From: Streptococcus mitis
GTDB lineage: Bacteria; Bacillota; Bacilli; Lactobacillales; Streptococcaceae
DNA: 64,000 nucleotides
NCBI RefSeq assembly: GCF_013305725.1
Contig: NZ_CP047883.1
Coordinates: 1,653,001-1,717,000 of the forward strand
Direction: 5' to 3'
Shown here: one piece after another, positions 1-64,000 of the stretch
Position numbering within the stretch: position 1 is the stretch's first letter
Layout: each line of letters starts with the position of its first letter
Notes under the pieces: model-generated
The model's input: the letters and a program-made list of their open reading frames with translations, nothing else
Told to the model about the DNA's origin: nothing
The model's database searches: none
Program-made: the position numbers and the translations under genes

Positions 1-232
1 AAAAATCCAGCACCTCTGCAATATCTTTTAAATCCTGCTCCATCTCTCCTTCGTCTGATTGAGACTCCAAACCAAGAACAATCCCTTGAATCAGGCGATT
101 GCCCTTACCAAAAGGCACATGAACCCGCATCCCAACTTCCAGCATTCCCAGAAACTCCTCAGGAATCCTGTAACTATAGGGCTGGTCCGTCTGCATCAAG
201 GGCACATCTACAATAATCTTGGCTATAGCCAT
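1..232 (-). CDS. priA: Primosomal protein N' (replication restart helicase), N-terminal fragment
   Basis: The minus-strand frame opens with MAIAKIIVDVPLMQTDQPYS and runs off the left edge after about 77 codons. This matches the start of PriA, the DNA-binding helicase that reloads the replisome at stalled forks; the part seen lies in the N-terminal 3'-DNA-end-binding domain. An AAGGAGG ribosome binding site lies just upstream of the ATG at 232. The gene follows rpoZ in the same direction, with a gap of 65 bases, as in other streptococci (gmk-rpoZ-priA). The helicase core and zinc-binding region are outside the window, so integrity cannot be judged. Confidence 0.85.
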   Translation of the reverse strand, partial: MAIAKIIVDVPLMQTDQPYSYRIPEEFLGMLEVGMRVHVPFGKGNRLIQGIVLGLESQSDEGEMEQDLKDIAEVLDF

Positions 233-297
233 CTTCTCACCGCCTCCTTGTCAGTACATTCTTGCAATAGAAAAAATAAGATTGAGTCCCCCCAACC

Positions 298-612
298 TTA
301 AATTTTTTCACCATCTTCTTTTTCTTTAGCGATTTGCTCTTTGATTTTCTTTTCTTCTTCTTCTTTGCGACGTTTTTCTTCTTCGATACGGCGACGCACT
401 GCTTCACGTTTTCCTTCTGGATCTGGGTGAATTGTTACGTTTCCTGATTCGATTTCTTCTAAAGCGCGAAGAGTTGATTTTTCAGACTTGAAACCTTGAG
501 TTGCTGGCGCACCTGCTTCCAATTCGTGGGCACGTTTTGCTTCCAAGATTACGAGTGAATATTTTGATGGAACCTTGTCGAGCAAGGTATCAATAGAGGG
601 TTTTAACATCAT
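298..612 (-). CDS. rpoZ: DNA-directed RNA polymerase omega subunit
   Basis: A 104-residue protein beginning [20 protein letters not shown], followed by a KRAHEL segment, which is the Firmicutes omega subunit pattern. Omega helps fold and stabilise the beta' subunit of RNA polymerase. The last 40 residues are a highly charged Glu/Lys/Arg helix, as in streptococcal omega. Two tandem ATG codons (612 and 609) could both serve as start; the Shine-Dalgarno is weak. It lies 24 bases after gmk and probably shares its transcript. Confidence 0.93.
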
Positions 613-636
613 TTTCTTGTACCTATTTTCTAAATT

Positions 637-1278
<642 letters not shown>

Positions 1279-1349
1279 TCAGTCTGTGAAATAACATTTC
1301 TCTAGAATAATGGCAAAAAGCCAGATTATCCTTTACAGTCTTTCTATCT

Positions 1350-1378
1350 AGTGTAACAAAAAAGCAGTAATTTTTCAA
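1350..1378 (-). promoter_or_regulatory. Sigma-A promoter for gmk-rpoZ-priA
   Basis: On the minus strand TTGAAA (1373-1378) and TACACT (1350-1355) are separated by 17 bases, a near-consensus vegetative promoter. The -35 box overlaps the downstream arm of the rny terminator, so termination and re-initiation are packed together. Confidence 0.7.
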
Positions 1379-1384
1379 CTGCTC
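1357..1384 (-). terminator. Rho-independent terminator after rny
   Basis: On the minus strand a GCAGT / ACTGC stem with an A-rich loop is followed by a run of six T (1363 down to 1358), shortly after the rny stop. The stem is short, so termination may be partial. Confidence 0.6.
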
Positions 1385-1392
1385 TTTCTTAT

Positions 1393-3006
1393 TTATTTAG
1401 CATAATCTACTGCACGCAGCTCGCGAATCACGGTTACCTTGATATTTCCTGGGTAATCGAGATTGTTTTCAATTTTCTCACGAACTTTGTGAGCCAAGAT
1501 TGTGACTTTGTCGTCCTTGATTTGTCCTGGATTGACCATGATGCGGATTTCACGTCCTGCTTGAAGGGCAAAGCTATTTTGTACCCCTTCAAAGCCGTTA
1601 GCAATTTCTTCCAAATCATGAAGACGCTTGATGTAGCTTTCAAGAGACTCACTACGAGCACCTGGACGGGCTGCGCTCAAGGCATCTGCTGCAGCGACGA
1701 TAACTGCAATGACGCTCTCAGCTTCAACATCTCCGTGGTGACTAGCAATCGTATTGACCACAACTGGATGCTCCTTGTACTTACGTGCCAGTTCCATACC
1801 GATTTCAACGTGGCTACCCTCAACCTCACGGTCAATGGCTTTTCCGATATCGTGAAGGAATCCAGCACGACGGGCAAGAGCCGCATTTTCACCAAGTTCG
1901 CTCGCCATGATGCCAGCCAACTTAGCAACTTCAATCGAATGGCGCAAGACATTTTGTCCATATGAAGTACGGAACTGCAAGCGACCCATGATTTTCATCA
2001 AGTCTGGATGAAGGTTTGGCGCACCAATCTCATAGGCAGCAGCCTCACCATATTCACGGATTTTATTGTCAATCTCTTGACGGTTTTTCTCAACCAACTC
2101 TTCGATACGAGCTGGATGGATACGACCATCCTTGAGCAACATTTCCATGGTCATACGGGCAATCTCACGACGAATCGGGTCAAAACCTGACAAGGTCACC
2201 ACTTCTGGCGTATCGTCTATAATCACATCGACCCCTGTCAAACTTTCAAAGGTACGAATGTTACGACCTTCACGACCAATAATACGTCCCTTCATAGTAT
2301 CGTCTGGAAGATGAACTGTTGAGTTTGTTGACTCCGCTACATATTCACCAGCGATACGTTGCATAGCTTGAACCAAGATGTCCTTGGCCATTTTGTCAGA
2401 ACGTTCCTTGACCTCTTGTTCAGCCTCGCGAATACGGCTGGCAATCTCCTTGGTCAAGTTTTCCTCTGTCTGTGACAAGATAATATCTCGTGCTTCTGCC
2501 TGAGACAGAGCACCAATACGCTCTAGCTCTGCTTCTTTTTGTCTTTCGACTTCCTCTAATTGCTCTTCACGCGCATCAAGGTTTTTCGCTCTATCAGAAA
2601 TACTTTGTTCTTTTTGTTCAAGTGTTTGTTCTTTACTCGTCAAATTGTCGTCCTTACGGTCAAGGCTAGTAGCTCTCTCTGTCAAACGACTTTCGATTTG
2701 TTTGAGTTCTTGACGTTCTGATTTGAATTCAGCGTCCACTTCTTCACGGTATTTTCTGGCTTCTTCTTTGGCCTCCAATAGTGCTTCTTTTTTAAGAGAC
2801 TTGCTTTCACGTTTAGCTTCATTAACCAGTAAATCCGCTTCACGTTCAGCTTGTCCACGTAAATTAGTTGCTTCTTGTTCAGCATTTAAAAGCATCAACT
2901 CTGCAGCTTCCTGAGATGATTTCATCTTAGCTGAGATGCTGACATATCCAATGACTAAACCAATGATGACGGCAAAAACAGCAATCGCAAGCGACATAAT
3001 CTCCAT
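1393..3006 (-). CDS. rny: Ribonuclease Y
   Basis: A 537-residue membrane-anchored endoribonuclease that starts mRNA decay in Firmicutes. One N-terminal membrane helix (residues about 5-25) is followed by a long Glu/Lys/Arg-rich coiled coil to about residue 200. A KH domain with [15 protein letters not shown] follows, then an HD phosphohydrolase domain with HDIGKAID near residue 380. Length and order are those of full RNase Y. The start at 3006 is chosen for the GAGGT ribosome binding site eight bases upstream; an internal Met three codons on is possible. Confidence 0.96.
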
Positions 3007-3054
3007 GTTTTTACCTCATTTTATTGTTATTCCGAATGACATACATTCTTTTAC

Positions 3055-3083
3055 ATTCTACCATAAAAAAGTGATTTTCACAA
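3055..3083 (-). promoter_or_regulatory. Promoter for rny
   Basis: On the minus strand TTGTGA (3078-3083), 17 bases, then TAGAAT (3055-3060), preceded by TGG as in an extended -10 element. It lies about 50 bases upstream of the rny start. Confidence 0.6.
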
Positions 3084-3189
3084 ACCTAAATTGAAGAGTT
3101 TTGTGTGAATGTTAGAAGAAAGTACGCCTGATTCAATTCTCATTTTAACTAAATGCTACAATAAAATATATTTGATAGTTATTTGTAAT

Positions 3190-4839
3190 TTAGATTTTGA
3201 AACTAAGGTAATTCTGTACAAAATCTCGATATTTTTCATTCTTCAATAGTTCATTGAGTTTATCTTTTTGGTTTTTTATATTTATATAACCATTTTGTAA
3301 TCCATAGTAAATTTCAACTAAATATTTTTTTTCCTCAATATCAGGAATTCCAGGATTATCCACTGTTATCTCATCTCCTGTTTTTGATATAAATAAATTT
3401 TTTAAACCTTTTTTCCATAAAATTGATAACAATTCAAAAAAATATTTCTGCTTAACATCAAACATACTATACATTGTTTTCTGATTGATAGACACCAAAG
3501 GATAATCCGACATCATACCAGGAATATCATAGTTTAAAATTATCGATAACATATCAAAATACAGGTACGAATTTCTCTCATAAAGATGGTCAAAATATTT
3601 ATCTATTTCATCTTTGTCTAAGTATTCAAATAGTGAGACTAGAATATTTTCAGTTCCCCCCCAACCATTCATCCACTTAATAATATAGTTTGCTTTCTCG
3701 CTTTCATCAGTTTTATTTGAAAGTTTTTCTAATGACTTTTGAAATTCTCTCAAACTCAATTTTTCTTCTTTCATTTGTTGGTTTTTTTCCTGTACCTCTC
3801 TATAATTTTTATCTACATAATAAATTTTAAAAATCAATGATAACATTTTTCCAAAGTCATCATCTCTCAATTTACTCTTTTTCAAAATGTTATCTATGAC
3901 TTCTCCTGTAGATACCATTCGATTATGATTCAGCTTAAATTTTTTATCAATGAGATTTTCCTTTGTTGATTCCATTTCCTTACTATTTAAAATTACAATA
4001 ATTTTAAATTTTTTATTCTCAGAAAGATGGTCAATATAACCCAATAAATCATTGTAATCTGAAGGGTTATCTGATTTTGCTGTATCTGAAGGCTTATCCG
4101 TTTTTGCTACATATGAAACCCGTTCAAGATCATCAAAAATAACGATAGAATCTCGCTTCATCAAATCCGTTCCAACTATTTTAAAGAACCATTTAAAAAC
4201 TCCTCCAACAAGTGGAATAAAGTCCAAATTTCCGAGTATGGATTGTTTTTCTATCTCATTAATCAATATTTTCTCGGCTTGATCTCTTGTTTTGATCCCA
4301 AAACAGGAAATATAATAGATTTCTTTCTTTTTGTAAATTTGATTTTCAAAAAACGTCTTTATAAAAAATGTTTTCCCACTCCCCCAAGAACCATCCAGCC
4401 AGAACACATTATGAATAGAGTCAGGACTATTTAAGAACTCCACCAGACGTGTTTGATAAGGATGGTCATCCAAGTCATATTCCGGAAATAGCTCTGGGTC
4501 CAGTTTCTTATAATTAACTTTTTTAAAAATTATATCTAAAAACCAGAATAGTATTGTTGGTATAGTCAGTACTAACAATATTATTACACGATTCACATAC
4601 AAAATTGAAATAATATCTTTTAAAAAATTATAATTAGATACAAATTTATAGATAGGTAAAGCAAATCGTTTAAATTGGTCAATCTCAAGTGCAAGATACA
4701 GTACCCATATACTGGCTATAAATATTTTGTACCATTCAACAATTCTAACATTACTACTCCATGACGGTCTTTTCAATAGATATTTCAATAGTTTGAAATT
4801 CAGAAGAAAATTAAGAATCCTCGTCATTATATTTTTCAT
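3190..4839 (-). CDS. KAP-family P-loop NTPase, membrane-anchored
   Basis: A 549-residue protein with two N-terminal hydrophobic segments (about residues 36-52 and 84-105). A P-loop GSWGSGKTFF lies near residue 150 and an acidic Walker B, IVIFDDLERV, near residue 233. The early placement of membrane helices and the DDLER Walker B are typical of KAP ATPases (PF07693 type), many of which lie in mobile or defence loci. The C-terminal half has no recognised motif. The gene is clearly more AT-rich than rny and tmcAL around it and looks like an accessory insertion with its own promoter. The start ATG at 4839 follows an AAAGGGGGA site. Cellular role is unknown; anti-phage function is only a guess from family context. 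Confidence 0.75.
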   Translation of the reverse strand: MKNIMTRILNFLLNFKLLKYLLKRPSWSSNVRIVEWYKIFIASIWVLYLALEIDQFKRFALPIYKFVSNYNFLKDIISILYVNRVIILLVLTIPTILFWFLDIIFKKVNYKKLDPELFPEYDLDDHPYQTRLVEFLNSPDSIHNVFWLDGSWGSGKTFFIKTFFENQIYKKKEIYYISCFGIKTRDQAEKILINEIEKQSILGNLDFIPLVGGVFKWFFKIVGTDLMKRDSIVIFDDLERVSYVAKTDKPSDTAKSDNPSDYNDLLGYIDHLSENKKFKIIVILNSKEMESTKENLIDKKFKLNHNRMVSTGEVIDNILKKSKLRDDDFGKMLSLIFKIYYVDKNYREVQEKNQQMKEEKLSLREFQKSLEKLSNKTDESEKANYIIKWMNGWGGTENILVSLFEYLDKDEIDKYFDHLYERNSYLYFDMLSIILNYDIPGMMSDYPLVSINQKTMYSMFDVKQKYFFELLSILWKKGLKNLFISKTGDEITVDNPGIPDIEEKKYLVEIYYGLQNGYINIKNQKDKLNELLKNEKYRDFVQNYLSFKI

Positions 4840-4868
4840 ATATCCCCCTTTTAATCTATATTATCATG

Positions 4869-4874
4869 ATTATA
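4869..4874 (-). promoter_or_regulatory. Extended -10 promoter of the KAP NTPase gene
   Basis: The minus strand reads TGGTATAAT about 30 bases upstream of the start codon, an extended -10 element without a clear -35 box. Confidence 0.5.
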
Positions 4875-5012
4875 CCACAAAATAAGAGCTATAAAGCGGA
4901 TTCAAAGGACAAGAACCTAGTTATTATACTAAAATTTTTCACTGGCTTTTTAACTTATGAAATCTGTCATTTTCCAAACAACTTTATCTTTAATTTATTA
5001 GCTAAAATTTCT

Positions 5013-5042
5013 AAAATAAAAAGCCTACCTTTCAGTAGACTT
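5013..5042 (-). terminator. Terminator after tmcAL
   Basis: The minus strand shows AAGTCTAC, a five-base loop, then GGTAGGCTT followed by a T-rich tail. The stem overlaps the last two bases of the tmcAL stop codon, giving tight termination at the end of that gene. Confidence 0.7.
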
Positions 5043-6138
5043 AGTTTGTTTCTATTCTAATGGGTACTCGGCCGAAATTCTGCTCTGCTATACTTGGTTG
5101 TCCCAGTTGGTAAATCTGGTCTGCTTTTTGAGTCATAGCATCCCAAGGTTCTTTGCCAATTCGGCTGACTAGATAGACCTGCCCTTTCAGAGACTTGAGA
5201 TGTTGTCTGCCTTTTTCGGTAAAACCAAGAACATGAATGGCTTCTGGCAAATCACTTTCTCTAGCTTGCACCAAAATATAGGCCAAGAGGCGTCTGACAC
5301 GCGCCTTGGTGTAACGTTTGGTAGTCACTAACTCGACCAATTCTTCCACAGACTGGGCTGTTTTAATAGCTTCATTAATGCGCACAGCCATTTCTTGATT
5401 AACCTGATAGATTGTTGTTAAGGCTGGATTTGACAAGATTTGATAGCGGAGCAAAGGAAAATAGTCGTCCCAACTCACCTTATTAGCATTTTCAAAGATG
5501 TCAACCGAAGGCATAAAGCGTTCTAAGAAATCTTTGTCCCTCTGGTGCTGACGGAGGGCTGTCGCCGAGGCAAAGTCCACATCCTTATCCACAGAATGGT
5601 AACCAGCGCCCTGACGTTGAATCGGATGCAGCTTGATGTTTCGTCCAGCAACCGCCTTGACATAGGCCAGAGCAAGAACATGATTGGGCGTATTGCCTGA
5701 AAAATCAAGACCTGCAAATTCCTTCCACATGGCTTGGGTTTTCTGTGGGTAGGAAAGAGAATCAGGCAGATTTTCCACAAATTTCTCCATCTCAGCACCC
5801 TGCTCTGTGTATAAGTCAGTAATTTTCTGGTAATCCAGAACTTCTTCTGTCCCAAAAACTAGGCTATCAATACCCAACCTAGCCAAGATATCCACAGCTC
5901 CTTGGCCGAAAAAATCTGCTGCCTGAACACTGACTAAAAAGGGCAATTCTACTACCAAATCTGCGCCATTTTCCAGAGCCATCTGGGCTCGTGTCCACTT
6001 ATCCACGATAGCAGGTTCTCCACGCTGCATGAAATTCCCTGACATAGCCACAATTTTCAGCCCCTCTGCCTGATCCAGCAGGTATTTGTGCCCATTATGA
6101 AAAGGATTGAACTCGGCTATAATGCCTGTGATGGTCAT
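5041..6138 (-). CDS. tmcAL: tRNA(Met) cytidine acetate ligase (YlbM family)
   Basis: A 365-residue protein beginning [19 protein letters not shown]. The FNPFHNGH segment is the HxGH nucleotidyltransferase signature. TmcAL makes N4-acetylcytidine at the wobble position of elongator tRNA-Met from acetate and ATP. Length matches the family. It follows the methyltransferase gene after nine bases and is last in its transcription unit, with a terminator overlapping its stop. Confidence 0.9.
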
Positions 6139-6147
6139 AGTGATCTC

Positions 6148-6894
6148 CTACTTCTGCGCAACAAAAAACCAACGGGTGCTGGTTTCTGTCGGTTCCTTGT
6201 CCTCAAAGTCCGCATAGAGTTTGAAGGACTTGAATCCGGCCTGTTCTAGCAAAATATCATAGGTCAAGACCTCATAGGTCCGCTCCTCATGCACTTCATC
6301 GTGACGACTAAAGGAGCCGTCAGACTCCTTGACAAAGAAAGTCAACTCATGCACGATGGAGTGAGGAGCTTCGTCCTCGTAGGTATCCCAGAGCATTGCA
6401 AAATCTTCTGCATTTTCATGGTAAGAATAGCCTGGAAAAACTTCATCTATCTGGTAGGTGGAATGCACATCAAAGATAAAGACCCCGTCCTCATTGAGGG
6501 CATTATAAACTTCCTTAAAGACGTCTCCGACTTCCACCTCATCCTGCATGTAGCAGATAGAGTCCGAATAACAGGTGACAAAATCATATTTACCTGCCTT
6601 GGACAAATCCAGCATATTACCTTCAATAAATTCAATCTTTTGCCTGGCGGAAGTTGCTCTCTTCTCAGCAATCTTCAACATATCCCCACTCAAGTCAAGT
6701 CCAGTCACATCAAAACCAGCCTGAGAGAAGCGCACAGATTGAATTCCTGTCCCACAAGCCAGTTCCAAGAGTTTCTTTCTCTCCTTGGTCTTAGGCAAAT
6801 GACGCAGCGAAAAATCCGTCCATTTATCGTATAAACTATCGTCCATGACTGCATCATAGACCGCCGCAAAGGTTTCATAAGTTGCCATAATCAT
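6148..6894 (-). CDS. Class I SAM-dependent methyltransferase (YqeM-like)
   Basis: A 248-residue protein with the SAM-binding motif I LELACGTGIQS at about residues 43-53, an acidic loop after the next strand (DVTGLDLSGDML) and FIEGNMLDL as motif III. It belongs to the small soluble methyltransferases placed beside rsfS/yqeK in Firmicutes (YqeM in Bacillus). The substrate is not known from sequence. Start at 6894 or at the Met two codons later; a GGAG lies 11 bases before the first. Confidence 0.85.
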   Translation of the reverse strand: MIMATYETFAAVYDAVMDDSLYDKWTDFSLRHLPKTKERKKLLELACGTGIQSVRFSQAGFDVTGLDLSGDMLKIAEKRATSARQKIEFIEGNMLDLSKAGKYDFVTCYSDSICYMQDEVEVGDVFKEVYNALNEDGVFIFDVHSTYQIDEVFPGYSYHENAEDFAMLWDTYEDEAPHSIVHELTFFVKESDGSFSRHDEVHEERTYEVLTYDILLEQAGFKSFKLYADFEDKEPTETSTRWFFVAQK

Positions 6895-6963
6895 GATACA
6901 AAGAGCTCCATGATAAACACCACTAGCCCTTTACCTTTCCATCAATTTCTTTTAAAATAAGCA

Positions 6964-6991
6964 AAGAAACCCAGTTGACTGCAACTGAGTT
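6964..6991 (-). terminator. Hairpin after rsfS, probable weak terminator
   Basis: The minus strand reads AACTCAGTTG, four-base loop, CAACTGGGTT, then TCTTTG. The stem is strong but the T tract short, so read-through into the methyltransferase gene and tmcAL is likely. Confidence 0.5.
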
Positions 6992-6997
6992 CATCTC

Positions 6998-7351
<354 letters not shown>

Positions 7352-7945
7352 TTAGTCCTCTTTCAAATAGTGCACAAAAGCGTTATAGGTTTCAAGGGTT
7401 TGGGGATATATGGGGAATCCCTGATGGGCTAGATGCTCCACGGTACGAGCTGTTTCGTAGGCCACCGCCTTATTGAGCGATAGACTCGCAATCTCACGTG
7501 CCTGGTCCACTCCAGGAAAGGCTCGATTATGCTCGATATAGTCTGCGACATAGATGACCTTATCTAGATCTGTCATCTGGTCAGCCCCGACTGTATGGAT
7601 TTCAATGGCTCGCAGGATTTCAGAATCATCCAAATCCAAGTCTTCCTGAATCTTGTATATACCAACCATGCCATGCCAGACATTATTGCCCCAGTTTTTG
7701 AGGTCGGGGTCTAGCTGGTAACGGTCAATCAAATCCAGAAATTCCTGATCTGACAGCTTTTTAGCATAGTCATGAAGAAGGCCTGCAAGACCTGCCTTCT
7801 CAACATCTACTCCAAATTGCTGGGCTAGTTCTATAGCTGCACGCTCCACACCCAAGCAATGGGTTAAGCGTTTTTCAGGCAGAAGCTCTGCCATTTTTTC
7901 CAACAAAGCCTCACGAGAGCAGTTGATATAGTCTTGATAGGCCAT
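7352..7945 (-). CDS. yqeK: HD-domain Ap4A hydrolase YqeK
   Basis: A 197-residue HD-domain protein with [12 protein letters not shown] (first metal ligand His), LLHDYAKKL (the HD pair) and later IHTVGA and [10 protein letters not shown]. YqeK proteins of Gram-positive bacteria are symmetrical diadenosine tetraphosphate hydrolases that use iron at the HD site. The start codon shares one base with the nadD stop codon at 7945, so the two are coupled. Confidence 0.92.
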
Positions 7946-8574
7946 CAGTATAGACCCTCCTTCTCGATGTAGTCTAGCACAGGCTGAGGTAGGAGAAAAT
8001 TGGGTTTCCGTTCCTGGGCAAGGAAGTCACGCACCATGCTGGACGAGATATCCATGAGAGGCACATCCACCCAGATAACTGGATAGGAAGTGCCAGCCTT
8101 GTAGCGTGGGCGCTGAACTCCCACAAACTGAACCATATCTACCAGTTCATCAATTCGGTACCACTTAGGCAGATAGTCCACCATGTCAGCACCGATGATA
8201 AAGTAATAATCCGTATCAGGATGTTGCTCTGTCAAAATCTTCATAGTGTCATAGGTGTAAGAAATGCCCTTACGTTCCAACTCAATAGTTTCAATGTCCA
8301 GACCTTCAATCCCCTCAATCGCCAACTCAATCATCTTGAGGCGATGGTGCTCAGGGATGGTTTCCTTTTTATCTACATGAGGAGGTTGGTATTCAGGCAT
8401 GAGTAGAACTTGGTCCAGTCCCAACTGTTGCCGTACTTGGTCCGCAACAATCAGATGGGCATTGTGAACAGGGTTAAAATTCCCTCCTAAAATACCGACT
8501 TGTTTGCGTTTTTTCTCCTTGATTTCTGGCTCCAACTCTACCTTGGTAAAGGGAGTCAATAGTTCGATTGCCAT
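7945..8574 (-). CDS. nadD: Nicotinate-nucleotide adenylyltransferase
   Basis: A 209-residue enzyme of NAD synthesis that joins nicotinate mononucleotide with [21 protein letters not shown] near residue 30 is the HxGH nucleotidyltransferase motif, and [12 protein letters not shown] near the C-terminus is the ISSTxIR-type nucleotide-binding motif. A 25-residue extension precedes the catalytic domain, as in related streptococci. AAAGGAG lies ahead of the ATG. Confidence 0.95.
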
Positions 8575-8624
8575 AGGCTAGTCTCCTTTATTTCTCTGTA
8601 AAAACAGTTATTTGGAGTAGGTTT

Positions 8625-8936
8625 TTAGATTTCTTTGACTTTTTTAGAAATCTTGCGATTTTCTTTCTTGATAGATTGTTTAAACAAAATCAAGATGCGT
8701 CCGATTTTTTGGACTGTATCCACACCGATTTCTTCTTCCAAAATTTCAGCTACTTCGTGGATATTTTCATCGGTATTTTGCAAGAGCGTTACTTTAATCA
8801 ATTCGCGGGCGTCAAGAGCTTGACGAACGCTGGTTTTGATTTGGTCGTTCAGTCCATTTTTCCCAATTTGGATGATGGGTTTGAGGGTGTGTGCCTGACT
8901 GTTGAGGAAGGCACGTTGTTTTGATGTTAATGACAT
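8625..8936 (-). CDS. yhbY: Ribosome assembly RNA-binding protein YhbY (CRM domain)
   Basis: A 103-residue single CRM-domain protein (MSLTSKQRAFLNSQAHTLKP), with IIQIGKNGLND carrying the GxxG loop that contacts RNA. Members bind precursors of the 50S subunit. The basic C-terminal tail (KKENRKISKKVKEI) fits RNA binding. It lies 50 bases ahead of nadD and is separated from upstream yqeH by an unusual structured spacer. Confidence 0.93.
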   Translation of the reverse strand: MSLTSKQRAFLNSQAHTLKPIIQIGKNGLNDQIKTSVRQALDARELIKVTLLQNTDENIHEVAEILEEEIGVDTVQKIGRILILFKQSIKKENRKISKKVKEI

Positions 8937-8961
8937 AATTTCTTTAAAAGAGTTTCTTTTT

Positions 8962-9094
8962 ATACTTTTCTAAAGTGGTGGCGGACGTCAGCAAAGTCCT
9001 TCGGACTTTCATGACTAAAATTTGAGTCTATAGTCTCAAATTTTCCGCAGTTGGTACAATCACTTGTACCAACTGACACCACGGCGAAAAGTAT
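8962..9094. repeat. Four-stem inverted-repeat element between yqeH and yhbY
   Basis: The outer arms ATACTTTTC (8962-8970) and GAAAAGTAT (9086-9094) are exact reverse complements, as are the inner GTGGTG (8975-8980) and CACCAC (9077-9082). They enclose three perfect hairpins: AAAGTCC/GGACTTT (8993-9009, 3-base loop), a 10-bp stem at 9017-9044 and an 11-bp stem at 9049-9074 with a 4-base loop. The element would fold as a multi-branched junction in either strand. It resembles a small non-coding mobile element or an mRNA processing structure in the yqeH-yhbY transcript. It does not match the BOX or RUP patterns I know. Confidence 0.7.
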
Positions 9095-9149
9095 TCTCTA
9101 CGGGCTCGCAACGCTCGCCTTAATAAAGACAACCCTTTCCTTTCTGTGT

Positions 9150-10256
9150 TTAAATAATGGCTTTTCGTGTGACGACGGCAACGCCTTCTGGTGCCCAGAC
9201 TGCGACTTTGGCTGTGCCTGTTACACGGATCCAGCCGAGTCCAGAGATGACTAGGTCTGTCTTTTCCTTAATGTTAAATACATGCTGGACTAGTTTTGGA
9301 AAATCTTCTTTTTCCTTGCTATTTGGTGGTGTCAGAAGGGTTCCGACGTGCTTATCGTAAAAGGCAGTCGCTCCTTCTAGCTTGGTACGATGGAGTTTGA
9401 GTTCATTATCAAAGAAGGCTGTGAAACCTTGCTTCTCACCTGCAATGAAGTCAAAGCGTCCGAGACCTCCTAAAAACAGGGTTTGTTCAGGATTGAGCTG
9501 ATAGGTCTTAGGTTTGATTTCCTTTTTGGGGCTGACATACTTGAGGTTTTTAGCCGTCAAGTAGTGAGCCATCTGGTGACGGTGGATAATCCCCGGTGTA
9601 TCGTAGATATAAGATCCGTCATCAAGCGGAATCTCGATTTTGTCCAAGGTTGTCCCTGGGAAGCGCGAAGTCGTGATGACATTCTGATCACCCGTGATTT
9701 CTTGGATAATAGCATTGATTAGAGTTGATTTTCCAACGTTGGTTACACCGACCACATAGACATCACGGCCCTTACGGTAGTGTTCAATCTTGTCAATGAC
9801 TTCCTTAATAGCATGTTTGTTTTGGGCCGAAGTTAGGACGACATCAACTGGACGAAGTCCTTCTTCGTGTGCACGTTCCATGAGCCACTGGCTAATCTTA
9901 CCAGGCTTAACTGACTTAGGGAGGATATCTTTTTTATTTCCTACCAAAAGGACATCATTACCTGAGACAAAACGTGGCAAGCCTGGGATGACAGAGCCGT
10001 TAAAATCAAAGATATCAATGACATTGACCACTAAGGCATCACTGTCTCCCACCTCGTGCAAGAGCTTGAGGAAATCATCGTCTGTCAACTGGACATCCGT
10101 GATTTCATTGTAGTGGCGGAGACGGAAACAGCGTTGGCAATAGACTTCGCCAGTTTCCAAACCTTTTTCAAGTGCCGACTGGGGGGTAAATCCAAGACCA
10201 GACTTGTCTGTCGTCTGAATGGTTGCTCCACAACCAATACAGAGAATTTCTTCCAT
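9150..10256 (-). CDS. yqeH: Circularly permuted ribosome biogenesis GTPase YqeH
   Basis: A 368-residue GTPase needed for 30S assembly. An N-terminal zinc finger (CIGCGATIQT with CQRCFRLRHY) is followed by GTPase motifs in permuted order: G4 (GNKKDI) and G5 (SAQNKHA) precede G1 (GVTNVGKSTLIN) and G3 (DTPGI). This order and the zinc finger define YqeH. It follows yqeG by two bases and is part of corA-yqeG-yqeH. Confidence 0.96.
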   Translation of the reverse strand: MEEILCIGCGATIQTTDKSGLGFTPQSALEKGLETGEVYCQRCFRLRHYNEITDVQLTDDDFLKLLHEVGDSDALVVNVIDIFDFNGSVIPGLPRFVSGNDVLLVGNKKDILPKSVKPGKISQWLMERAHEEGLRPVDVVLTSAQNKHAIKEVIDKIEHYRKGRDVYVVGVTNVGKSTLINAIIQEITGDQNVITTSRFPGTTLDKIEIPLDDGSYIYDTPGIIHRHQMAHYLTAKNLKYVSPKKEIKPKTYQLNPEQTLFLGGLGRFDFIAGEKQGFTAFFDNELKLHRTKLEGATAFYDKHVGTLLTPPNSKEKEDFPKLVQHVFNIKEKTDLVISGLGWIRVTGTAKVAVWAPEGVAVVTRKAII

Positions 10257-10258
10257 AG

Positions 10259-10786
10259 TTAAATTCCTTTTTTATATGTAATCGGTCCGTACTTTTCAGT
10301 GATTTTTCGCATCACACGGCGCTCACGAGCTCGGTTAATCTGCGTTTTGATCGAGTCATGTTGGACCAAGGGCTTGACTAAAATCGAGCGAATGCCTGCA
10401 CGGTGGGCTGCTCGAATATCTGTCATGAGCTGGTCGCCAACCATGACCACTTCACTTTTCTCATAGTGGAATTCCTTCATGGCACGGTTAATCCCAAATG
10501 TGAAGGGCTTCAGAGCCCAATAAACGTAGTCAATCCCAAACTTCTCAACTGCGCGTTGAACTCGTTTTTTGGTATTATTTGAGACTACGATAATAGCAAT
10601 GCCCGCATCCTGAAGATCATGTAGCCATTGCTTCATCTCTGGCGTCCCGTCAGGGTTGTTCCAAGCAATGAGGGTATTGTCCAAATCGACCAAAACAGCC
10701 TTGATTCCCTGCGCCTGCAGGCTTTGGACTGTCAAATCATAAACTGCTTCTACAGCAAAGTCTGGCATGTAGTTTTCAATCACCAT
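10259..10786 (-). CDS. yqeG: HAD-superfamily (IIIA) phosphatase YqeG
   Basis: A 175-residue protein with the HAD nucleophile motif VLVDLDNTLIAW, VVSNNTKKR as motif II and MVGDQLMTDI as motif IV. Substrate unknown. The frame is open further upstream to 10849, inside corA, but the ATG at 10786 is preferred. It follows GAAAAGGAGCC at good distance and gives the usual N-terminus MVIENYMPDF. It lies just before yqeH as in other Firmicutes. Confidence 0.92.
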   Translation of the reverse strand: MVIENYMPDFAVEAVYDLTVQSLQAQGIKAVLVDLDNTLIAWNNPDGTPEMKQWLHDLQDAGIAIIVVSNNTKKRVQRAVEKFGIDYVYWALKPFTFGINRAMKEFHYEKSEVVMVGDQLMTDIRAAHRAGIRSILVKPLVQHDSIKTQINRARERRVMRKITEKYGPITYKKGI

Positions 10787-10800
10787 TTTGGCTCCTTTTC

Positions 10801-11709
10801 TTAACTTTTTTTCGCAATTTTCCTTAATAACAATGACAAAACAATCCACAACCCAGCACTAGCCAAACTGATGTAGAGCCAAGCATGGGGCTCATCTGTT
10901 AAAGGGAGCGGAACATTCATTCCGAAAAAGCCTGTCACTACTGCCAAAACCGCTAGCAAGACTGAAATGATGGTCAAGGTTGTCAAATTATCATTCAGAT
11001 TGTTGTTTAGGATGTTGTTGTAAGATGCTGATAGTTGTTGGAGGACTTGAGAAATCAAGTCTGTCATGGATACCAGCTGATGAGCCTCAATCATGGCATC
11101 ATCAAACTGCTCTCGCTCAACCTCGTTAAAACTGCGATAGAGGGCATGCCCTTGAATATGCTCCAGCAACATGCGATTTTGCTTAGCAGCCGCAGTGAGG
11201 TAAACCATACCAGTCTCCAAGTCGGAAAGGGCAAAAAGGTTTTTCTTAGTAGTCCGCTGGCGCAAGAGACCATTGACCTCGTCCTTACTCTTATCCATCT
11301 GCTCGATGACAGGATAGTAGGCATTGCTGATGATTTCCAGACTGGCAAAGAGAAACTTGTAAATCGAAAGCATGTCATGACTCTCCAGATAACGAGTCAT
11401 CTGTTCAATGACATAGGCGTTCTTGGTATTACTAATGGTAATCAGGCGACGATGTTCCACGATAAAGGTCATGGGAAAAGCTTCATAGTATGCCTTATCC
11501 TTTTTCAAGTTCAAGACATTGTAGATAAAGGTCACAGTCCCATTTTCACGGTGATAATCCATGTGGGCACGCTCATTTCTATCCAATGCGTATTCAATGG
11601 TTTCCTTGTCCAAACCGTAGATTTCAGAAAGGTCCTCTAGTTTTTTCAACTTGTCCAAATCTAAGTTAATCCAGGTACAACCATTGCCCAACTGTTTTTC
11701 TAAAAACAT
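10801..11709 (-). CDS. corA: CorA-family divalent cation transporter
   Basis: A 302-residue membrane protein with a large cytosolic N-terminal domain and two C-terminal helices. The signature GFFGMNVPLP lies between the helices at the pore mouth, which identifies a CorA-type magnesium channel or related divalent transporter. The start follows AAAGGAGAG. Transcription starts from a promoter overlapping the end of the upstream mscS-like gene; yqeG begins 14 bases after its stop. Confidence 0.92.
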   Translation of the reverse strand: MFLEKQLGNGCTWINLDLDKLKKLEDLSEIYGLDKETIEYALDRNERAHMDYHRENGTVTFIYNVLNLKKDKAYYEAFPMTFIVEHRRLITISNTKNAYVIEQMTRYLESHDMLSIYKFLFASLEIISNAYYPVIEQMDKSKDEVNGLLRQRTTKKNLFALSDLETGMVYLTAAAKQNRMLLEHIQGHALYRSFNEVEREQFDDAMIEAHQLVSMTDLISQVLQQLSASYNNILNNNLNDNLTTLTIISVLLAVLAVVTGFFGMNVPLPLTDEPHAWLYISLASAGLWIVLSLLLRKIAKKS

Positions 11710-11735
11710 CTTCTCTCCTTTACCAAACTCTTTCT

Positions 11736-11764
11736 ATTGTACCATAAATCTGCTAAAATTTCAG
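11736..11764 (-). promoter_or_regulatory. Promoter for corA-yqeG-yqeH
   Basis: On the minus strand CTGAAA (11759-11764), 17 bases, TACAAT (11736-11741) with TGG directly before the -10. The -35 box overlaps the stop codon of the mscS-like gene. Confidence 0.6.
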
Positions 11765-12327
11765 GCCTGGTCATTACGAGAGAAATTGCTGACGACGGTG
11801 ATATTCCGATTGGGAACGAAGTGCAGAACCTGGTCTTCTCCTCTGAGTTGCGTTGTTCGAATGCCAACACTAACCACCTTGCCCGATACAGTAATAGGAC
11901 CATTTGTCAGAACGACCTCATCTCCCACATCCAGTTGACGTTCAAAGAGGATGAAAAAGCCATTGATGACATCAGACAGAAAACCTTGAGCTCCCATCCC
12001 AATAGCCACCCCAGCAATCCCAGCCCCTGCCAGCAAACTAGAGACTGGCAAGCCCAAAATAGACAAGATACAGTAAAGTAAAAAGAAATAGAGGGTATAA
12101 TTAAACACATTCTCTAATAAACGTGAGATGGTTTTCTGACGCCCGACATCATGACGAGACATTTTTAGAGAAGGTTTAACAATTCTCTGCACCATGGTAT
12201 GGAGCAATTTCTTAGCTATATAAAAGAGTAAAAATAGGAATAACAGAGAAATTATCTTGGTTAAGATATTCTCAATAATCGTTGTTATATCAAGCTTATT
12301 GAGGTAGGTTTGAAAAAATTCTTGCAT
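11761..12327 (-). CDS. Small-conductance mechanosensitive channel (MscS family), short form
   Basis: A 188-residue protein with an N-terminal membrane helix (about residues 20-42), further helices, and the pore-lining segment LLAGAGIAGVAIGMGAQGF, the Gly/Ala-rich TM3 of MscS. The beta domain follows (VGDEVVL, HFVPNRNITVVSNFSRND). The protein stops right after the beta domain, while typical MscS proteins (about 280 residues) continue into an alpha/beta domain, so it is either a natural short form or a truncation. Start ATG follows AAAGGAG; an extended -10 (TGGTATAAT, box at 12346-12351) precedes it. Confidence 0.85.
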   Translation of the reverse strand: MQEFFQTYLNKLDITTIIENILTKIISLLFLFLLFYIAKKLLHTMVQRIVKPSLKMSRHDVGRQKTISRLLENVFNYTLYFFLLYCILSILGLPVSSLLAGAGIAGVAIGMGAQGFLSDVINGFFILFERQLDVGDEVVLTNGPITVSGKVVSVGIRTTQLRGEDQVLHFVPNRNITVVSNFSRNDQA

Positions 12328-12345
12328 AGAAAACTCCTTTCATTT

Positions 12346-12351
12346 ATTATA
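12346..12351 (-). promoter_or_regulatory. Extended -10 of the mscS-like gene
   Basis: The minus strand reads TGGTATAAT 19-24 bases ahead of the start codon. No convincing -35 box is seen. Confidence 0.5.
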
Positions 12352-12419
12352 CCATACTTTCACAAGTGATGAGTCTCCATAAATATTCAAAAATAATAGC
12401 CAAAATAGACAGAAAATTC

Positions 12420-12448
12420 TTGATTTTAGTTCATATTTATACTATAAT
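12420..12448 (+). promoter_or_regulatory. Sigma-A promoter for sstT
   Basis: TTGATT (12420-12425) and TATAAT (12443-12448) are separated by exactly 17 bases, about 30 bases before the sstT start. Confidence 0.75.
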
Positions 12449-12478
12449 CATAAACATTACACAACAAAGGAGATTGTT

Positions 12479-13684
12479 ATGAAAAAATGCATTCATGCTT
12501 GGAATAAGGCAAGCCTAATCAAACGGATTTTGATTGGTATGCTTATTGGAGGAACCCTAGGTCTGACACTTCCTAACATTTCAGGAATTGGTTTACTTGG
12601 AGATCTCTTTGTTGGCGGTCTAAAAGCCATCGCACCTATTCTAGTCTTTGCCCTCGTTGCTAACGCCCTTTCCCAACATCAAAAGGGACAAGATAGCAAC
12701 ATGAAAACGGTTATCTTCCTTTACTTGGTAGGAACCTTTGCAGCGGCACTTGTTGCTGTCCTAGCAAGTTTCATCGTCCCTGTTGAGATTACCTTAAATA
12801 GTGCCAATACAGAAATCGCACCACCAGATGGGATTGGACAAGTCCTCAGTAACCTCTTGCTCAAACTGGTTGACAATCCAGTCAATTCCCTCGTTACTGC
12901 TAACTACATCGGTATCCTATCCTGGGCAGTTGTTTTCGGGATTGCTATGAGAGAAGCCAGCAAAAATAGTAAAGAATTGCTGAAAACCATAGCTGATGTG
13001 ACTTCTAAGATTGTCGAATGGATTATCAACCTAGCTCCATTTGGTATCCTTGGTCTTGTCTTCAAAACCATCTCTGATAAGGGAATCGGAAGCCTCGCTA
13101 ACTACGGAATCTTGCTTGCCCTCTTGGTGACAACTATGTTCTTTGTCGCTCTGGTTGTCAATCCATTGATTGCCTTTCTCTTTATGAAGAGAAATCCTTA
13201 TCCCCTCGTTTGGAAATGTTTGCGTGTCAGCGGTGTTACAGCCTTCTTTACTCGTAGTTCTGCGGCGAACATCCCTGTCAACATGAAACTTTGTCACGAC
13301 CTTGGACTAGATCCAGATACCTATTCGGTTTCTATCCCACTCGGTTCTACTATCAACATGGCCGGAGCAGCGATTACTATTAACGTTTTAACCCTTGCTG
13401 CAGTAAATACTTTGGGAATCCCTGTTGACTTTGCGACAGCCTTTGTACTCAGTGTAGTGGCAGCAATCTCAGCCTGTGGTGCTTCTGGTATTGCTGGAGG
13501 ATCCCTCCTTCTTATCCCAGTTGCTTGTAGCCTTTTCGGTATTTCTAACGATATTGCCATGCAAGTTGTTGGGGTTGGATTTGTGATTGGTGTCATTCAA
13601 GACTCATGTGAAACAGCCCTCAACTCTTCTACAGATGTCCTCTTCACAGCTGTTGCCGAATACGCAGCAGCCCGTAAGAAATAA
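12479..13684 (+). CDS. sstT: Serine/threonine:sodium symporter
   Basis: A 401-residue integral membrane protein of the dicarboxylate/amino acid:cation symporter family. It has many hydrophobic helices and the conserved [17 protein letters not shown] segment near residue 285, which forms the substrate and sodium site. The length and N-terminus ([18 protein letters not shown]) match SstT. Ribosome binding site AAAGGAG. It has its own promoter and terminator and is divergent from the mscS-like gene. Confidence 0.95.
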
Positions 13685-13689
13685 CTCAT

Positions 13690-13719
13690 AAAGACAAGCC
13701 TGCTCAGGTCTTGTCTTTT
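13690..13719 (+). terminator. Terminator after sstT
   Basis: AAAGACAAG CCTG, a two-base loop, CAGG, one-base bulge, then CTTGTCTTTT. A strong stem with a short T tract, placed six bases after the sstT stop. Confidence 0.65.
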
Positions 13720-13750
13720 CCGCTTTTATCTAACTTACTAGGAAATCCTT

Positions 13751-14704
13751 ATGTCTATTAGCCAACGTACGACCAAGCTCATCTTAGCTACCTGTCTTGC
13801 CTGCCTTCTTGCTTATTTTTTCAATCTCTCCTCAGCAATTTCAGCTGGAATCATCGCCCTCTTGAGCCTATCCGACACCCGTAGAAGTACCTTAAAACTG
13901 GCCCGCAATCGGCTCTTTTCTATGCTTCTAGCTCTTGCTATTGGCGTTTTGGCTTTTCACTTGAGCGGATTTCATATCTGGAGCCTCGGACTCTATCTGG
14001 CACTTTATGTACCTCTAGCCTACAAGATGGGATGGGAAATTGGCATCACACCAAGTAGCGTTTTGGTTAGCCATCTCTTGGTGCAAGAGTCAACCTCTCT
14101 AGACCTTCTAGTCAATGAATTCCTTCTCTTTGCTATCGGTACAGGATTTGCCTTACTTGTCAATCTCTACATGCCTTCACGAGAAGAGGAAATTCATCAC
14201 TACCACACATTGGTGGAAGAAAAGTTAAAAGATATTCTCCAGCGCTTCAAATATTATTTATCCAGAGGTGACGGACGCAACCGAGCACAGTTGGTTGAAG
14301 AATTGGACACCCTTTTGGAAGAAGCCCTCAGACTGGTCTATTTGGATCACTCAGACCACCTCTTTCACCAGACCGATTATAATATCCACTACTTTGAGAT
14401 GAGACAGCGGCAAAGTCGTATCCTGCGAAACATGGCCCAGCAAATCAACACCTGTCACCTAGCTGCCAGTGAGAGCCTGATTTTGGCCCAACTCTTTTCA
14501 AAAATTGCAGGGCAACTGAGCCAGACCAATCCTGCTTCTGATTTGCTAGATGAAATTGAACGTTATCTGGAAGTCTTCCGTAATCGCAGTCTTCCCAAAA
14601 CAAGAGACGAATTTGAAACCCGTGCCACACTTCTTCAACTCCTACGTGAAGCCAAAACCTTCATCCAAGTAAAAGTCGACTTTTACCAAAAATATGGACA
14701 GTAA
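13751..14704 (+). CDS. Aromatic acid exporter family (DUF939-like) membrane protein
   Basis: A 317-residue protein. The N-terminal half (to about residue 140) has five or six hydrophobic helices; the second half is a soluble, helix-rich charged region. The arrangement of short helices with SAGIIALLSLSDTRRSTLK after the second helix is that of the ArAE/FUSC-type exporters and their DUF939 C-terminal domain. Substrate unknown. A terminator shared with asp5 follows the stop. It borders the SRRP island but reads towards it and is probably not part of it. Confidence 0.75.
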   Translation: MSISQRTTKLILATCLACLLAYFFNLSSAISAGIIALLSLSDTRRSTLKLARNRLFSMLLALAIGVLAFHLSGFHIWSLGLYLALYVPLAYKMGWEIGITPSSVLVSHLLVQESTSLDLLVNEFLLFAIGTGFALLVNLYMPSREEEIHHYHTLVEEKLKDILQRFKYYLSRGDGRNRAQLVEELDTLLEEALRLVYLDHSDHLFHQTDYNIHYFEMRQRQSRILRNMAQQINTCHLAASESLILAQLFSKIAGQLSQTNPASDLLDEIERYLEVFRNRSLPKTRDEFETRATLLQLLREAKTFIQVKVDFYQKYGQ

Positions 14705-14760
14705 AAAAGAAAACTTCAGACCAATCACAAAAGGTGAATATCTGAAGTTTTCTTTTATTT
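14704..14760. terminator. Bidirectional terminator between exporter gene and asp5
   Basis: AAAAGAAAACTTCAGA (14704-14720) pairs with TCTGAAGTTTTCTTTT (14741-14756) around a 20-base loop, with A and T runs at the ends. It serves the convergent plus-strand exporter gene and minus-strand asp5, ending the SRRP island on this side. Confidence 0.8.
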
Positions 14761-14979
14761 GTAAGTTATCACCATAAAGGTTAATAGTAGGATGAATAAG
14801 GCCAAACTCACCAATAAAGTCAGCACCTTGACCAAGGTGTTGCTTTGCCAGTAGCTTGGTTTACCAATATTACTAGTCACATCCATAGAGAATAATTGAT
14901 TTTGACGGGGTTGTATGGTCACCAATACAATCAAAGTGAGAGATAGGACAATAGCTAAAACAATCAGTATGTCAATCAT
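14755..14979 (-). CDS. asp5: Accessory Sec system protein Asp5 (SecG-like)
   Basis: A 74-residue protein with two hydrophobic helices (about residues 2-22 and 50-71) joined by a polar loop, the SecG topology. As the last gene of the accessory Sec cluster, after gtfB and asp4, it fits Asp5, the SecG-like partner of the SecA2/SecY2 translocase. The start lies four bases after the asp4 stop codon, with GAGGTAGG as the ribosome binding site. Confidence 0.88.
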   Translation of the reverse strand: MIDILIVLAIVLSLTLIVLVTIQPRQNQLFSMDVTSNIGKPSYWQSNTLVKVLTLLVSLALFILLLTFMVITYK

Positions 14980-14983
14980 AGGC

Positions 14984-15163
14984 CTACCTCAAAATTCCTA
15001 GCAAAGTAAAGAGTAAACCAATCAGAATCATTAAACCCAAGATGAGTGAAAAAGTTTTACTAATCTTTTCCCCTCGGCTTTCTTTTTCCTTCTTGATAGG
15101 TTTTTGTTTCAACTCTTCCATGCGACCTTCAACGTCTTTGTAAAATAAATCTTCATCTGACAT
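14984..15163 (-). CDS. asp4: Accessory Sec system protein Asp4 (SecE-like)
   Basis: A 59-residue protein, MSDEDLFYKDVEGRMEELKQ at the start, then a basic stretch and one C-terminal membrane helix (about residues 38-58, FSLILGLMILIGLLFTLLG). A charged amphipathic N-terminus with a single helix is SecE-like and fits Asp4. TAGGAGG lies before the ATG, and gtfB ends one base upstream. It is too short for most ORF callers but is clearly a real gene of this system. Confidence 0.88.
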   Translation of the reverse strand: MSDEDLFYKDVEGRMEELKQKPIKKEKESRGEKISKTFSLILGLMILIGLLFTLLGILR

Positions 15164-15164
15164 G

Positions 15165-16502
15165 TTAGCCTCCTAAAACAGTTTGCATGGTTTCCTGATA
15201 TCGCACCAAGTCAACATAATTTGCATGTTGGCCTTGTTTGCCAAGTGCCTGACGCATTTGATCAACATCTGAAAGAGCCAGTTTAATTGTCTCAACCAAA
15301 GCAGAAACTTCACTACTTTCAAATAAATGGTCTGGAGCAATATAAAGTTTATTGTGGACCGTCTGATTGAAGCCCAGAATCAAGAGATTGTGCTCAAAGG
15401 CCTGACGCACCGCCTGCAACAACTCATTGCTGTGATTGATATCCAAGTAAATATCCGACAATTGATACAGCTCCTGAATCTTCTGTGGACTAGCGTTCTG
15501 ATAAAGGACCACATTAGGATAGCGAAGCATGTCTAAGAGCTTAGAAGACATCTCTGTCACCGCCGCAATACGGAAAGTGACATCAGGCAGGGCTTCTACG
15601 ATTGCTTCTACTTGCTCAATCTGATCTGAATTAGTCAAGATTAAGGCATCTCGTCTTAGGAAATTATCCCGTTTAAACTGATAATGGTAACCCAAGTGCA
15701 CAAACTGATCATGGTATTTCTCGTCAGTCAACTCTAAAGCACGTTCATAAGTCGCCTTGTTTGGAATGATGATTTTCTTAGTACGCACATCATCGCTTTC
15801 CAAAATCAACTGCATATTACCTGGAATGGCATCATAGAGAGGTTCCTGCCAAACCAAAACATCTGAGCCAGATTTATCTGGGTGATGGAAGGAAACCAAG
15901 AAAGGAGTCGCTAGAGTATTAAAGACAATCTGATGCTTATCTAACTCCAAATCTTGCAAAAAGAAGGTAATAAATTCAACCTTATTAGCAAAGTAACGCA
16001 TAGGTTGACCAGGTAAGGTCAATAAGATATCACCCGTCACATGGTTTTCAAGTAACACCTCCTGACCATTGACATCTTGGTAAACCGTCATCACCGGCTC
16101 ACTATCTGCACTGTAGGTCGTTGTAGCAAAACAAGCTCCGAAACGATTGTAATGATCAACTTGACGGACTCGACCTTCCAGGTCTTTCCAATCTACTTGC
16201 TTAACCAAGCGAGCCTGCATTCCATCAGCATAATGAATAACAGCTCTCTCCTGTGTCATATCCTCAATACGAGCAGACTGATTATTGCCTGAAATTTCCC
16301 AAAAAGCTGGAACAGGGACTTGGTTAAAATAGAGAGGTTTTCCATCCTCGTAACCTAGATAATAGGTAAAAGGAGATACCAGACCATCAGGCAGAAAACC
16401 ATCTGCATCGATGACCACTCCAAGTTGAGAAAGACCAGTAGCTACTAGACTTTCATGTAAATCTTGACTTTCCTGACTATAACGATCATAAAGTTCAATC
16501 AT
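15165..16502 (-). CDS. gtfB: SRRP O-GlcNAc transferase subunit GtfB
   Basis: A 445-residue partner of GtfA. GtfB binds the serine-rich repeat substrate and lets the GtfA-GtfB complex add GlcNAc to Ser/Thr. The first 280 residues form the extended beta domain (YDRYSQESQDLHESLVATGL); residues about 285-425 form a GT-B-like C-terminal fold (ILTNSDQIEQVEAIVEALPD, SDIYLDINHSNELL). Glycosyltransferase active-site residues appear lost, as known for GtfB. The start overlaps the gtfA end by eight bases. The C-terminal region recurs in four other island proteins. Confidence 0.93.
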   Translation of the reverse strand: MIELYDRYSQESQDLHESLVATGLSQLGVVIDADGFLPDGLVSPFTYYLGYEDGKPLYFNQVPVPAFWEISGNNQSARIEDMTQERAVIHYADGMQARLVKQVDWKDLEGRVRQVDHYNRFGACFATTTYSADSEPVMTVYQDVNGQEVLLENHVTGDILLTLPGQPMRYFANKVEFITFFLQDLELDKHQIVFNTLATPFLVSFHHPDKSGSDVLVWQEPLYDAIPGNMQLILESDDVRTKKIIIPNKATYERALELTDEKYHDQFVHLGYHYQFKRDNFLRRDALILTNSDQIEQVEAIVEALPDVTFRIAAVTEMSSKLLDMLRYPNVVLYQNASPQKIQELYQLSDIYLDINHSNELLQAVRQAFEHNLLILGFNQTVHNKLYIAPDHLFESSEVSALVETIKLALSDVDQMRQALGKQGQHANYVDLVRYQETMQTVLGG

Positions 16503-18006
16503 GGAGCACCTCCTCTACTGTTTTCTTCCACTTTTCTAAAATTTCTTCGGTTAAGAAACCTTCTGCAATTTGATAAGAATGGGCACGCATAGCTTCCAAA
16601 CGATTTTCTTGATACAATTGACAAATCTTAGCTTCATAAGCTTGCTTGATTTGGTCTTCTACATGATCAGATGAACTTGGTATCAAATAACCATTTTGCC
16701 CATCTTCTATAAAGGTCTGATTACCATAAGGAACATCAAAACCAATTAGAGGAAGTCCTGAACCAATAGCTTCCATCAAGGTCAGACCAAATCCTTCGCT
16801 GGTTGAAGCCGTCAAGTAGACCTCATACTGGCTATAAATCTGCGAAAGTTCCGCATGCCCCTTGAGTTGGATATAATCCTCTGCCTTATGAGTAGCAATA
16901 ATGTCTCGAAGAAGAGCGTCTTCTCCGCCACTACCATAAATATCAAAGGTCAATTCAGGGATTTCCTTACGCGCCTCGATAACCGCCTTGACCAACCAGT
17001 CAATGTGTTTTTCTTTGGCAAGACGTGAAGCAGTAATCAATGAAAATGGCTTACGTCCTTGACTTGACTCAGTCAAGGAATCAATACTACCTACAGGAAT
17101 GGTAACAATCTTTGGTCGGTGATGTGTATATTTGGCAAATTGCTCTTGCAACACTTCATTTTGTCTGTCAGTTGATACGATAAAGAAATCAACCTTATCT
17201 GCATTGGTAAACTGATAGTCATAATAGTTGTTCCAAAGGATATAGTCCTCGTTTGTAGCATTTTCACTATAATGCTCCGCATGAACAACTACCGCTAGAT
17301 GTGCTGCCTGTGCTTCCTCAAACACAACCTGTCCAATACCTGTCTCCCTATCCAGAATAACCAAATCAGACTTGTTCAAATTCAAGGATTTCATAAAAGC
17401 ACGCATGAAAGCTGGCTTCCCATAGAAAACCTTATCCTTAAAACGGTAAACTTCTTCCTTCCCTTGATTCATCAAGATATCATAGGCTGGAGTTCCGTTT
17501 TCATTGTAAAAAGTTCGTTGGTATAACACTGCAACATTGTCCTTGGGAGCAAAGTATTCGCTACAATAACGAGTATAAGAGAAGTAATCTTTCCGAATCA
17601 GGTTCCCCTTAAATACATACTCCACATGTTGGACCAAGTCCTTATTCTCATCCACCAAATAACAGGTGACAAACTTATCTTGGTCAGAAAAGAAGATACG
17701 CAAAACCTTGCCATTCTTTTCTCTACAACTTTCAACACCGTCAACAGTAGCTAAGACATCAGCAACTGTTACACTAGTCGGTGCAATCTTGATATCTGTA
17801 AAGTGATTATAAAGCCAGATAACTTGCTCATCATCAAAAGCAATATTGGATGTTAAATGCTCAATGTTATCAGCTAAAATCATATCTGTAAAGATAAATT
17901 TAGAGGGTAAATTCAAACTTCGAAAAATACCGGCACGATAGGCTTGAGCATATTCTACACCGCTACTGGCCCAACCAATTCCTAAATTTATATTGTAAAT
18001 TGTCAT
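16495..18006 (-). CDS. gtfA: SRRP O-GlcNAc transferase catalytic subunit GtfA
   Basis: A 503-residue GT4-type retaining glycosyltransferase that transfers GlcNAc from UDP-GlcNAc to Ser/Thr of the SRRP in the cytoplasm, together with GtfB. The N-terminal part holds the inserted beta-sheet domain (DUF1975 type). The C-terminal Rossmann domain has SLITASRLAKEKHIDWLVKA and the E-x7-E region EGFGLTLMEAIGSGLPLIGF. Ribosome binding site GAGGAG. It begins 11 bases after secA2. Confidence 0.95.
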   Translation of the reverse strand: MTIYNINLGIGWASSGVEYAQAYRAGIFRSLNLPSKFIFTDMILADNIEHLTSNIAFDDEQVIWLYNHFTDIKIAPTSVTVADVLATVDGVESCREKNGKVLRIFFSDQDKFVTCYLVDENKDLVQHVEYVFKGNLIRKDYFSYTRYCSEYFAPKDNVAVLYQRTFYNENGTPAYDILMNQGKEEVYRFKDKVFYGKPAFMRAFMKSLNLNKSDLVILDRETGIGQVVFEEAQAAHLAVVVHAEHYSENATNEDYILWNNYYDYQFTNADKVDFFIVSTDRQNEVLQEQFAKYTHHRPKIVTIPVGSIDSLTESSQGRKPFSLITASRLAKEKHIDWLVKAVIEARKEIPELTFDIYGSGGEDALLRDIIATHKAEDYIQLKGHAELSQIYSQYEVYLTASTSEGFGLTLMEAIGSGLPLIGFDVPYGNQTFIEDGQNGYLIPSSSDHVEDQIKQAYEAKICQLYQENRLEAMRAHSYQIAEGFLTEEILEKWKKTVEEVLHD

Positions 18007-18017
18007 ATTTTCTCCTC

Positions 18018-20399
18018 TTATGGAAAATGAGTCACGATTTCACCTTTTGGAGAAATATCTACTCTGCTCAGTAGAAGGTTTCGAACCATATCCTTCTTCA
18101 CTTGCCTTTTCATCTCTTCAAATCCATGATAAGCTTCTTGATAATACTCGACAATAGGATTCTTTTGAGCAGCTGATTGCCCGCCAATCGCAAAAGTTAA
18201 TTGTTGAAGATAGTCTACTTGTTCAACCCAATTATCATCAATGGCCTTTAGCAAGGCCAAACGCTGAAAATCTGAAAAGAAGTCATGAATTTCCAGAAGT
18301 GTTCGTTTCTCTTCTAGACTTTTTTGGACTGTTGTCTCCAAAACTCGTTTGATAGCATCCTTATCCGTAATATCCAACTCTTGAGGAACTGCATGATAAA
18401 GAAAACTGATATTTTTTACGATAAAGTGATACAATTCCTCTTTGCTTTCAAATTGTTCGTTTGACAAACTCTTTTTTATGAACTCATCTAGTACATCTAC
18501 AACAAAACCATCTAGATCCTCAGTCCCATCAATCAAGCGGTTTCTTTGACTATAGACCATCTCTCTCTGGATATTCATACTCTCAGCATATTCTAATGTT
18601 TGACTTCTCGCTGATCTAGCAGCGCTATCGCTTGCTTTCTGTGCTTTTTCTACTAATTTCCGATAACGCCTTCCTTCTAGGGGGTCAGGGCTTATCTGCT
18701 GGTTTACTGTATAATCCTTATACATCTTATGAACCCAAGGAGGACCAAACTTCTTGATAACATCGTCTTCTAGTGAGACAAAAAATTTCGATAGTCCTGG
18801 ATCTCCTTGGCGACCAGAACGCCCTCTAATCTGTAAGTCAATTCGCTTACTTTCCATTCGCTCCGTACCAATAACCACCAAGCCTCCAAGCTCCGCAACT
18901 CCTGGTCCAAGTTTAATATCTGTACCTCGACCAGCCATTGAAGTCGCAACTGTTACAGCCCCCATACGTCCCGATTCAGCAATCATCTGAGCTTCACGCG
19001 CCGCATTATGAGCATTTAAAACGTTATGAGCAATTCCTTCCCGTAACAATAGGGAGGAGTAGAGTTCAGACATTTCTACGGATCCAACAAAAATCAATAA
19101 AGGATTACCCTTTTCATGATAATATTTAATCTCAGCAAGTGAAGCATACACTTTTTCAGGTAGGGTAACATAGAGATTATCTGAATAATCAATTCGTTGA
19201 TTCTTACGATTAGTAGGAATTCGAATGACTGACATCCCATAAGTTTCTAAAAACTCTTTCTCTGCAACCTTTCCTGTTCCAGTCATCCCAGAAATTTTTT
19301 TAAACTTCTTAAATAAGCTTTGGTAGGTAATCGAAGCCATTGCCCGAGTTTCTTCAGACAAAGAAACATGCTCTTTTGCCTCAATGGCTTGGTGTAACCC
19401 ACCCTGTAATTTGGTCATTTCTAATAAACGTCCCGTACCTTGATCTAGCAATACAAGTTCTTCGTCTTTCTCGCCCTTACGAATAATATAGTCTTTATCC
19501 CTTTTAAATAAGGTATGAGCTCGTAGAGCAAAGATTAAGTGTCTTGCTAGTACGCTATTCTCTTCGGAATAGAGATTATCAATACCTAAAAAGCTCTCCG
19601 CAGTTTTAGCGCCCTTAGTAGTGAGCCATACTTCTTTTTTCTCTTCTTTAAAGATATAGTCTTGGCCCTCAACTAGAGTTGTCATCAAGGTATCAATAAT
19701 TTCATAGAAATTAGACTGTACTCTAGGTGAGCCTGAAATAACAAGTGGTATTTGAGCGCTATCTAGCAGGACTGCATCAACTTCATCTATGATGACAAAG
19801 TTAAATTCTGGCATATATTTTTTATCCTCACTAGAAGCTAGATTATCAAGCAAATAGTCAAAACCAAGACCACTGTTAGTAGTATACACCACATCTGCAC
19901 TATAAACTTCCCGCTTATCCTCTGGTGTTAACTCTTCATCATCATCTTCTTCAGGAAAAGGAATCCGAATCGTCAATCCTAGGAATTCGTAGACTTGTCC
20001 CATTTCTTCTGCATCACGCTTAGCAAGATAGTCATTAGTAGTCACTAGCATGACACCTTGCCCTGACAAAGCATTGAGGTAAACCGGCATCGTAGCAGTC
20101 AGAGTTTTACCCTCACCTGTATTCATCTCAGCAACATTCCCTTGGTGGATGACAATCCCACCCATGACTTGTACATCATAGGGAAACATCCCCAAGATTC
20201 GCTTATCAGCCTCTCTGACAACCGCAAAAGCCTCTACTAGAATATCATCTAAGCTTTCTCCAGCAGTTAATCTCTCTTTAAATTCTTGTGTTTTACCTGC
20301 TAATTCATCATCTGTTAGCGAGGCCATCTCTTCTTTTTTTAGATTGATTTGATGCAAGATTTTTTTCACCTTGCTCAATTGTCTATTGTTATTCCACAT
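18018..20399 (-). CDS. secA2: Accessory Sec translocase ATPase SecA2
   Basis: A 793-residue SecA paralogue. Walker [19 protein letters not shown] near residue 95, the Walker B/DEAD-like [12 protein letters not shown] near residue 205, and motif segments [29 protein letters not shown] and [13 protein letters not shown] are present. It is shorter than housekeeping SecA and lacks the C-terminal zinc-binding tail, as expected for SecA2. It energises export of the glycosylated SRRP with SecY2 and the Asp proteins. The start lies inside the end of asp3 (11-base overlap). Confidence 0.96.
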
Positions 20400-20868
20400 C
20401 TTGTTTAGAATAATCCTCTTCTATTGAAAATGAATGAAAGTCAACTGATTGAAGACCTGCGCTCAACAGCTGTACTTTGTAATGATAGGCCTCTTCTGGA
20501 TAGGTAAAGGTGAAATCAAAATCTTTTTCAATCACTTGATCAACCTGCTTATCGTAACGATCCATAAAAATGAGTCTAAAATATAAACCATTTTGAGGTT
20601 GAACAGTCATCTGACTAACCAAACGGTAACGATGGCCCTTTTTTAAAAGAGGTAAGGTTGGGGTTAAGCGATTTCCCTGAAAATTAAAACTTGAGGTCCA
20701 CTCATGAATCATAGTACCAGAATTCACCATACTATTTTCAAAATAAACATGATCACGTGAATGGTAGATAACGACTGACCCATATAAAAAGCTATTCTCT
20801 GCTAAAACTCCTAAGCTGGCCCCTCGAAATTCTCCCCAATAAATTTCTTTATTCCGTTTGATAATCAT
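20389..20868 (-). CDS. asp3: Accessory Sec system protein Asp3
   Basis: A 159-residue soluble, beta-rich protein. It is assigned by position between asp2 and secA2 and by segments such as [20 protein letters not shown] and the C-terminal [12 protein letters not shown]. Asp3 joins Asp1 and Asp2 in a cytosolic complex needed for SRRP export. Its ATG overlaps the asp2 stop by one base (TAATG), implying coupled translation. Confidence 0.9.
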
Positions 20869-22400
20869 TAAAACTTTCTCCCAAAATTTTGCTCTAATAC
20901 TATCTTATAAAAATTCATAAACCATGTTGTACTTGTAGCACTATCATCGTTATGGCGACCCGAAGTACCTTTTACCATGATGTGAGCCCCCGAATGATAA
21001 AGGGCCTCTACTAATCCCTCAAAAGCGCGTGGATCATAATCTTCCTCTTTCATATATGAGAGTCCAAAAATTGTTTGGCTAAAATCTGCTTTTTTAAAGG
21101 CAGTCCAAAAGCGGTCATCCAGTGCTCTCATGGCATCTATGCTAGCATCTCCCTTAGAATGATGACGTAAAATATCAAAAGCAGTCGGGAAAATTCCAGG
21201 TGCTTCGAGTCTACCTCTTTCAGCTATCAAGCCAAGATTGGTTAAGGGTTTAGCAACTATAACTGCTCGGGGTTCAAAAAAAGAGCTATAATACATAGAA
21301 CCATAGGTTCCCATAGACATCCCTGAAAGGATTAATTCCTTATTTGAAAATCCTAACAAATCTAAATACTCTTGAATAACATTTCGAATCCCATTTTCAA
21401 GATATTCATCACCTAAATAGAAGGCTCCACCATCTATCCGAGGATCAGAAAATAAGATAAAAGGAGCTCCCAAATATTTCATAATACCAAAACCTTCAAA
21501 CCCTTCTGCTCGTCGATAACCAGAAAAGTAGATATTCAGAGGTGGCTTAAAGTCTCCTGGATAGAAGAAGTAATTGATTTCCTCACGCTTGTCATTATGA
21601 ATAATGCCACCACCAAGAACATACTTACCAAATTGGTAGCGTGTTAAACGCTGGTGAAGAGCTCCGATTCTCAGACGTCCTGCTCCTCGCGCTTCTAGAG
21701 AAATACTGATAAATGAGGAAAAATCATCGTCCAATACAAGGGCGGTCTCCATATCCTCAACTGTAAAAACTCGTTCTTTAACAAAACCAGCAGTGGACCC
21801 ATCTTGGATATTCCGAACAACAAGGCGAATATCACAAGTCCAATCTTTCTCATATTCTAGCCAGAGTTCTACTGGGTTAAACTCGCTTGCTCGGATATTA
21901 TACTTCCAGCTAATTAAGGGGCGGAAGTCGTCACCGTACTTCCCTAATAGTTCTAAATTTTCATAACCATTATAACGAACCTGCCCCGTAAAAGCAGGAT
22001 TGACAATCATATCAATCGCAACTAACTTATCCCCATACTGACCTCTAAACAAGGCCTTAGATAGGAGTCGTAACAGTTCTGCTGGATTTGAAAAGTCTGC
22101 TGTTTGAGCACAAGTTTTTTTCAAAAAATCTTGAACATCTTCTGTTTGAGGTTCAGCTGTATCGGGATAGAAAATAGTATAAGGAGTCACCATTCTCATC
22201 AAAGGAAGCAAATCAGATAGATGCTCAGGATTTTCAACTAAAACAGCTGAAAAAGTCTTTAATCCTTCCATTTTCATGACCTTCCTTATGGCAGTCGTTG
22301 ATCCTGGCCAAAAGAAATGCCAATCCATATTTTCAGGAAGTTCACAGTCATGGCTCCAATTTTTAGTTCCTATCTGCAAAATCTGTAATTTATTACTCAC
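20868..22400 (-). CDS. asp2: Accessory Sec system protein Asp2 (acetyltransferase-like)
   Basis: A 510-residue protein with an alpha/beta-hydrolase-like C-terminal domain. ILSGMSMGTYGSMYY holds the nucleophile serine (GxSxG), and a late SGRHNDDSA supplies a candidate catalytic His. In S. gordonii Asp2 both supports export and O-acetylates GlcNAc on the SRRP. Translation begins at a GTG (22400), supported by GAGGAGG upstream and an 8-base overlap with asp1. Confidence 0.92.
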   Translation of the reverse strand: MSNKLQILQIGTKNWSHDCELPENMDWHFFWPGSTTAIRKVMKMEGLKTFSAVLVENPEHLSDLLPLMRMVTPYTIFYPDTAEPQTEDVQDFLKKTCAQTADFSNPAELLRLLSKALFRGQYGDKLVAIDMIVNPAFTGQVRYNGYENLELLGKYGDDFRPLISWKYNIRASEFNPVELWLEYEKDWTCDIRLVVRNIQDGSTAGFVKERVFTVEDMETALVLDDDFSSFISISLEARGAGRLRIGALHQRLTRYQFGKYVLGGGIIHNDKREEINYFFYPGDFKPPLNIYFSGYRRAEGFEGFGIMKYLGAPFILFSDPRIDGGAFYLGDEYLENGIRNVIQEYLDLLGFSNKELILSGMSMGTYGSMYYSSFFEPRAVIVAKPLTNLGLIAERGRLEAPGIFPTAFDILRHHSKGDASIDAMRALDDRFWTAFKKADFSQTIFGLSYMKEEDYDPRAFEGLVEALYHSGAHIMVKGTSGRHNDDSATSTTWFMNFYKIVLEQNFGRKF

Positions 22401-23964
22401 TATTTGCCTCCTCTAACCATTTTTCCCACTTGTCTACAAATTGATCACCTGTATTTTGTCGAATCTTATCAATTGAGTAAATTAAGGCTTGATTCCAATG
22501 TTTCAGGGTATCTAAAAAGTAGTGTCCTGCCTTACTAAACTCTGATAAATCTGATAGAATATAACCATTTTGTAAGTGAGTCACATATTCTGACTCTTTT
22601 AAGTTGATTTGAGGAATTCCTGCACTAATCCCTGCAATCTGTGTGTAAATATTAGCGACTGGATTCAAATCAACAATTAAACGAGTATATTCTAACTCAC
22701 GAATTAAGCCCATCTCATCATTTAGATTGATAATCTTAAAGCGATAATCATCTCTAGTATTTTCCTCTAATGTATTTTCTGCATCAGATAACACAGAATC
22801 CTTTAATAGATCCCTCGGGTTAAGACGCTCCATAATCAGCATATCGAGTTGATTTTGCAAATCTTCAATTTGATAACCTTCTGCATTGAATAACGAAAAA
22901 ACAACCTCCGTCAAAGGATTTTTCGAGACAAAATGTAAGATTTCATACAAAACTTTTGGATCTTGTTGCATCTGTACATCTAGTTGGACATAAATTTTTG
23001 ATTCCTTTAATCGTTGACTAACTCCTAATTTCAAACGCGTATCAAAAGAAGGTAAATGATGCATTTTTGAAGCAAATTGGGGATAGGTCTCTTGTAATCG
23101 CTCAAGAAAATCTTTCCGATCACTAATCAAAAATCTGGACTTCTCCACTACCTGACGATGATCTTGTAAATTATCTGCTTGATTTCTTTCAATAAAGAAA
23201 CTTATAATTTTAGGAGCCTTTTCTGGCAATCTTTCTAACAATTGATTTTGAAACTTGGTGTTAGCTGCCAAGACAAATGAATCTCCAACCTCATAATCTC
23301 GATTTAAAAATTTTATTAAGAATTCCCAGATAACCTCATCTATACTATCATAAGTTAATTTTCCAAAACGATAGCCTACTGCTGGATTTACCTTTACAAC
23401 CGGCTGTTCTCCTTGCAAATTTTCCCTTAATTGCCACTGACCAATAGCGTTGTAATAATAACGAGTAGCTGGTCTTTGATCCCTATACTCTACAAGACTA
23501 GACAAAAAACCACGATCATCAAAATAGCAAATAAAATCAACTTGGTTATCTTTAAAATACGTGATGTAGCTGATAAAGCCTTCTGAACCATATTCAATTT
23601 CAGCATAAAGTGCCCCTTGCTGTTTAACTGCAATCACAAAGGGAGTATAGATAAAGTCACAATCTTCATCCCACGCTAAATCCTTTAATTGCAAAGGATG
23701 CATCTCCTCATTTTCAATATTTTGTATAGCATCAAAAACAGAAAAGACTTCCGACTCTAATAGATCTTGTCTATGTAGCAAGTAACGCAGATGAGGATGA
23801 TAAGTCAACCATAGTATCTTAGATTCTAGTTCTTGGCGTTTAAAAATTCGAATTTGGTGCAACACATCATCAAATTCTAAGCGATAAGGAGTCCTATACC
23901 AAGGTACAATACTTGCCTGCCAAGATTGATTGTTATTTTCTAAAAAAGGGATGAAATAATACAT
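22393..23964 (-). CDS. asp1: Accessory Sec system protein Asp1
   Basis: A 523-residue soluble protein starting MYYFIPFLENNNQSWQASIV, the typical Asp1 N-terminus. Asp1 proteins have a GT-B-like fold without activity and form a complex with Asp2 and Asp3 for export of the glycosylated SRRP. It lies 15 bases after secY2 with AGGAGA as the ribosome binding site. Confidence 0.92.
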   Translation of the reverse strand: MYYFIPFLENNNQSWQASIVPWYRTPYRLEFDDVLHQIRIFKRQELESKILWLTYHPHLRYLLHRQDLLESEVFSVFDAIQNIENEEMHPLQLKDLAWDEDCDFIYTPFVIAVKQQGALYAEIEYGSEGFISYITYFKDNQVDFICYFDDRGFLSSLVEYRDQRPATRYYYNAIGQWQLRENLQGEQPVVKVNPAVGYRFGKLTYDSIDEVIWEFLIKFLNRDYEVGDSFVLAANTKFQNQLLERLPEKAPKIISFFIERNQADNLQDHRQVVEKSRFLISDRKDFLERLQETYPQFASKMHHLPSFDTRLKLGVSQRLKESKIYVQLDVQMQQDPKVLYEILHFVSKNPLTEVVFSLFNAEGYQIEDLQNQLDMLIMERLNPRDLLKDSVLSDAENTLEENTRDDYRFKIINLNDEMGLIRELEYTRLIVDLNPVANIYTQIAGISAGIPQINLKESEYVTHLQNGYILSDLSEFSKAGHYFLDTLKHWNQALIYSIDKIRQNTGDQFVDKWEKWLEEANSE

Positions 23965-23979
23965 ATATTCTCCTCACAA

Positions 23980-25209
23980 TTATGAATCGATTTCTAAGAG
24001 TTGTCTATAGTTCTCATTTAATGTCAAGGCATCAATTTCTTCCTTGATATTAAACACCATTCCATTAAAAATAAAGAATAAACCTGGAAGCATCGTTAGT
24101 TGCATATAGCGCGGATCATATAATACAATCAACATTGGTAATCCTGCCATCAGAACAGTATAGGTAGAACCAATAACTGCAAAACGCAAGATCAACCAAT
24201 TGATATACCGGCTTGTTTCTTCTCCTGGATATATATTATAGATATACTCCCCAGATTTTTTCATCTTCTCAGCAATTTCTTCTCCATTCATATTAATAAA
24301 AGAGAAAGCAAGTCCCAATATAAACAGTACCACAATATATGTATACAGCCAGACCGGGCGTCCAATTGCAAATTGGCCTATCCAATCCTGTATCCAGGAA
24401 GCATTTGGAAAAATAACTTGGAGTAACATTAGAAAATACTGCGGAATAGATACGAAGGACATGGCGTACATAAAAGGCATTCCTCCTGCAGGATTTAGCT
24501 GTATATCCAAATAAGAATAACGTTTAAAGCGATTGTGTATCATAATCTTATTTACCAGAATTCGATAACGAGCTCTCTGAACTCTAACTGCAATCGCTAA
24601 AAATACAACTGAAAGCATCAAAAGAGCCACAATCAATAAGGGACCAACTTGTAATTCTTTGATACTTTTTAAGATGTTTTCTGGCATACTAGACACCATA
24701 CTTGACATCAAGATAACTAGAGACCCTCCGACACCAAACAAAGAATTCAAATCTGATAACCAGACTAAGAAAAAGGTGCCCGCAATCAAGAGTAGAACAT
24801 TCATGGTCAAGACTAGCCCATAACTCACCCCTGACTGAATAGGGAGATTTAGAGTAATGGCTAATGATTGGATTAAAGCAATGACAAACGTTAATATCAT
24901 TTTTCGTCGATCTTGAACTTCTAGTGGTAAACTCCCCAATCCAAGTTTTTTAGACATACTAAACATTTGCCATAAAATCATAGCCGACATCCATGGAGAC
25001 AGTCCAACTGAAAATAGGGAAAGACTCCGAAGATTACCACCTGTTATAGCAGTTGAAAAGGCTAAGAAAGCTGTAGTTCCACCCAAAAAATTCGTGTCAT
25101 TTACGTTTACAAAGGGAAGGGTCAATCTACTTCCTAAAACGTAAATAAATAAGAAGGAAATCGTCCACATGACTCTTTTAACGATGACCGATGTCAATTT
25201 TTTCTTCAA
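23980..25209 (-). CDS. secY2: Accessory Sec translocase channel SecY2
   Basis: A 409-residue multi-span membrane protein, the SecY paralogue dedicated to SRRP export. Ten hydrophobic helices can be drawn, with SecY-like features such as [31 protein letters not shown] and [18 protein letters not shown]. Translation apparently starts at a TTG (25209) after a GGAG site; the next Met is residue 14, inside the first helix region, so the TTG is preferred. Confidence 0.94.
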
Positions 25210-25295
25210 ATTTTTCTCCTACTTTATTTAATCAATGAAATATTCTAATAAAAATGGCTAAATCTATAAATAAATCTTTTGCCAATAATGGTATT

Positions 25296-25317
25296 CCCTC
25301 ATCCTAATGGATGAGGG
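25296..25317. other. Strong hairpin between gtf3 and secY2
   Basis: CCCTCATCC (25296-25304) and GGATGAGGG (25309-25317) form a perfect 9-bp GC-rich stem with a 4-base loop, extendable past one mismatch. Neither strand has a T tract, so it is not a classic terminator. It may be an mRNA processing or stability site separating glycosyltransferase genes from the sec/asp part. Confidence 0.5.
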
Positions 25318-25337
25318 CATTCCATAACTATCATGCT

Positions 25338-26345
25338 CTAGATATCCAAAACTTGCATCACTGCATCAATCAATAGTTTTTTTGTAAAGTAGCCTTGTTT
25401 CAAGGCATAACTAACTTTATATACATTTTCAACCATGTATTGATAAGCTTCTGCTGTTGTTTCCTCTACTAGACGATTGGCCTCTTCCAAACTATCCACT
25501 ACATAACCTAAGCCTTTTTCCCTTATGAAACTGGCATTTGAGAGATAGGATGGCACTACTACTGGAATTCCAGCAGCAAGATAGGTGCTAACTTTATGAG
25601 AGATATTCAAGCGATAATAGTCTGCCTCATCCGCTGGATTTTCGCTAGTTCCCCATACTAAACCAAATCCTCCCTCTGACAAAGCAAGAAGCAACTCTGG
25701 ATCAGTTTTCCAACCTTTAAAGGAAACTCTTGGGTTACGATTCTCTTGATTAGATTCGGAGAAAATATCGAGAGGGGGTGAGTAAGCCCAGTTGGATAAG
25801 TGCTCAAAACGCTTCACACTACCCGCAAAAGATAGTTTTTTCTGAAAAGCAGGTTGTCTCAAAGGATAGTTATGAACATGGTCCCACATGCCTTGGATAA
25901 TAATTTTTTGAACTGTCAATCCTTCCTGAATGAGCCGTTCCTTCATTTTCTCTGACGGAACAACTACTAGATCCGATTGGTTGTACATCTCAATGTACTC
26001 AGGCATCAAGTAATAATTTGATGGAAACATGAGAGGTGGTACATCATGGATAAAAGTAATGATTTTCGTATTTAAAATCTTACATTTCCTGATAAAGGCC
26101 TGGTCATACTCTCTCCCATTCCATGTAGGAGATTGATAAACAACAATATCTCCGTAACCTACTTTAGCCATGACACCATCTAAACGACTATTCAGCTCAC
26201 CTTGACTATCACTATAAATATCGTAAAAGTAAAAACCAAGTTCGTGAAAGTCTAACTTTCTTGCAATTTTAACGGTTTCATTCTGGGCAATTAAAGCTGT
26301 ACTCTGTCCAGACATACCGTAAATATTTGTAATATTTATCTTCAT
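25338..26345 (-). CDS. gtf3: SRRP glucosyltransferase Gtf3 (Nss family)
   Basis: A 335-residue GT-B protein matching Gtf3/Nss, which adds the second sugar (usually glucose) to GlcNAc on the SRRP. Recognised segments are FIHDVPPLMF, LSFAGSVKRFEHL and the donor-site region YYRLNISHKVSTYLAAGIPV. It follows the 1072-residue glycosyltransferase after eight bases. The ribosome binding site is weak (AAGGA 13 bases before the ATG). Confidence 0.9.
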   Translation of the reverse strand: MKINITNIYGMSGQSTALIAQNETVKIARKLDFHELGFYFYDIYSDSQGELNSRLDGVMAKVGYGDIVVYQSPTWNGREYDQAFIRKCKILNTKIITFIHDVPPLMFPSNYYLMPEYIEMYNQSDLVVVPSEKMKERLIQEGLTVQKIIIQGMWDHVHNYPLRQPAFQKKLSFAGSVKRFEHLSNWAYSPPLDIFSESNQENRNPRVSFKGWKTDPELLLALSEGGFGLVWGTSENPADEADYYRLNISHKVSTYLAAGIPVVVPSYLSNASFIREKGLGYVVDSLEEANRLVEETTAEAYQYMVENVYKVSYALKQGYFTKKLLIDAVMQVLDI

Positions 26346-26353
26346 AATTCTAT

Positions 26354-29300
26354 TTAAATCCTTACAACAACTTGCTTATTATAGATTTCATCCTCAACTA
26401 GCTGAATTTCTTGATCAAAATTATGCTCTGCGGTATGCTTGTGTGAGAATTTTACTTTTGAAGTTGCTCCCATCTTAAACCACTCATATTCGGAATCAAT
26501 ATGACCTAAATCAATCGCTTGTATATCTTTTTTGCTTAAATGATAAGCTAAAACCTTGGCTGTAGGGCCAAGCATCAAGAATACTAATTTACCATCGGCA
26601 TGCTTCTCTATCGCTTCTTGAATAGCCTGAACTTTACTGTAGGCATTTCTAGAAGGGCAGATAATACGCTCAACCGACTGAACATTGTCAAAAAGATCGT
26701 TCCCAACTCCTGAACGTGAGTTTTCACCTTCGACGATCAAGATATCTCGTTTATCCCAAAGTTTCTTTAATTTTTCAAAGTGAGTAACCGAAGCAGACTT
26801 ATCTTTAAGATCCATATAAGGACGGGATATAAAAGTCGAACCATAAAAGCTTGCTGTACAAAATCTATGATAAGCTTCTTTATATTGCTCCAAATGTTTT
26901 TGCCAAAAGTTGACAGCTTCGGGGTTATAGCGTTCCAATCCTTCAAAAACATCTGAAAGACAAATCAGCAATTCTGGGGAACTCTCTAGTTGGATTATAC
27001 TTCTAAGTTGCTCTGCCAGTTTCTCATCATAGTCTTGATATGGGATCCCATGTCCCATCATAATATCCATTTCTCCATCCCCATAGCGAATAACAGAAGA
27101 ATCGTACTCTAGTATATAATCAAGACTCTGTTGGATATCCAGCACCTTTGGATAAGTTTGATGCTTTTTTACAGGCAACTTCCCATTTTGACAATATTCT
27201 TCAATAACGAGAATCATCTCTTCAGGATGCCCTTGATCATAGAGGAACTGCCCTTGCTTACCGTGAGCAACACTTTCAAAAGCAAACACTGGTTTTCCCA
27301 CTTGTTGAAAACGTCCAATAATGCCATCAACTTCAACATCAGCATTAATATCTAGTAAGAAGTCACAGCCCTCAACCAAACTATCAATCAAATCTGGTTG
27401 CCCGGCGATATCCGATAAGACCGAAACATTTGGGTAAGCTAGTAAAGCTGTAATACTATCAGCTACCATAACTGGGGCAGCTACATAAAACTTGACATTT
27501 GGTAGATTTTCAATCAAGTATCCCATATTTCTCAAGTCACTTGAGTATGTATATACTAGAGCTGAGTGTTGAATCCCTGTGTACTGACTTACCTGATCTT
27601 TTGTCAAACAAGGCGTTACCTGACTCATATCCGACCAATCTTGGGTATTATAATACCACCAAACATCTCGATAGATGGAACGCTCATACAGTCCCCATGG
27701 CTTTCTCTCTGTCAAATAATGAATAATCGGTGGATAAGTCCCTAGCTCTGGTCGATAATCTGAGAAATGAGTGTGCAAGGTAATGCAGTTATATTTAAAA
27801 TCTAAAGCCAACCAGCGGTCTTTAAATAAGAGATTCAAAATGCTTTGATCATCCTGAGCAACCTTATCATGCAACTCATTAGTCATCTCAATCAATTGTT
27901 TGCGAACTTCTTCTTGTTTCCATAGTCGATTATTGACTAACATCACACCTGAATTAAAAATATGTTCACCAAAATAAATTTCTCCTCCCAGATCTTTAGC
28001 AGCAGCCAACGGATAGTCGCCCAAATCTACGGCAAATAGAGGACTTAGATCTCCTGTGACAACCAAGTCACAATCCAGATATAAAACCTTATCTTCTTCA
28101 ACAAAATCTGAGATAAAATAACGTAAAAATACTGCATAGTGAATATTGGTCTTATATTGACTGATATGGGAACTATTGACACGAGCATTGACGATTTCAC
28201 AGTCTAGTTTCTTTAACTTACGATTGAGATTGTAAAACCATTCCGTGGGAAAGTCGCTATTAATTAAATAAAAACGAATTTGTCTATTATGAGAGCAGAT
28301 TGACTTAATTGTCGTCACAACCTGATCAGCATATTGATAATTGGCACCTAGTACGATTGCTTTCATGTTCATTTTGTCTTTCTTTAATTCTTTGATTGCT
28401 TCTATCATTGACTGTGGAGATTGCGAAGAGACTACTATTTTTTCCAATTGGTTTTTATTGGTTATATCAAAAGTCATTACTGGCTTATCTGCATTGATAT
28501 AGCGATCGACAATAAATTCCATAGAACTTCCCTTATGGATATCCAGATAAGCATCTGACTTTTCAATCATTTCATCAATCACTACTCCAACCATACTAGG
28601 ATATAGGTGAACATTGGGATAGTTATCTAAAGCCAGAAGGATATCTCCCATATCCGTATAAGCGCCGATATGAAAACCGACTTCAGGAAGAGCCTTGGCT
28701 AGTTCATCAATATAAAGAACATCCTGCGAATCTGTAAATGTAAATAGATTGACATCATGAAGGTCATAAACTCTTTTAATAATAAAATGTCCAGCATAAT
28801 GGTCAGCAATTTGACAGAAACTAATATCTCGGAAAGCCCACCATAAATCCCGATAGCGATATCCCATCAGTGTGGACCATGGTTTCCTATAGGTCGTATA
28901 GTGGATAATCAATGGTTCTTGATCCAATTCAAAATGTGAATCCCAATGACTATAAAATGCGATAACATCATGACCAACTTGAAGATTGAAATGCTTATTT
29001 AAATCTAACCAGTGATTCTGGAATACTAAATTGAAAATGGTTTGATCTCCATTAAACCCTTCTGTATTAGTATGATCAAGATATGACATATACTCCACTG
29101 TCTTATCAAACAACATGGAAGTAACATCCTTTTCTCGCCACTTTTGACTATCAATAACCAACATCCCTGAGTTAAAACCATTACCATCAGCATCCCTTAC
29201 TGCTGCTATAGAGTAATCTCCAAGATCAAGTTCAAATAATGAGCTCAAATCTCCGTTAATAATAATATCACTATCTAAGTAAACCACTCTTTCTTCCTTG

Positions 29301-29572
29301 ACAAGTCTTGGAATTAAGAATCGAGCGTAAGCTATAGGGGAAATGTGCTCTTGTGTTCTCCACTCAGAATCAATCGCGTTACCAATATAAATATCCTCTA
29401 CAATGCTTCCTAATCTTTCCACTTGAATCTTAAGTTCAAGGATCCAATCGCTAGGGATATTCTGATGCAGAATATAAAGCTTAACATTTTGGTTATAGTA
29501 TAAAATAGATTTTATCGTTGTGAGTATTGGGGTAAGATAATGTTTATCCCCAGCAAGTACAATTGCCTTCAT
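26354..29572 (-). CDS. Five-domain SRRP glycosyltransferase: GT8 - module - GT8 - module - GT-D (DUF1792)
   Basis: A 1072-residue fusion. GT8 domain 1 (residues 1-270) has VVYLDSDIIINGDLSSLF; GT8 domain 2 (about 400-670) begins MKAIVLGANYQYADQVV and has VLYLDCDLVVTGDLSPLF. Each is followed by a ~130-residue module like the GtfB C-terminus (about 273-400 and 675-803). The last 260 residues are a GT-D/DUF1792 domain (SSVIRYGDGEMDIMMG, SRSGVGNDLFDN), as in dGT1 of S. parasanguinis, which adds glucose to SRRP glycans. All DxD-type motifs look intact, so up to three sugar transfers could come from one chain. Donors and linkages are unknown. Confidence 0.85.
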   Translation of the reverse strand: MKAIVLAGDKHYLTPILTTIKSILYYNQNVKLYILHQNIPSDWILELKIQVERLGSIVEDIYIGNAIDSEWRTQEHISPIAYARFLIPRLVKEERVVYLDSDIIINGDLSSLFELDLGDYSIAAVRDADGNGFNSGMLVIDSQKWREKDVTSMLFDKTVEYMSYLDHTNTEGFNGDQTIFNLVFQNHWLDLNKHFNLQVGHDVIAFYSHWDSHFELDQEPLIIHYTTYRKPWSTLMGYRYRDLWWAFRDISFCQIADHYAGHFIIKRVYDLHDVNLFTFTDSQDVLYIDELAKALPEVGFHIGAYTDMGDILLALDNYPNVHLYPSMVGVVIDEMIEKSDAYLDIHKGSSMEFIVDRYINADKPVMTFDITNKNQLEKIVVSSQSPQSMIEAIKELKKDKMNMKAIVLGANYQYADQVVTTIKSICSHNRQIRFYLINSDFPTEWFYNLNRKLKKLDCEIVNARVNSSHISQYKTNIHYAVFLRYFISDFVEEDKVLYLDCDLVVTGDLSPLFAVDLGDYPLAAAKDLGGEIYFGEHIFNSGVMLVNNRLWKQEEVRKQLIEMTNELHDKVAQDDQSILNLLFKDRWLALDFKYNCITLHTHFSDYRPELGTYPPIIHYLTERKPWGLYERSIYRDVWWYYNTQDWSDMSQVTPCLTKDQVSQYTGIQHSALVYTYSSDLRNMGYLIENLPNVKFYVAAPVMVADSITALLAYPNVSVLSDIAGQPDLIDSLVEGCDFLLDINADVEVDGIIGRFQQVGKPVFAFESVAHGKQGQFLYDQGHPEEMILVIEEYCQNGKLPVKKHQTYPKVLDIQQSLDYILEYDSSVIRYGDGEMDIMMGHGIPYQDYDEKLAEQLRSIIQLESSPELLICLSDVFEGLERYNPEAVNFWQKHLEQYKEAYHRFCTASFYGSTFISRPYMDLKDKSASVTHFEKLKKLWDKRDILIVEGENSRSGVGNDLFDNVQSVERIICPSRNAYSKVQAIQEAIEKHADGKLVFLMLGPTAKVLAYHLSKKDIQAIDLGHIDSEYEWFKMGATSKVKFSHKHTAEHNFDQEIQLVEDEIYNKQVVVRI

Positions 29573-29582
29573 ATAAATCCTT

Positions 29583-30806
29583 TTAGTTGCTTAATCGTGC
29601 GCAATAGGCTTTTATAGCTTCCACCATTTTCTCCGGTTCGGATGATGAAAAAACGTAACTTCTTCCACTTGAATCATGACTAGTATTGTCGAAAGCGAAG
29701 ATTGGTTTGTTTTTATGATGAATTTCTTCGATAATAGCCCCTACAACTCCACCATGATTGATATCCAGATAAAAATCCATCTTATCCATGGTTTCCTTCT
29801 TGTTAAAAGGACTAAAGTTGGGATAAATTGAAAGATTCAAAAATCGTTGCATATCAACTACGCTCTCAGCAAAATCTGTTGGAGCCAATACTGTAACATG
29901 AAGTTCCGGCAATTCAGATAATAGGTATTCTATTGATTCTAGACCAGCACTATTTGTAAAAATACAAGTATGATATAAGGGAGCCTTCACCAGTTCTGAA
30001 AATGAACGTCTGATGATATCTGTTTCTAGCAATACATCATTCCAGTTCAAACCATAATAAAACCACCATAACTTACGAAAACGTGTCAGCGTCAAATGGG
30101 TCCATGGTTTAAATTCCGTGGTATAGTGAATAATCTTTGGTTCATACTTTCCGTAATAGTTAGACTGATACCATTCCATATTCCCACTTAAATGGAGAAA
30201 TTGATCCAAACCAACCATAAAATTATACTCTTTATCCAAATGTAGCCACTGGTCACCAAAATACATATTGAGAACGCCTTGGTCTCCATAAACATGTTCA
30301 TGATGTTTGGCAGTCAACTCCAGTAGACTTTGTGTCAAACAATTTTCTCTCCATTTCTTTGCATCAATTACCATCACACCTGAATTAAAGGTTGTTAACC
30401 AACCACTCTGATCAACATCCTGAACAGCTGCGATAGCATATCCCTGTAAATCCAAGAAAAATAAGTCATCTAATTTTGCATTGACAATCGTATCCGAGTC
30501 TAAATAAAGAACCCTATCTTCTATAACTTCATCTGCAATAAAATATCTAAAGAAAGCAGCATAGGATAAGATTGCATTCGGTAAGTGAAAATCACGAAGA
30601 TTATGAGCTGTTTTTTTGACATTTATAATCTCAGATCCAATAATCTTCAAACGATGTCTCATCAATAAAAACCATTCACTAGGTAGGTCGTCATTAAACA
30701 CATAAAACTTTACTTTATGATTATGAACTGAAACTGACTTTATAACGGTTTCTACCTTATCAATATAATTAATATCAGCTCCAAGAGCAATCACTTTTTT
30801 ATGCAT
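29583..30806 (-). CDS. GT8-family SRRP glycosyltransferase with GtfB-like C-terminal module
   Basis: A 407-residue protein. Residues 1-275 are a GT8 domain with VLYLDSDTIVNAKLDDLFFL (DxD) and NSGVMVIDAKKWRE. Residues about 280-405 are the island's shared module (CIFTNSAGLESIEYLLSELP, MDFYLDINHGGVV). The frame is open four codons further to a GTG at 30818, but the ATG at 30806 has GGAG six bases upstream and gives the usual N-terminus MHKKVIALGAD. It overlaps the preceding GT8 gene by eight bases and is closely related to it, suggesting gene duplication. Confidence 0.85.
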   Translation of the reverse strand: MHKKVIALGADINYIDKVETVIKSVSVHNHKVKFYVFNDDLPSEWFLLMRHRLKIIGSEIINVKKTAHNLRDFHLPNAILSYAAFFRYFIADEVIEDRVLYLDSDTIVNAKLDDLFFLDLQGYAIAAVQDVDQSGWLTTFNSGVMVIDAKKWRENCLTQSLLELTAKHHEHVYGDQGVLNMYFGDQWLHLDKEYNFMVGLDQFLHLSGNMEWYQSNYYGKYEPKIIHYTTEFKPWTHLTLTRFRKLWWFYYGLNWNDVLLETDIIRRSFSELVKAPLYHTCIFTNSAGLESIEYLLSELPELHVTVLAPTDFAESVVDMQRFLNLSIYPNFSPFNKKETMDKMDFYLDINHGGVVGAIIEEIHHKNKPIFAFDNTSHDSSGRSYVFSSSEPEKMVEAIKAYCARLSN

Positions 30807-32022
30807 TCCTATCTCCACCTTCTCTTATTTTTCTAATCAATTCATCTATTTCACCAACTGTAAAGACCGTGCTTTCTCCATTGGAAAAATGATTGGTACA
30901 ATCAAGTGAGTAAATTGTCTTTCCTTGTAGCACCATTTCCTGCAACACTTGCTCCATAGCGGGTCCATAGTTAATATCTAGATAAACATCTGTTTTATCT
31001 ATTATATCCTGCTTCATTTTAGGATCAGCACATGGATAAATATAACAATTTGAATAACGTTGCAATTCTATAATATTAGGGGAAAAGTATGTTGGAGCTA
31101 CAATATGAAATTGAATATCTGGCAATCTTGCAAGTAAATATCCTATACTTTCGATATCTCCTGTATTAGTAAAAACACTTACATGATGGGATATAGGTAA
31201 AATCAATTCTTCAAATCGTTCTGTTAATACATAAGAATCCAAGAGGATATCATTCCAATTCAAACCATAATAAAACCACCAAATTTCCCGAAAGCGATTA
31301 AAGCGAAAATGTTTCCACGGTTTATTCTCCGTCGTGTAGTGGATAATATTAGGAACACCATCAAATAATTCGTACCAGCCATAATCTCCCAAATAGTGTC
31401 TATGGGCATCTTGACCCACTTGTAAATTATAGGTTAAATCCAAGCGTTTCCATCTATCTTTAAACAATATATTAAAAATCCCCTGATCTCCGTATACATG
31501 TTCATGATGAGCTATAGTTAACTCAAATAACTGTCTGGAAATATCTTCTTCACGCCACCTATCCGTATCAATTAGTAATACGCCTGAATTAAACTCCTCA
31601 TCAGTAGTAGGAATATCTGGAACAGCTCCAAGTGGGTAACCATCCAAATCAATATCAAACAACGCTGCCAAACTAGAGGTTACGACAATATCACTATCAA
31701 GATAGAGAACCTTCTTCTCAAAAACATAATTAGGAATAAAATATCGAAGGTAGGCTGCAGAACTAAGGTGAGGTGTAGGAAGATGGAAGTGACTGATTGT
31801 ATCATTTGTTATTTTTATATTTATAATTTCAGAATTTAATACAGACAATCTTTTGTTCATCAATTGAAACCACTCTGTAGGAAAATCACTGTTGAAAATA
31901 TAAAAACTTATATCTGAATTGTGACTACAGACTGACTTTATCGTTGTTTCCACCTTATCCATATAATTGCTATCTGCCCCAAGTACTATAGCTTTTTTTG
32001 ATTGTATATTATTCCCCTTCAT
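30799..32022 (-). CDS. GT8-family SRRP glycosyltransferase with GtfB-like C-terminal module (paralogue)
   Basis: A 407-residue protein with the same plan as the next gene: GT8 domain (KKAIVLGADSNYMDKVETTI, VLYLDSDIVVTSSLAALF, HYTTENKPWKHFRF) then the shared module from about residue 283 (VSVFTNTGDIESIGYLLARL, KTDVYLDINYGPAM). The paralogues align over their whole length, including the WWFYYGLNWNDILL linker, so they arose by tandem duplication. Start ATG follows GGAGAC, two bases after the acyltransferase stop codon. Confidence 0.85.
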   Translation of the reverse strand: MKGNNIQSKKAIVLGADSNYMDKVETTIKSVCSHNSDISFYIFNSDFPTEWFQLMNKRLSVLNSEIINIKITNDTISHFHLPTPHLSSAAYLRYFIPNYVFEKKVLYLDSDIVVTSSLAALFDIDLDGYPLGAVPDIPTTDEEFNSGVLLIDTDRWREEDISRQLFELTIAHHEHVYGDQGIFNILFKDRWKRLDLTYNLQVGQDAHRHYLGDYGWYELFDGVPNIIHYTTENKPWKHFRFNRFREIWWFYYGLNWNDILLDSYVLTERFEELILPISHHVSVFTNTGDIESIGYLLARLPDIQFHIVAPTYFSPNIIELQRYSNCYIYPCADPKMKQDIIDKTDVYLDINYGPAMEQVLQEMVLQGKTIYSLDCTNHFSNGESTVFTVGEIDELIRKIREGGDRNA

Positions 32023-32024
32023 CC

Positions 32025-32903
32025 CTAGTCTCCATTGTCATCTTTCTCTAATTGCTGACGAATCGCCTCAACCATTTTATTTTTTTCTTCTATCTTAAAA
32101 ACTTGTATATCATCATTAATTCTGTGAACTACGTTTGAAAAAGCAAATATCTTCTTTCCTTTTTCTATAGATCTACCCACGATACCATCTACTTCTTCCC
32201 AATGATTAATATCAAGATATATATCTGAACGAATCAATAAATCTTCAATGATGTCATTATGGTGAATATTTGTATATAGATTGACATTATCAAACTGATC
32301 AAATTTTTCTAAATAAGGAGAAATATTTGTTTTGGCTACTATATGAAATGCAACGTCTGATAATTCGGTAACTAAAAATTCTAGCTCCTCTAGAGTATCA
32401 GATGCAGTCAAGGTAAAAGCATGATAATAATAATTTTTCCTAGGAGTAATTTTTAAGTTTTGTTCAGAAGTAACAATTGAATCAGCTGGAATGTCTTTAT
32501 AAATTAATGCATTAGCTCCAATAATTACATTATCCCCAATCGAAACTCCTTTTAGTATTACTACATTACTTCCTATCCAACAATTATTACCAATTGTTAT
32601 TTTTTCACAATTAAATCTAAGTTTTTCAACATGATAATTAGAGTATCTATGATTGCTATCAAAAATCCTTACACCATCTCCAAACATGGTATCCTTGCCA
32701 ATTTCAATTTCCTTTCCACAACGGATAGAACAATGGTCATTGAAAAAGACTCTATTACCAATACTAAGCTTTGCTCCTTCACTAACTTCCAAACTTGTAA
32801 AAGAACGCATTGTTACTCCCTGGCCGATCTGAAGGAAAGCCCCCTCTGATATTTCAACATGGTGATACTCTCCCTGAAAGTTAATTGGAATATTCAAATT
32901 CAT
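32025..32903 (-). CDS. Hexapeptide-repeat acyltransferase fused to GtfB-like C-terminal module
   Basis: A 292-residue protein. Residues about 15-155 form a left-handed beta-helix of hexapeptide repeats (SEGAKLSIGNRV, KEIEIGKDTMFGDGV, KITIGNNCWIGSNVVILKGV, IGDNVIIGANALI) with the candidate catalytic His in FDSNHRYSN, as in maltose/galactoside-type O-acetyltransferases. Residues about 160-285 are the shared module (TLTASDTLEELEFLVTELSD, SDIYLDINHWEEVDG). I infer that it acetylates a sugar of the SRRP glycan, the module binding the glycoprotein acceptor. It sits between the GT2 and GT8 genes; AAGGAGA precedes the ATG. Confidence 0.8.
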   Translation of the reverse strand: MNLNIPINFQGEYHHVEISEGAFLQIGQGVTMRSFTSLEVSEGAKLSIGNRVFFNDHCSIRCGKEIEIGKDTMFGDGVRIFDSNHRYSNYHVEKLRFNCEKITIGNNCWIGSNVVILKGVSIGDNVIIGANALIYKDIPADSIVTSEQNLKITPRKNYYYHAFTLTASDTLEELEFLVTELSDVAFHIVAKTNISPYLEKFDQFDNVNLYTNIHHNDIIEDLLIRSDIYLDINHWEEVDGIVGRSIEKGKKIFAFSNVVHRINDDIQVFKIEEKNKMVEAIRQQLEKDDNGD

Positions 32904-32983
32904 CTCTATCTCCTTGAAATATTAAAAATATAATATACTTTTAATATTTAGCTAAAACCCAAGGTAACTTCAATTACTACCTT

Positions 32984-33862
32984 TTATTTCTTATACAAAT
33001 CTAGTCTAAACAAAATTTCTCTATACTCGTCAGTATCTGTGAGATTATAAGTTTCACATAAGTATTTATATTCATTTAGAATATTCACAAAACGAGTTCT
33101 CATAACACTAGTATCAATACCAGCAAGAATAAGATCCGCAAGTTTTAAACTAAATACTTGCAAAATATCCTGTACCCAAGATATATCAAATTGCGAAGTC
33201 ATAATACTGCCTTGTCTAACACGATAGATATAAAGATTATCGTTTACAAAAATTGTTTTCTGACTTTTTATAAACAACCTATGAATAGTTGCCTCATCGT
33301 CAAAACGCCGACCATTAGTGAATGGAACTTGCAAGAGCAAGTTTTTTTTAAACAGCTTAAAAACAGGCATAATAAAGGCCGAAGCGTTTAGATGCCAATG
33401 ACCTGCTTGACGATTTATTAATTCTTGAGCTGATAATTCTTCAATACAAAAATCTCTTTCTAGTACATAGAATTTACACTGCCCATCATTCTCATCATAA
33501 ATAAAATAATTGCCGATTACAATATCCGCCCCAGTCTCTTCCACTTGTTTATGCAAAGTTTCGACCATTCTATTTTCAGCAATATCGTCTGAATCTACAA
33601 AAAGAACATACTCCCCGAGCGCTTGAGCAACACCGAAGTTTTTAGCTAAGGCTGCACCTTTATTTTCAGTATGAAACACACGAATCCGGCTATCCAATTC
33701 AGAAAATCTATCACATATTTCCCTCGAAGTATCTGTAGAACCATCATTTACCAGAACTATATCTAGATTCGTATAAGTCTGATTCAAAACACTTTGAATG
33801 CATTCTTCCAGATAATTTTCTACATTATACACAGGTATAACTACACTAATTAAATCTTCCAA
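32984..33862 (-). CDS. GT2-family glycosyltransferase
   Basis: A 292-residue GT-A glycosyltransferase with SVVIPVYNVENYLEECIQSV at the N-terminus, VLVNDGSTDTS as the first acidic motif and YVLFVDSDDIAENRM as DxD. It is the first gene after the SRRP gene and probably extends the SRRP glycan; donor unknown. Translation must start at a TTG (33862), since the codon before it is a stop and a GGGAG site lies five bases upstream. It lacks the shared module of its neighbours. Confidence 0.87.
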   Translation of the reverse strand: MEDLISVVIPVYNVENYLEECIQSVLNQTYTNLDIVLVNDGSTDTSREICDRFSELDSRIRVFHTENKGAALAKNFGVAQALGEYVLFVDSDDIAENRMVETLHKQVEETGADIVIGNYFIYDENDGQCKFYVLERDFCIEELSAQELINRQAGHWHLNASAFIMPVFKLFKKNLLLQVPFTNGRRFDDEATIHRLFIKSQKTIFVNDNLYIYRVRQGSIMTSQFDISWVQDILQVFSLKLADLILAGIDTSVMRTRFVNILNEYKYLCETYNLTDTDEYREILFRLDLYKK

Positions 33863-33944
33863 TTATACTCCCTTATTATGAATCCCTAACTTATTTATGA
33901 TTAACTACTCTAAAAACGAGACTCTTTAGAAATTCCCTCTATAT

Positions 33945-33953
33945 ATTATACCA
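33945..33953 (-). promoter_or_regulatory. Extended -10 promoter of the SRRP glycosylation/export operon
   Basis: The minus strand reads TGGTATAAT, about 83 bases ahead of the GT2 start. No good -35 box is seen. With the terminator behind the SRRP gene, this implies separate transcription of the modification and export genes. Confidence 0.5.
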
Positions 33954-34196
33954 TTTTTACACTATTTCATAAACAATTACATGGATAACTACTAACTTTT
34001 AAAGCGAATAAAAATTTCCAACCACTGATTCTATTATCGCTTTTTCTTAACTTTTTAAGATATGTAAGACTACTATTTTTTAGGCTCATTGTAATAACTT
34101 TGTAACCTTAACTTTCAACAATTTTAATATAAAGGAAGAATTATCTTACTCCCCTCCACGTTGTAACTTTTTGATCAACCCAATACAGTTGACAGA

Positions 34197-34239
34197 GAAA
34201 AAAACTCCAAAAGTTTTTTCAACTCTTGGAGTTTTTTCT
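34197..34239 (-). terminator. Terminator after the SRRP gene
   Basis: AAAAAACTCCAA (34199-34211 region) and TTGGAGTTTTTT (34227-34238) pair around a 15-base loop; the minus strand ends in a T run. It lies about 40 bases after the SRRP stop codon. Confidence 0.8.
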
Positions 34240-34277
34240 GACTGATTAGCCAATTCTCAACTATCTACCAATCCCCT

Positions 34278-37200
34278 TTATTCTTCGTTATCATTTTTAC
34301 GGCGTTTCGCTACTAAACCTAATCCTGTCAGACCAGCTACTGCTCCAAGAAGAGCTGAAGAAACCGAAGCTGATTCACCAGTATTCGGTAACTGCTTACC
34401 TGCCTTAGCTGGAATAGTTTGAGGCTCTGAGTTAATCGAGGTTGAGTGTACCATTGATTCACTCATACTTACCGATAATGACAATGATTGAGATACAGAT
34501 GTACTTACTGAATCTGAAGCAATAATACTATTGATATCTAAGCTATCAAGCGATCTGATCTCTGCAAGCCCCTTACTTGTTACAACAGATGTACTTGCTG
34601 ATGTGCTAGCCGATGTGCTGGCACTTGTTGAAGCCGACGTACTTGCTGACGTGCTTGCCGATGTACTTGCACTTGTCGAAGCTGACGTACTTGCTGATGT
34701 ACTTGCTGATGTGCTTGCACTTGTTGAAGCTGATGTACTTGCTGATGTGCTTGCGCTCGTTGAAGCTGACGTACTTGCCGATGTACTTGCACTTGTTGAA
34801 GCCGACGTACTTGCGCTTGTTGAAGCTGATGTGCTTGCTGACGTGCTTGCGCTCGTTGAAGCTGATGTACTTGCTGATGTGCTGGCACTTGTTGAAGCTG
34901 ACGTACTTGCTGATGTGCTTGCACTTGTCGAAGCGGACGTACTTGCCGACGTGCTTGCCGATGTACTTGCACTTGTTGAAGCTGATGTACTTGCTGATGT
35001 GCTAGCCGATGTACTTGCGCTGGTTGAAGCTGACGTACTTGCTGACGTGCTTGCGCTCGTTGAAGCTGATGTACTTGCTGATGTGCTTGCGCTCGTTGAA
35101 GCTGACGTACTTGCTGACGTGCTTGCACTTGTTGAAGCCGACGTACTTGCTGACGTGCTTGCGCTCGTTGAAGCTGACGTGCTTGCCGATGTACTTGCAC
35201 TTGTCGAAGCTGACGTACTTGCTGATGTACTTGCACTCGTTGAAGCTGATGTACTTGCTGACGTACTTGCGCTTGTTGAAGCCGACGTACTTGCTGATGT
35301 GCTTGCACTTGTTGAAGCGGATGTACTTGCTGATGTGCTAGCCGATGTACTTGCGCTGGTTGAAGCCGACGTACTTGCTGACGTGCTTGCGCTCGTTGAA
35401 GCCGACGTACTTGCTGACGTGCTTGCGCTCGTTGAAGCGGATGTACTTGCTGATGTGCTTGCACTCGTTGAAGCTGATGTACTTGCACTTGTCGAAGCTG
35501 ACGTACTTGCACTTGTTGAAGCCGACGTACTTGCTGATGTGCTAGCCGATGTACTTGCGCTCGTTGAAGCTGATGTACTTGCGCTGGTTGAAGCGGATGT
35601 ACTTGCTGACGTGCTTGCACTTGTTGAAGCCGACGTACTTGCTGACGTGCTTGCGCTCGTTGAAGCTGACGTGCTTGCCGATGTACTTGCACTTGTCGAA
35701 GCTGACGTACTTGCTGATGTACTTGCACTCGTTGAAGCTGATGTACTTGCTGATGTGCTTGCGCTCGTTGAAGCTGACGTGCTTGCCGATGTACTTGCAC
35801 TTGTCGAAGCTGACGTACTTGCTGATGTGCTTGCGCTTGTTGAAGCTGACGTGCTTGCACTTGTTGAAGCTGACGTGCTAGCCGATGTACTTGCGCTCGT
35901 TGAAGCGGATGTACTTGCTGATGTGCTTGCGCTCGTTGAAGCTGACGTACTTGCTGACGTGCTTGCACTTGTTGAAGCCGACGTACTTGCTGACGTGCTT
36001 GCGCTCGTTGAAGCTGACGTGCTTGCCGATGTACTTGCACTTGTCGAAGCTGACGTACTTGCTGATGTACTTGCACTCGTTGAAGCTGATGTACTTGCTG
36101 ATGTGCTTGCGCTCGTTGAAGCTGACGTACTTGCTGACGTGCTTGCACTTGTCGAAGCTGACGTACTTGCTGATGTGCTTGCGCTTGTTGAAGCTGACGT
36201 GCTTGCACTTGTTGAAGCTGACGTGCTAGCCGATGTACTTGCGCTCGTTGAAGCGGATGTACTTGCTGATGTGCTTGCGCTCGTTGAAGCTGACGTACTT
36301 GCTGACGTGCTTGCACTTGTTGAAGCCGACGTACTTGCTGACGTGCTTGCGCTCGTTGAAGCTGACGTGCTTGCCGATGTACTTGCACTTGTCGAAGCTG
36401 ACGTACTTGCTGATGTACTTGCACTCGTTGAAGCTGATGTACTTGCTGACGTACTTGCGCTTGTTGAAGCCGACGTACTTGCTGATGTGCTTGCACTTGT
36501 TGAAGCGGATGTACTTGCTGATGTGCTAGCCGATGTACTTGCGCTGGTTGAAGCCGACGTACTTGCTGACGTGCTTGCGCTCGTTGAAGCAGATGTACTT
36601 GCACTTGTCGAAGCTGACGTACTTGCTGATGTGCTTGCACTTGTTGAAGCTGACGTACTTGCTGACGTGCTTGCACTTGTTGAAGCCGATGTACTTGCTG
36701 ATGTGCTTGCACTTGTTGAAGCCGACGTACTTGCTGATGTGCTAGCCGATGTACTTGCGCTGGTTGAAGCCGACGTACTTGCTGACGTGCTTGCGCTCGT
36801 TGAAGCCGACGTACTTGCTGACGTGCTTGCGCTCGTTGAAGCGGATGTACTTGCTGATGTGCTTGCGCTCGTTGAAGCGGATGTACTTGCTGACGTGCTT
36901 GCACTTGTTGAAGCTGACGTACTTGCTGACGTGCTTGCACTTGTTGAAGCGGACGTACTTGCTGACGTGCTTGCGCTTGTTGAAGCTGACGTGCTTGCCG
37001 ATGTGCTTGCGCTTGTTGAAGCGGACGTACTTGCTGATGTACTTGCACTTGTTGAAGCGGACGTACTTGCTGATGTGCTTGCACTTGTTGAAGCGGACGT
37101 ACTTGCACTTGTTGAAGCTGATGTACTTGCCGATGTGCTTGCACTTGTTGAAGCGGACGTACTTGCCGATGTACTTGCGCTCGTTGAAGCCGACGTACTT

Positions 37201-40200
37201 GCTGACGTGCTTGCACTTGTTGAAGCTGATGTACTTGCCGATGTACTTGCGCTTGTTGAAGCCGACGTACTTGCTGACGTGCTTGCGCTCGTTGAAGCCG
37301 ACGTACTTGCTGACGTGCTTGCGCTCGTTGAAGCGGATGTACTTGCTGATGTGCTTGCGCTCGTTGAAGCGGATGTACTTGCTGACGTGCTTGCACTTGT
37401 TGAAGCTGACGTACTTGCTGATGTGCTTGCACTTGTTGAAACTGACGTACTTGCCGATGTGCTTGCACTTGTTGAAGCCGACGTGCTTGCTGACGTGCTT
37501 GCGCTTGTTGAAGCTGACGTGCTAGCTGATGTGCTTGCACTTGTTGAAGCCGACGTACTTGCACTTGTTGAAGCTGACGTGCTTGCCGATGTGCTTGCGC
37601 TTGTTGAAGCGGACGTACTTGCTGATGTACTTGCACTTGTTGAAGCGGACGTACTTGCTGATGTGCTTGCACTTGTTGAAGCGGACGTACTTGCACTTGT
37701 TGAAGCTGATGTACTTGCCGATGTGCTTGCACTTGTTGAAGCGGACGTACTTGCCGATGTACTTGCGCTCGTTGAAGCCGACGTACTTGCTGACGTGCTT
37801 GCACTTGTTGAAGCTGATGTACTTGCCGATGTACTTGCGCTTGTTGAAGCCGACGTACTTGCTGACGTGCTTGCGCTCGTTGAAGCCGACGTACTTGCTG
37901 ACGTGCTTGCGCTCGTTGAAGCGGATGTACTTGCTGATGTGCTTGCGCTCGTTGAAGCGGATGTACTTGCTGACGTGCTTGCACTTGTTGAAGCTGACGT
38001 ACTTGCTGACGTGCTTGCACTTGTTGAAGCGGACGTACTTGCTGACGTGCTTGCGCTTGTTGAAGCTGACGTGCTTGCCGATGTGCTTGCGCTTGTTGAA
38101 GCGGACGTACTTGCTGATGTACTTGCACTTGTTGAAGCGGACGTACTTGCTGATGTGCTTGCACTTGTTGAAGCGGACGTACTTGCACTTGTTGAAGCTG
38201 ATGTACTTGCCGATGTGCTTGCACTTGTTGAAGCGGACGTACTTGCCGATGTACTTGCGCTCGTTGAAGCCGACGTACTTGCTGACGTGCTTGCACTTGT
38301 TGAAGCTGATGTACTTGCCGATGTACTTGCGCTTGTTGAAGCCGACGTACTTGCTGACGTGCTTGCACTTGTTGAAGCTGATGTACTTGCCGATGTACTT
38401 GCGCTTGTTGAAGCCGACGTACTTGCTGACGTGCTTGCGCTCGTTGAAGCCGACGTACTTGCTGACGTGCTTGCACTTGTTGAAGCGGACGTACTTGCTG
38501 ATGTGCTTGCACTTGTTGAAGCGGATGTACTTGCTGATGTGCTAGCCGATGTACTTGCGCTGGTTGAAGCCGACGTACTTGCTGACGTGCTTGCGCTCGT
38601 TGAAGCAGATGTACTTGCACTTGTCGAAGCTGACGTACTTGCTGATGTGCTTGCACTTGTTGAAGCTGACGTACTTGCTGACGTGCTTGCACTTGTTGAA
38701 GCGGATGTACTTGCTGATGTGCTTGCGCTCGTTGAAGCGGATGTACTTGCTGACGTGCTTGCACTTGTTGAAGCTGACGTACTTGCTGATGTGCTTGCAC
38801 TTGTTGAAACTGACGTACTTGCCGATGTGCTTGCACTTGTTGAAGCCGACGTGCTTGCTGACGTGCTTGCGCTTGTTGAAGCTGACGTGCTAGCTGATGT
38901 GCTTGCACTTGTTGAAGCCGACGTACTTGCACTTGTTGAAGCTGACGTGCTTGCCGATGTGCTTGCGCTTGTTGAAGCGGACGTACTTGCTGATGTGCTT
39001 GCACTCGTTGAAGCTGATGTACTTGCACTTGTCGAAGCTGACGTACTTGCACTTGTTGAAGCCGACGTACTTGCTGATGTGCTAGCCGATGTACTTGCGC
39101 TCGTTGAAGCTGATGTACTTGCGCTGGTTGAAGCGGATGTACTTGCTGACGTGCTTGCACTTGTTGAAGCCGACGTACTTGCTGACGTGCTTGCGCTCGT
39201 TGAAGCTGACGTGCTTGCCGATGTACTTGCACTTGTCGAAGCTGACGTACTTGCTGATGTACTTGCACTCGTTGAAGCTGATGTACTTGCTGATGTGCTT
39301 GCGCTCGTTGAAGCTGACGTGCTTGCCGATGTACTTGCACTTGTCGAAGCTGACGTACTTGCTGATGTGCTTGCGCTTGTTGAAGCTGACGTGCTTGCAC
39401 TTGTTGAAGCTGACGTGCTAGCCGATGTACTTGCGCTCGTTGAAGCGGATGTACTTGCTGATGTGCTTGCGCTCGTTGAAGCTGACGTACTTGCTGACGT
39501 GCTTGCACTTGTTGAAGCCGACGTACTTGCTGACGTGCTTGCGCTCGTTGAAGCTGACGTGCTTGCCGATGTACTTGCACTTGTCGAAGCTGACGTACTT
39601 GCTGATGTACTTGCACTCGTTGAAGCTGATGTACTTGCTGACGTACTTGCGCTTGTTGAAGCCGACGTACTTGCTGATGTGCTTGCACTTGTTGAAGCGG
39701 ATGTACTTGCTGATGTGCTAGCCGATGTACTTGCGCTGGTTGAAGCCGACGTACTTGCTGACGTGCTTGCGCTCGTTGAAGCAGATGTACTTGCACTTGT
39801 CGAAGCTGACGTACTTGCTGATGTGCTTGCACTTGTTGAAGCTGACGTACTTGCTGACGTGCTTGCACTTGTTGAAGCCGATGTACTTGCTGATGTGCTT
39901 GCACTTGTTGAAGCCGACGTACTTGCTGATGTGCTAGCCGATGTACTTGCGCTGGTTGAAGCCGACGTACTTGCTGACGTGCTTGCGCTCGTTGAAGCCG
40001 ACGTACTTGCTGACGTGCTTGCGCTCGTTGAAGCGGATGTACTTGCTGATGTGCTTGCGCTCGTTGAAGCGGATGTACTTGCTGACGTGCTTGCACTTGT
40101 TGAAGCTGACGTACTTGCTGACGTGCTTGCACTTGTTGAAGCTGACGTACTTGCTGACGTGCTTGCGCTCGTTGAAGCGGATGTACTTGCTGATGTGCTT

Positions 40201-43200
40201 GCACTCGTTGAAGCTGATGTACTTGCACTTGTCGAAGCTGACGTACTTGCTGACGTGCTTGCACTTGTTGAAGCTGATGTACTTGCTGATGTGCTAGCCG
40301 ATGTACTTGCGCTGGTTGAAGCCGACGTACTTGCGCTGGTTGAAGCCGACGTACTTGCTGATGTGCTTGCCGATGTGCTTGCACTTGTTGAAGCCGACGT
40401 GCTTGCTGACGTGCTTGCACTTGTTGAAGCTGACGTACTTGCTGATGTGCTTGCACTTGTTGAAGCCGACGTACTTGCTGACGTGCTTGCGCTCGTTGAA
40501 GCGGATGTACTTGCTGATGTGCTTGCACTCGTTGAAGCTGATGTACTTGCACTTGTCGAAGCTGACGTACTTGCTGACGTGCTTGCACTTGTTGAAGCTG
40601 ATGTACTTGCTGATGTGCTAGCCGATGTACTTGCGCTGGTTGAAGCCGACGTACTTGCGCTGGTTGAAGCCGACGTACTTGCTGATGTGCTTGCCGATGT
40701 GCTTGCACTTGTTGAAGCCGACGTGCTTGCTGACGTGCTTGCACTTGTTGAAGCTGATGTACTTGCTGACGTGCTTGCGCTCGTTGAAGCGGATGTACTT
40801 GCACTTGTTGAAGCTGACGTACTTGCTGATGTGCTTGCACTTGTTGAAGCTGACGTACTTGCTGATGTGCTTGCACTTGTTGAAGCTGACGTACTTGCCG
40901 ATGTGCTTGCGCTCGTTGAAGCGGACGTACTTGCTGATGTGCTTGCACTTGTTGAAGCGGACGTACTTGCTGATGTACTTGCACTTGTTGAAGCTGATGT
41001 GCTAGCCGATGTACTTGCGCTTGTTGAAGCTGATGTACTTGCTGACGTGCTTGCACTTGTTGAAGCTGACGTACTTGCCGATGTACTTGCCGACGTGCTT
41101 GCACTCACCGATGCACTTGTTGAAGCTGACTCTGATGCACTTGTTGAAGCTGACTCTGAACGATATTTCTTATCTGAAACAGTTTCATCTTGACTATAGA
41201 CCGTTGGTGCATACGGTTGACTACCAGATGTTACTTTAGCATTATCTTTATAATAAACTGTTGCAACACCATTCTCACTTACGTCAATACTAGAAATACG
41301 ATCCCGACCGTTTGGAGTCACTTTATCATGAGCTTTTCTTATTTCTTCACGAACGTTTTCCTTATCAGTTTCTGTTAAGTGATTTTTATCCTTAACTTCT
41401 GTCAGATTAATAGCAGGCTTCTTAAACAAGTTTTGCAACTGATCTTGCTGAATTCGAATTTCTCCTACATCAACAGTGTTGCCACTAGGATCTGTAGCAG
41501 TGAGCCAACGTCCCCAGGTGTTCCCTGATTTCCACGCAAGATCTTTATTAGCAACCGCATTAATAGTAAATGTGGTCTGGTCATCATTGGTTAAAGTATT
41601 GATAATATTTGTGATAGGACCAGTTCCCCACTCAGGTGTGTTTTCGAAGAAATCTGTCAAATCTTTTCTATTACCAGAAACCTTTAAGGTGACTAACTTA
41701 CCACTGTTATCTTTACCTGTATAAGTAATCTGGATTTTATCTCCAGCATAGAACAAATAGCGACCATTGCCATCTCTCTTAGGCTCTTGACCATTTACTG
41801 TTACAGTATAAGTAATTGTTGGTTTCACACGTTCAGGAGTAATCCTACTTGTCGTTACTTCTGAATTCAGACCAGCAACTGTAGATTTAGCTGTTACATC
41901 ACCTGTCGGAAGAAGACCGTTATTGCCGTCGTAAGCTTTTTTCAGGTCAGTAGGTTCAAATGTCACACTTGTTTCATTGGCCTTAGCTCTCTTCTCGAAC
42001 GTATGGCCTGCTAAAGTCAAGGTTACAAGAGCTCCAGGCGTTACATTCGTAACAACGATCGAACGATTTGGCAAACCACCCGTTTCATTAGTAGAATCTA
42101 CTGAGATAGCTGGTGCTTGTGGATTTACTTTCACAGTAACAGGGACGTTTTGTTTAACTTTGACACCCGTTGAGTCTGCAGGTAACTCTACCTCCACTTG
42201 CTTGGTAAATGTTCCAACTGTCGTAAGTGACGGCGCACCACCAACCCACGTGTATTTAGTGTTTGTTGCGTTAAAATCTGGAGTTCCTGTTACTCTTGTA
42301 ACCGCTTCTTTAGGATTGGCTACAGCTTGTTTATAACCAGCTTCATCCGTCTTGTTTTGCGTGAAAACATAAGAACGGTCTGATTCAAACTTATAGACAT
42401 CATGAACAACATCAACGGTCTTATTTAATTTAACAGCGTCTCCCGCACCCATACGACCAACAGGATAAGTAAAGGTCACTTGGTAGTTGTGTCGACCTGT
42501 TTCTGCTGTGCTAATCGGTGAACTTGAAACAGCCTGACCATTTTTTCTCCAAGTTTTACTAACTCCATCTGGGTAGGCATCGTCTCCTTGCTTAGTCACA
42601 TAATTATGCAAATCTGTTCCATTATGAGGAGCTGTACCTTGGATATCATTCACCGGTCCTTTAGGAGCAATCGTAGCTAAAACCTTATAGTTGACCGTTA
42701 CATCATCGGTTGAACCATCCGAATAGGTAACACGCGCAACGGCACTCTTTGTTCCAGTAGTCGAATTGTTAATCGGATTCAACCATCTAACTGTCGCACC
42801 CGCAGGTAAAGCTTTTCCACCTTCAAGCTGAACAAAATTAGCTGCTTTTCCCAAATCCGCTGGATTTCCCAAATCCGCTACTGTTTCACCCGCATAGGTA
42901 TAAATGGTATCTACTTTAGCTACGGCATTATACTTATCCGTTTGATCCTTGACAACAAACTTGATATAACCTTCGTTATTATCAGTACTATTTGATGTAT
43001 TCTGGTTATCCGTAGTTACGAGTTTACGTTCAGTAAATGCCCCTTTTTGCAGGCTTTTATTTAGGGTGCCTGTCAAAGTAATAGTAGCATTGTCTTGGTT
43101 TGTCGTAGAAGTGATTGGATTTGAACGAGTGACACCAGTAAAGCCACCATAGTTAGAAGCACTACCATCCGCAGCTCCAGATGTCGTCGTCAATTTCAAT

Positions 43201-46190
43201 GAATTGATTTTTCCAGAGTCATCCGTCGCTTTTAGGGTAATATTGACCGGTTCGTTGCGGTATAGATAGATTTCTTTCGTTGCCGGATTGTCATAAGGAA
43301 TAACTAACTTAGGACGTTCGTTGACTGTTACTGACTGTGGAATTGGATCGCTACGCGTACCATCTTTGTAAATAATCGTCGCTGTACCATCGGCCTGAAC
43401 TTCGATATCCTGGATACGGTAAGTTGTCTTATCATTTTTGGCATAGATAGCAGCCTTAACATCATTCTTCTCAGGCTCCGTGAGATTATTCTTATCTACA
43501 ACAGGCGTGAACTCAGGATTTTTTATTGTAAATTCTGATTCATGCTTATAACGCTCATTCAAAGCACGTTGCTTAATAAAGAAGTTTCCTGTATTTGCAT
43601 CCCCAGCTTGAGTATAGTTACCAGCCTTATCTGTTGCGACAGCATTTCTGCGCCAATGATTCCCATTAGCAAATGCCAAATCATCCTTCATGTGTCCTGT
43701 AACAGTAATTCGAGCTGGACTAGATTCAGTCGCAACGATTTCACCATTAGGATCTGACAGGGAAGCAACTGTCCCCGTACCATATTTTGAATCTTTAAAG
43801 ATATTGTCAGCCAAGTCAGAAGCAGGTCTGAAATTGTCTGATTCTGGAACAAGTTTAAATTCTCTCAACTTGCCCTTGTTATCAGTCGCAGTCATATCAA
43901 CTGTGAAATCATCACCCGCATAGATATAGTAATATTTACCTCCTGCTATTGGTCCTGTTTCTGCAGCTAGAGGTTTACCATTACGGGTCACAGTAACGGT
44001 TGTTACTGGAGGTATTTTTTCCTTCTCTAAAGAAGCATTGATGACACTAGTAGAACCGTCACGATAAGTAACCGTGATAGTACCATCTGTTGCAACGTCA
44101 ATTTTAGATTTGGTACCAGGGTAAGATAGCGTAAAGCTACCATCTGGATTGGTCGTTTGACTTGCTTGAGCAATATTTGGAGCAAGATCTCCATTTTTAG
44201 ATAAATCAACTAAGTTTGATTGTTTTCCAACAAAATTATTATAAACTTCCTTAACTTCATCAGGTGTCAAATGGTTCAAATCAGAAACCTGAACAGTATC
44301 GCCACTTTGGATATCATGACGTTCGTTGAAACCTTTAATATAGTAGCCTACATTAGCAGCAGCTTGGGCACCAGAATTATCAGTTCCGACGAAGCGGTAA
44401 ATATATGTTTTTCCTACTTCTGCTGACGCATCGTTTCCACCAATTGTTCCCTGAATTCGAGCTGTTACGTTAGCATTCCCTAAGTATTGATTATTATTAG
44501 GGCCTGCATAACCCACCCCAGGAATTACATTACGATTCTCAATATTAAAATATTTAATACGAACACCAGTACCCTGTAGTCCCACAGGATCATCAATAAC
44601 ATCTCCATTAAAGACTTCCTTATAAGGAGTTACATTAAAACGTAATTTTGAGTTGGTATTCGTTTCCGTTGGAGTTTGTTGTCTATACCCTGTTGGAACA
44701 CTTGCTGATTGAACTGCCGAACCATTCCCTGGAGTATTTTCATAAATAGGAGCAGAACTTACTTGAACCTGCATATTCGCAGTCGCAGTCGGAACATTAT
44801 TATCGTATTTAACCCTTACTACAACTTGTCCCTCTAAGTTCCTGTTTTGGCCATGACGATAACTATAACCCGCCTCTAAACCATGTGTATATGTTTTTTC
44901 CATTGCACTACCGTTAAAGGTCGCACTTTGGACATGTCCACCTTTGCCTACTTCGATTTTTACACCGACATGACTCAAGGCACTATCAGCATGGACATTC
45001 ATGGTGTATGTCGCGATACCAGTAGCCTTATCAAAAGTAGCAGTTGGACTACTTACATTCATACGTCCGTCATTCTGAATAGGAGCCCAACTCGCACGAA
45101 GAGAAGCACCGCGCAACATTGCTTTACCATTACGGGCATCACGCGCGCCTGATTGCGCTCTTAAAACAGCATTGACAATAGAATTACGAGCCAAGGTAGC
45201 TTTTTGCACCACCTCTGTCCAGTCACTCGTTGGATCTGTCAAAGCTTTTTCAATAGCTGTCACTGCTGCATTTACCTTAGTAATTGCAGAATCAGTGTTT
45301 GGCAAACCAGCAGCTTTCGCTAAGTATTCACCTATTTCAGCTGAAAGCTTGGTTAACTTCTTACGATTTTCTTCATTTTGTTTAGCAGAAACTTCGGAAG
45401 TTGCGATGGCTCCAGCAGTAACTCCTACGATACTAGTCATGGTAGAAGTTGATTGAGCAGCACTTGCACTAACCTTCCCATCAATTTCAGTTGCCTTCAG
45501 TAGAGCAGAATCGATTTTAAGGCTAGTTGATTCTGTTGATACAGAAGCATCTCGCTCAGTTGCTGTAGCAGATGTGCTCTGTTCACCTGATAAAGTTGAC
45601 GCTAAAGAAAAACTACTCGGCTTACTTGTTGATTGACTGATACTAGTAGAGGTGCTGACAGATGCACTTGTCGAAGCACTATTAGAAGTACTGGCTGAGG
45701 TACTTGCAGAGGTACTTGCAGAAGTACTCGTCGAAGCACTGGCTGACGAACTCTTAGATACAGATTCTGACATCGAAGCGCTTGCGCTTACAGAAGTAGA
45801 CAAGCTAGCAGAATTTTCCGAGTTACTTAGAGATGTCGTACCCAAAACTACTGTATCATTTGTAACCAAAAGATCTGGATTTTCCAGTGTTTTTTCCACA
45901 GCTACTGTTTCATTTGCAAACACTTTTGTTTGAGTAGCAACAGTACCCCCTAAAACAGCCCCTGTGGCAGCAAGTCCCTTGATAATATCCAGACCTGTAA
46001 TAGACGGATTTACTTTATCCTCTACTACTTCTGTCATGACTTGAGTCGTGTCTACACCACCCCGCAAGACCTTGAACAAACCAAAAAGAGAGGTTGAAGC
46101 TCGCAACCAATGTTTTCCTGATTTGATCAACTTATACCGCGTCACACGGTCCGTTTCTCTATACTTACCTTTCTGACGTCTAAAAAACAT
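34278..46190 (-). CDS. Giant serine-rich repeat adhesin (PsrP/MonX-like SRRP), LPxTG-anchored
   Basis: A 3970-residue surface glycoprotein. The N-terminus has the KxYKxGKxW-type signal ([17 protein letters not shown], residues about 18-34) with a long signal peptide ending near ATQTKVFA. A short Ser-rich region (about 117-220), a helical segment (about 225-370) and a long non-repeat binding region (to about 1670) follow. The binding region has Ig-like blocks recurring near residues 755, 975 and 1479, a Rib-type block, and short LTxxExxxV helices. Residues about 1677-3866 are almost pure ASTS tetrapeptides. The C-terminus has LPNTGES, a hydrophobic stretch and RRKNDNEE. It matches PsrP-type adhesins; S. 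mitis B6 is reported to carry a very large one named MonX, and identity with it is not tested. Confidence 0.93.
34590..41160 (-). repeat. SRR2: about 6.6 kb of 12-bp units encoding ASTS tetrapeptides
   Basis: The basic unit is 12 bp (one Ala-Ser-Thr-Ser tetrapeptide), with a 24/36-bp higher-order pattern in codon choice and larger segmental duplications of several hundred bases. No unit contains a stop in most frames, so long phantom frames appear on both strands. Every insertion or deletion visible keeps the 12-bp register. The region is rich in Ser/Thr acceptor sites for GtfA/GtfB. Copy number in an assembly of this kind of DNA may not be exact. Confidence 0.95.
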
Positions 46191-46252
46191 GTTTTACCCT
46201 TTCGTTACATACCATAAGTGGACAATCCACCCGATTTTAATCATACTTTTAT

Positions 46253-46281
46253 AGTATACCCCAAGTGCAAACGATAGTCAA
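46253..46281 (-). promoter_or_regulatory. Sigma-A promoter of the SRRP gene
   Basis: On the minus strand TTGACT (46276-46281), 17 bases, TATACT (46253-46258), about 60 bases ahead of the start codon: a near-consensus strong promoter. A 7-bp inverted repeat AAGCATC/GATGCTT (46280-46315) abuts the -35 and could be an operator. Confidence 0.8.
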
Positions 46282-46513
46282 GCATCTTAATATATTTTTA
46301 TATAATACGATGCTTCAAACTAACTTGTATAGATTGTCCCAAATCATCCTTACATATTACACTCATAAAATTACCTAAAACAAAATTCAATCCACTTTTT
46401 ATGCTTTCTTTCTATAAATTCATATTATAAAAATAAAACTATAACAATGCTCATACCATCAACAAACTCACCTTTTCATAATTGTTATGTTGTAATATTT
46501 TCGAATCAAAAAA

Positions 46514-46912
46514 GCTGTGAATCATGACATTCACAGCAGTCACCGATTTTTAAGCCACTACACGGAGTTTGGCAAATCGATTCTATTTACAAACGAAGTT
46601 AGCTAGACCACTCACTAGCAGTTACGACGGAAAAATCCACGAATCAATATCATTCGCGGACTTTTACTAGTGAAGCGTTTAGGTAGACCGCCATAGCGGT
46701 TACCTATTATTAGATTACGACACTGAGTTTTACAAATCAATTCCATTTGTAAAACTCAGTTAGTGAGGCAGGCAGGTAGGCAACTTTCTACCAATCACGA
46801 CGTAAAGTTTTACGAATCGATAATATTCGTAAAACTTTACTAGTGGAGCGCCTAGCCAAGTTCCATAGAAACTTGGCGTTAGTTACTTGATTGTGTAACA
46901 ATCTAAGTAACT
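46514..46912. repeat. Array of related hairpins with conserved GAAT/ATTC-type core
   Basis: Five primary hairpins at 46514-46537, 46567-46594, 46631-46665, 46723-46759 and 46802-46840 share an AAT..ATT core closing a 6-7 base loop that begins with C; four loops are exactly 7 bases. The last two stems are perfect over 15 and 16 bp but differ in sequence with matched changes on both arms. Four are followed by TAGTG-like spacers and a second small hairpin (46602-46619, 46682-46704, 46775-46792, 46855-46877), then TTACGAC or similar. A last 14-bp stem lies at 46881-46912 next to the prfC stop. No T tract follows any stem. Function unknown. Confidence 0.8.
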
Positions 46913-46920
46913 TTGGCGAT

Positions 46921-48465
46921 CTACATCTTCTCTTCCAACTCTACGTCTGGATACTTGTCCGCAAACCAGCGGAGGGCAAAGTCATTTTCAAAGAGAAAGA
47001 CTGGTTGGTCGAAACGGTCTTTAGCCAAGATATTTCGGCTTGACGACATCCGTTCATCCAAGTCCTCAGGCTTGATCCAACGAACGGTCTTTTTACCCAT
47101 TGGGCTCATAACTACTTCAGCGTTGTACTCGCCTTCCATGCGGTGTTTAAAGACTTCAAACTGGAGTTGACCGACAGCTCCCAGCATGTACTCGCCTGTT
47201 TGGTAATTCTTATAAAGCTGGATGGCTCCTTCTTGTACCAGTTGCTCAATCCCCTTATGGAAGGATTTTTGCTTCATGACATTCTTAGCAGAAACTTTCA
47301 TGAAAATTTCAGGTGTAAAGGTTGGTAGGGGTTCAAATTCAAACTTGTTTTTTCCAACTGTTAAAGTGTCCCCAACCTGATAAGTACCGGTATCGTAAAC
47401 ACCGATGATATCACCTGCCACGGCATTGGTCACATTCTCACGACTTTCCGCCATAAACTGAGTGACATTTGAAAGTTTAGCACCCTTACCAGTACGAGGC
47501 AGGTTGACACTCATGCCACGCTCAAATTCCCCTGATACGATACGGACAAAGGCGATACGGTCACGGTGACGAGGATCCATGTTGGCTTGGATTTTAAAGA
47601 CAAATCCTGAGAAATCCTCGTCATAAGGATCCACAATTTCTCCATCTGTTTTCTTGTGCCCATGTGGTTCTGGAGCAAACTTGAGGAAGGTTTCAAGGAA
47701 GGTCTGCACACCAAAGTTTGTCAAAGCTGAACCGAAAAAGACAGGTGTTAATTCTCCAGCAAGGATAGCTTCCTCTGAGAATTCATTTCCAGCTTCATTT
47801 AAAAGTTCAATATCATCTTTGACTTGCTCGTAGAAAGGATTGCTACCAAAAAGCTTGTCCCCATCTTCTAGGCTAGCAAAACGCTCATCCCCCTTGTAAA
47901 GTTCCAAGCGTTGGTTATAGAGGTCATAGAGCCCTTCAAAAGCTTTCCCCATCCCGATTGGCCAGTTCATCGGATAACTCGCAATACCTAGGACTTCTTC
48001 TAGTTCTTGCAATAGGTCCAGTGGCTCACGGCCATCACGGTCCAGCTTGTTCATAAAGGTAAAGACTGGAATCCCACGGTGCTTGACAACCTCAAACAAT
48101 TTCTTGGTTTGGGCCTCGATACCCTTGGCAGAATCGACGACCATGACCGCAGCATCCACCGCCATCAAGGTACGATAAGTATCTTCTGAGAAGTCCTCGT
48201 GCCCTGGGGTGTCTAGGATATTCACGCGCTTACCATCGTAGTCAAACTGCATCACAGATGAAGTCACCGAAATCCCACGTTGTTTCTCGATATCCATCCA
48301 GTCAGACTTGGCAAAAGTCCCTGTTTTCTTTCCTTTTACGGTACCAGCTTCACGAATCTCGCCCCCAAAGTAGAGCAACTGCTCAGTGATGGTTGTTTTC
48401 CCGGCGTCAGGGTGGGAGATGATAGCAAAGGTACGACGTTTCTTAATTTCTTCTTGAATATTCAT
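46921..48465 (-). CDS. prfC: Peptide chain release factor 3
   Basis: A 514-residue GTPase that removes RF1/RF2 from the ribosome after termination. Motifs: G1 [11 protein letters not shown], switch region [10 protein letters not shown]3 [10 protein letters not shown] and G4 [10 protein letters not shown]. Length is normal. The start ATG at 48465 has a weak purine-rich site (AAAGAGAAC). It is divergent from gatC and has an extended -10 (TGGTACAAT, box 48530-48535). Its stop lies nine bases beyond the hairpin array. Confidence 0.97.
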
Positions 48466-48529
48466 AAGTTCTCTTTCTTTGATTCTCTATTTTTCTTTTT
48501 TCAATAGCTAAGAATGATTTTTACATTGG

Positions 48530-48535
48530 ATTGTA
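48530..48535 (-). promoter_or_regulatory. Extended -10 of prfC
   Basis: The minus strand reads TGGTACAAT about 65 bases before the prfC start. The -35 region is not clear. Confidence 0.45.
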
Positions 48536-48631
48536 CCATTCCTTTCAACATTCCATTATATCGGATTTTAGCATTTTTTTCAATTTCTATTTCTTTTCAC
48601 TTCCCCCTCCCTTATTTATAGGAAAATATGG

Positions 48632-48637
48632 TAAAAT
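48632..48637 (+). promoter_or_regulatory. Extended -10 of gatCAB
   Basis: TGGTAAAAT, about 40 bases ahead of the gatC start, is the best promoter candidate. The -35 box is weak. Confidence 0.45.
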
Positions 48638-48677
48638 AGAACAGACTAAAAATCATCATTTCACGAAAGGATGCAAG

Positions 48678-48980
48678 ATGAAAATTACGCAAGAAGAGGT
48701 AACACACGTTGCCAATCTTTCAAAATTAAGATTCTCTGAAGAAGAAACTGCTGCCTTTGCGACGACCTTATCTAAGATTGTTGACATGGTTGAATTGCTG
48801 GGCGAAGTTGACACAGCTGGTGTCGCACCAACTACAACTATGGCTGACCGCAAGACCGTACTCCGCCCTGATGTGGCCGAAGAAGGAACAGATCGCGATC
48901 GCTTGTTTAAAAATGTACCTGAAAAAGACAACTACTATATCAAGGTACCAGCTATCCTAGACGATGGAGGAGATGCCTAA
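48678..48980 (+). CDS. gatC: Asp-tRNA(Asn)/Glu-tRNA(Gln) amidotransferase subunit C
   Basis: A 100-residue subunit that bridges GatA and GatB in the transamidation of Glu-tRNA(Gln) and Asp-tRNA(Asn). It begins [20 protein letters not shown] and ends with the conserved [11 protein letters not shown]. The frame is open 49 codons further upstream, but the ATG at 48678 with AAAGGA before it gives the family N-terminus. Its stop overlaps the gatA start (TAATG). Confidence 0.96.
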
Positions 48981-50446
48981 TGACTTTTAACAATAAAACC
49001 ATTGAAGACTTGCACAATCTCCTTGTTTCTAAGGAAATTTCTGCAACCGAATTAACACAAGCAACGCTTGAAGATATCAAGTCTCGCGAGACAGCTATCA
49101 ACGCTTTTGTTACCATCGCTGAAGAGCAGGCTCTTGCTCAAGCCAAAGCCATTGATGAAGCTGGAATTGACGCTGATAATGTCCTTTCAGGAATTCCACT
49201 TGCCGTTAAGGATAACATCTCTACTGACGGTATCCTCACAACTGCTGCCTCAAAAATGCTCTACAACTACGAACCTATCTTTGATGCGACAGCTGTATCA
49301 AATGCTAAATCAAAAGGCATGATTGTCGTCGGAAAAACCAACATGGACGAATTTGCCATGGGTGGTTCTGGTGAAACTTCTTACTATGGTGCTACTAAAA
49401 ATGCATGGGACCATACCAAGGTTCCTGGTGGTTCATCAAGTGGTTCTGCCGCAGCTGTAGCCTCAGGGCAAGTTCGCTTGTCACTTGGTTCTGATACTGG
49501 TGGCTCCATCCGCCAACCAGCTGCCTTCAATGGGATCGTTGGTCTCAAACCAACCTACGGAACGGTTTCTCGTTTCGGTCTCATTGCCTTTGGTAGCTCA
49601 TTGGACCAAATTGGACCTTTTGCTCCTACTGTTAAGGAGAATGCCCTCTTGCTCAACGCTATTGCAAGCGAAGATGCTAAAGACTCGACTTCTGCTCCTG
49701 TCCGCATTGCCGACTTTACCTCAAAAATCGGGCATGACATCAAGGGCATGAAAATCGCTTTGCCTAAAGAATATCTTGGTGAAGGAATTGACCCAGAGGT
49801 TAAGGAAGCCATTCTTAATGCGGCTAAACACTTTGAAAAACTTGGTGCCATCGTTGAAGAAGTCAGCCTTCCTCACTCTAAATACGGTGTTGCCGTTTAC
49901 TACATCATCGCTTCATCAGAAGCTTCATCAAACTTGCAACGTTTTGACGGTATCCGTTACGGCTACCGCGCAGAAGATGCAACCAACCTTGATGAAATCT
50001 ATGTAAACAGTCGTAGCCAAGGTTTTGGTGAAGAAGTGAAACGTCGTATCATGCTAGGCACTTTCAGTCTTTCATCAGGTTACTACGATGCCTACTACAA
50101 GAAGGCTGGTCAGGTTCGTACACTCATCATTCAAGATTTCGAAAAAGTCTTCGCGGATTACGACTTGATTTTGGGTCCAACTGCTCCAAGTGTTGCCTAT
50201 GACTTGGACTCACTCAACCATGACCCAGTTGCCATGTACTTGGCTGACCTCTTGACCATTCCAGTCAACTTGGCAGGACTTCCAGGGATTTCGATTCCTG
50301 CTGGATTCTCTCAAGGTCTACCTGTCGGTCTCCAATTGATCGGTCCTAAGTATTCTGAGGAAACTATTTACCAAGCTGCTGCTGCTTTTGAGGCGACAAC
50401 AGACTACCACAAACAACAACCCGTGATTTTTGGAGGTGATAACTAA
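48980..50446 (+). CDS. gatA: Asp-tRNA(Asn)/Glu-tRNA(Gln) amidotransferase subunit A
   Basis: A 488-residue amidase-signature enzyme that frees ammonia from glutamine for GatB. The Ser-cisSer-Lys triad is visible: Lys in LAVKDNIST near residue 77, Ser residues in [16 protein letters not shown] and [10 protein letters not shown]. Length and ends are normal. Coupled to gatC and gatB by TAATG overlaps. Confidence 0.97.
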
Positions 50447-51888
50447 TGAACTTTGAAACAGTCATTGGACTTGAAGTCCACGTAGAGCTCAACACCAATT
50501 CAAAAATCTTCTCACCCACTTCTGCCCACTTTGGAAATGACCAAAATGCCAACACTAACGTGATTGACTGGTCTTTCCCAGGAGTTCTGCCAGTTCTTAA
50601 TAAAGGTGTTGTTGATGCCGGTATCAAAGCTGCTCTTGCCCTCAACATGGACATCCACAAAAAGATGCACTTTGACCGCAAGAACTACTTCTATCCTGAT
50701 AATCCCAAAGCCTACCAAATTTCTCAGTTTGATGAGCCAATCGGTTATAACGGCTGGATTGAAGTCGAGCTAGAAGACGGTACGACTAAGAAAATCGGTA
50801 TCGAACGTGCCCACCTAGAGGAAGACGCTGGTAAAAACACCCACGGTACAGATGGCTACTCTTATGTAGACCTCAACCGCCAAGGGGTGCCATTGATTGA
50901 GATTGTCTCTGAAGCCGACATGCGCTCACCAGAAGAAGCCTACGCTTATCTAACAGCCCTCAAGGAAGTTATCCAGTACGCTGGCATTTCTGACGTTAAG
51001 ATGGAAGAAGGGTCTATGCGTGTGGATGCCAATATCTCTCTTCGTCCGTATGGTCAAGAGAAATTCGGTACCAAAACTGAGTTGAAGAACCTCAACTCCT
51101 TCTCAAACGTTCGTAAGGGTCTTGAATACGAAGTGCAACGTCAGGCTGAAATCCTTCGCTCAGGTGGTCAAATTCGCCAAGAAACACGCCGTTACGATGA
51201 AGCTAACAAAGCAACTATCCTCATGCGTGTCAAGGAAGGGGCTGCAGACTACCGCTACTTCCCAGAACCAGACCTACCTCTCTTTGAAATCTCAGACGAG
51301 TGGATTGAGGAAATGCGTACAGAGTTACCAGAGTTTCCAAAAGAACGCCGTGTTCGCTATGTAGCTGACCTTGGCTTGTCAGACTATGATGCCAGCCAGT
51401 TGACTGCAAATAAAGTTACTTCTGACTTCTTTGAGAAAGCTGTTGCCCTCGGTGGCGATGCTAAGCAAGTCTCAAACTGGCTCCAAGGTGAGGTTGCTCA
51501 GTTCTTGAACGCTGAAGGCAAGACACTGGAACAAATCGAATTGACACCAGAAAACTTGGTTGAAATGATTGCCATCATCGAAGACGGCACTATTTCTTCT
51601 AAGATTGCCAAGAAAGTCTTTGTCCACCTTGCTAAAAATGGCGGTGGAGCGCGTGAATACGTGGAAAAAGCAGGCATGGTTCAAATCTCAGATCCAGATA
51701 TTCTGATTCCAATCATCCACCAAGTCTTCGCCGATAACGAGGCTGCTGTTGCCGACTTCAAGTCAGGCAAACGCAACGCAGACAAGGCCTTCACAGGCTT
51801 CCTCATGAAAGCAACCAAAGGCCAAGCCAACCCACAAGTCGCCCTTAAACTCCTTGCCCAAGAATTAGCGAAGTTGAAAAATGAGTAA
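50446..51888 (+). CDS. gatB: Asp-tRNA(Asn)/Glu-tRNA(Gln) amidotransferase subunit B
   Basis: A 480-residue subunit that activates the glutamyl or aspartyl group of the misacylated tRNA with ATP. It has [19 protein letters not shown] at the N-terminus, [14 protein letters not shown] near residue 120, and a C-terminal tRNA-binding YqeY-like domain ending [12 protein letters not shown]. It completes the gatCAB operon; a weak hairpin (51916-51933) lies after it. Confidence 0.97.
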
Positions 51889-51915
51889 CTCATTTAAAGT
51901 ATAACTGACACAAGA

Positions 51916-51933
51916 CTGCTAAAAAATTAGCAG
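51916..51933 (+). terminator. Weak hairpin after gatB
   Basis: CTGCTAAAAAATTAGCAG followed by TTCTG. The stem is short and the T tract poor, so read-through to the next genes is likely. Confidence 0.35.
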
Positions 51934-51975
51934 TTCTGATGGCTTGCAGTATGCATTCATATAGTTAGGAGACAT

Positions 51976-52941
51976 ATGAAAAAGTTATATACTCTTCTCA
52001 CCACCTGTTTACTACTCCTTTTCGTTACACCGATGCAATCCATCGATGCAGGGGTAGGACATTCTCGAAGTGGTAGCTCTAGCCGTAGTAGCTCCAGTTC
52101 AAATGGTAGCCGAAGCCGTTCCAGTAGCAGTAATAGCGGTAGTTCTTCCTACAGAAGTAGCTACAGTTCTGGAGACGGTTCCTATAGTTCGAGTTACTCT
52201 GAGCAAGAGTTGTACGGAATTGTAGTCTTTTTAATAGGTATTTACGTAGTTGTCTTAGTTCTAAAGAATAAAAGTAATCAAAGCTCATCAGAAAAATCCT
52301 ATAGTAGCGCTACTGTATATAATCCCCAAAACCATCGTCGAGTTGAACACAATACATTAGCTACTAGTCGTGTTAAATATGGCGATCCAAACTTTGATGC
52401 CGATGCTTTCGCTTCATGGGTTAAAGAAGTCTATATTCAGTTACAGGCAGCCTGGACTAAAAAGGATTGGAATTTGGCTCGCTCTCTTGAAAGTACCAGC
52501 CTTTATTCCCAACATAGTATACAACTCGAAGATCATATCCGGGCGAAAACAACTAATGTTTTAGAAAAAGTCTATGTTGAAAATGTTCGCATTAAAGATT
52601 TCTACGAAAATCCTGATGGTAACGATACCCTTGTTGTGATCTTGTCATCTACACTCAGGGACTATGTCATTGAAGACCAAAGCAAACGTGTCATCGAAGG
52701 TGATCCTCAAGAGGACTTGTTTACAGTCTATCAAATGAACTTTATCCGTAAACACGGAAGTCAAACTGAACTAAATGTCAGTGATGAAGCCATCAGTGAC
52801 CACTGTCCCAACTGTGGTGCCCCATTGAAAATCTCTGCTATCAGTAAATGTGACTATTGCGATGCTGATCTAACACGCAGTCCAAACCAATGGGTACTCG
52901 ATACCTACGATGTTGTGGATGAAGACGAACTTTATAATTAG
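51976..52941 (+). CDS. Secreted/membrane Tim44-like protein with zinc ribbon (YdjH-like)
   Basis: A 321-residue protein. A signal peptide (LYTLLTTCLLLLFVTPMQS) is followed by a Ser/Arg/Gly-rich low-complexity stretch (about residues 27-75) and a membrane helix (about 78-98). A Tim44-like domain (about 135-265, VKEVYIQLQAAWTKKDWNLA) and a C-terminal zinc ribbon (CPNCGAPLK, CDYCDADL) follow. The plan resembles B. subtilis YdjH/YdjG, which work with SPFH protein YdjI and PspA-like YdjF at the membrane; here an SPFH gene follows after nine bases. No PspA-like gene is nearby. The pair seems inserted between gatB and efp, which adjoin in S. pneumoniae TIGR4 as I recall. Function is inferred. Confidence 0.7.
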   Translation: MKKLYTLLTTCLLLLFVTPMQSIDAGVGHSRSGSSSRSSSSSNGSRSRSSSSNSGSSSYRSSYSSGDGSYSSSYSEQELYGIVVFLIGIYVVVLVLKNKSNQSSSEKSYSSATVYNPQNHRRVEHNTLATSRVKYGDPNFDADAFASWVKEVYIQLQAAWTKKDWNLARSLESTSLYSQHSIQLEDHIRAKTTNVLEKVYVENVRIKDFYENPDGNDTLVVILSSTLRDYVIEDQSKRVIEGDPQEDLFTVYQMNFIRKHGSQTELNVSDEAISDHCPNCGAPLKISAISKCDYCDADLTRSPNQWVLDTYDVVDEDELYN

Positions 52942-52950
52942 GAGGAAATT

Positions 52951-54072
52951 ATGGGATTTATTCGTGCCGCCCTATCTTCAGGGCTTAATAGTTTCAATGA
53001 TAGCAAATTTAAAGAAGCTATTGTTCTTCCAAATAACCTAACAGCTGATGCCTTGGCCATTAAAGGACAACTTCTTACAAAAGATCCTGACGGCACTTCT
53101 AGACAAAGCAACCAAAATACTGGACTTTTAACAGATGGTTCTGTAGTCATTGTTCCACAAGGTTATGTAGCTATTCTTGTCAACAACGGAACCTTCCTTG
53201 GCGATGTCTTAGAAGCTGGTAGCCACGAATGGCGTTCTGAAGATAATGCCTGGCTTCTTGAAAAGGGTGGTATAAAGGGTACTTGGGAAAATTTCAAAAA
53301 CCGCTTCTCTTTTGGTGGTCAAGTCATTACCCAACAGGAAATCATCTTTATCCGTATGCAACCCATCGCAGGTAATAAATTTGGTACTCAAAACGCCGTA
53401 GAGTATTTCAGTGAACGCTATCAACAATTGCTCAATATTCGTTTCTACGGCTTGTTTGATATCAAAGTTGCTGATCCAGTCCTATTTTATGTCAGCTCCA
53501 TCAGTCAACAAATTGAAGATCATAGAGCATTTACCCTGAAAGATATCGCTCAGGGAACTCTCAGACAAAATATCTCTCCTAAAATTGCTATTGCAATCGC
53601 CAAATTTACAAACGAAAACCGAGTTGATATCTATAGTCTTAATGCCAATCAAGATACTTTCAACGATCTAGCAAAACAAGAAGTTAACAAGGTATGGACT
53701 GGACTTTACGGAATTGAAACAACCAATATCCTGCTTGAAGATTTGAGCTATGACCAAGAAAGCTTGAATATTATTCGTAAACTTGATAGCGAACTAGTCG
53801 CTATGAAATACAATACGATTGAGATTGAAGAACGTCGTGCCCGTAACGAAGCTCTCATCGTTGCTGCAAACAATGAAGGCAATGGCAATGGTATGAACAT
53901 AATTATGGGAATGAATCTGGGACAAACGCTTGGCGGGCAACTCAACCAACAAACTCAAGCTCCTATTCAAAATAATGGGCAAACTGCAAGTAAGAACTTT
54001 TACATCGAGGTAGACGGCAAGTATGTTCTCGTAACCAAAGATGAAGAAGGAAATATCGTACCTGTAAACTAA
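52951..54072 (+). CDS. SPFH-domain protein (YdjI-like)
   Basis: A 373-residue protein of the SPFH/virion-core-like family (GFIRAALSSGLNSFNDSKFK at the start, then QGYVAILVNNGTFLGDVLEAG). It has an SPFH beta/alpha core to about residue 235, a coiled segment (SLNIIRKLDSELVAMKYNTI), a Gly/Asn/Gln-rich linker and a short C-terminal tail (KNFYIEVDGKYVLVTKDEEG). In B. subtilis, YdjI recruits a PspA homologue to the membrane with YdjG/YdjH. TAGGAGGAA precedes the ATG; it is translated with the Tim44-like gene. Confidence 0.78.
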   Translation: MGFIRAALSSGLNSFNDSKFKEAIVLPNNLTADALAIKGQLLTKDPDGTSRQSNQNTGLLTDGSVVIVPQGYVAILVNNGTFLGDVLEAGSHEWRSEDNAWLLEKGGIKGTWENFKNRFSFGGQVITQQEIIFIRMQPIAGNKFGTQNAVEYFSERYQQLLNIRFYGLFDIKVADPVLFYVSSISQQIEDHRAFTLKDIAQGTLRQNISPKIAIAIAKFTNENRVDIYSLNANQDTFNDLAKQEVNKVWTGLYGIETTNILLEDLSYDQESLNIIRKLDSELVAMKYNTIEIEERRARNEALIVAANNEGNGNGMNIIMGMNLGQTLGGQLNQQTQAPIQNNGQTASKNFYIEVDGKYVLVTKDEEGNIVPVN

Positions 54073-54090
54073 CTCAAGTTAATCTGATAT

Positions 54091-54119
54091 TTGAGAATTA
54101 TTGCGTTTTATGGTACAAT
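54091..54119 (+). promoter_or_regulatory. Sigma-A promoter for efp-asp23-nusB
   Basis: TTGAGA (54091-54096), 17 bases, TACAAT (54114-54119) with TGG before the -10, about 35 bases ahead of efp. Confidence 0.75.
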
Positions 54120-54153
54120 AAAGAGTAACAATATTTATTAAAGAGGTAAAAAC

Positions 54154-54714
54154 ATGATTGAAGCAAGCAAATTGAAAGCTGGTATGACATTTGAAACTGC
54201 AGACGGAAAATTAATCCGCGTTTTGGAAGCTAGCCACCACAAACCAGGTAAAGGGAACACAATCATGCGTATGAAATTGCGTGATGTCCGTACTGGTTCT
54301 ACATTTGACACAAGCTACCGTCCAGAAGAAAAATTCGAACAAGCTATTATCGAAACTGTTCCAGCTCAATACTTGTACAAAATGGATGAAACTGCCTACT
54401 TCATGAACACTGAAACTTACGACCAATACGAAATCCCAGTCGTAAATGTTGAAAATGAATTGCTTTACATCCTTGAAAACTCTGATGTGAAAATTCAATT
54501 CTACGGAACTGAAGTAATCGGTGTAACTGTACCAACTACTGTTGAATTGACAGTCGCTGAAACACAACCATCTATCAAAGGTGCTACTGTTACAGGTTCT
54601 GGTAAACCAGCAACTATGGAAACTGGACTTGTTGTCAACGTTCCCGACTTCATCGAAGCTGGACAAAAATTGATCATCAACACTGCAGAAGGAACTTACG
54701 TTTCTCGTGCCTAA
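54154..54714 (+). CDS. efp: Translation elongation factor P
   Basis: A 186-residue three-barrel factor that relieves ribosome stalling at proline runs. It starts [20 protein letters not shown]; the loop HHKPGKGNT carries the Lys that enters the peptidyl-transferase centre and is modified in some Firmicutes. The C-terminal barrel has the usual [27 protein letters not shown] precedes the ATG. Confidence 0.97.
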
Positions 54715-54735
54715 TCTCTAGAAAGAGGTCATTCT

Positions 54736-55125
54736 ATGGGAATTGAAGAACAATTTGGCGAAATCGTTATCGCTCCACGTGTACTTGAAAAAATCATTGC
54801 CATCGCAACTGCTAAAGTTGAGGGTGTCCACTCATTTTCAAATAAATCCGTATCTGATACCCTATCAAAATTTTCTCTAGGTCGTGGCGTTTATCTTAAA
54901 AATATCGAAGAAGAGCTGACAGCTGATATCTATCTCTATCTTGAGTACGGTGTGAAGGTACCAAAAGTTGCTCTTACTATTCAAAAAGCAGTCAAAGATG
55001 CTGTTCGTGATATGGCTGATGTGGAACTTTCTGCTGTTAACATCCATGTTGCAGGAATCGTTCCAGATAAAACACCAAAACCTGAGTTGAAAGATCTATT
55101 TAACGAGGACTTCCTCAATGACTAG
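54736..55125 (+). CDS. Asp23/Gls24-family envelope stress protein
   Basis: A 129-residue protein of the Asp23/Gls24 (DUF322) family: [20 protein letters not shown], then [14 protein letters not shown] and [20 protein letters not shown]. Members are abundant stress or cell-envelope associated proteins. It lies between efp and nusB as in most Firmicutes (YqhY position) and overlaps nusB by eight bases. GAAAGAGGT is the ribosome binding site. Confidence 0.92.
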
Positions 55126-55543
55126 TCCATTATTAGAATCTAGACGTGAACTTCGTAAATGCGCTTTTCAAGCCCTCATGAGCCTTGAATTCGGGACAGA
55201 TGTGGAAACAGCTTGTCACTTTGCCTACACGCATGACCGTGAAGATGCAGATGTGCAAATTCCTGCCTTTCTTCTGAACTTGGTTTCTGGCGTTCAAGCT
55301 CAAAAAAACGAGTTGGATAAACAAATCAACCAGCACCTCAAGTCAGGCTGGACAGTTGAACGCTTGACCTTGGTCGAAAAAAACTTACTACGCTTGGGAA
55401 TCTTTGAAATCACATCATTTGATACACCTCAGCTGGTAGCAGTCAATGAAGCCATTGAACTTGCTAAGAATTTTTCAGATCAAAAATCAGCCCGTTTTAT
55501 CAATGGACTGCTTAGTCAATTTGTAACTGAAGAAAATGAATAA
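55118..55543 (+). CDS. nusB: Transcription antitermination factor NusB
   Basis: A 141-residue all-helical protein that binds boxA RNA with NusE (S10) for rRNA antitermination. It starts [20 protein letters not shown] and has LGIFEI and the C-terminal [20 protein letters not shown]. It overlaps the asp23 gene and ends in front of two hairpins. Confidence 0.95.
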
Positions 55544-55546
55544 TCG

Positions 55547-55580
55547 AAAAGGTGTTTGGTTTTCCAAGCACCTTTTACTT
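55547..55580 (+). terminator. Terminator after nusB
   Basis: AAAAGGTGTTTGG, a four-base TTTT loop, then CCAAGCACCTTTT: a long stem directly after the nusB stop, with trailing T's. Confidence 0.75.
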
Positions 55581-55606
55581 CTTCCTTGATACAGAGTAAG
55601 AATCAC

Positions 55607-55642
55607 ATAAAAACTAGAACTGACTGCCAGTTCTAGTTTTTA
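55607..55642. terminator. Bidirectional terminator between nusB and accA
   Basis: AAAAACTAGAACTG and CAGTTCTAGTTTTT pair perfectly around a 5-base loop, with A/T runs on both sides. It serves the convergent nusB and accA transcripts. Confidence 0.85.
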
Positions 55643-55656
55643 TGTATTCTGAGGTA

Positions 55657-56424
55657 TTAGTATTTTCTAAATCGTTGATAACGCTCTTCCAACAACGCTT
55701 CTAACGGTTTTTGTGAAAGCATGGCTAGCTCAGTTTGGAGTTCTTTTTTTACACTCTTAATCAGTTCTTTACTAGAAAGTCCTGCTTCAGAAATCACCTT
55801 ATCCACCACGTCCATTTCTAACAATTCATGTGAAGTGATTTTCATCAGTTCTGCCGCTTCCATGGCACGAGTGCCATCCTTCCATAAAACGGAAGCAAAG
55901 CCTTCTGGGCTGAGAATGGCATAGATAGAATTTTCCAGCATCCAGACACGGTCTGCGACTGCTAGAGCCAAAGCCCCACCTGAACCACCTTCACCGATAA
56001 TGATGGCGATAATAGGAACTTTCAAGTCACTCATTTCCATGAGATTGCGAGCGATAGCTTCACCTTGACCACGTTCTTCCGCGCCGACACCAGGATAGGC
56101 ACCTGCTGTATTGATAAAGGTCACAACTGGACGGCCAAATTTTTCAGCCTGTTTCATCAAACGTAGGGCCTTACGGTAGCCTTCTGGATGAGGTTGGCCA
56201 AAATTCCGTTTAAGGTTATCTTGCAAGCTCTTGCCTTTTTGGATACCAACCACTGTTACAGCTTGGTCTCCAAGCCAGCCGATACCACCAACAACTGCAC
56301 CATCGTCACGAAAAGAACGGTCACCGTGTAATTGGATAAATTCATCAAAAATGCCTGCCGCAAAGTCCAAAGTTGTCAAGCGGCTCTGCTCACGCGCTTC
56401 TCTGACTATTTTTGCAATATTCAT
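55657..56424 (-). CDS. accA: Acetyl-CoA carboxylase carboxyltransferase subunit alpha
   Basis: A 255-residue subunit which, with AccD, moves CO2 from carboxybiotin to acetyl-CoA to form malonyl-CoA. Crotonase-like core with [20 protein letters not shown] and [20 protein letters not shown]. Last gene of the fab-acc operon; its ATG overlaps the accD stop by four bases (ATGA). Confidence 0.97.
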
Positions 56425-57287
56425 CTAGGACTCCCTCCATGCAATCTGACTAGGCTGGCAATGGTATCTGGCAAGTCTCTTCTTTTGACAATAGCATCCA
56501 CAAAGCCATGCTCCAGTAGGAATTCTGCCTTTTGGAAATCCTCAGGCAAGTTTTCACGAACCGTATTTTCAATCACACGACGCCCAGCAAAACCAACCAA
56601 ACTCTGTGGTTCAGCTAGAATAATATCTCCTTCCATAGCGAAAGAAGCTGTTACTCCACCTGTCGTTGGATCTGTCAAAATGGTCAGATAAAAGAGACCA
56701 GCATTTGAATGTCGTTTAACTGCTGCAGAGATCTTGGCCATCTGCATGAGACTCATGATTCCTTCCTGCATACGAGCTCCACCAGATGCTGTGAAGAGAA
56801 CAACTGGCAACTGTTCAGCAGTCGCATACTCAAACAAGCGAGTGATTTTCTCCCCTACAACCGTACCCATAGATGCCATGATAAAGTTGGAGTCCATAAT
56901 CCCAAGAGCCACAGTCTGACCTTTAATAAGAGCAGTTCCTGTCACAACAGCTTCATCTAGACCTGTTTTTTCACGCATAGCTGCTAGTTTCTTTTGATAA
57001 CCAGGGAAATGCAAGGGATCCTTGCTTTCAATCCCTGAAAACAATTCCTTGAAGGTTCCCATATCAATCGTCAAAGCCAAGCGTTCTTGGGCAGAAATAC
57101 GAAAGGTGTAACTACAGTGTGGACAGATACGCTCACTTCCCAGATCCTTCTGATAAATAGTATGCTTACAGCCTGGACACTGGGAGAATAATTCATCTGG
57201 AACCTCTGGCTTAGCTTGAGGTTTTTCCCTAACCGAACGATTGGGATTGATTCGAATATACTTATCTTTTTTACTAAATAGAGCCAT
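56421..57287 (-). CDS. accD: Acetyl-CoA carboxylase carboxyltransferase subunit beta
   Basis: A 288-residue subunit with an N-terminal four-cysteine zinc ribbon ([16 protein letters not shown]) and a crotonase core with [20 protein letters not shown] and [18 protein letters not shown]. The partner accA follows directly. Length normal for streptococci. Confidence 0.97.
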
Positions 57288-57323
57288 TGATTCCCCTTTT
57301 CGGTTTAAACTCTTGAAGTCATT

Positions 57324-58691
57324 TTATTCTTTTTCTTGATATTTAGGTAAGAAGGTTTCCATCAAGAAGGAAGTATCATAATCTCCAGCAATGACATTGC
57401 TATCTGAAATGAGGTCAAGCTGGAAATCTGCATTGGTCTGCACCCCCTCTATCTCTAGTTCATAGAGGGCACGTTGCATTTTCATCAAGGCGTCAAAACG
57501 ATTTTCGCCGTGTACGATGATTTTGGCAATCATACTATCATAATAAGGCGGAATGGTATAGCCTGGATAAACTGCTGAATCCACGCGTAAGCCAACTCCT
57601 CCACTTGGCAGATAGAGATTGGTAATCTTACCTGGACTTGGAGCAAAATTGAAGGATGGATTTTCTGCATTAATACGACACTCGATAGCATGACCGCGTA
57701 GGACAATATCTTCTTGCCTAACAGACAGAGGCTGACCTGCCGCAATGCGAATCTGTTCCTTAACGATATCAACGCCTGAAACAAATTCTGTTACTGGATG
57801 TTCTACTTGTACACGAGTATTCATCTCCATGAAGTAGAAATTGCCACTTGCTTCATCAAGGAGAAACTCAATGGTCCCTGCATTCTCATAGCCAACAGAC
57901 TCTGCTGCTCGAACAGCAGCAGCACCGATTTCATTACGCAACGTTTTTCCGATTGCAATCGAAGGACTTTCTTCCAAAACCTTTTGGTTATTCCGTTGAA
58001 GAGAACAATCCCGTTCCCCCAAGTGAATCACATGTCCATGCTCATCTCCTAGGATTTGAACCTCGATGTGACGAGCTGGATAGATAACCCGTTCTATGTA
58101 CATGGCACCATTGCCATAATTGGCCTTGGCTTCACTAGAGGCAGTTTCAAAGGCTGAAACGAGGTCTTCTGGTTTTTCAACCTTACGAATCCCTTTACCG
58201 CCTCCACCTGCTGAAGCCTTGAGCATAACAGGATAGCCAATTTTTTCAGCAACAATCAAAGCTTCTTCAGAGTTATGCACTTCTCCATCTGAACCTGGTA
58301 TGACAGGCACACCAGCTTTGATCATCTGGGCACGCGCATTGATTTTGTCACCCATCATATCCATGACATGACCAGATGGACCGATAAACTTGATACCAAC
58401 TTCTTCACACATGGTAGCAAATTTGGAATTTTCACTGAGAAATCCAAAACCTGGGTGAATAGCTTCTGCCTCAGTCAAAACTGCGGCTGATAGAACCGCG
58501 TTAATATTAAGATAAGACTCTGTTGCCTTACCAGGACCGATACAAACTGCTTCATCTGCCAAAAGCGTATGAAGGGCTTCCTTATCGGCAGTCGAATAAA
58601 CCGCCACCGTCGCAATCCCCAATTCACGCGCCGCACGGATAATACGAACCGCAATTTCACCACGATTGGCAATTAAAATTTTTCGAAACAT
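57324..58691 (-). CDS. accC: Acetyl-CoA carboxylase biotin carboxylase subunit
   Basis: A 455-residue ATP-grasp enzyme that carboxylates biotin on AccB. It starts MFRKILIANRGEIAVRIIRA, has the ATP-binding Gly-rich loop KASAGGGGKGIRKV near residue 160 and the catalytic MEMNTRVQVEHPVTE near residue 290. It lies 11 bases after fabZ. Confidence 0.97.
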   Translation of the reverse strand: MFRKILIANRGEIAVRIIRAARELGIATVAVYSTADKEALHTLLADEAVCIGPGKATESYLNINAVLSAAVLTEAEAIHPGFGFLSENSKFATMCEEVGIKFIGPSGHVMDMMGDKINARAQMIKAGVPVIPGSDGEVHNSEEALIVAEKIGYPVMLKASAGGGGKGIRKVEKPEDLVSAFETASSEAKANYGNGAMYIERVIYPARHIEVQILGDEHGHVIHLGERDCSLQRNNQKVLEESPSIAIGKTLRNEIGAAAVRAAESVGYENAGTIEFLLDEASGNFYFMEMNTRVQVEHPVTEFVSGVDIVKEQIRIAAGQPLSVRQEDIVLRGHAIECRINAENPSFNFAPSPGKITNLYLPSGGVGLRVDSAVYPGYTIPPYYDSMIAKIIVHGENRFDALMKMQRALYELEIEGVQTNADFQLDLISDSNVIAGDYDTSFLMETFLPKYQEKE

Positions 58692-58702
58692 GGAGAACCT
58701 CC

Positions 58703-59125
58703 TTAGTTCCCTATTGCAAAGGTAAGAGTACCACTAGCTGCAAGCTTGCCATCCACTTCAGCCTTTGCTTCAACCACAGCGATTGTGCCACGACGTTTTA
58801 CAAAAGTAGCTGTCATAACCAATTGGTCGCCTGGTACAACTTGCTTCTTGAATTTAACCTTATCCATACCAGCGTAAAAGACCAGTTTCCCCTTATTTTC
58901 AGGCTTAGACAACTCCAAAACACCAGCAGTTTGCGCCAAGGCTTCCATGATTAGAACACCTGGCATAACTGGATATTGAGGAAAATGGCCGTTAAAGAAG
59001 GGCTCGTTGATAGTCACATTTTTGATGGCAACAATGGTATCCTCGCTCACTTCCAAAACACGATCCACTAGGAGCATGGGATAGCGGTGAGGCAGAGCTT
59101 CTTTGATTCCTTGAATATCGATCAT
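58703..59125 (-). CDS. fabZ: 3-hydroxyacyl-ACP dehydratase FabZ
   Basis: A 140-residue hot-dog-fold dehydratase. The active-site His lies in [20 protein letters not shown], with the catalytic Glu a turn later. It acts on all chain lengths in type II fatty acid synthesis. The start overlaps the accB stop by four bases. Confidence 0.96.
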
Positions 59126-59631
59126 TTGATACGTACCAATCCTTTACCAAACTCAACCATTTCTTCATTGGAAACGAGAATTTCCGTTACCACACCATCC
59201 TTAGGTGCTGGAATTTCATTCATGACTTTCATGGCTTCGATAATAACTAATGTTTGGCCTTTTTTAACACTATCACCAACTGAAACGAAGGCAGGTTTAT
59301 CTGGACCAGCAGCCAAGTAAGCCACTCCAACAAGTGGGCTCTCTACAACATCTCCCTCAGCAGCCACACTTGTTTCAGATGGGGCTGGAACTTCTTCCAC
59401 TACAGTTTCTGCTGAAGCAGATGTAGGAGCTACTGGACTTGGTGTTGCTAGAACGGGCGCTGGAGCGACTTGAGGTACAACTTGAGGTACAACTTGAGGT
59501 ACAACTTCAGACACAAGTCTAGCTTCATTCTTGCTAAACTCCAACTCATCCGTCCCATTTTTATAAGAAAATTCTCTCAAACTTGACTGGTCAAATTGAG
59601 CCATCAAGTCTTTAATATCGTTTAAATTCAT
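59122..59631 (-). CDS. accB: Biotin carboxyl carrier protein of acetyl-CoA carboxylase
   Basis: A 169-residue carrier. The C-terminal biotinyl domain has [20 protein letters not shown] with the biotin-accepting Lys. A Pro/Ala/Val-rich linker (about residues 40-80) joins it to the N-terminal part. The linker contains a tandem PQVV repeat from a 12-bp DNA repeat, making the linker a little longer than usual. Confidence 0.96.
59468..59508 (-). repeat. Tandem 12-bp repeat in the accB linker
   Basis: Three identical 12-bp copies (59468-59479, 59480-59491, 59492-59503) plus a partial one encode PQVV repeats in the flexible linker of AccB. It is in frame and so likely to vary in copy number between strains without harm. 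Confidence 0.85.
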
Positions 59632-59633
59632 AT

Positions 59634-60869
59634 TTATTTATTCTCCCAACGTTTGAAAGCAAGAACTGCATTGTGGCCACCAAAACCAAAAGTATTTGAA
59701 ATAGCGTATGGAATTTCTTGCTCCAAGCCTTGTCCATAAACGACATTGGCTTCGATATAATCTGATACTTCGCTTGTCCCAGCTGTCATTGGTACAAAGT
59801 TATGACGCATAGCCTCGATTGTTACGATAGCTTCTACTGCACCTGCAGCACCCAGCAAATGGCCCGTGAATGATTTGGTTGATGACACAGGTACTTCCTT
59901 ACCAAGAACAGCTACAATAGCTCCACTTTCTCCTTTTTCATTAGCAGGAGTTGACGTTCCGTGAGCATTGACATAGGCTACTTGCTCTGGAGAAATCTCA
60001 GCTTCTTCCAAGGCTAGTTTAATGGCTTTGATAGCTCCCTGACCTTCTGGATGAGGAGAAGTCATATGGTAGGCATCACAAGTATTTCCGTAACCAACTA
60101 CTTCAGCAAGGATGGTTGCCCCACGTTTTTCAGCATGTTCAAGACTTTCAAGAACCAACATCCCTGAACCTTCACCCATAACAAACCCATTGCGGTCCTT
60201 ATCAAATGGAATAGAAGCACGAGTTGGATCCTCTGTAGTAGAGAGAGCTGTTAGGGCTTGGAAACCTGCGATCGCAAAAGGTGTGATAGAGGCTTCTGAA
60301 CCACCTACCAACATAACATCTTGGAAACCAAACTTAATTGAGCGGAAGGCATCCCCAATCGCGTCATTTGATGAAGCGCAGGCAGTATTGATGGATTTAC
60401 AAACACCGTTTGCTCCAAAACGCATAGCGACATTTCCTGAAGCCATATTTGGCAAGGCTTTTGGAAGGGTCAATGGTTTCACACGTTTTGGTCCTTTGTC
60501 ATTTAAGCGAAGCACTTGATCTTCAATTTCCTTGATTCCACCAATACCTGAGGCAACAATAACACCAAAACGATCTTTATCAAGAGCCTCTACATCGAGA
60601 TTAGCGTGATTGACAGCCTCTTGGGCTGCGTACAAAGCATACAAAGAGTAGTTATCAAAACGATTGGTATCTTTCTTTACAAAGTATTTATCAAAAGGAA
60701 AATCTTGGATTTCTGCTGCATTATGCACATCAAAGTCACTATGATCAAATTTTGTAATTGGACCAATTCCGATTTTTCCAGTTGTCAAACTATTCCAAAA
60801 TTCTTCTGGTGTATTTCCGATTGGAGATGTTACTCCATAACCTGTTACTACTACGCGATTTAGTTTCAT
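59634..60869 (-). CDS. fabF: 3-oxoacyl-ACP synthase II FabF
   Basis: A 411-residue condensing enzyme that elongates acyl-ACP with malonyl-ACP. The Cys-His-His triad is visible: Cys in NTACASSNDAIG, His in VNAHGTSTPANE and His in KSFTGHLLGAAGAVE. GAGGT lies before the ATG. Position fabG-fabF-accB is as in pneumococcus. Confidence 0.97.
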   Translation of the reverse strand: MKLNRVVVTGYGVTSPIGNTPEEFWNSLTTGKIGIGPITKFDHSDFDVHNAAEIQDFPFDKYFVKKDTNRFDNYSLYALYAAQEAVNHANLDVEALDKDRFGVIVASGIGGIKEIEDQVLRLNDKGPKRVKPLTLPKALPNMASGNVAMRFGANGVCKSINTACASSNDAIGDAFRSIKFGFQDVMLVGGSEASITPFAIAGFQALTALSTTEDPTRASIPFDKDRNGFVMGEGSGMLVLESLEHAEKRGATILAEVVGYGNTCDAYHMTSPHPEGQGAIKAIKLALEEAEISPEQVAYVNAHGTSTPANEKGESGAIVAVLGKEVPVSSTKSFTGHLLGAAGAVEAIVTIEAMRHNFVPMTAGTSEVSDYIEANVVYGQGLEQEIPYAISNTFGFGGHNAVLAFKRWENK

Positions 60870-60890
60870 CTTTTTTACCTCTAGCTTCTG

Positions 60891-61622
60891 CTACATACTT
60901 AAGCCACCATCAATGGCAACCACTTGACCAGTTAGATAATCTTGGCCTGCTAAAAATACTGTCAAATCTGCAACCTGCTCTGCCTGCCCAAATTCTTTCA
61001 TAGGAATTTGTGCCAGCATAGCATCTTTTACCTTGTCTGATAGAACAGCTGTCATATCGGACTCAATCATTCCAGGTGCAATAGCATTAACCCTGATATT
61101 GCGATTGGCCACTTCACGCGCCACAGACTTGGTAAAACCAATCAAACCAGCCTTAGAAGCTGCATAGTTAGCTTGACCGATATTTCCCATCAAACCAACA
61201 ACACTAGACATATTAATGATAGCACCTTCTCTAGCTTTTATCATCGGTTTCAAGACTGATTGTGTCATGTTAAAGGCACCAGTCAGGTTAACCTTGAGCA
61301 CTTTTTCAAAATCTGCTTCTGTCATCTTGAGCATTAGGGTATCTTGGGTAATCCCTGCATTGTTGACCAAAACATCTACTGAACCCAGCTCTACAATAGC
61401 TTGATCAACCATACGCTTAGCATCTGCAAAATTTGATACATCTCCTGAAATGGGAACCACCTTGACACCATAGTTTGAAAACTCAGCGAGCAATTCTTCT
61501 GAGATTGCCCCACGACTGTTTAAAACAATATTGGCTCCTGCCTGAGCAAACTTGTGGGCGATGGCAAGACCAATCCCACGACTCGAACCTGTAATAAAGA
61601 TATTTTTATTTTTTAGTTGCAT
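60891..61622 (-). CDS. fabG: 3-oxoacyl-ACP reductase FabG
   Basis: A 243-residue short-chain dehydrogenase that reduces 3-oxoacyl-ACP with NADPH. The cofactor loop FITGSSRGIGLAIA, the NNAG motif, and the YAASKAG active-site Tyr-Lys pair are present. The C-terminus VVAIDGGLSM is typical. RBS AGGAGA. Confidence 0.97.
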   Translation of the reverse strand: MQLKNKNIFITGSSRGIGLAIAHKFAQAGANIVLNSRGAISEELLAEFSNYGVKVVPISGDVSNFADAKRMVDQAIVELGSVDVLVNNAGITQDTLMLKMTEADFEKVLKVNLTGAFNMTQSVLKPMIKAREGAIINMSSVVGLMGNIGQANYAASKAGLIGFTKSVAREVANRNIRVNAIAPGMIESDMTAVLSDKVKDAMLAQIPMKEFGQAEQVADLTVFLAGQDYLTGQVVAIDGGLSM

Positions 61623-61662
61623 TCTTTTCTCCTGTTTCCTCTTGTATTTGTGGAAGAAGGGA

Positions 61663-62586
61663 TTACTCGTTTTCTAGCAAGGCTTCCAAACTCGCCTGAT
61701 CTTCAACATTGGCTAGTTTAGCTGTTTTATCAATTTTTTTGACAAAGCCTGACAAGACTTTCCCTGGGCCAATCTCGATAAAGTTGGTTACTCCTGCTTC
61801 TTGCATAACTGCAATACTTTCATAGAAACGAACTGGTTCCTTGACCTGACGCGTCAAGAGTTGAACTATATCTTCTTTTTGCATGACAGCAGCTTCTGTA
61901 TTACCAACTAGGGGACAAGTAAAATCTGCAAAACTTACTTGAGCAAGAGTTTCAGCTAGTTTCTGGCTAGCAGGCTCAAGGAGAGCGGTATGAAAGGGAC
62001 CTGACACCTTGAGTGGAATCAAGCGTTTGGCACCTGCTTCTTGCACGAGTTCAACAGCTCGGTCAACTGCAGCCACTTCTCCACCAATCACGATTTGTGC
62101 AGGTGTATTATAGTTGGCTGGAGTAACCACTCCAAGCTCAGAAGCTTTTTGACAGGCTTCTTCAATAACCTCTACTGGCGTATTGAGAACTGCGACCATC
62201 TTGCCAGAGCCAGCAGGAGCCGCTTCTTCCATAAAAACTCCACGCTTAGCTACCAAGGAAACCGCATCTTCAAAATCCAAGGCACCGCTGGCTACTAAGG
62301 CAGAGTATTCTCCAAGTGACAAACCAGCAACCATATCAGGCTGATAGCCCTTTTCTTTCAATAAACGATAGATAGCAACTGAAGTCGCTAAAATAGCTGG
62401 TTGCGTATAGCGAGTCTGATTGAGTTTTTCTTCTTCTGTATCAATAAGATGACGCAAATCATAACCAAGCACCTGACTTGCTTGATCAATCGTTTTTTTG
62501 ACAATCGGATACTGATCATAGAAATCCCGTCCCATACCTAGATACTGGGCACCTTGGCCAGCAAATAAAAAGGCTGTTTTAGTCAT
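61663..62586 (-). CDS. fabD: Malonyl CoA-ACP transacylase FabD
   Basis: A 307-residue enzyme that transfers malonyl from CoA to ACP. The nucleophile Ser is in VAGLSLGEYSALVASG, with the second active-site His in GPFHTALL. It starts inside the end of fabK (8-base overlap). Confidence 0.96.
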   Translation of the reverse strand: MTKTAFLFAGQGAQYLGMGRDFYDQYPIVKKTIDQASQVLGYDLRHLIDTEEEKLNQTRYTQPAILATSVAIYRLLKEKGYQPDMVAGLSLGEYSALVASGALDFEDAVSLVAKRGVFMEEAAPAGSGKMVAVLNTPVEVIEEACQKASELGVVTPANYNTPAQIVIGGEVAAVDRAVELVQEAGAKRLIPLKVSGPFHTALLEPASQKLAETLAQVSFADFTCPLVGNTEAAVMQKEDIVQLLTRQVKEPVRFYESIAVMQEAGVTNFIEIGPGKVLSGFVKKIDKTAKLANVEDQASLEALLENE

Positions 62587-63553
62587 TTCTTACAACTCCT
62601 GCCCAACGAGAGGCTTCTTCTTGAATTTTCTTAGCTGCTCCGTAATACAAATCTTTTAGGATTTCTTCAACAGTTTCTTCTTTGGAAACAAGCCCTGCAA
62701 TTTGACCTGCCATAACAGATCCACCATCCACATCTCCCTGAACAACTGCTTTGGCTAGAGCACCTGCTCCCATTTGTTCAAAAATTTCCAAATCTGGATT
62801 TTCTTGTTTAAAGGCATCTTTTTCAGCCTGTTCAAAATCACGAGTCAACTGATTTTTAATCGCACGAACAGCATGTCCAAAGTGTTGAGCTGAAATCGTA
62901 GTATCAATATCTCTAGCTTTTAAAATTTTCGCCTTATAATTTGGATGGGCATTAGACTCTTTTGCAACGACAAAGCGAGTTCCAACCTGAACAGCTTCTG
63001 CACCTAGCATAAAACCAGCAGCAGCACCTTCACCATCCGCAATCCCTCCTGCAGCAATAACAGGAACAGATACAGCAGCAGCAACCTGACGCACCAAGGT
63101 CATAGTTGTTAATTTACCGATATGCCCCCCGGCCTCCATTCCTTCTGCAATAACAGCGTCCGCACCGATTTTTTCCATGCGTTTAGCTAAAGCAACACTA
63201 GGTACAACAGGAATAACCGTAATACCAGCTTCATGGAAACGTTCCATGTATTTGCTTGGATTTCCTGCGCCTGTTGTAACTACCTTAACCCCTTCCTCAA
63301 TAACGAGGTCTACAATATCTTCCACAAAGGGAGACAAGAGCATGATGTTGACACCAAAGGGTTTATCAGTCAATGATTTGATTTTATCAATATTTGCCTT
63401 GACAACTTCTTTAGGGGCATTCCCCCCACCGATAATCCCTAGTCCTCCAGCCTTGGAAACAGCTCCTGCCAAATCACCATCAGCAACCCAGGCCATTCCT
63501 CCTTGGAAAATAGGATAATCAATGTTCAATAATTCTGTAATACGTGTTTTCAT
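62579..63553 (-). CDS. fabK: Enoyl-ACP reductase II FabK (FMN-dependent)
   Basis: A 324-residue flavoprotein that performs the last reduction of each elongation cycle. It resembles 2-nitropropane dioxygenases (PIFQGGMAWVADGDLAGAVS, VIAEGMEAGGHIGKLTTM, VPVIAAGGIADGEGAAAGFM) and replaces FabI in streptococci, giving natural triclosan tolerance. GGAGG precedes the ATG. A FabT-type operator and a hairpin lie upstream. Confidence 0.96.
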   Translation of the reverse strand: MKTRITELLNIDYPIFQGGMAWVADGDLAGAVSKAGGLGIIGGGNAPKEVVKANIDKIKSLTDKPFGVNIMLLSPFVEDIVDLVIEEGVKVVTTGAGNPSKYMERFHEAGITVIPVVPSVALAKRMEKIGADAVIAEGMEAGGHIGKLTTMTLVRQVAAAVSVPVIAAGGIADGEGAAAGFMLGAEAVQVGTRFVVAKESNAHPNYKAKILKARDIDTTISAQHFGHAVRAIKNQLTRDFEQAEKDAFKQENPDLEIFEQMGAGALAKAVVQGDVDGGSVMAGQIAGLVSKEETVEEILKDLYYGAAKKIQEEASRWAGVVRND

Positions 63554-63601
63554 AGTGCCTCCATCGTTTCTTGCTTACGTAATAGTTCGATACCGCCATA
63601 A

Positions 63602-63614
63602 TTTGAAAATCAAA
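63602..63614. promoter_or_regulatory. Probable FabT operator ahead of fabK
   Basis: TTTGAAAATCAAA is a perfect inverted repeat with a 3-base centre, about 50 bases ahead of fabK. In S. pneumoniae the MarR-type repressor FabT binds palindromes of this kind at the fabT and fabK promoters; identification is by position and symmetry. Confidence 0.6.
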
Positions 63615-63627
63615 CTATTGCCTAAAC

Positions 63628-63655
63628 AAGAGGGAGCGGGTTTCCCTACTCCTTC
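63628..63655 (-). terminator. Partial terminator between acpP and fabK
   Basis: The minus strand shows GGAG TA GGG, three-base loop, CCC G CTCC, then TCTTGTTT. It may end part of the acpP transcripts, consistent with a separate fabK promoter. Confidence 0.5.
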
Positions 63656-63670
63656 TATCTTATATTCTGC

Positions 63671-63895
63671 TTATTTTGTTTGCTCTTCAACGTAGGCAAC
63701 CAAGTCACCAACTGTTTTCAAGTCATCTTCTGCTTCGATTTGGATATCAAAAGCATCTTCGATTTCTGAGATTACTTGGAACAAGTCCAATGAATCTGCG
63801 TCCAAATCATCAAAAGTTGATTCAAGTGTTACTTCTGATGCGTCTTTTCCAAGTTCTTCAACAATAATTTCTTGTACTTTTTCAAATACTGCCAT
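63671..63895 (-). CDS. acpP: Acyl carrier protein
   Basis: A 74-residue acidic four-helix protein. The phosphopantetheine Ser is in [20 protein letters not shown]. It carries growing acyl chains for the Fab enzymes encoded downstream. AAAGGAG precedes the ATG; it lies between fabH and fabK. Confidence 0.96.
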
Positions 63896-63954
63896 GATAG
63901 GACTCCTTTAAAATAAATAGTTTTTTTATAACAATGTGTTCACCACATGATTAC

Positions 63955-64000
63955 CTAAATTGTAAGAATGAGCGTGCCCCATGTCAAGCCTCCACCGAAG
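63955..64000 (-). CDS. fabH: 3-oxoacyl-ACP synthase III FabH, C-terminal end
   Basis: Only the last 15 codons are in the window, reading FGGGLTWGTLILTI before a TAG stop. This is the conserved FabH C-terminus (the GGGLTWG segment is part of the active-site entrance) and the position ahead of acpP fits. The start of the gene lies beyond the right edge. Confidence 0.85.
   Translation of the reverse strand, partial: FGGGLTWGTLILTI

Follow-up and report, generated by a model that had tools for sequence, protein, structure and literature searches.

Our analysis of the window (the whole stretch of 64,000 nucleotides of Streptococcus mitis DNA that was analysed) suggests, with a probability that we put at roughly 0.6, that the hairpin array next to prfC belongs to a Streptococcus-specific family of non-coding palindromic DNA elements of the REP/BIME kind, modular in build and variably present. 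The anatomy of the element, the covariation of its stems, its restriction to the genus in the samples searched, its placement at gene ends, the variation in number and order of its modules, and its presence or absence at one site were established directly; as regards present movement, the element is a candidate for mobility. A complete element comprises a three-way junction next to a stop codon (helices P1, P2, and P3) and a hairpin, P4, behind it, with further modules of types A and B in tandem.

The array lies between prfC (identified by a scan as the gene for peptide chain release factor 3) and the SRRP gene (34278-46190), both on the minus strand, and its natural orientation is the minus strand, the sense of prfC. 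In this direction it starts at the prfC stop codon with the leader three-way junction, in whose predicted fold P1 encloses the hairpins P2 and P3; the P4 hairpins follow (46840-46802, 46760-46722, 46667-46629, and a degenerate one at 46600-46562), and a terminator comes last. The features, all on the minus strand, are as follows.

46921-48465, minus strand: prfC, the host gene, whose TAG stop codon (46921-46923) forms the first triplet of the element
46915-46918, minus strand: 5' strand of P1, the helix closing the junction (partner 46849-46852; its four positions are Watson-Crick paired in most unique leaders)
46881-46912, minus strand: P2 hairpin of the leader three-way junction, as predicted by folding with indices converted to coordinates
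46855-46877, minus strand: P3 hairpin of the leader three-way junction (GCCAAGTTTC-TAT-GGAACTTGGC), likewise predicted by folding with converted indices
46844-46852, minus strand: 3' strand of P1 (46849-46852), together with the "guide" triplet CCA (46844-46846), which faces the stop codon
46802-46840, minus strand: P4-1, type B; 16-bp stem, loop ATTATCG, flanks CACTA and GTCGT
46764-46797, minus strand: linker b between P4-1 and P4-2, of the B-to-A spacing class
46722-46760, minus strand: P4-2, type A; 16-bp stem, loop GGAATTG
46682-46704, minus strand: small P3-like hairpin inside linker a (GGTAACCGCTATGGCGGTCTACC on the minus strand), from sequence and fold
46629-46667, minus strand: P4-3, type B; 15 of 16 positions paired with G.U counted, loop GATATTG
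46562-46600, minus strand: P4-4, type A, degenerate; loop AGAATCG retained, YACTA flank gone
46508-46537, minus strand: intrinsic terminator; 9-bp stem, loop of 6, then TTTTTT (46508-46513)

The sequence-only reading had drawn the limits of the array at 46514 and 46912, which is too narrow, as the element reaches the stop codon. The first of the five primary hairpins that it described (46514-46537) is terminator-like, being followed by TTTTTT on the minus strand, and for this hairpin the claimed absence of T tracts is in error. Because both flanking genes run on the minus strand, this hairpin is most likely the prfC terminator rather than a unit of the array; the prfC transcription unit probably ends there. 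The terminator scan found two sites (0.4 expected), the second and weaker one at 46686-46701 on the plus strand, and in that scan every P4 hairpin lacked the T tract of an intrinsic terminator. The stems at 46722-46760 and 46802-46840 lie where they had been placed and are perfect 16-bp stems with 7-nt loops; the length of 16 bp given for the latter holds, while the former had been called 15 bp and is also 16 bp long. The hairpin array is real and far beyond chance: its folding energy compared with dinucleotide shuffles gave z-scores of -9.8 and -10.4 on the two strands with 0 of 100 shuffles as good, scores that cannot tell DNA from RNA, and the core AATNNNATYGATT occurs five times in the window, four of them within the array, for a whole-window expectation of 0.83. 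The SRRP gene on the far side has 3970 codons, mostly of a monotonous SASTSAST repeat, from which an opposite-strand open frame of 2220 codons results.

The P4 consensus reads YACTA, a 16-bp stem, a 7-nt loop NNNATCG, and then GTCGTR. In the first hairpin set (288 hairpins with 129 different stems and at least 12 of 16 pairs) the feet were imposed by the search, and most of the loci behind it came from a pattern that also imposes the loop ATCG. Since feet and loop were thus imposed in the first sets, a circularity, a motif-free recount was made in 30 prfC regions, taken either from DNA-similarity matches or from the window, with hairpins of 16+7+16 nt that have 13 or more pairs; among its 106 unique hairpins, YACTA stood in front of 61 and GTCGT behind 52, the loop ended in ATCG in 56, and the rest were mixed. 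Covariation was assessed in a gapless alignment of 36 diverse copies (35 of 60 selected hairpins plus P4-1 of the window). There, 91.0% of the cells were paired, against 59.7% in shuffles, 193 cells showed double changes, against 55.5, and the covariation score was 0.795, against 0.205 in shuffles and at most 0.197 with one arm slid; pairs showing any double change (13 of 16) were no more numerous than in shuffles (12.4). The stems covary strongly, and across copies they are retained far more often than broken. That structure rather than sequence is maintained, as had been proposed from the window's own stems, is therefore strongly supported by the diverse copies.

P4 hairpins fall into two types, A with an outer A-T pair and B with an outer G-C pair, and the two alternate in 77 of 98 unique neighbour pairs (21 do not). 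The single mismatch pattern seen most often among 70 unique type A stems is a 3x3 internal loop at positions 3-5 of the stem (14 stems); 8 are free of mismatches, and in 24 both arms contain CTnCG. Within 900 nt of prfC, strict hairpins number from 0 to 6 per region (67 regions). Leaders come in several versions that differ in the sequence of P1, all in a single register across 86 unique leaders, and at its four positions P1 is Watson-Crick paired in 79, 80, 82, and 79 of these 86.

By DNA similarity alone, matches were found in 68 of 147 Streptococcus genomes, and a covariance model (E <= 1e-4) matched at least 116 of the 147, which bears out the expectation of further copies in related genomes. 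Across the order, in a scan that doubles as a false-positive control, the model matched 30 of 246 genomes, all of them Streptococcus (1 of 64 genera); the covariance scans over 40 genomes used stricter filters, at the cost of weak matches. A strict pattern run on the genome_contigs collection gave at least 115 stretches, and all 80 listed are titled Streptococcus. Phages and plasmids (blastn) and IMG/VR (exact pattern) gave no match to the element. In the samples searched, the family is restricted to the genus Streptococcus. The genome from which the window comes has four covariance-model matches, among which the degenerate P4-4 is absent; it holds the prfC array, a leader without a hairpin behind argS, a further copy upstream of a metK-like gene (named by reading), and a half-deleted remnant behind grpE. 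A few genomes had many matches (29 in G036, 49 in G098, and 16 in G042), with the hairpin inside composite units; in three such units examined (of the loci L181, L182, L190, and L200-L202) the ends were GATACTTTC...GAAAGTATC or near, and these composites are possibly BOX-type repeats of S. suis.

The 80 listed loci (of at least 115 stretches) divide into 40 behind prfC, 28 behind argS, 1 behind ftsX, and 11 for which the piece of sequence examined holds no usable gene upstream. Of the 69 loci with a gene, 57 have their first strict hairpin 75 to 78 nt past the stop codon, and in the other 12 it begins 48 to 329 nt past it. For 45 further loci, hand-chosen and mostly outside prfC and argS, the covariance model gave 89 matches: of the 26 that lie directly at a gene end, 24 have a host other than prfC and argS, in five cases pyrF, where P1 begins inside the last codons; the other 63 are later array units, units with MITE-like ends, or copies in other contexts. 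The element starts at the stop codon of its gene or within a codon or two of it. Besides prfC and argS, the hosts are pheS, nrdE, obg, grpE, dnaK, parE, ftsX, pyrF, a corA-like gene, and a PTS IIAB gene; the nrdE, parE, PTS IIAB, and corA assignments are below the curated cut-off (nrdE and parE being fragments), dnaK and argS were named by reading of the sequence, and the other hosts were named by scan.

Among 60 prfC regions selected non-randomly (37 of the closest prfC genes without a locus and 23 others), 33 had a covariance match (E <= 0.001). Seven near relatives have no element behind prfC, which in them ends in EKMG, and in lineages farther off an ordinary terminator or palindromes of another kind follow the gene. 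In other Streptococcus genomes (L282-L287) different palindromic repeats likewise start at the prfC stop codon or beside it, for example one hairpin with the ends TAA...TTA (L287) and one with TAG...CTA (L286), and the 3' end of prfC seems to be a hot spot for palindromes. Two accounts of the placement were set aside. Site-specific insertion at GAGAAGATGTRA had come up because prfC and argS share the ending EKM, but element-free lineages (L289-L297) also end prfC in EKM, and other hosts end differently. The idea that the element supplies the stop codon came from pheS (QF* versus QFK*) and from one grpE allele (L435); it was dropped as a general rule, as other grpE genes without the element already end in YN-TAG (L433, L434) and some pheS genes without it in QF* (L342, L343, L356).

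At what level the pairing acts bears on the main rival, a structured 3'-UTR RNA whose junction and hairpins act on the mRNA by way of its stability, its cleavage by RNase III, termination, or the recycling of ribosomes at the stop codon. The element does start at stop codons on the strand of its host gene and in the window precedes a terminator, its folds are very stable, and its loop and feet are conserved, all of which would suit such an RNA. RNA helices tolerate G.U pairs and do not tolerate A.C pairs. The 129 unique P4 stems nevertheless contain 61 G.U against 78 A.C, in a set whose selection counted G.U, and not A.C, as a pair and was thus biased against an A.C excess; the corresponding counts are 10 against 28 in 27 divergent stems, 15 against 26 in 72 unique dispersed copies, and 31 against 40 when pair states are taken once per stem cluster. 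tRNA acceptor stems from 30 loci, the control, gave 41 G.U against 6 A.C (Fisher p about 1e-7; 104 unique tRNAs, about 90 of which were counted, with at least five Watson-Crick pairs). In folds made without G.U, single mismatches in tRNAs were 7 G.U and 0 A.C, whereas 61 arrays, with mismatches counted in each strand's own terms, gave 17 G.U against 12 A.C on the sense strand, a slight lean towards RNA, and 18 against 20 on the antisense strand. The pairing appears to be kept at the DNA level, without a clear RNA signature on either strand. An excess of A.C over G.U on the sense strand of leaders had suggested the antisense as the functional strand; that reading was dropped, as whole arrays are about even, and no strand is claimed.

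Further points against an RNA are that pairs between stop codon and guide triplet lean the opposite way at the second stop position (A.C 36, G.T 1), that some copies are not behind any gene, and that Rfam 15 has no match at gathering score in the window (one in the region, at E 4.5). The options named by the sequence-only reading were a structured RNA, an array for recombination or protein binding, and a decayed family of small mobile hairpins. A family of small hairpin elements, of putative mobility, fits best, and a structured RNA is disfavoured because G.U is not in excess over A.C and Rfam gives no match; with its stop-adjacent start on the sense strand, a 3'-UTR RNA still seems to us the likeliest of the alternatives, at perhaps one chance in five.

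The family of DNA elements also varies in its presence. In the gap between grpE and dnaK, with similar flanks, a full element is present in L170, L171, L389-L397, and L399-L406, a half element in L410, L419, L426, and L427, and a partly deleted one in L412; L398, L414, L419, L428, and L429 have another repeat in front, with masked stretches in L414 and L428, and L407-L409, L411, L413, L416-L418, and others have a short alternative sequence. The repeat in front sits at the grpE stop codon, starts with GATACAAAGCCCG or similar, and ends near TTCGAT; where readable, it stands before the hairpin element or what is left of it. The loci yielded no clean empty site with a target duplication; at grpE, where the change may have been in either direction, the two sides differ beyond the element. 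A Y1 transposase was considered as the partner of the element, IS200-like Y1 genes being present in 93 of the 147 Streptococcus genomes; this candidate was rejected, as 0 of 30 Y1 loci had a P4 in their flanks of up to 1.5 kb and array genomes without a Y1 match exist (G003, G007, G019, G025, G029, G032).

A second alternative is a recombination array of the integron attC kind, or a hot spot for accessory genes, in which folded single strands serve as substrates of a site-specific recombinase and arrays gather modules or neighbour genes such as the SRRP adhesin. The fixed hairpin geometry, the conserved feet, and the head-to-tail modules would fit it. Since attC sites lie behind the cassette genes of integrons, the stop-adjacent element may resemble them by analogy. 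The hosts, in contrast, are core genes rather than cassettes. The gene behind the prfC array is variable; an adhesin-type start (KxxKxGKxW) lies within 1.8 kb in 29 of 85 prfC loci, a point in favour of such an array, and is lacking there in the other 56, a point against it, in a count that includes some genomes fetched twice. A recombination or protein-binding array is a candidate reading, and we consider attC-like recombination or an accessory-gene hot spot rather unlikely.

About as doubtful, in our view, is the more specific proposal that the element is a candidate single-stranded-DNA mobile element that addresses gene ends, its P4 5'-foot triplet (TTA, TCA, CCA, or CTA) pairing with the stop codon. 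In 112 unique contexts, mostly of prfC and argS, in which the triplet just before CTA-P4 is YYA by the search pattern, TGA stops go with TCA (40), CCA (1), and TTA (1), TAA stops with TCA (33), TTA (17), and CCA (2), and TAG stops with CCA (17) and CTA (1). Stop codon and triplet are perfect complements in 58 of the 112, TAA-TCA and TAG-CCA being combinations with one mismatch; regions added later contribute a few TGA-TTA cases (L261, L271, L275). The Fisher p of 1e-4 for this association is no true probability, as the contexts share ancestry, and pairing of the guide triplet with the stop codon, confounded as it is by descent, is suggestive only. Two other partners for the guide triplet were unsupported: perfect complements made up 33 of 192 cases with the 3' triplet of the same element and 29 of 99 with that of the preceding unit. 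In pyrF, the last codons of the gene and the 3' arm of P1 are reverse complements of each other in three versions, GAATAGT (L299), GAATGCG (L300, L302, L303), and GAACTCG (L304), and element-free relatives (L305-L317) end in KQWNS. One further pyrF allele (L301) lacks the inner hairpin, and its two outer arms are joined in a single long palindrome; the gene has lost its stop codon, and its frame enters the element. The least probable alternative, that the covariation is purely mutational, with template switching (quasipalindrome correction) preserving inverted repeats that have no function, could draw on the three versions of the pyrF arms, on the collapse of L301 to a single long palindrome with removal of the stop codon, and on the lack of a G.U preference, but it is very unlikely given that the loop and both feet are conserved though unpaired and that type A keeps an internal loop (14 of 70 unique stems) which such correction should erase.

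The ends of IS200/IS605 elements and of REPINs mobilised by RAYTs carry a hairpin with a short 5' foot facing a nearby target triplet (TTAC or GTAA). The element described here may be likened to them, having a hairpin and a short 5' foot able to face a nearby triplet; in contrast to them, it has no linked Y1 transposase, neither in the flanks of the 30 Y1 loci nor, as a REPIN would have with its RAYT, by joint occurrence in every array genome, and its foot does not covary with its own 3' end. In HUH transposition a guide likewise base-pairs; here the hairpin is different and the enzyme putative. REP/BIME elements, as the main text of Di Nocera et al. 2013 (PMC3733652) describes them, are palindromes tagged GTAG or CGTC with stems of 5 to 13 or 8 to 9 bp, and the CGTC families are likewise without a known transposase; "Firmicutes" is absent from that main text, and "Streptococcus" occurs in it twice. 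Compared with this description, the elements are alike in being short extragenic palindromes with an unpaired conserved foot that stand between genes, different types side by side; in the copies studied here, the palindromes have no RNA signature, are extragenic, and form clusters of mixed type. They differ from the REP/BIME elements so described in their 16-bp stems, 7-nt loops, additional three-way junction, and start at a stop codon, in being arranged head-to-tail and not mainly head-to-head, and in the few copies in the window's genome. The GTAG/CGTC tags themselves were not found as such: the commonest feet are YACTA and GTCGT, and CGTC occurs only where the stem ends in C.

BOX elements, built of A-B-C modules, occupy 125 places in a single genome (Croucher et al. 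2011, PMC3049150); the words "prfC," "argS," and "hairpin" are absent from the main text of that paper. With BOX, RUP, and SPRITE, as described there, the family shares its nature of streptococcal, intergenic, modular repeats with strong folds and, with BOX, a variable module number, while its copy number, four model matches in the window's genome, differs from that described for BOX. The table of candidate structured motifs in Weinberg et al. 2010 (PMC2864571) includes two that are restricted to Streptococcus, "sanguinis-hairpin" and "ScRE," for which it gives no Rfam entry; one or the other might be an earlier record of this hairpin family. No description of the family was found in the open literature, a body that comes mostly without subscription journals and supplements (it included PMC3049150, PMC3733652, PMC1590033, PMC2267715, and PMC2864571).

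For the REP/BIME-like family that we favour, we propose that the pairing matters in DNA, as the absent RNA signature would suggest. When the DNA becomes single-stranded, its hairpins may fold and be recognised by a putative trans-acting enzyme, which would copy or move the element as is the case for REP/BIME, and template switching at the palindromes together with homologous exchange may shuffle and repair the modules. We count against this reading that neither a transposase, Y1 included, nor a recombinase could be tied to the element, that no clean empty site turned up, that 63 of the 89 matches in the chosen loci are not directly at a gene end, and that the copies in the window's genome are few (4), unlike typical REPs. 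At prfC, argS, and the other hosts, the element is probably a tolerated passenger between stop codon and terminator and no regulator; its long persistence at prfC and argS across the Mitis group could mean function.

Our results add a widespread family of structured DNA, of which we found no earlier description in the literature searched, to a much-studied genus that includes the pneumococcus. The family offers a test case for distinguishing covariation at the DNA level from that at the RNA level by G.U versus A.C, a check that motif-discovery pipelines could use before naming a conserved structure an RNA. If true, the targeting of stop codons would be a new way for small elements to occupy gene ends while leaving the genes unbroken.
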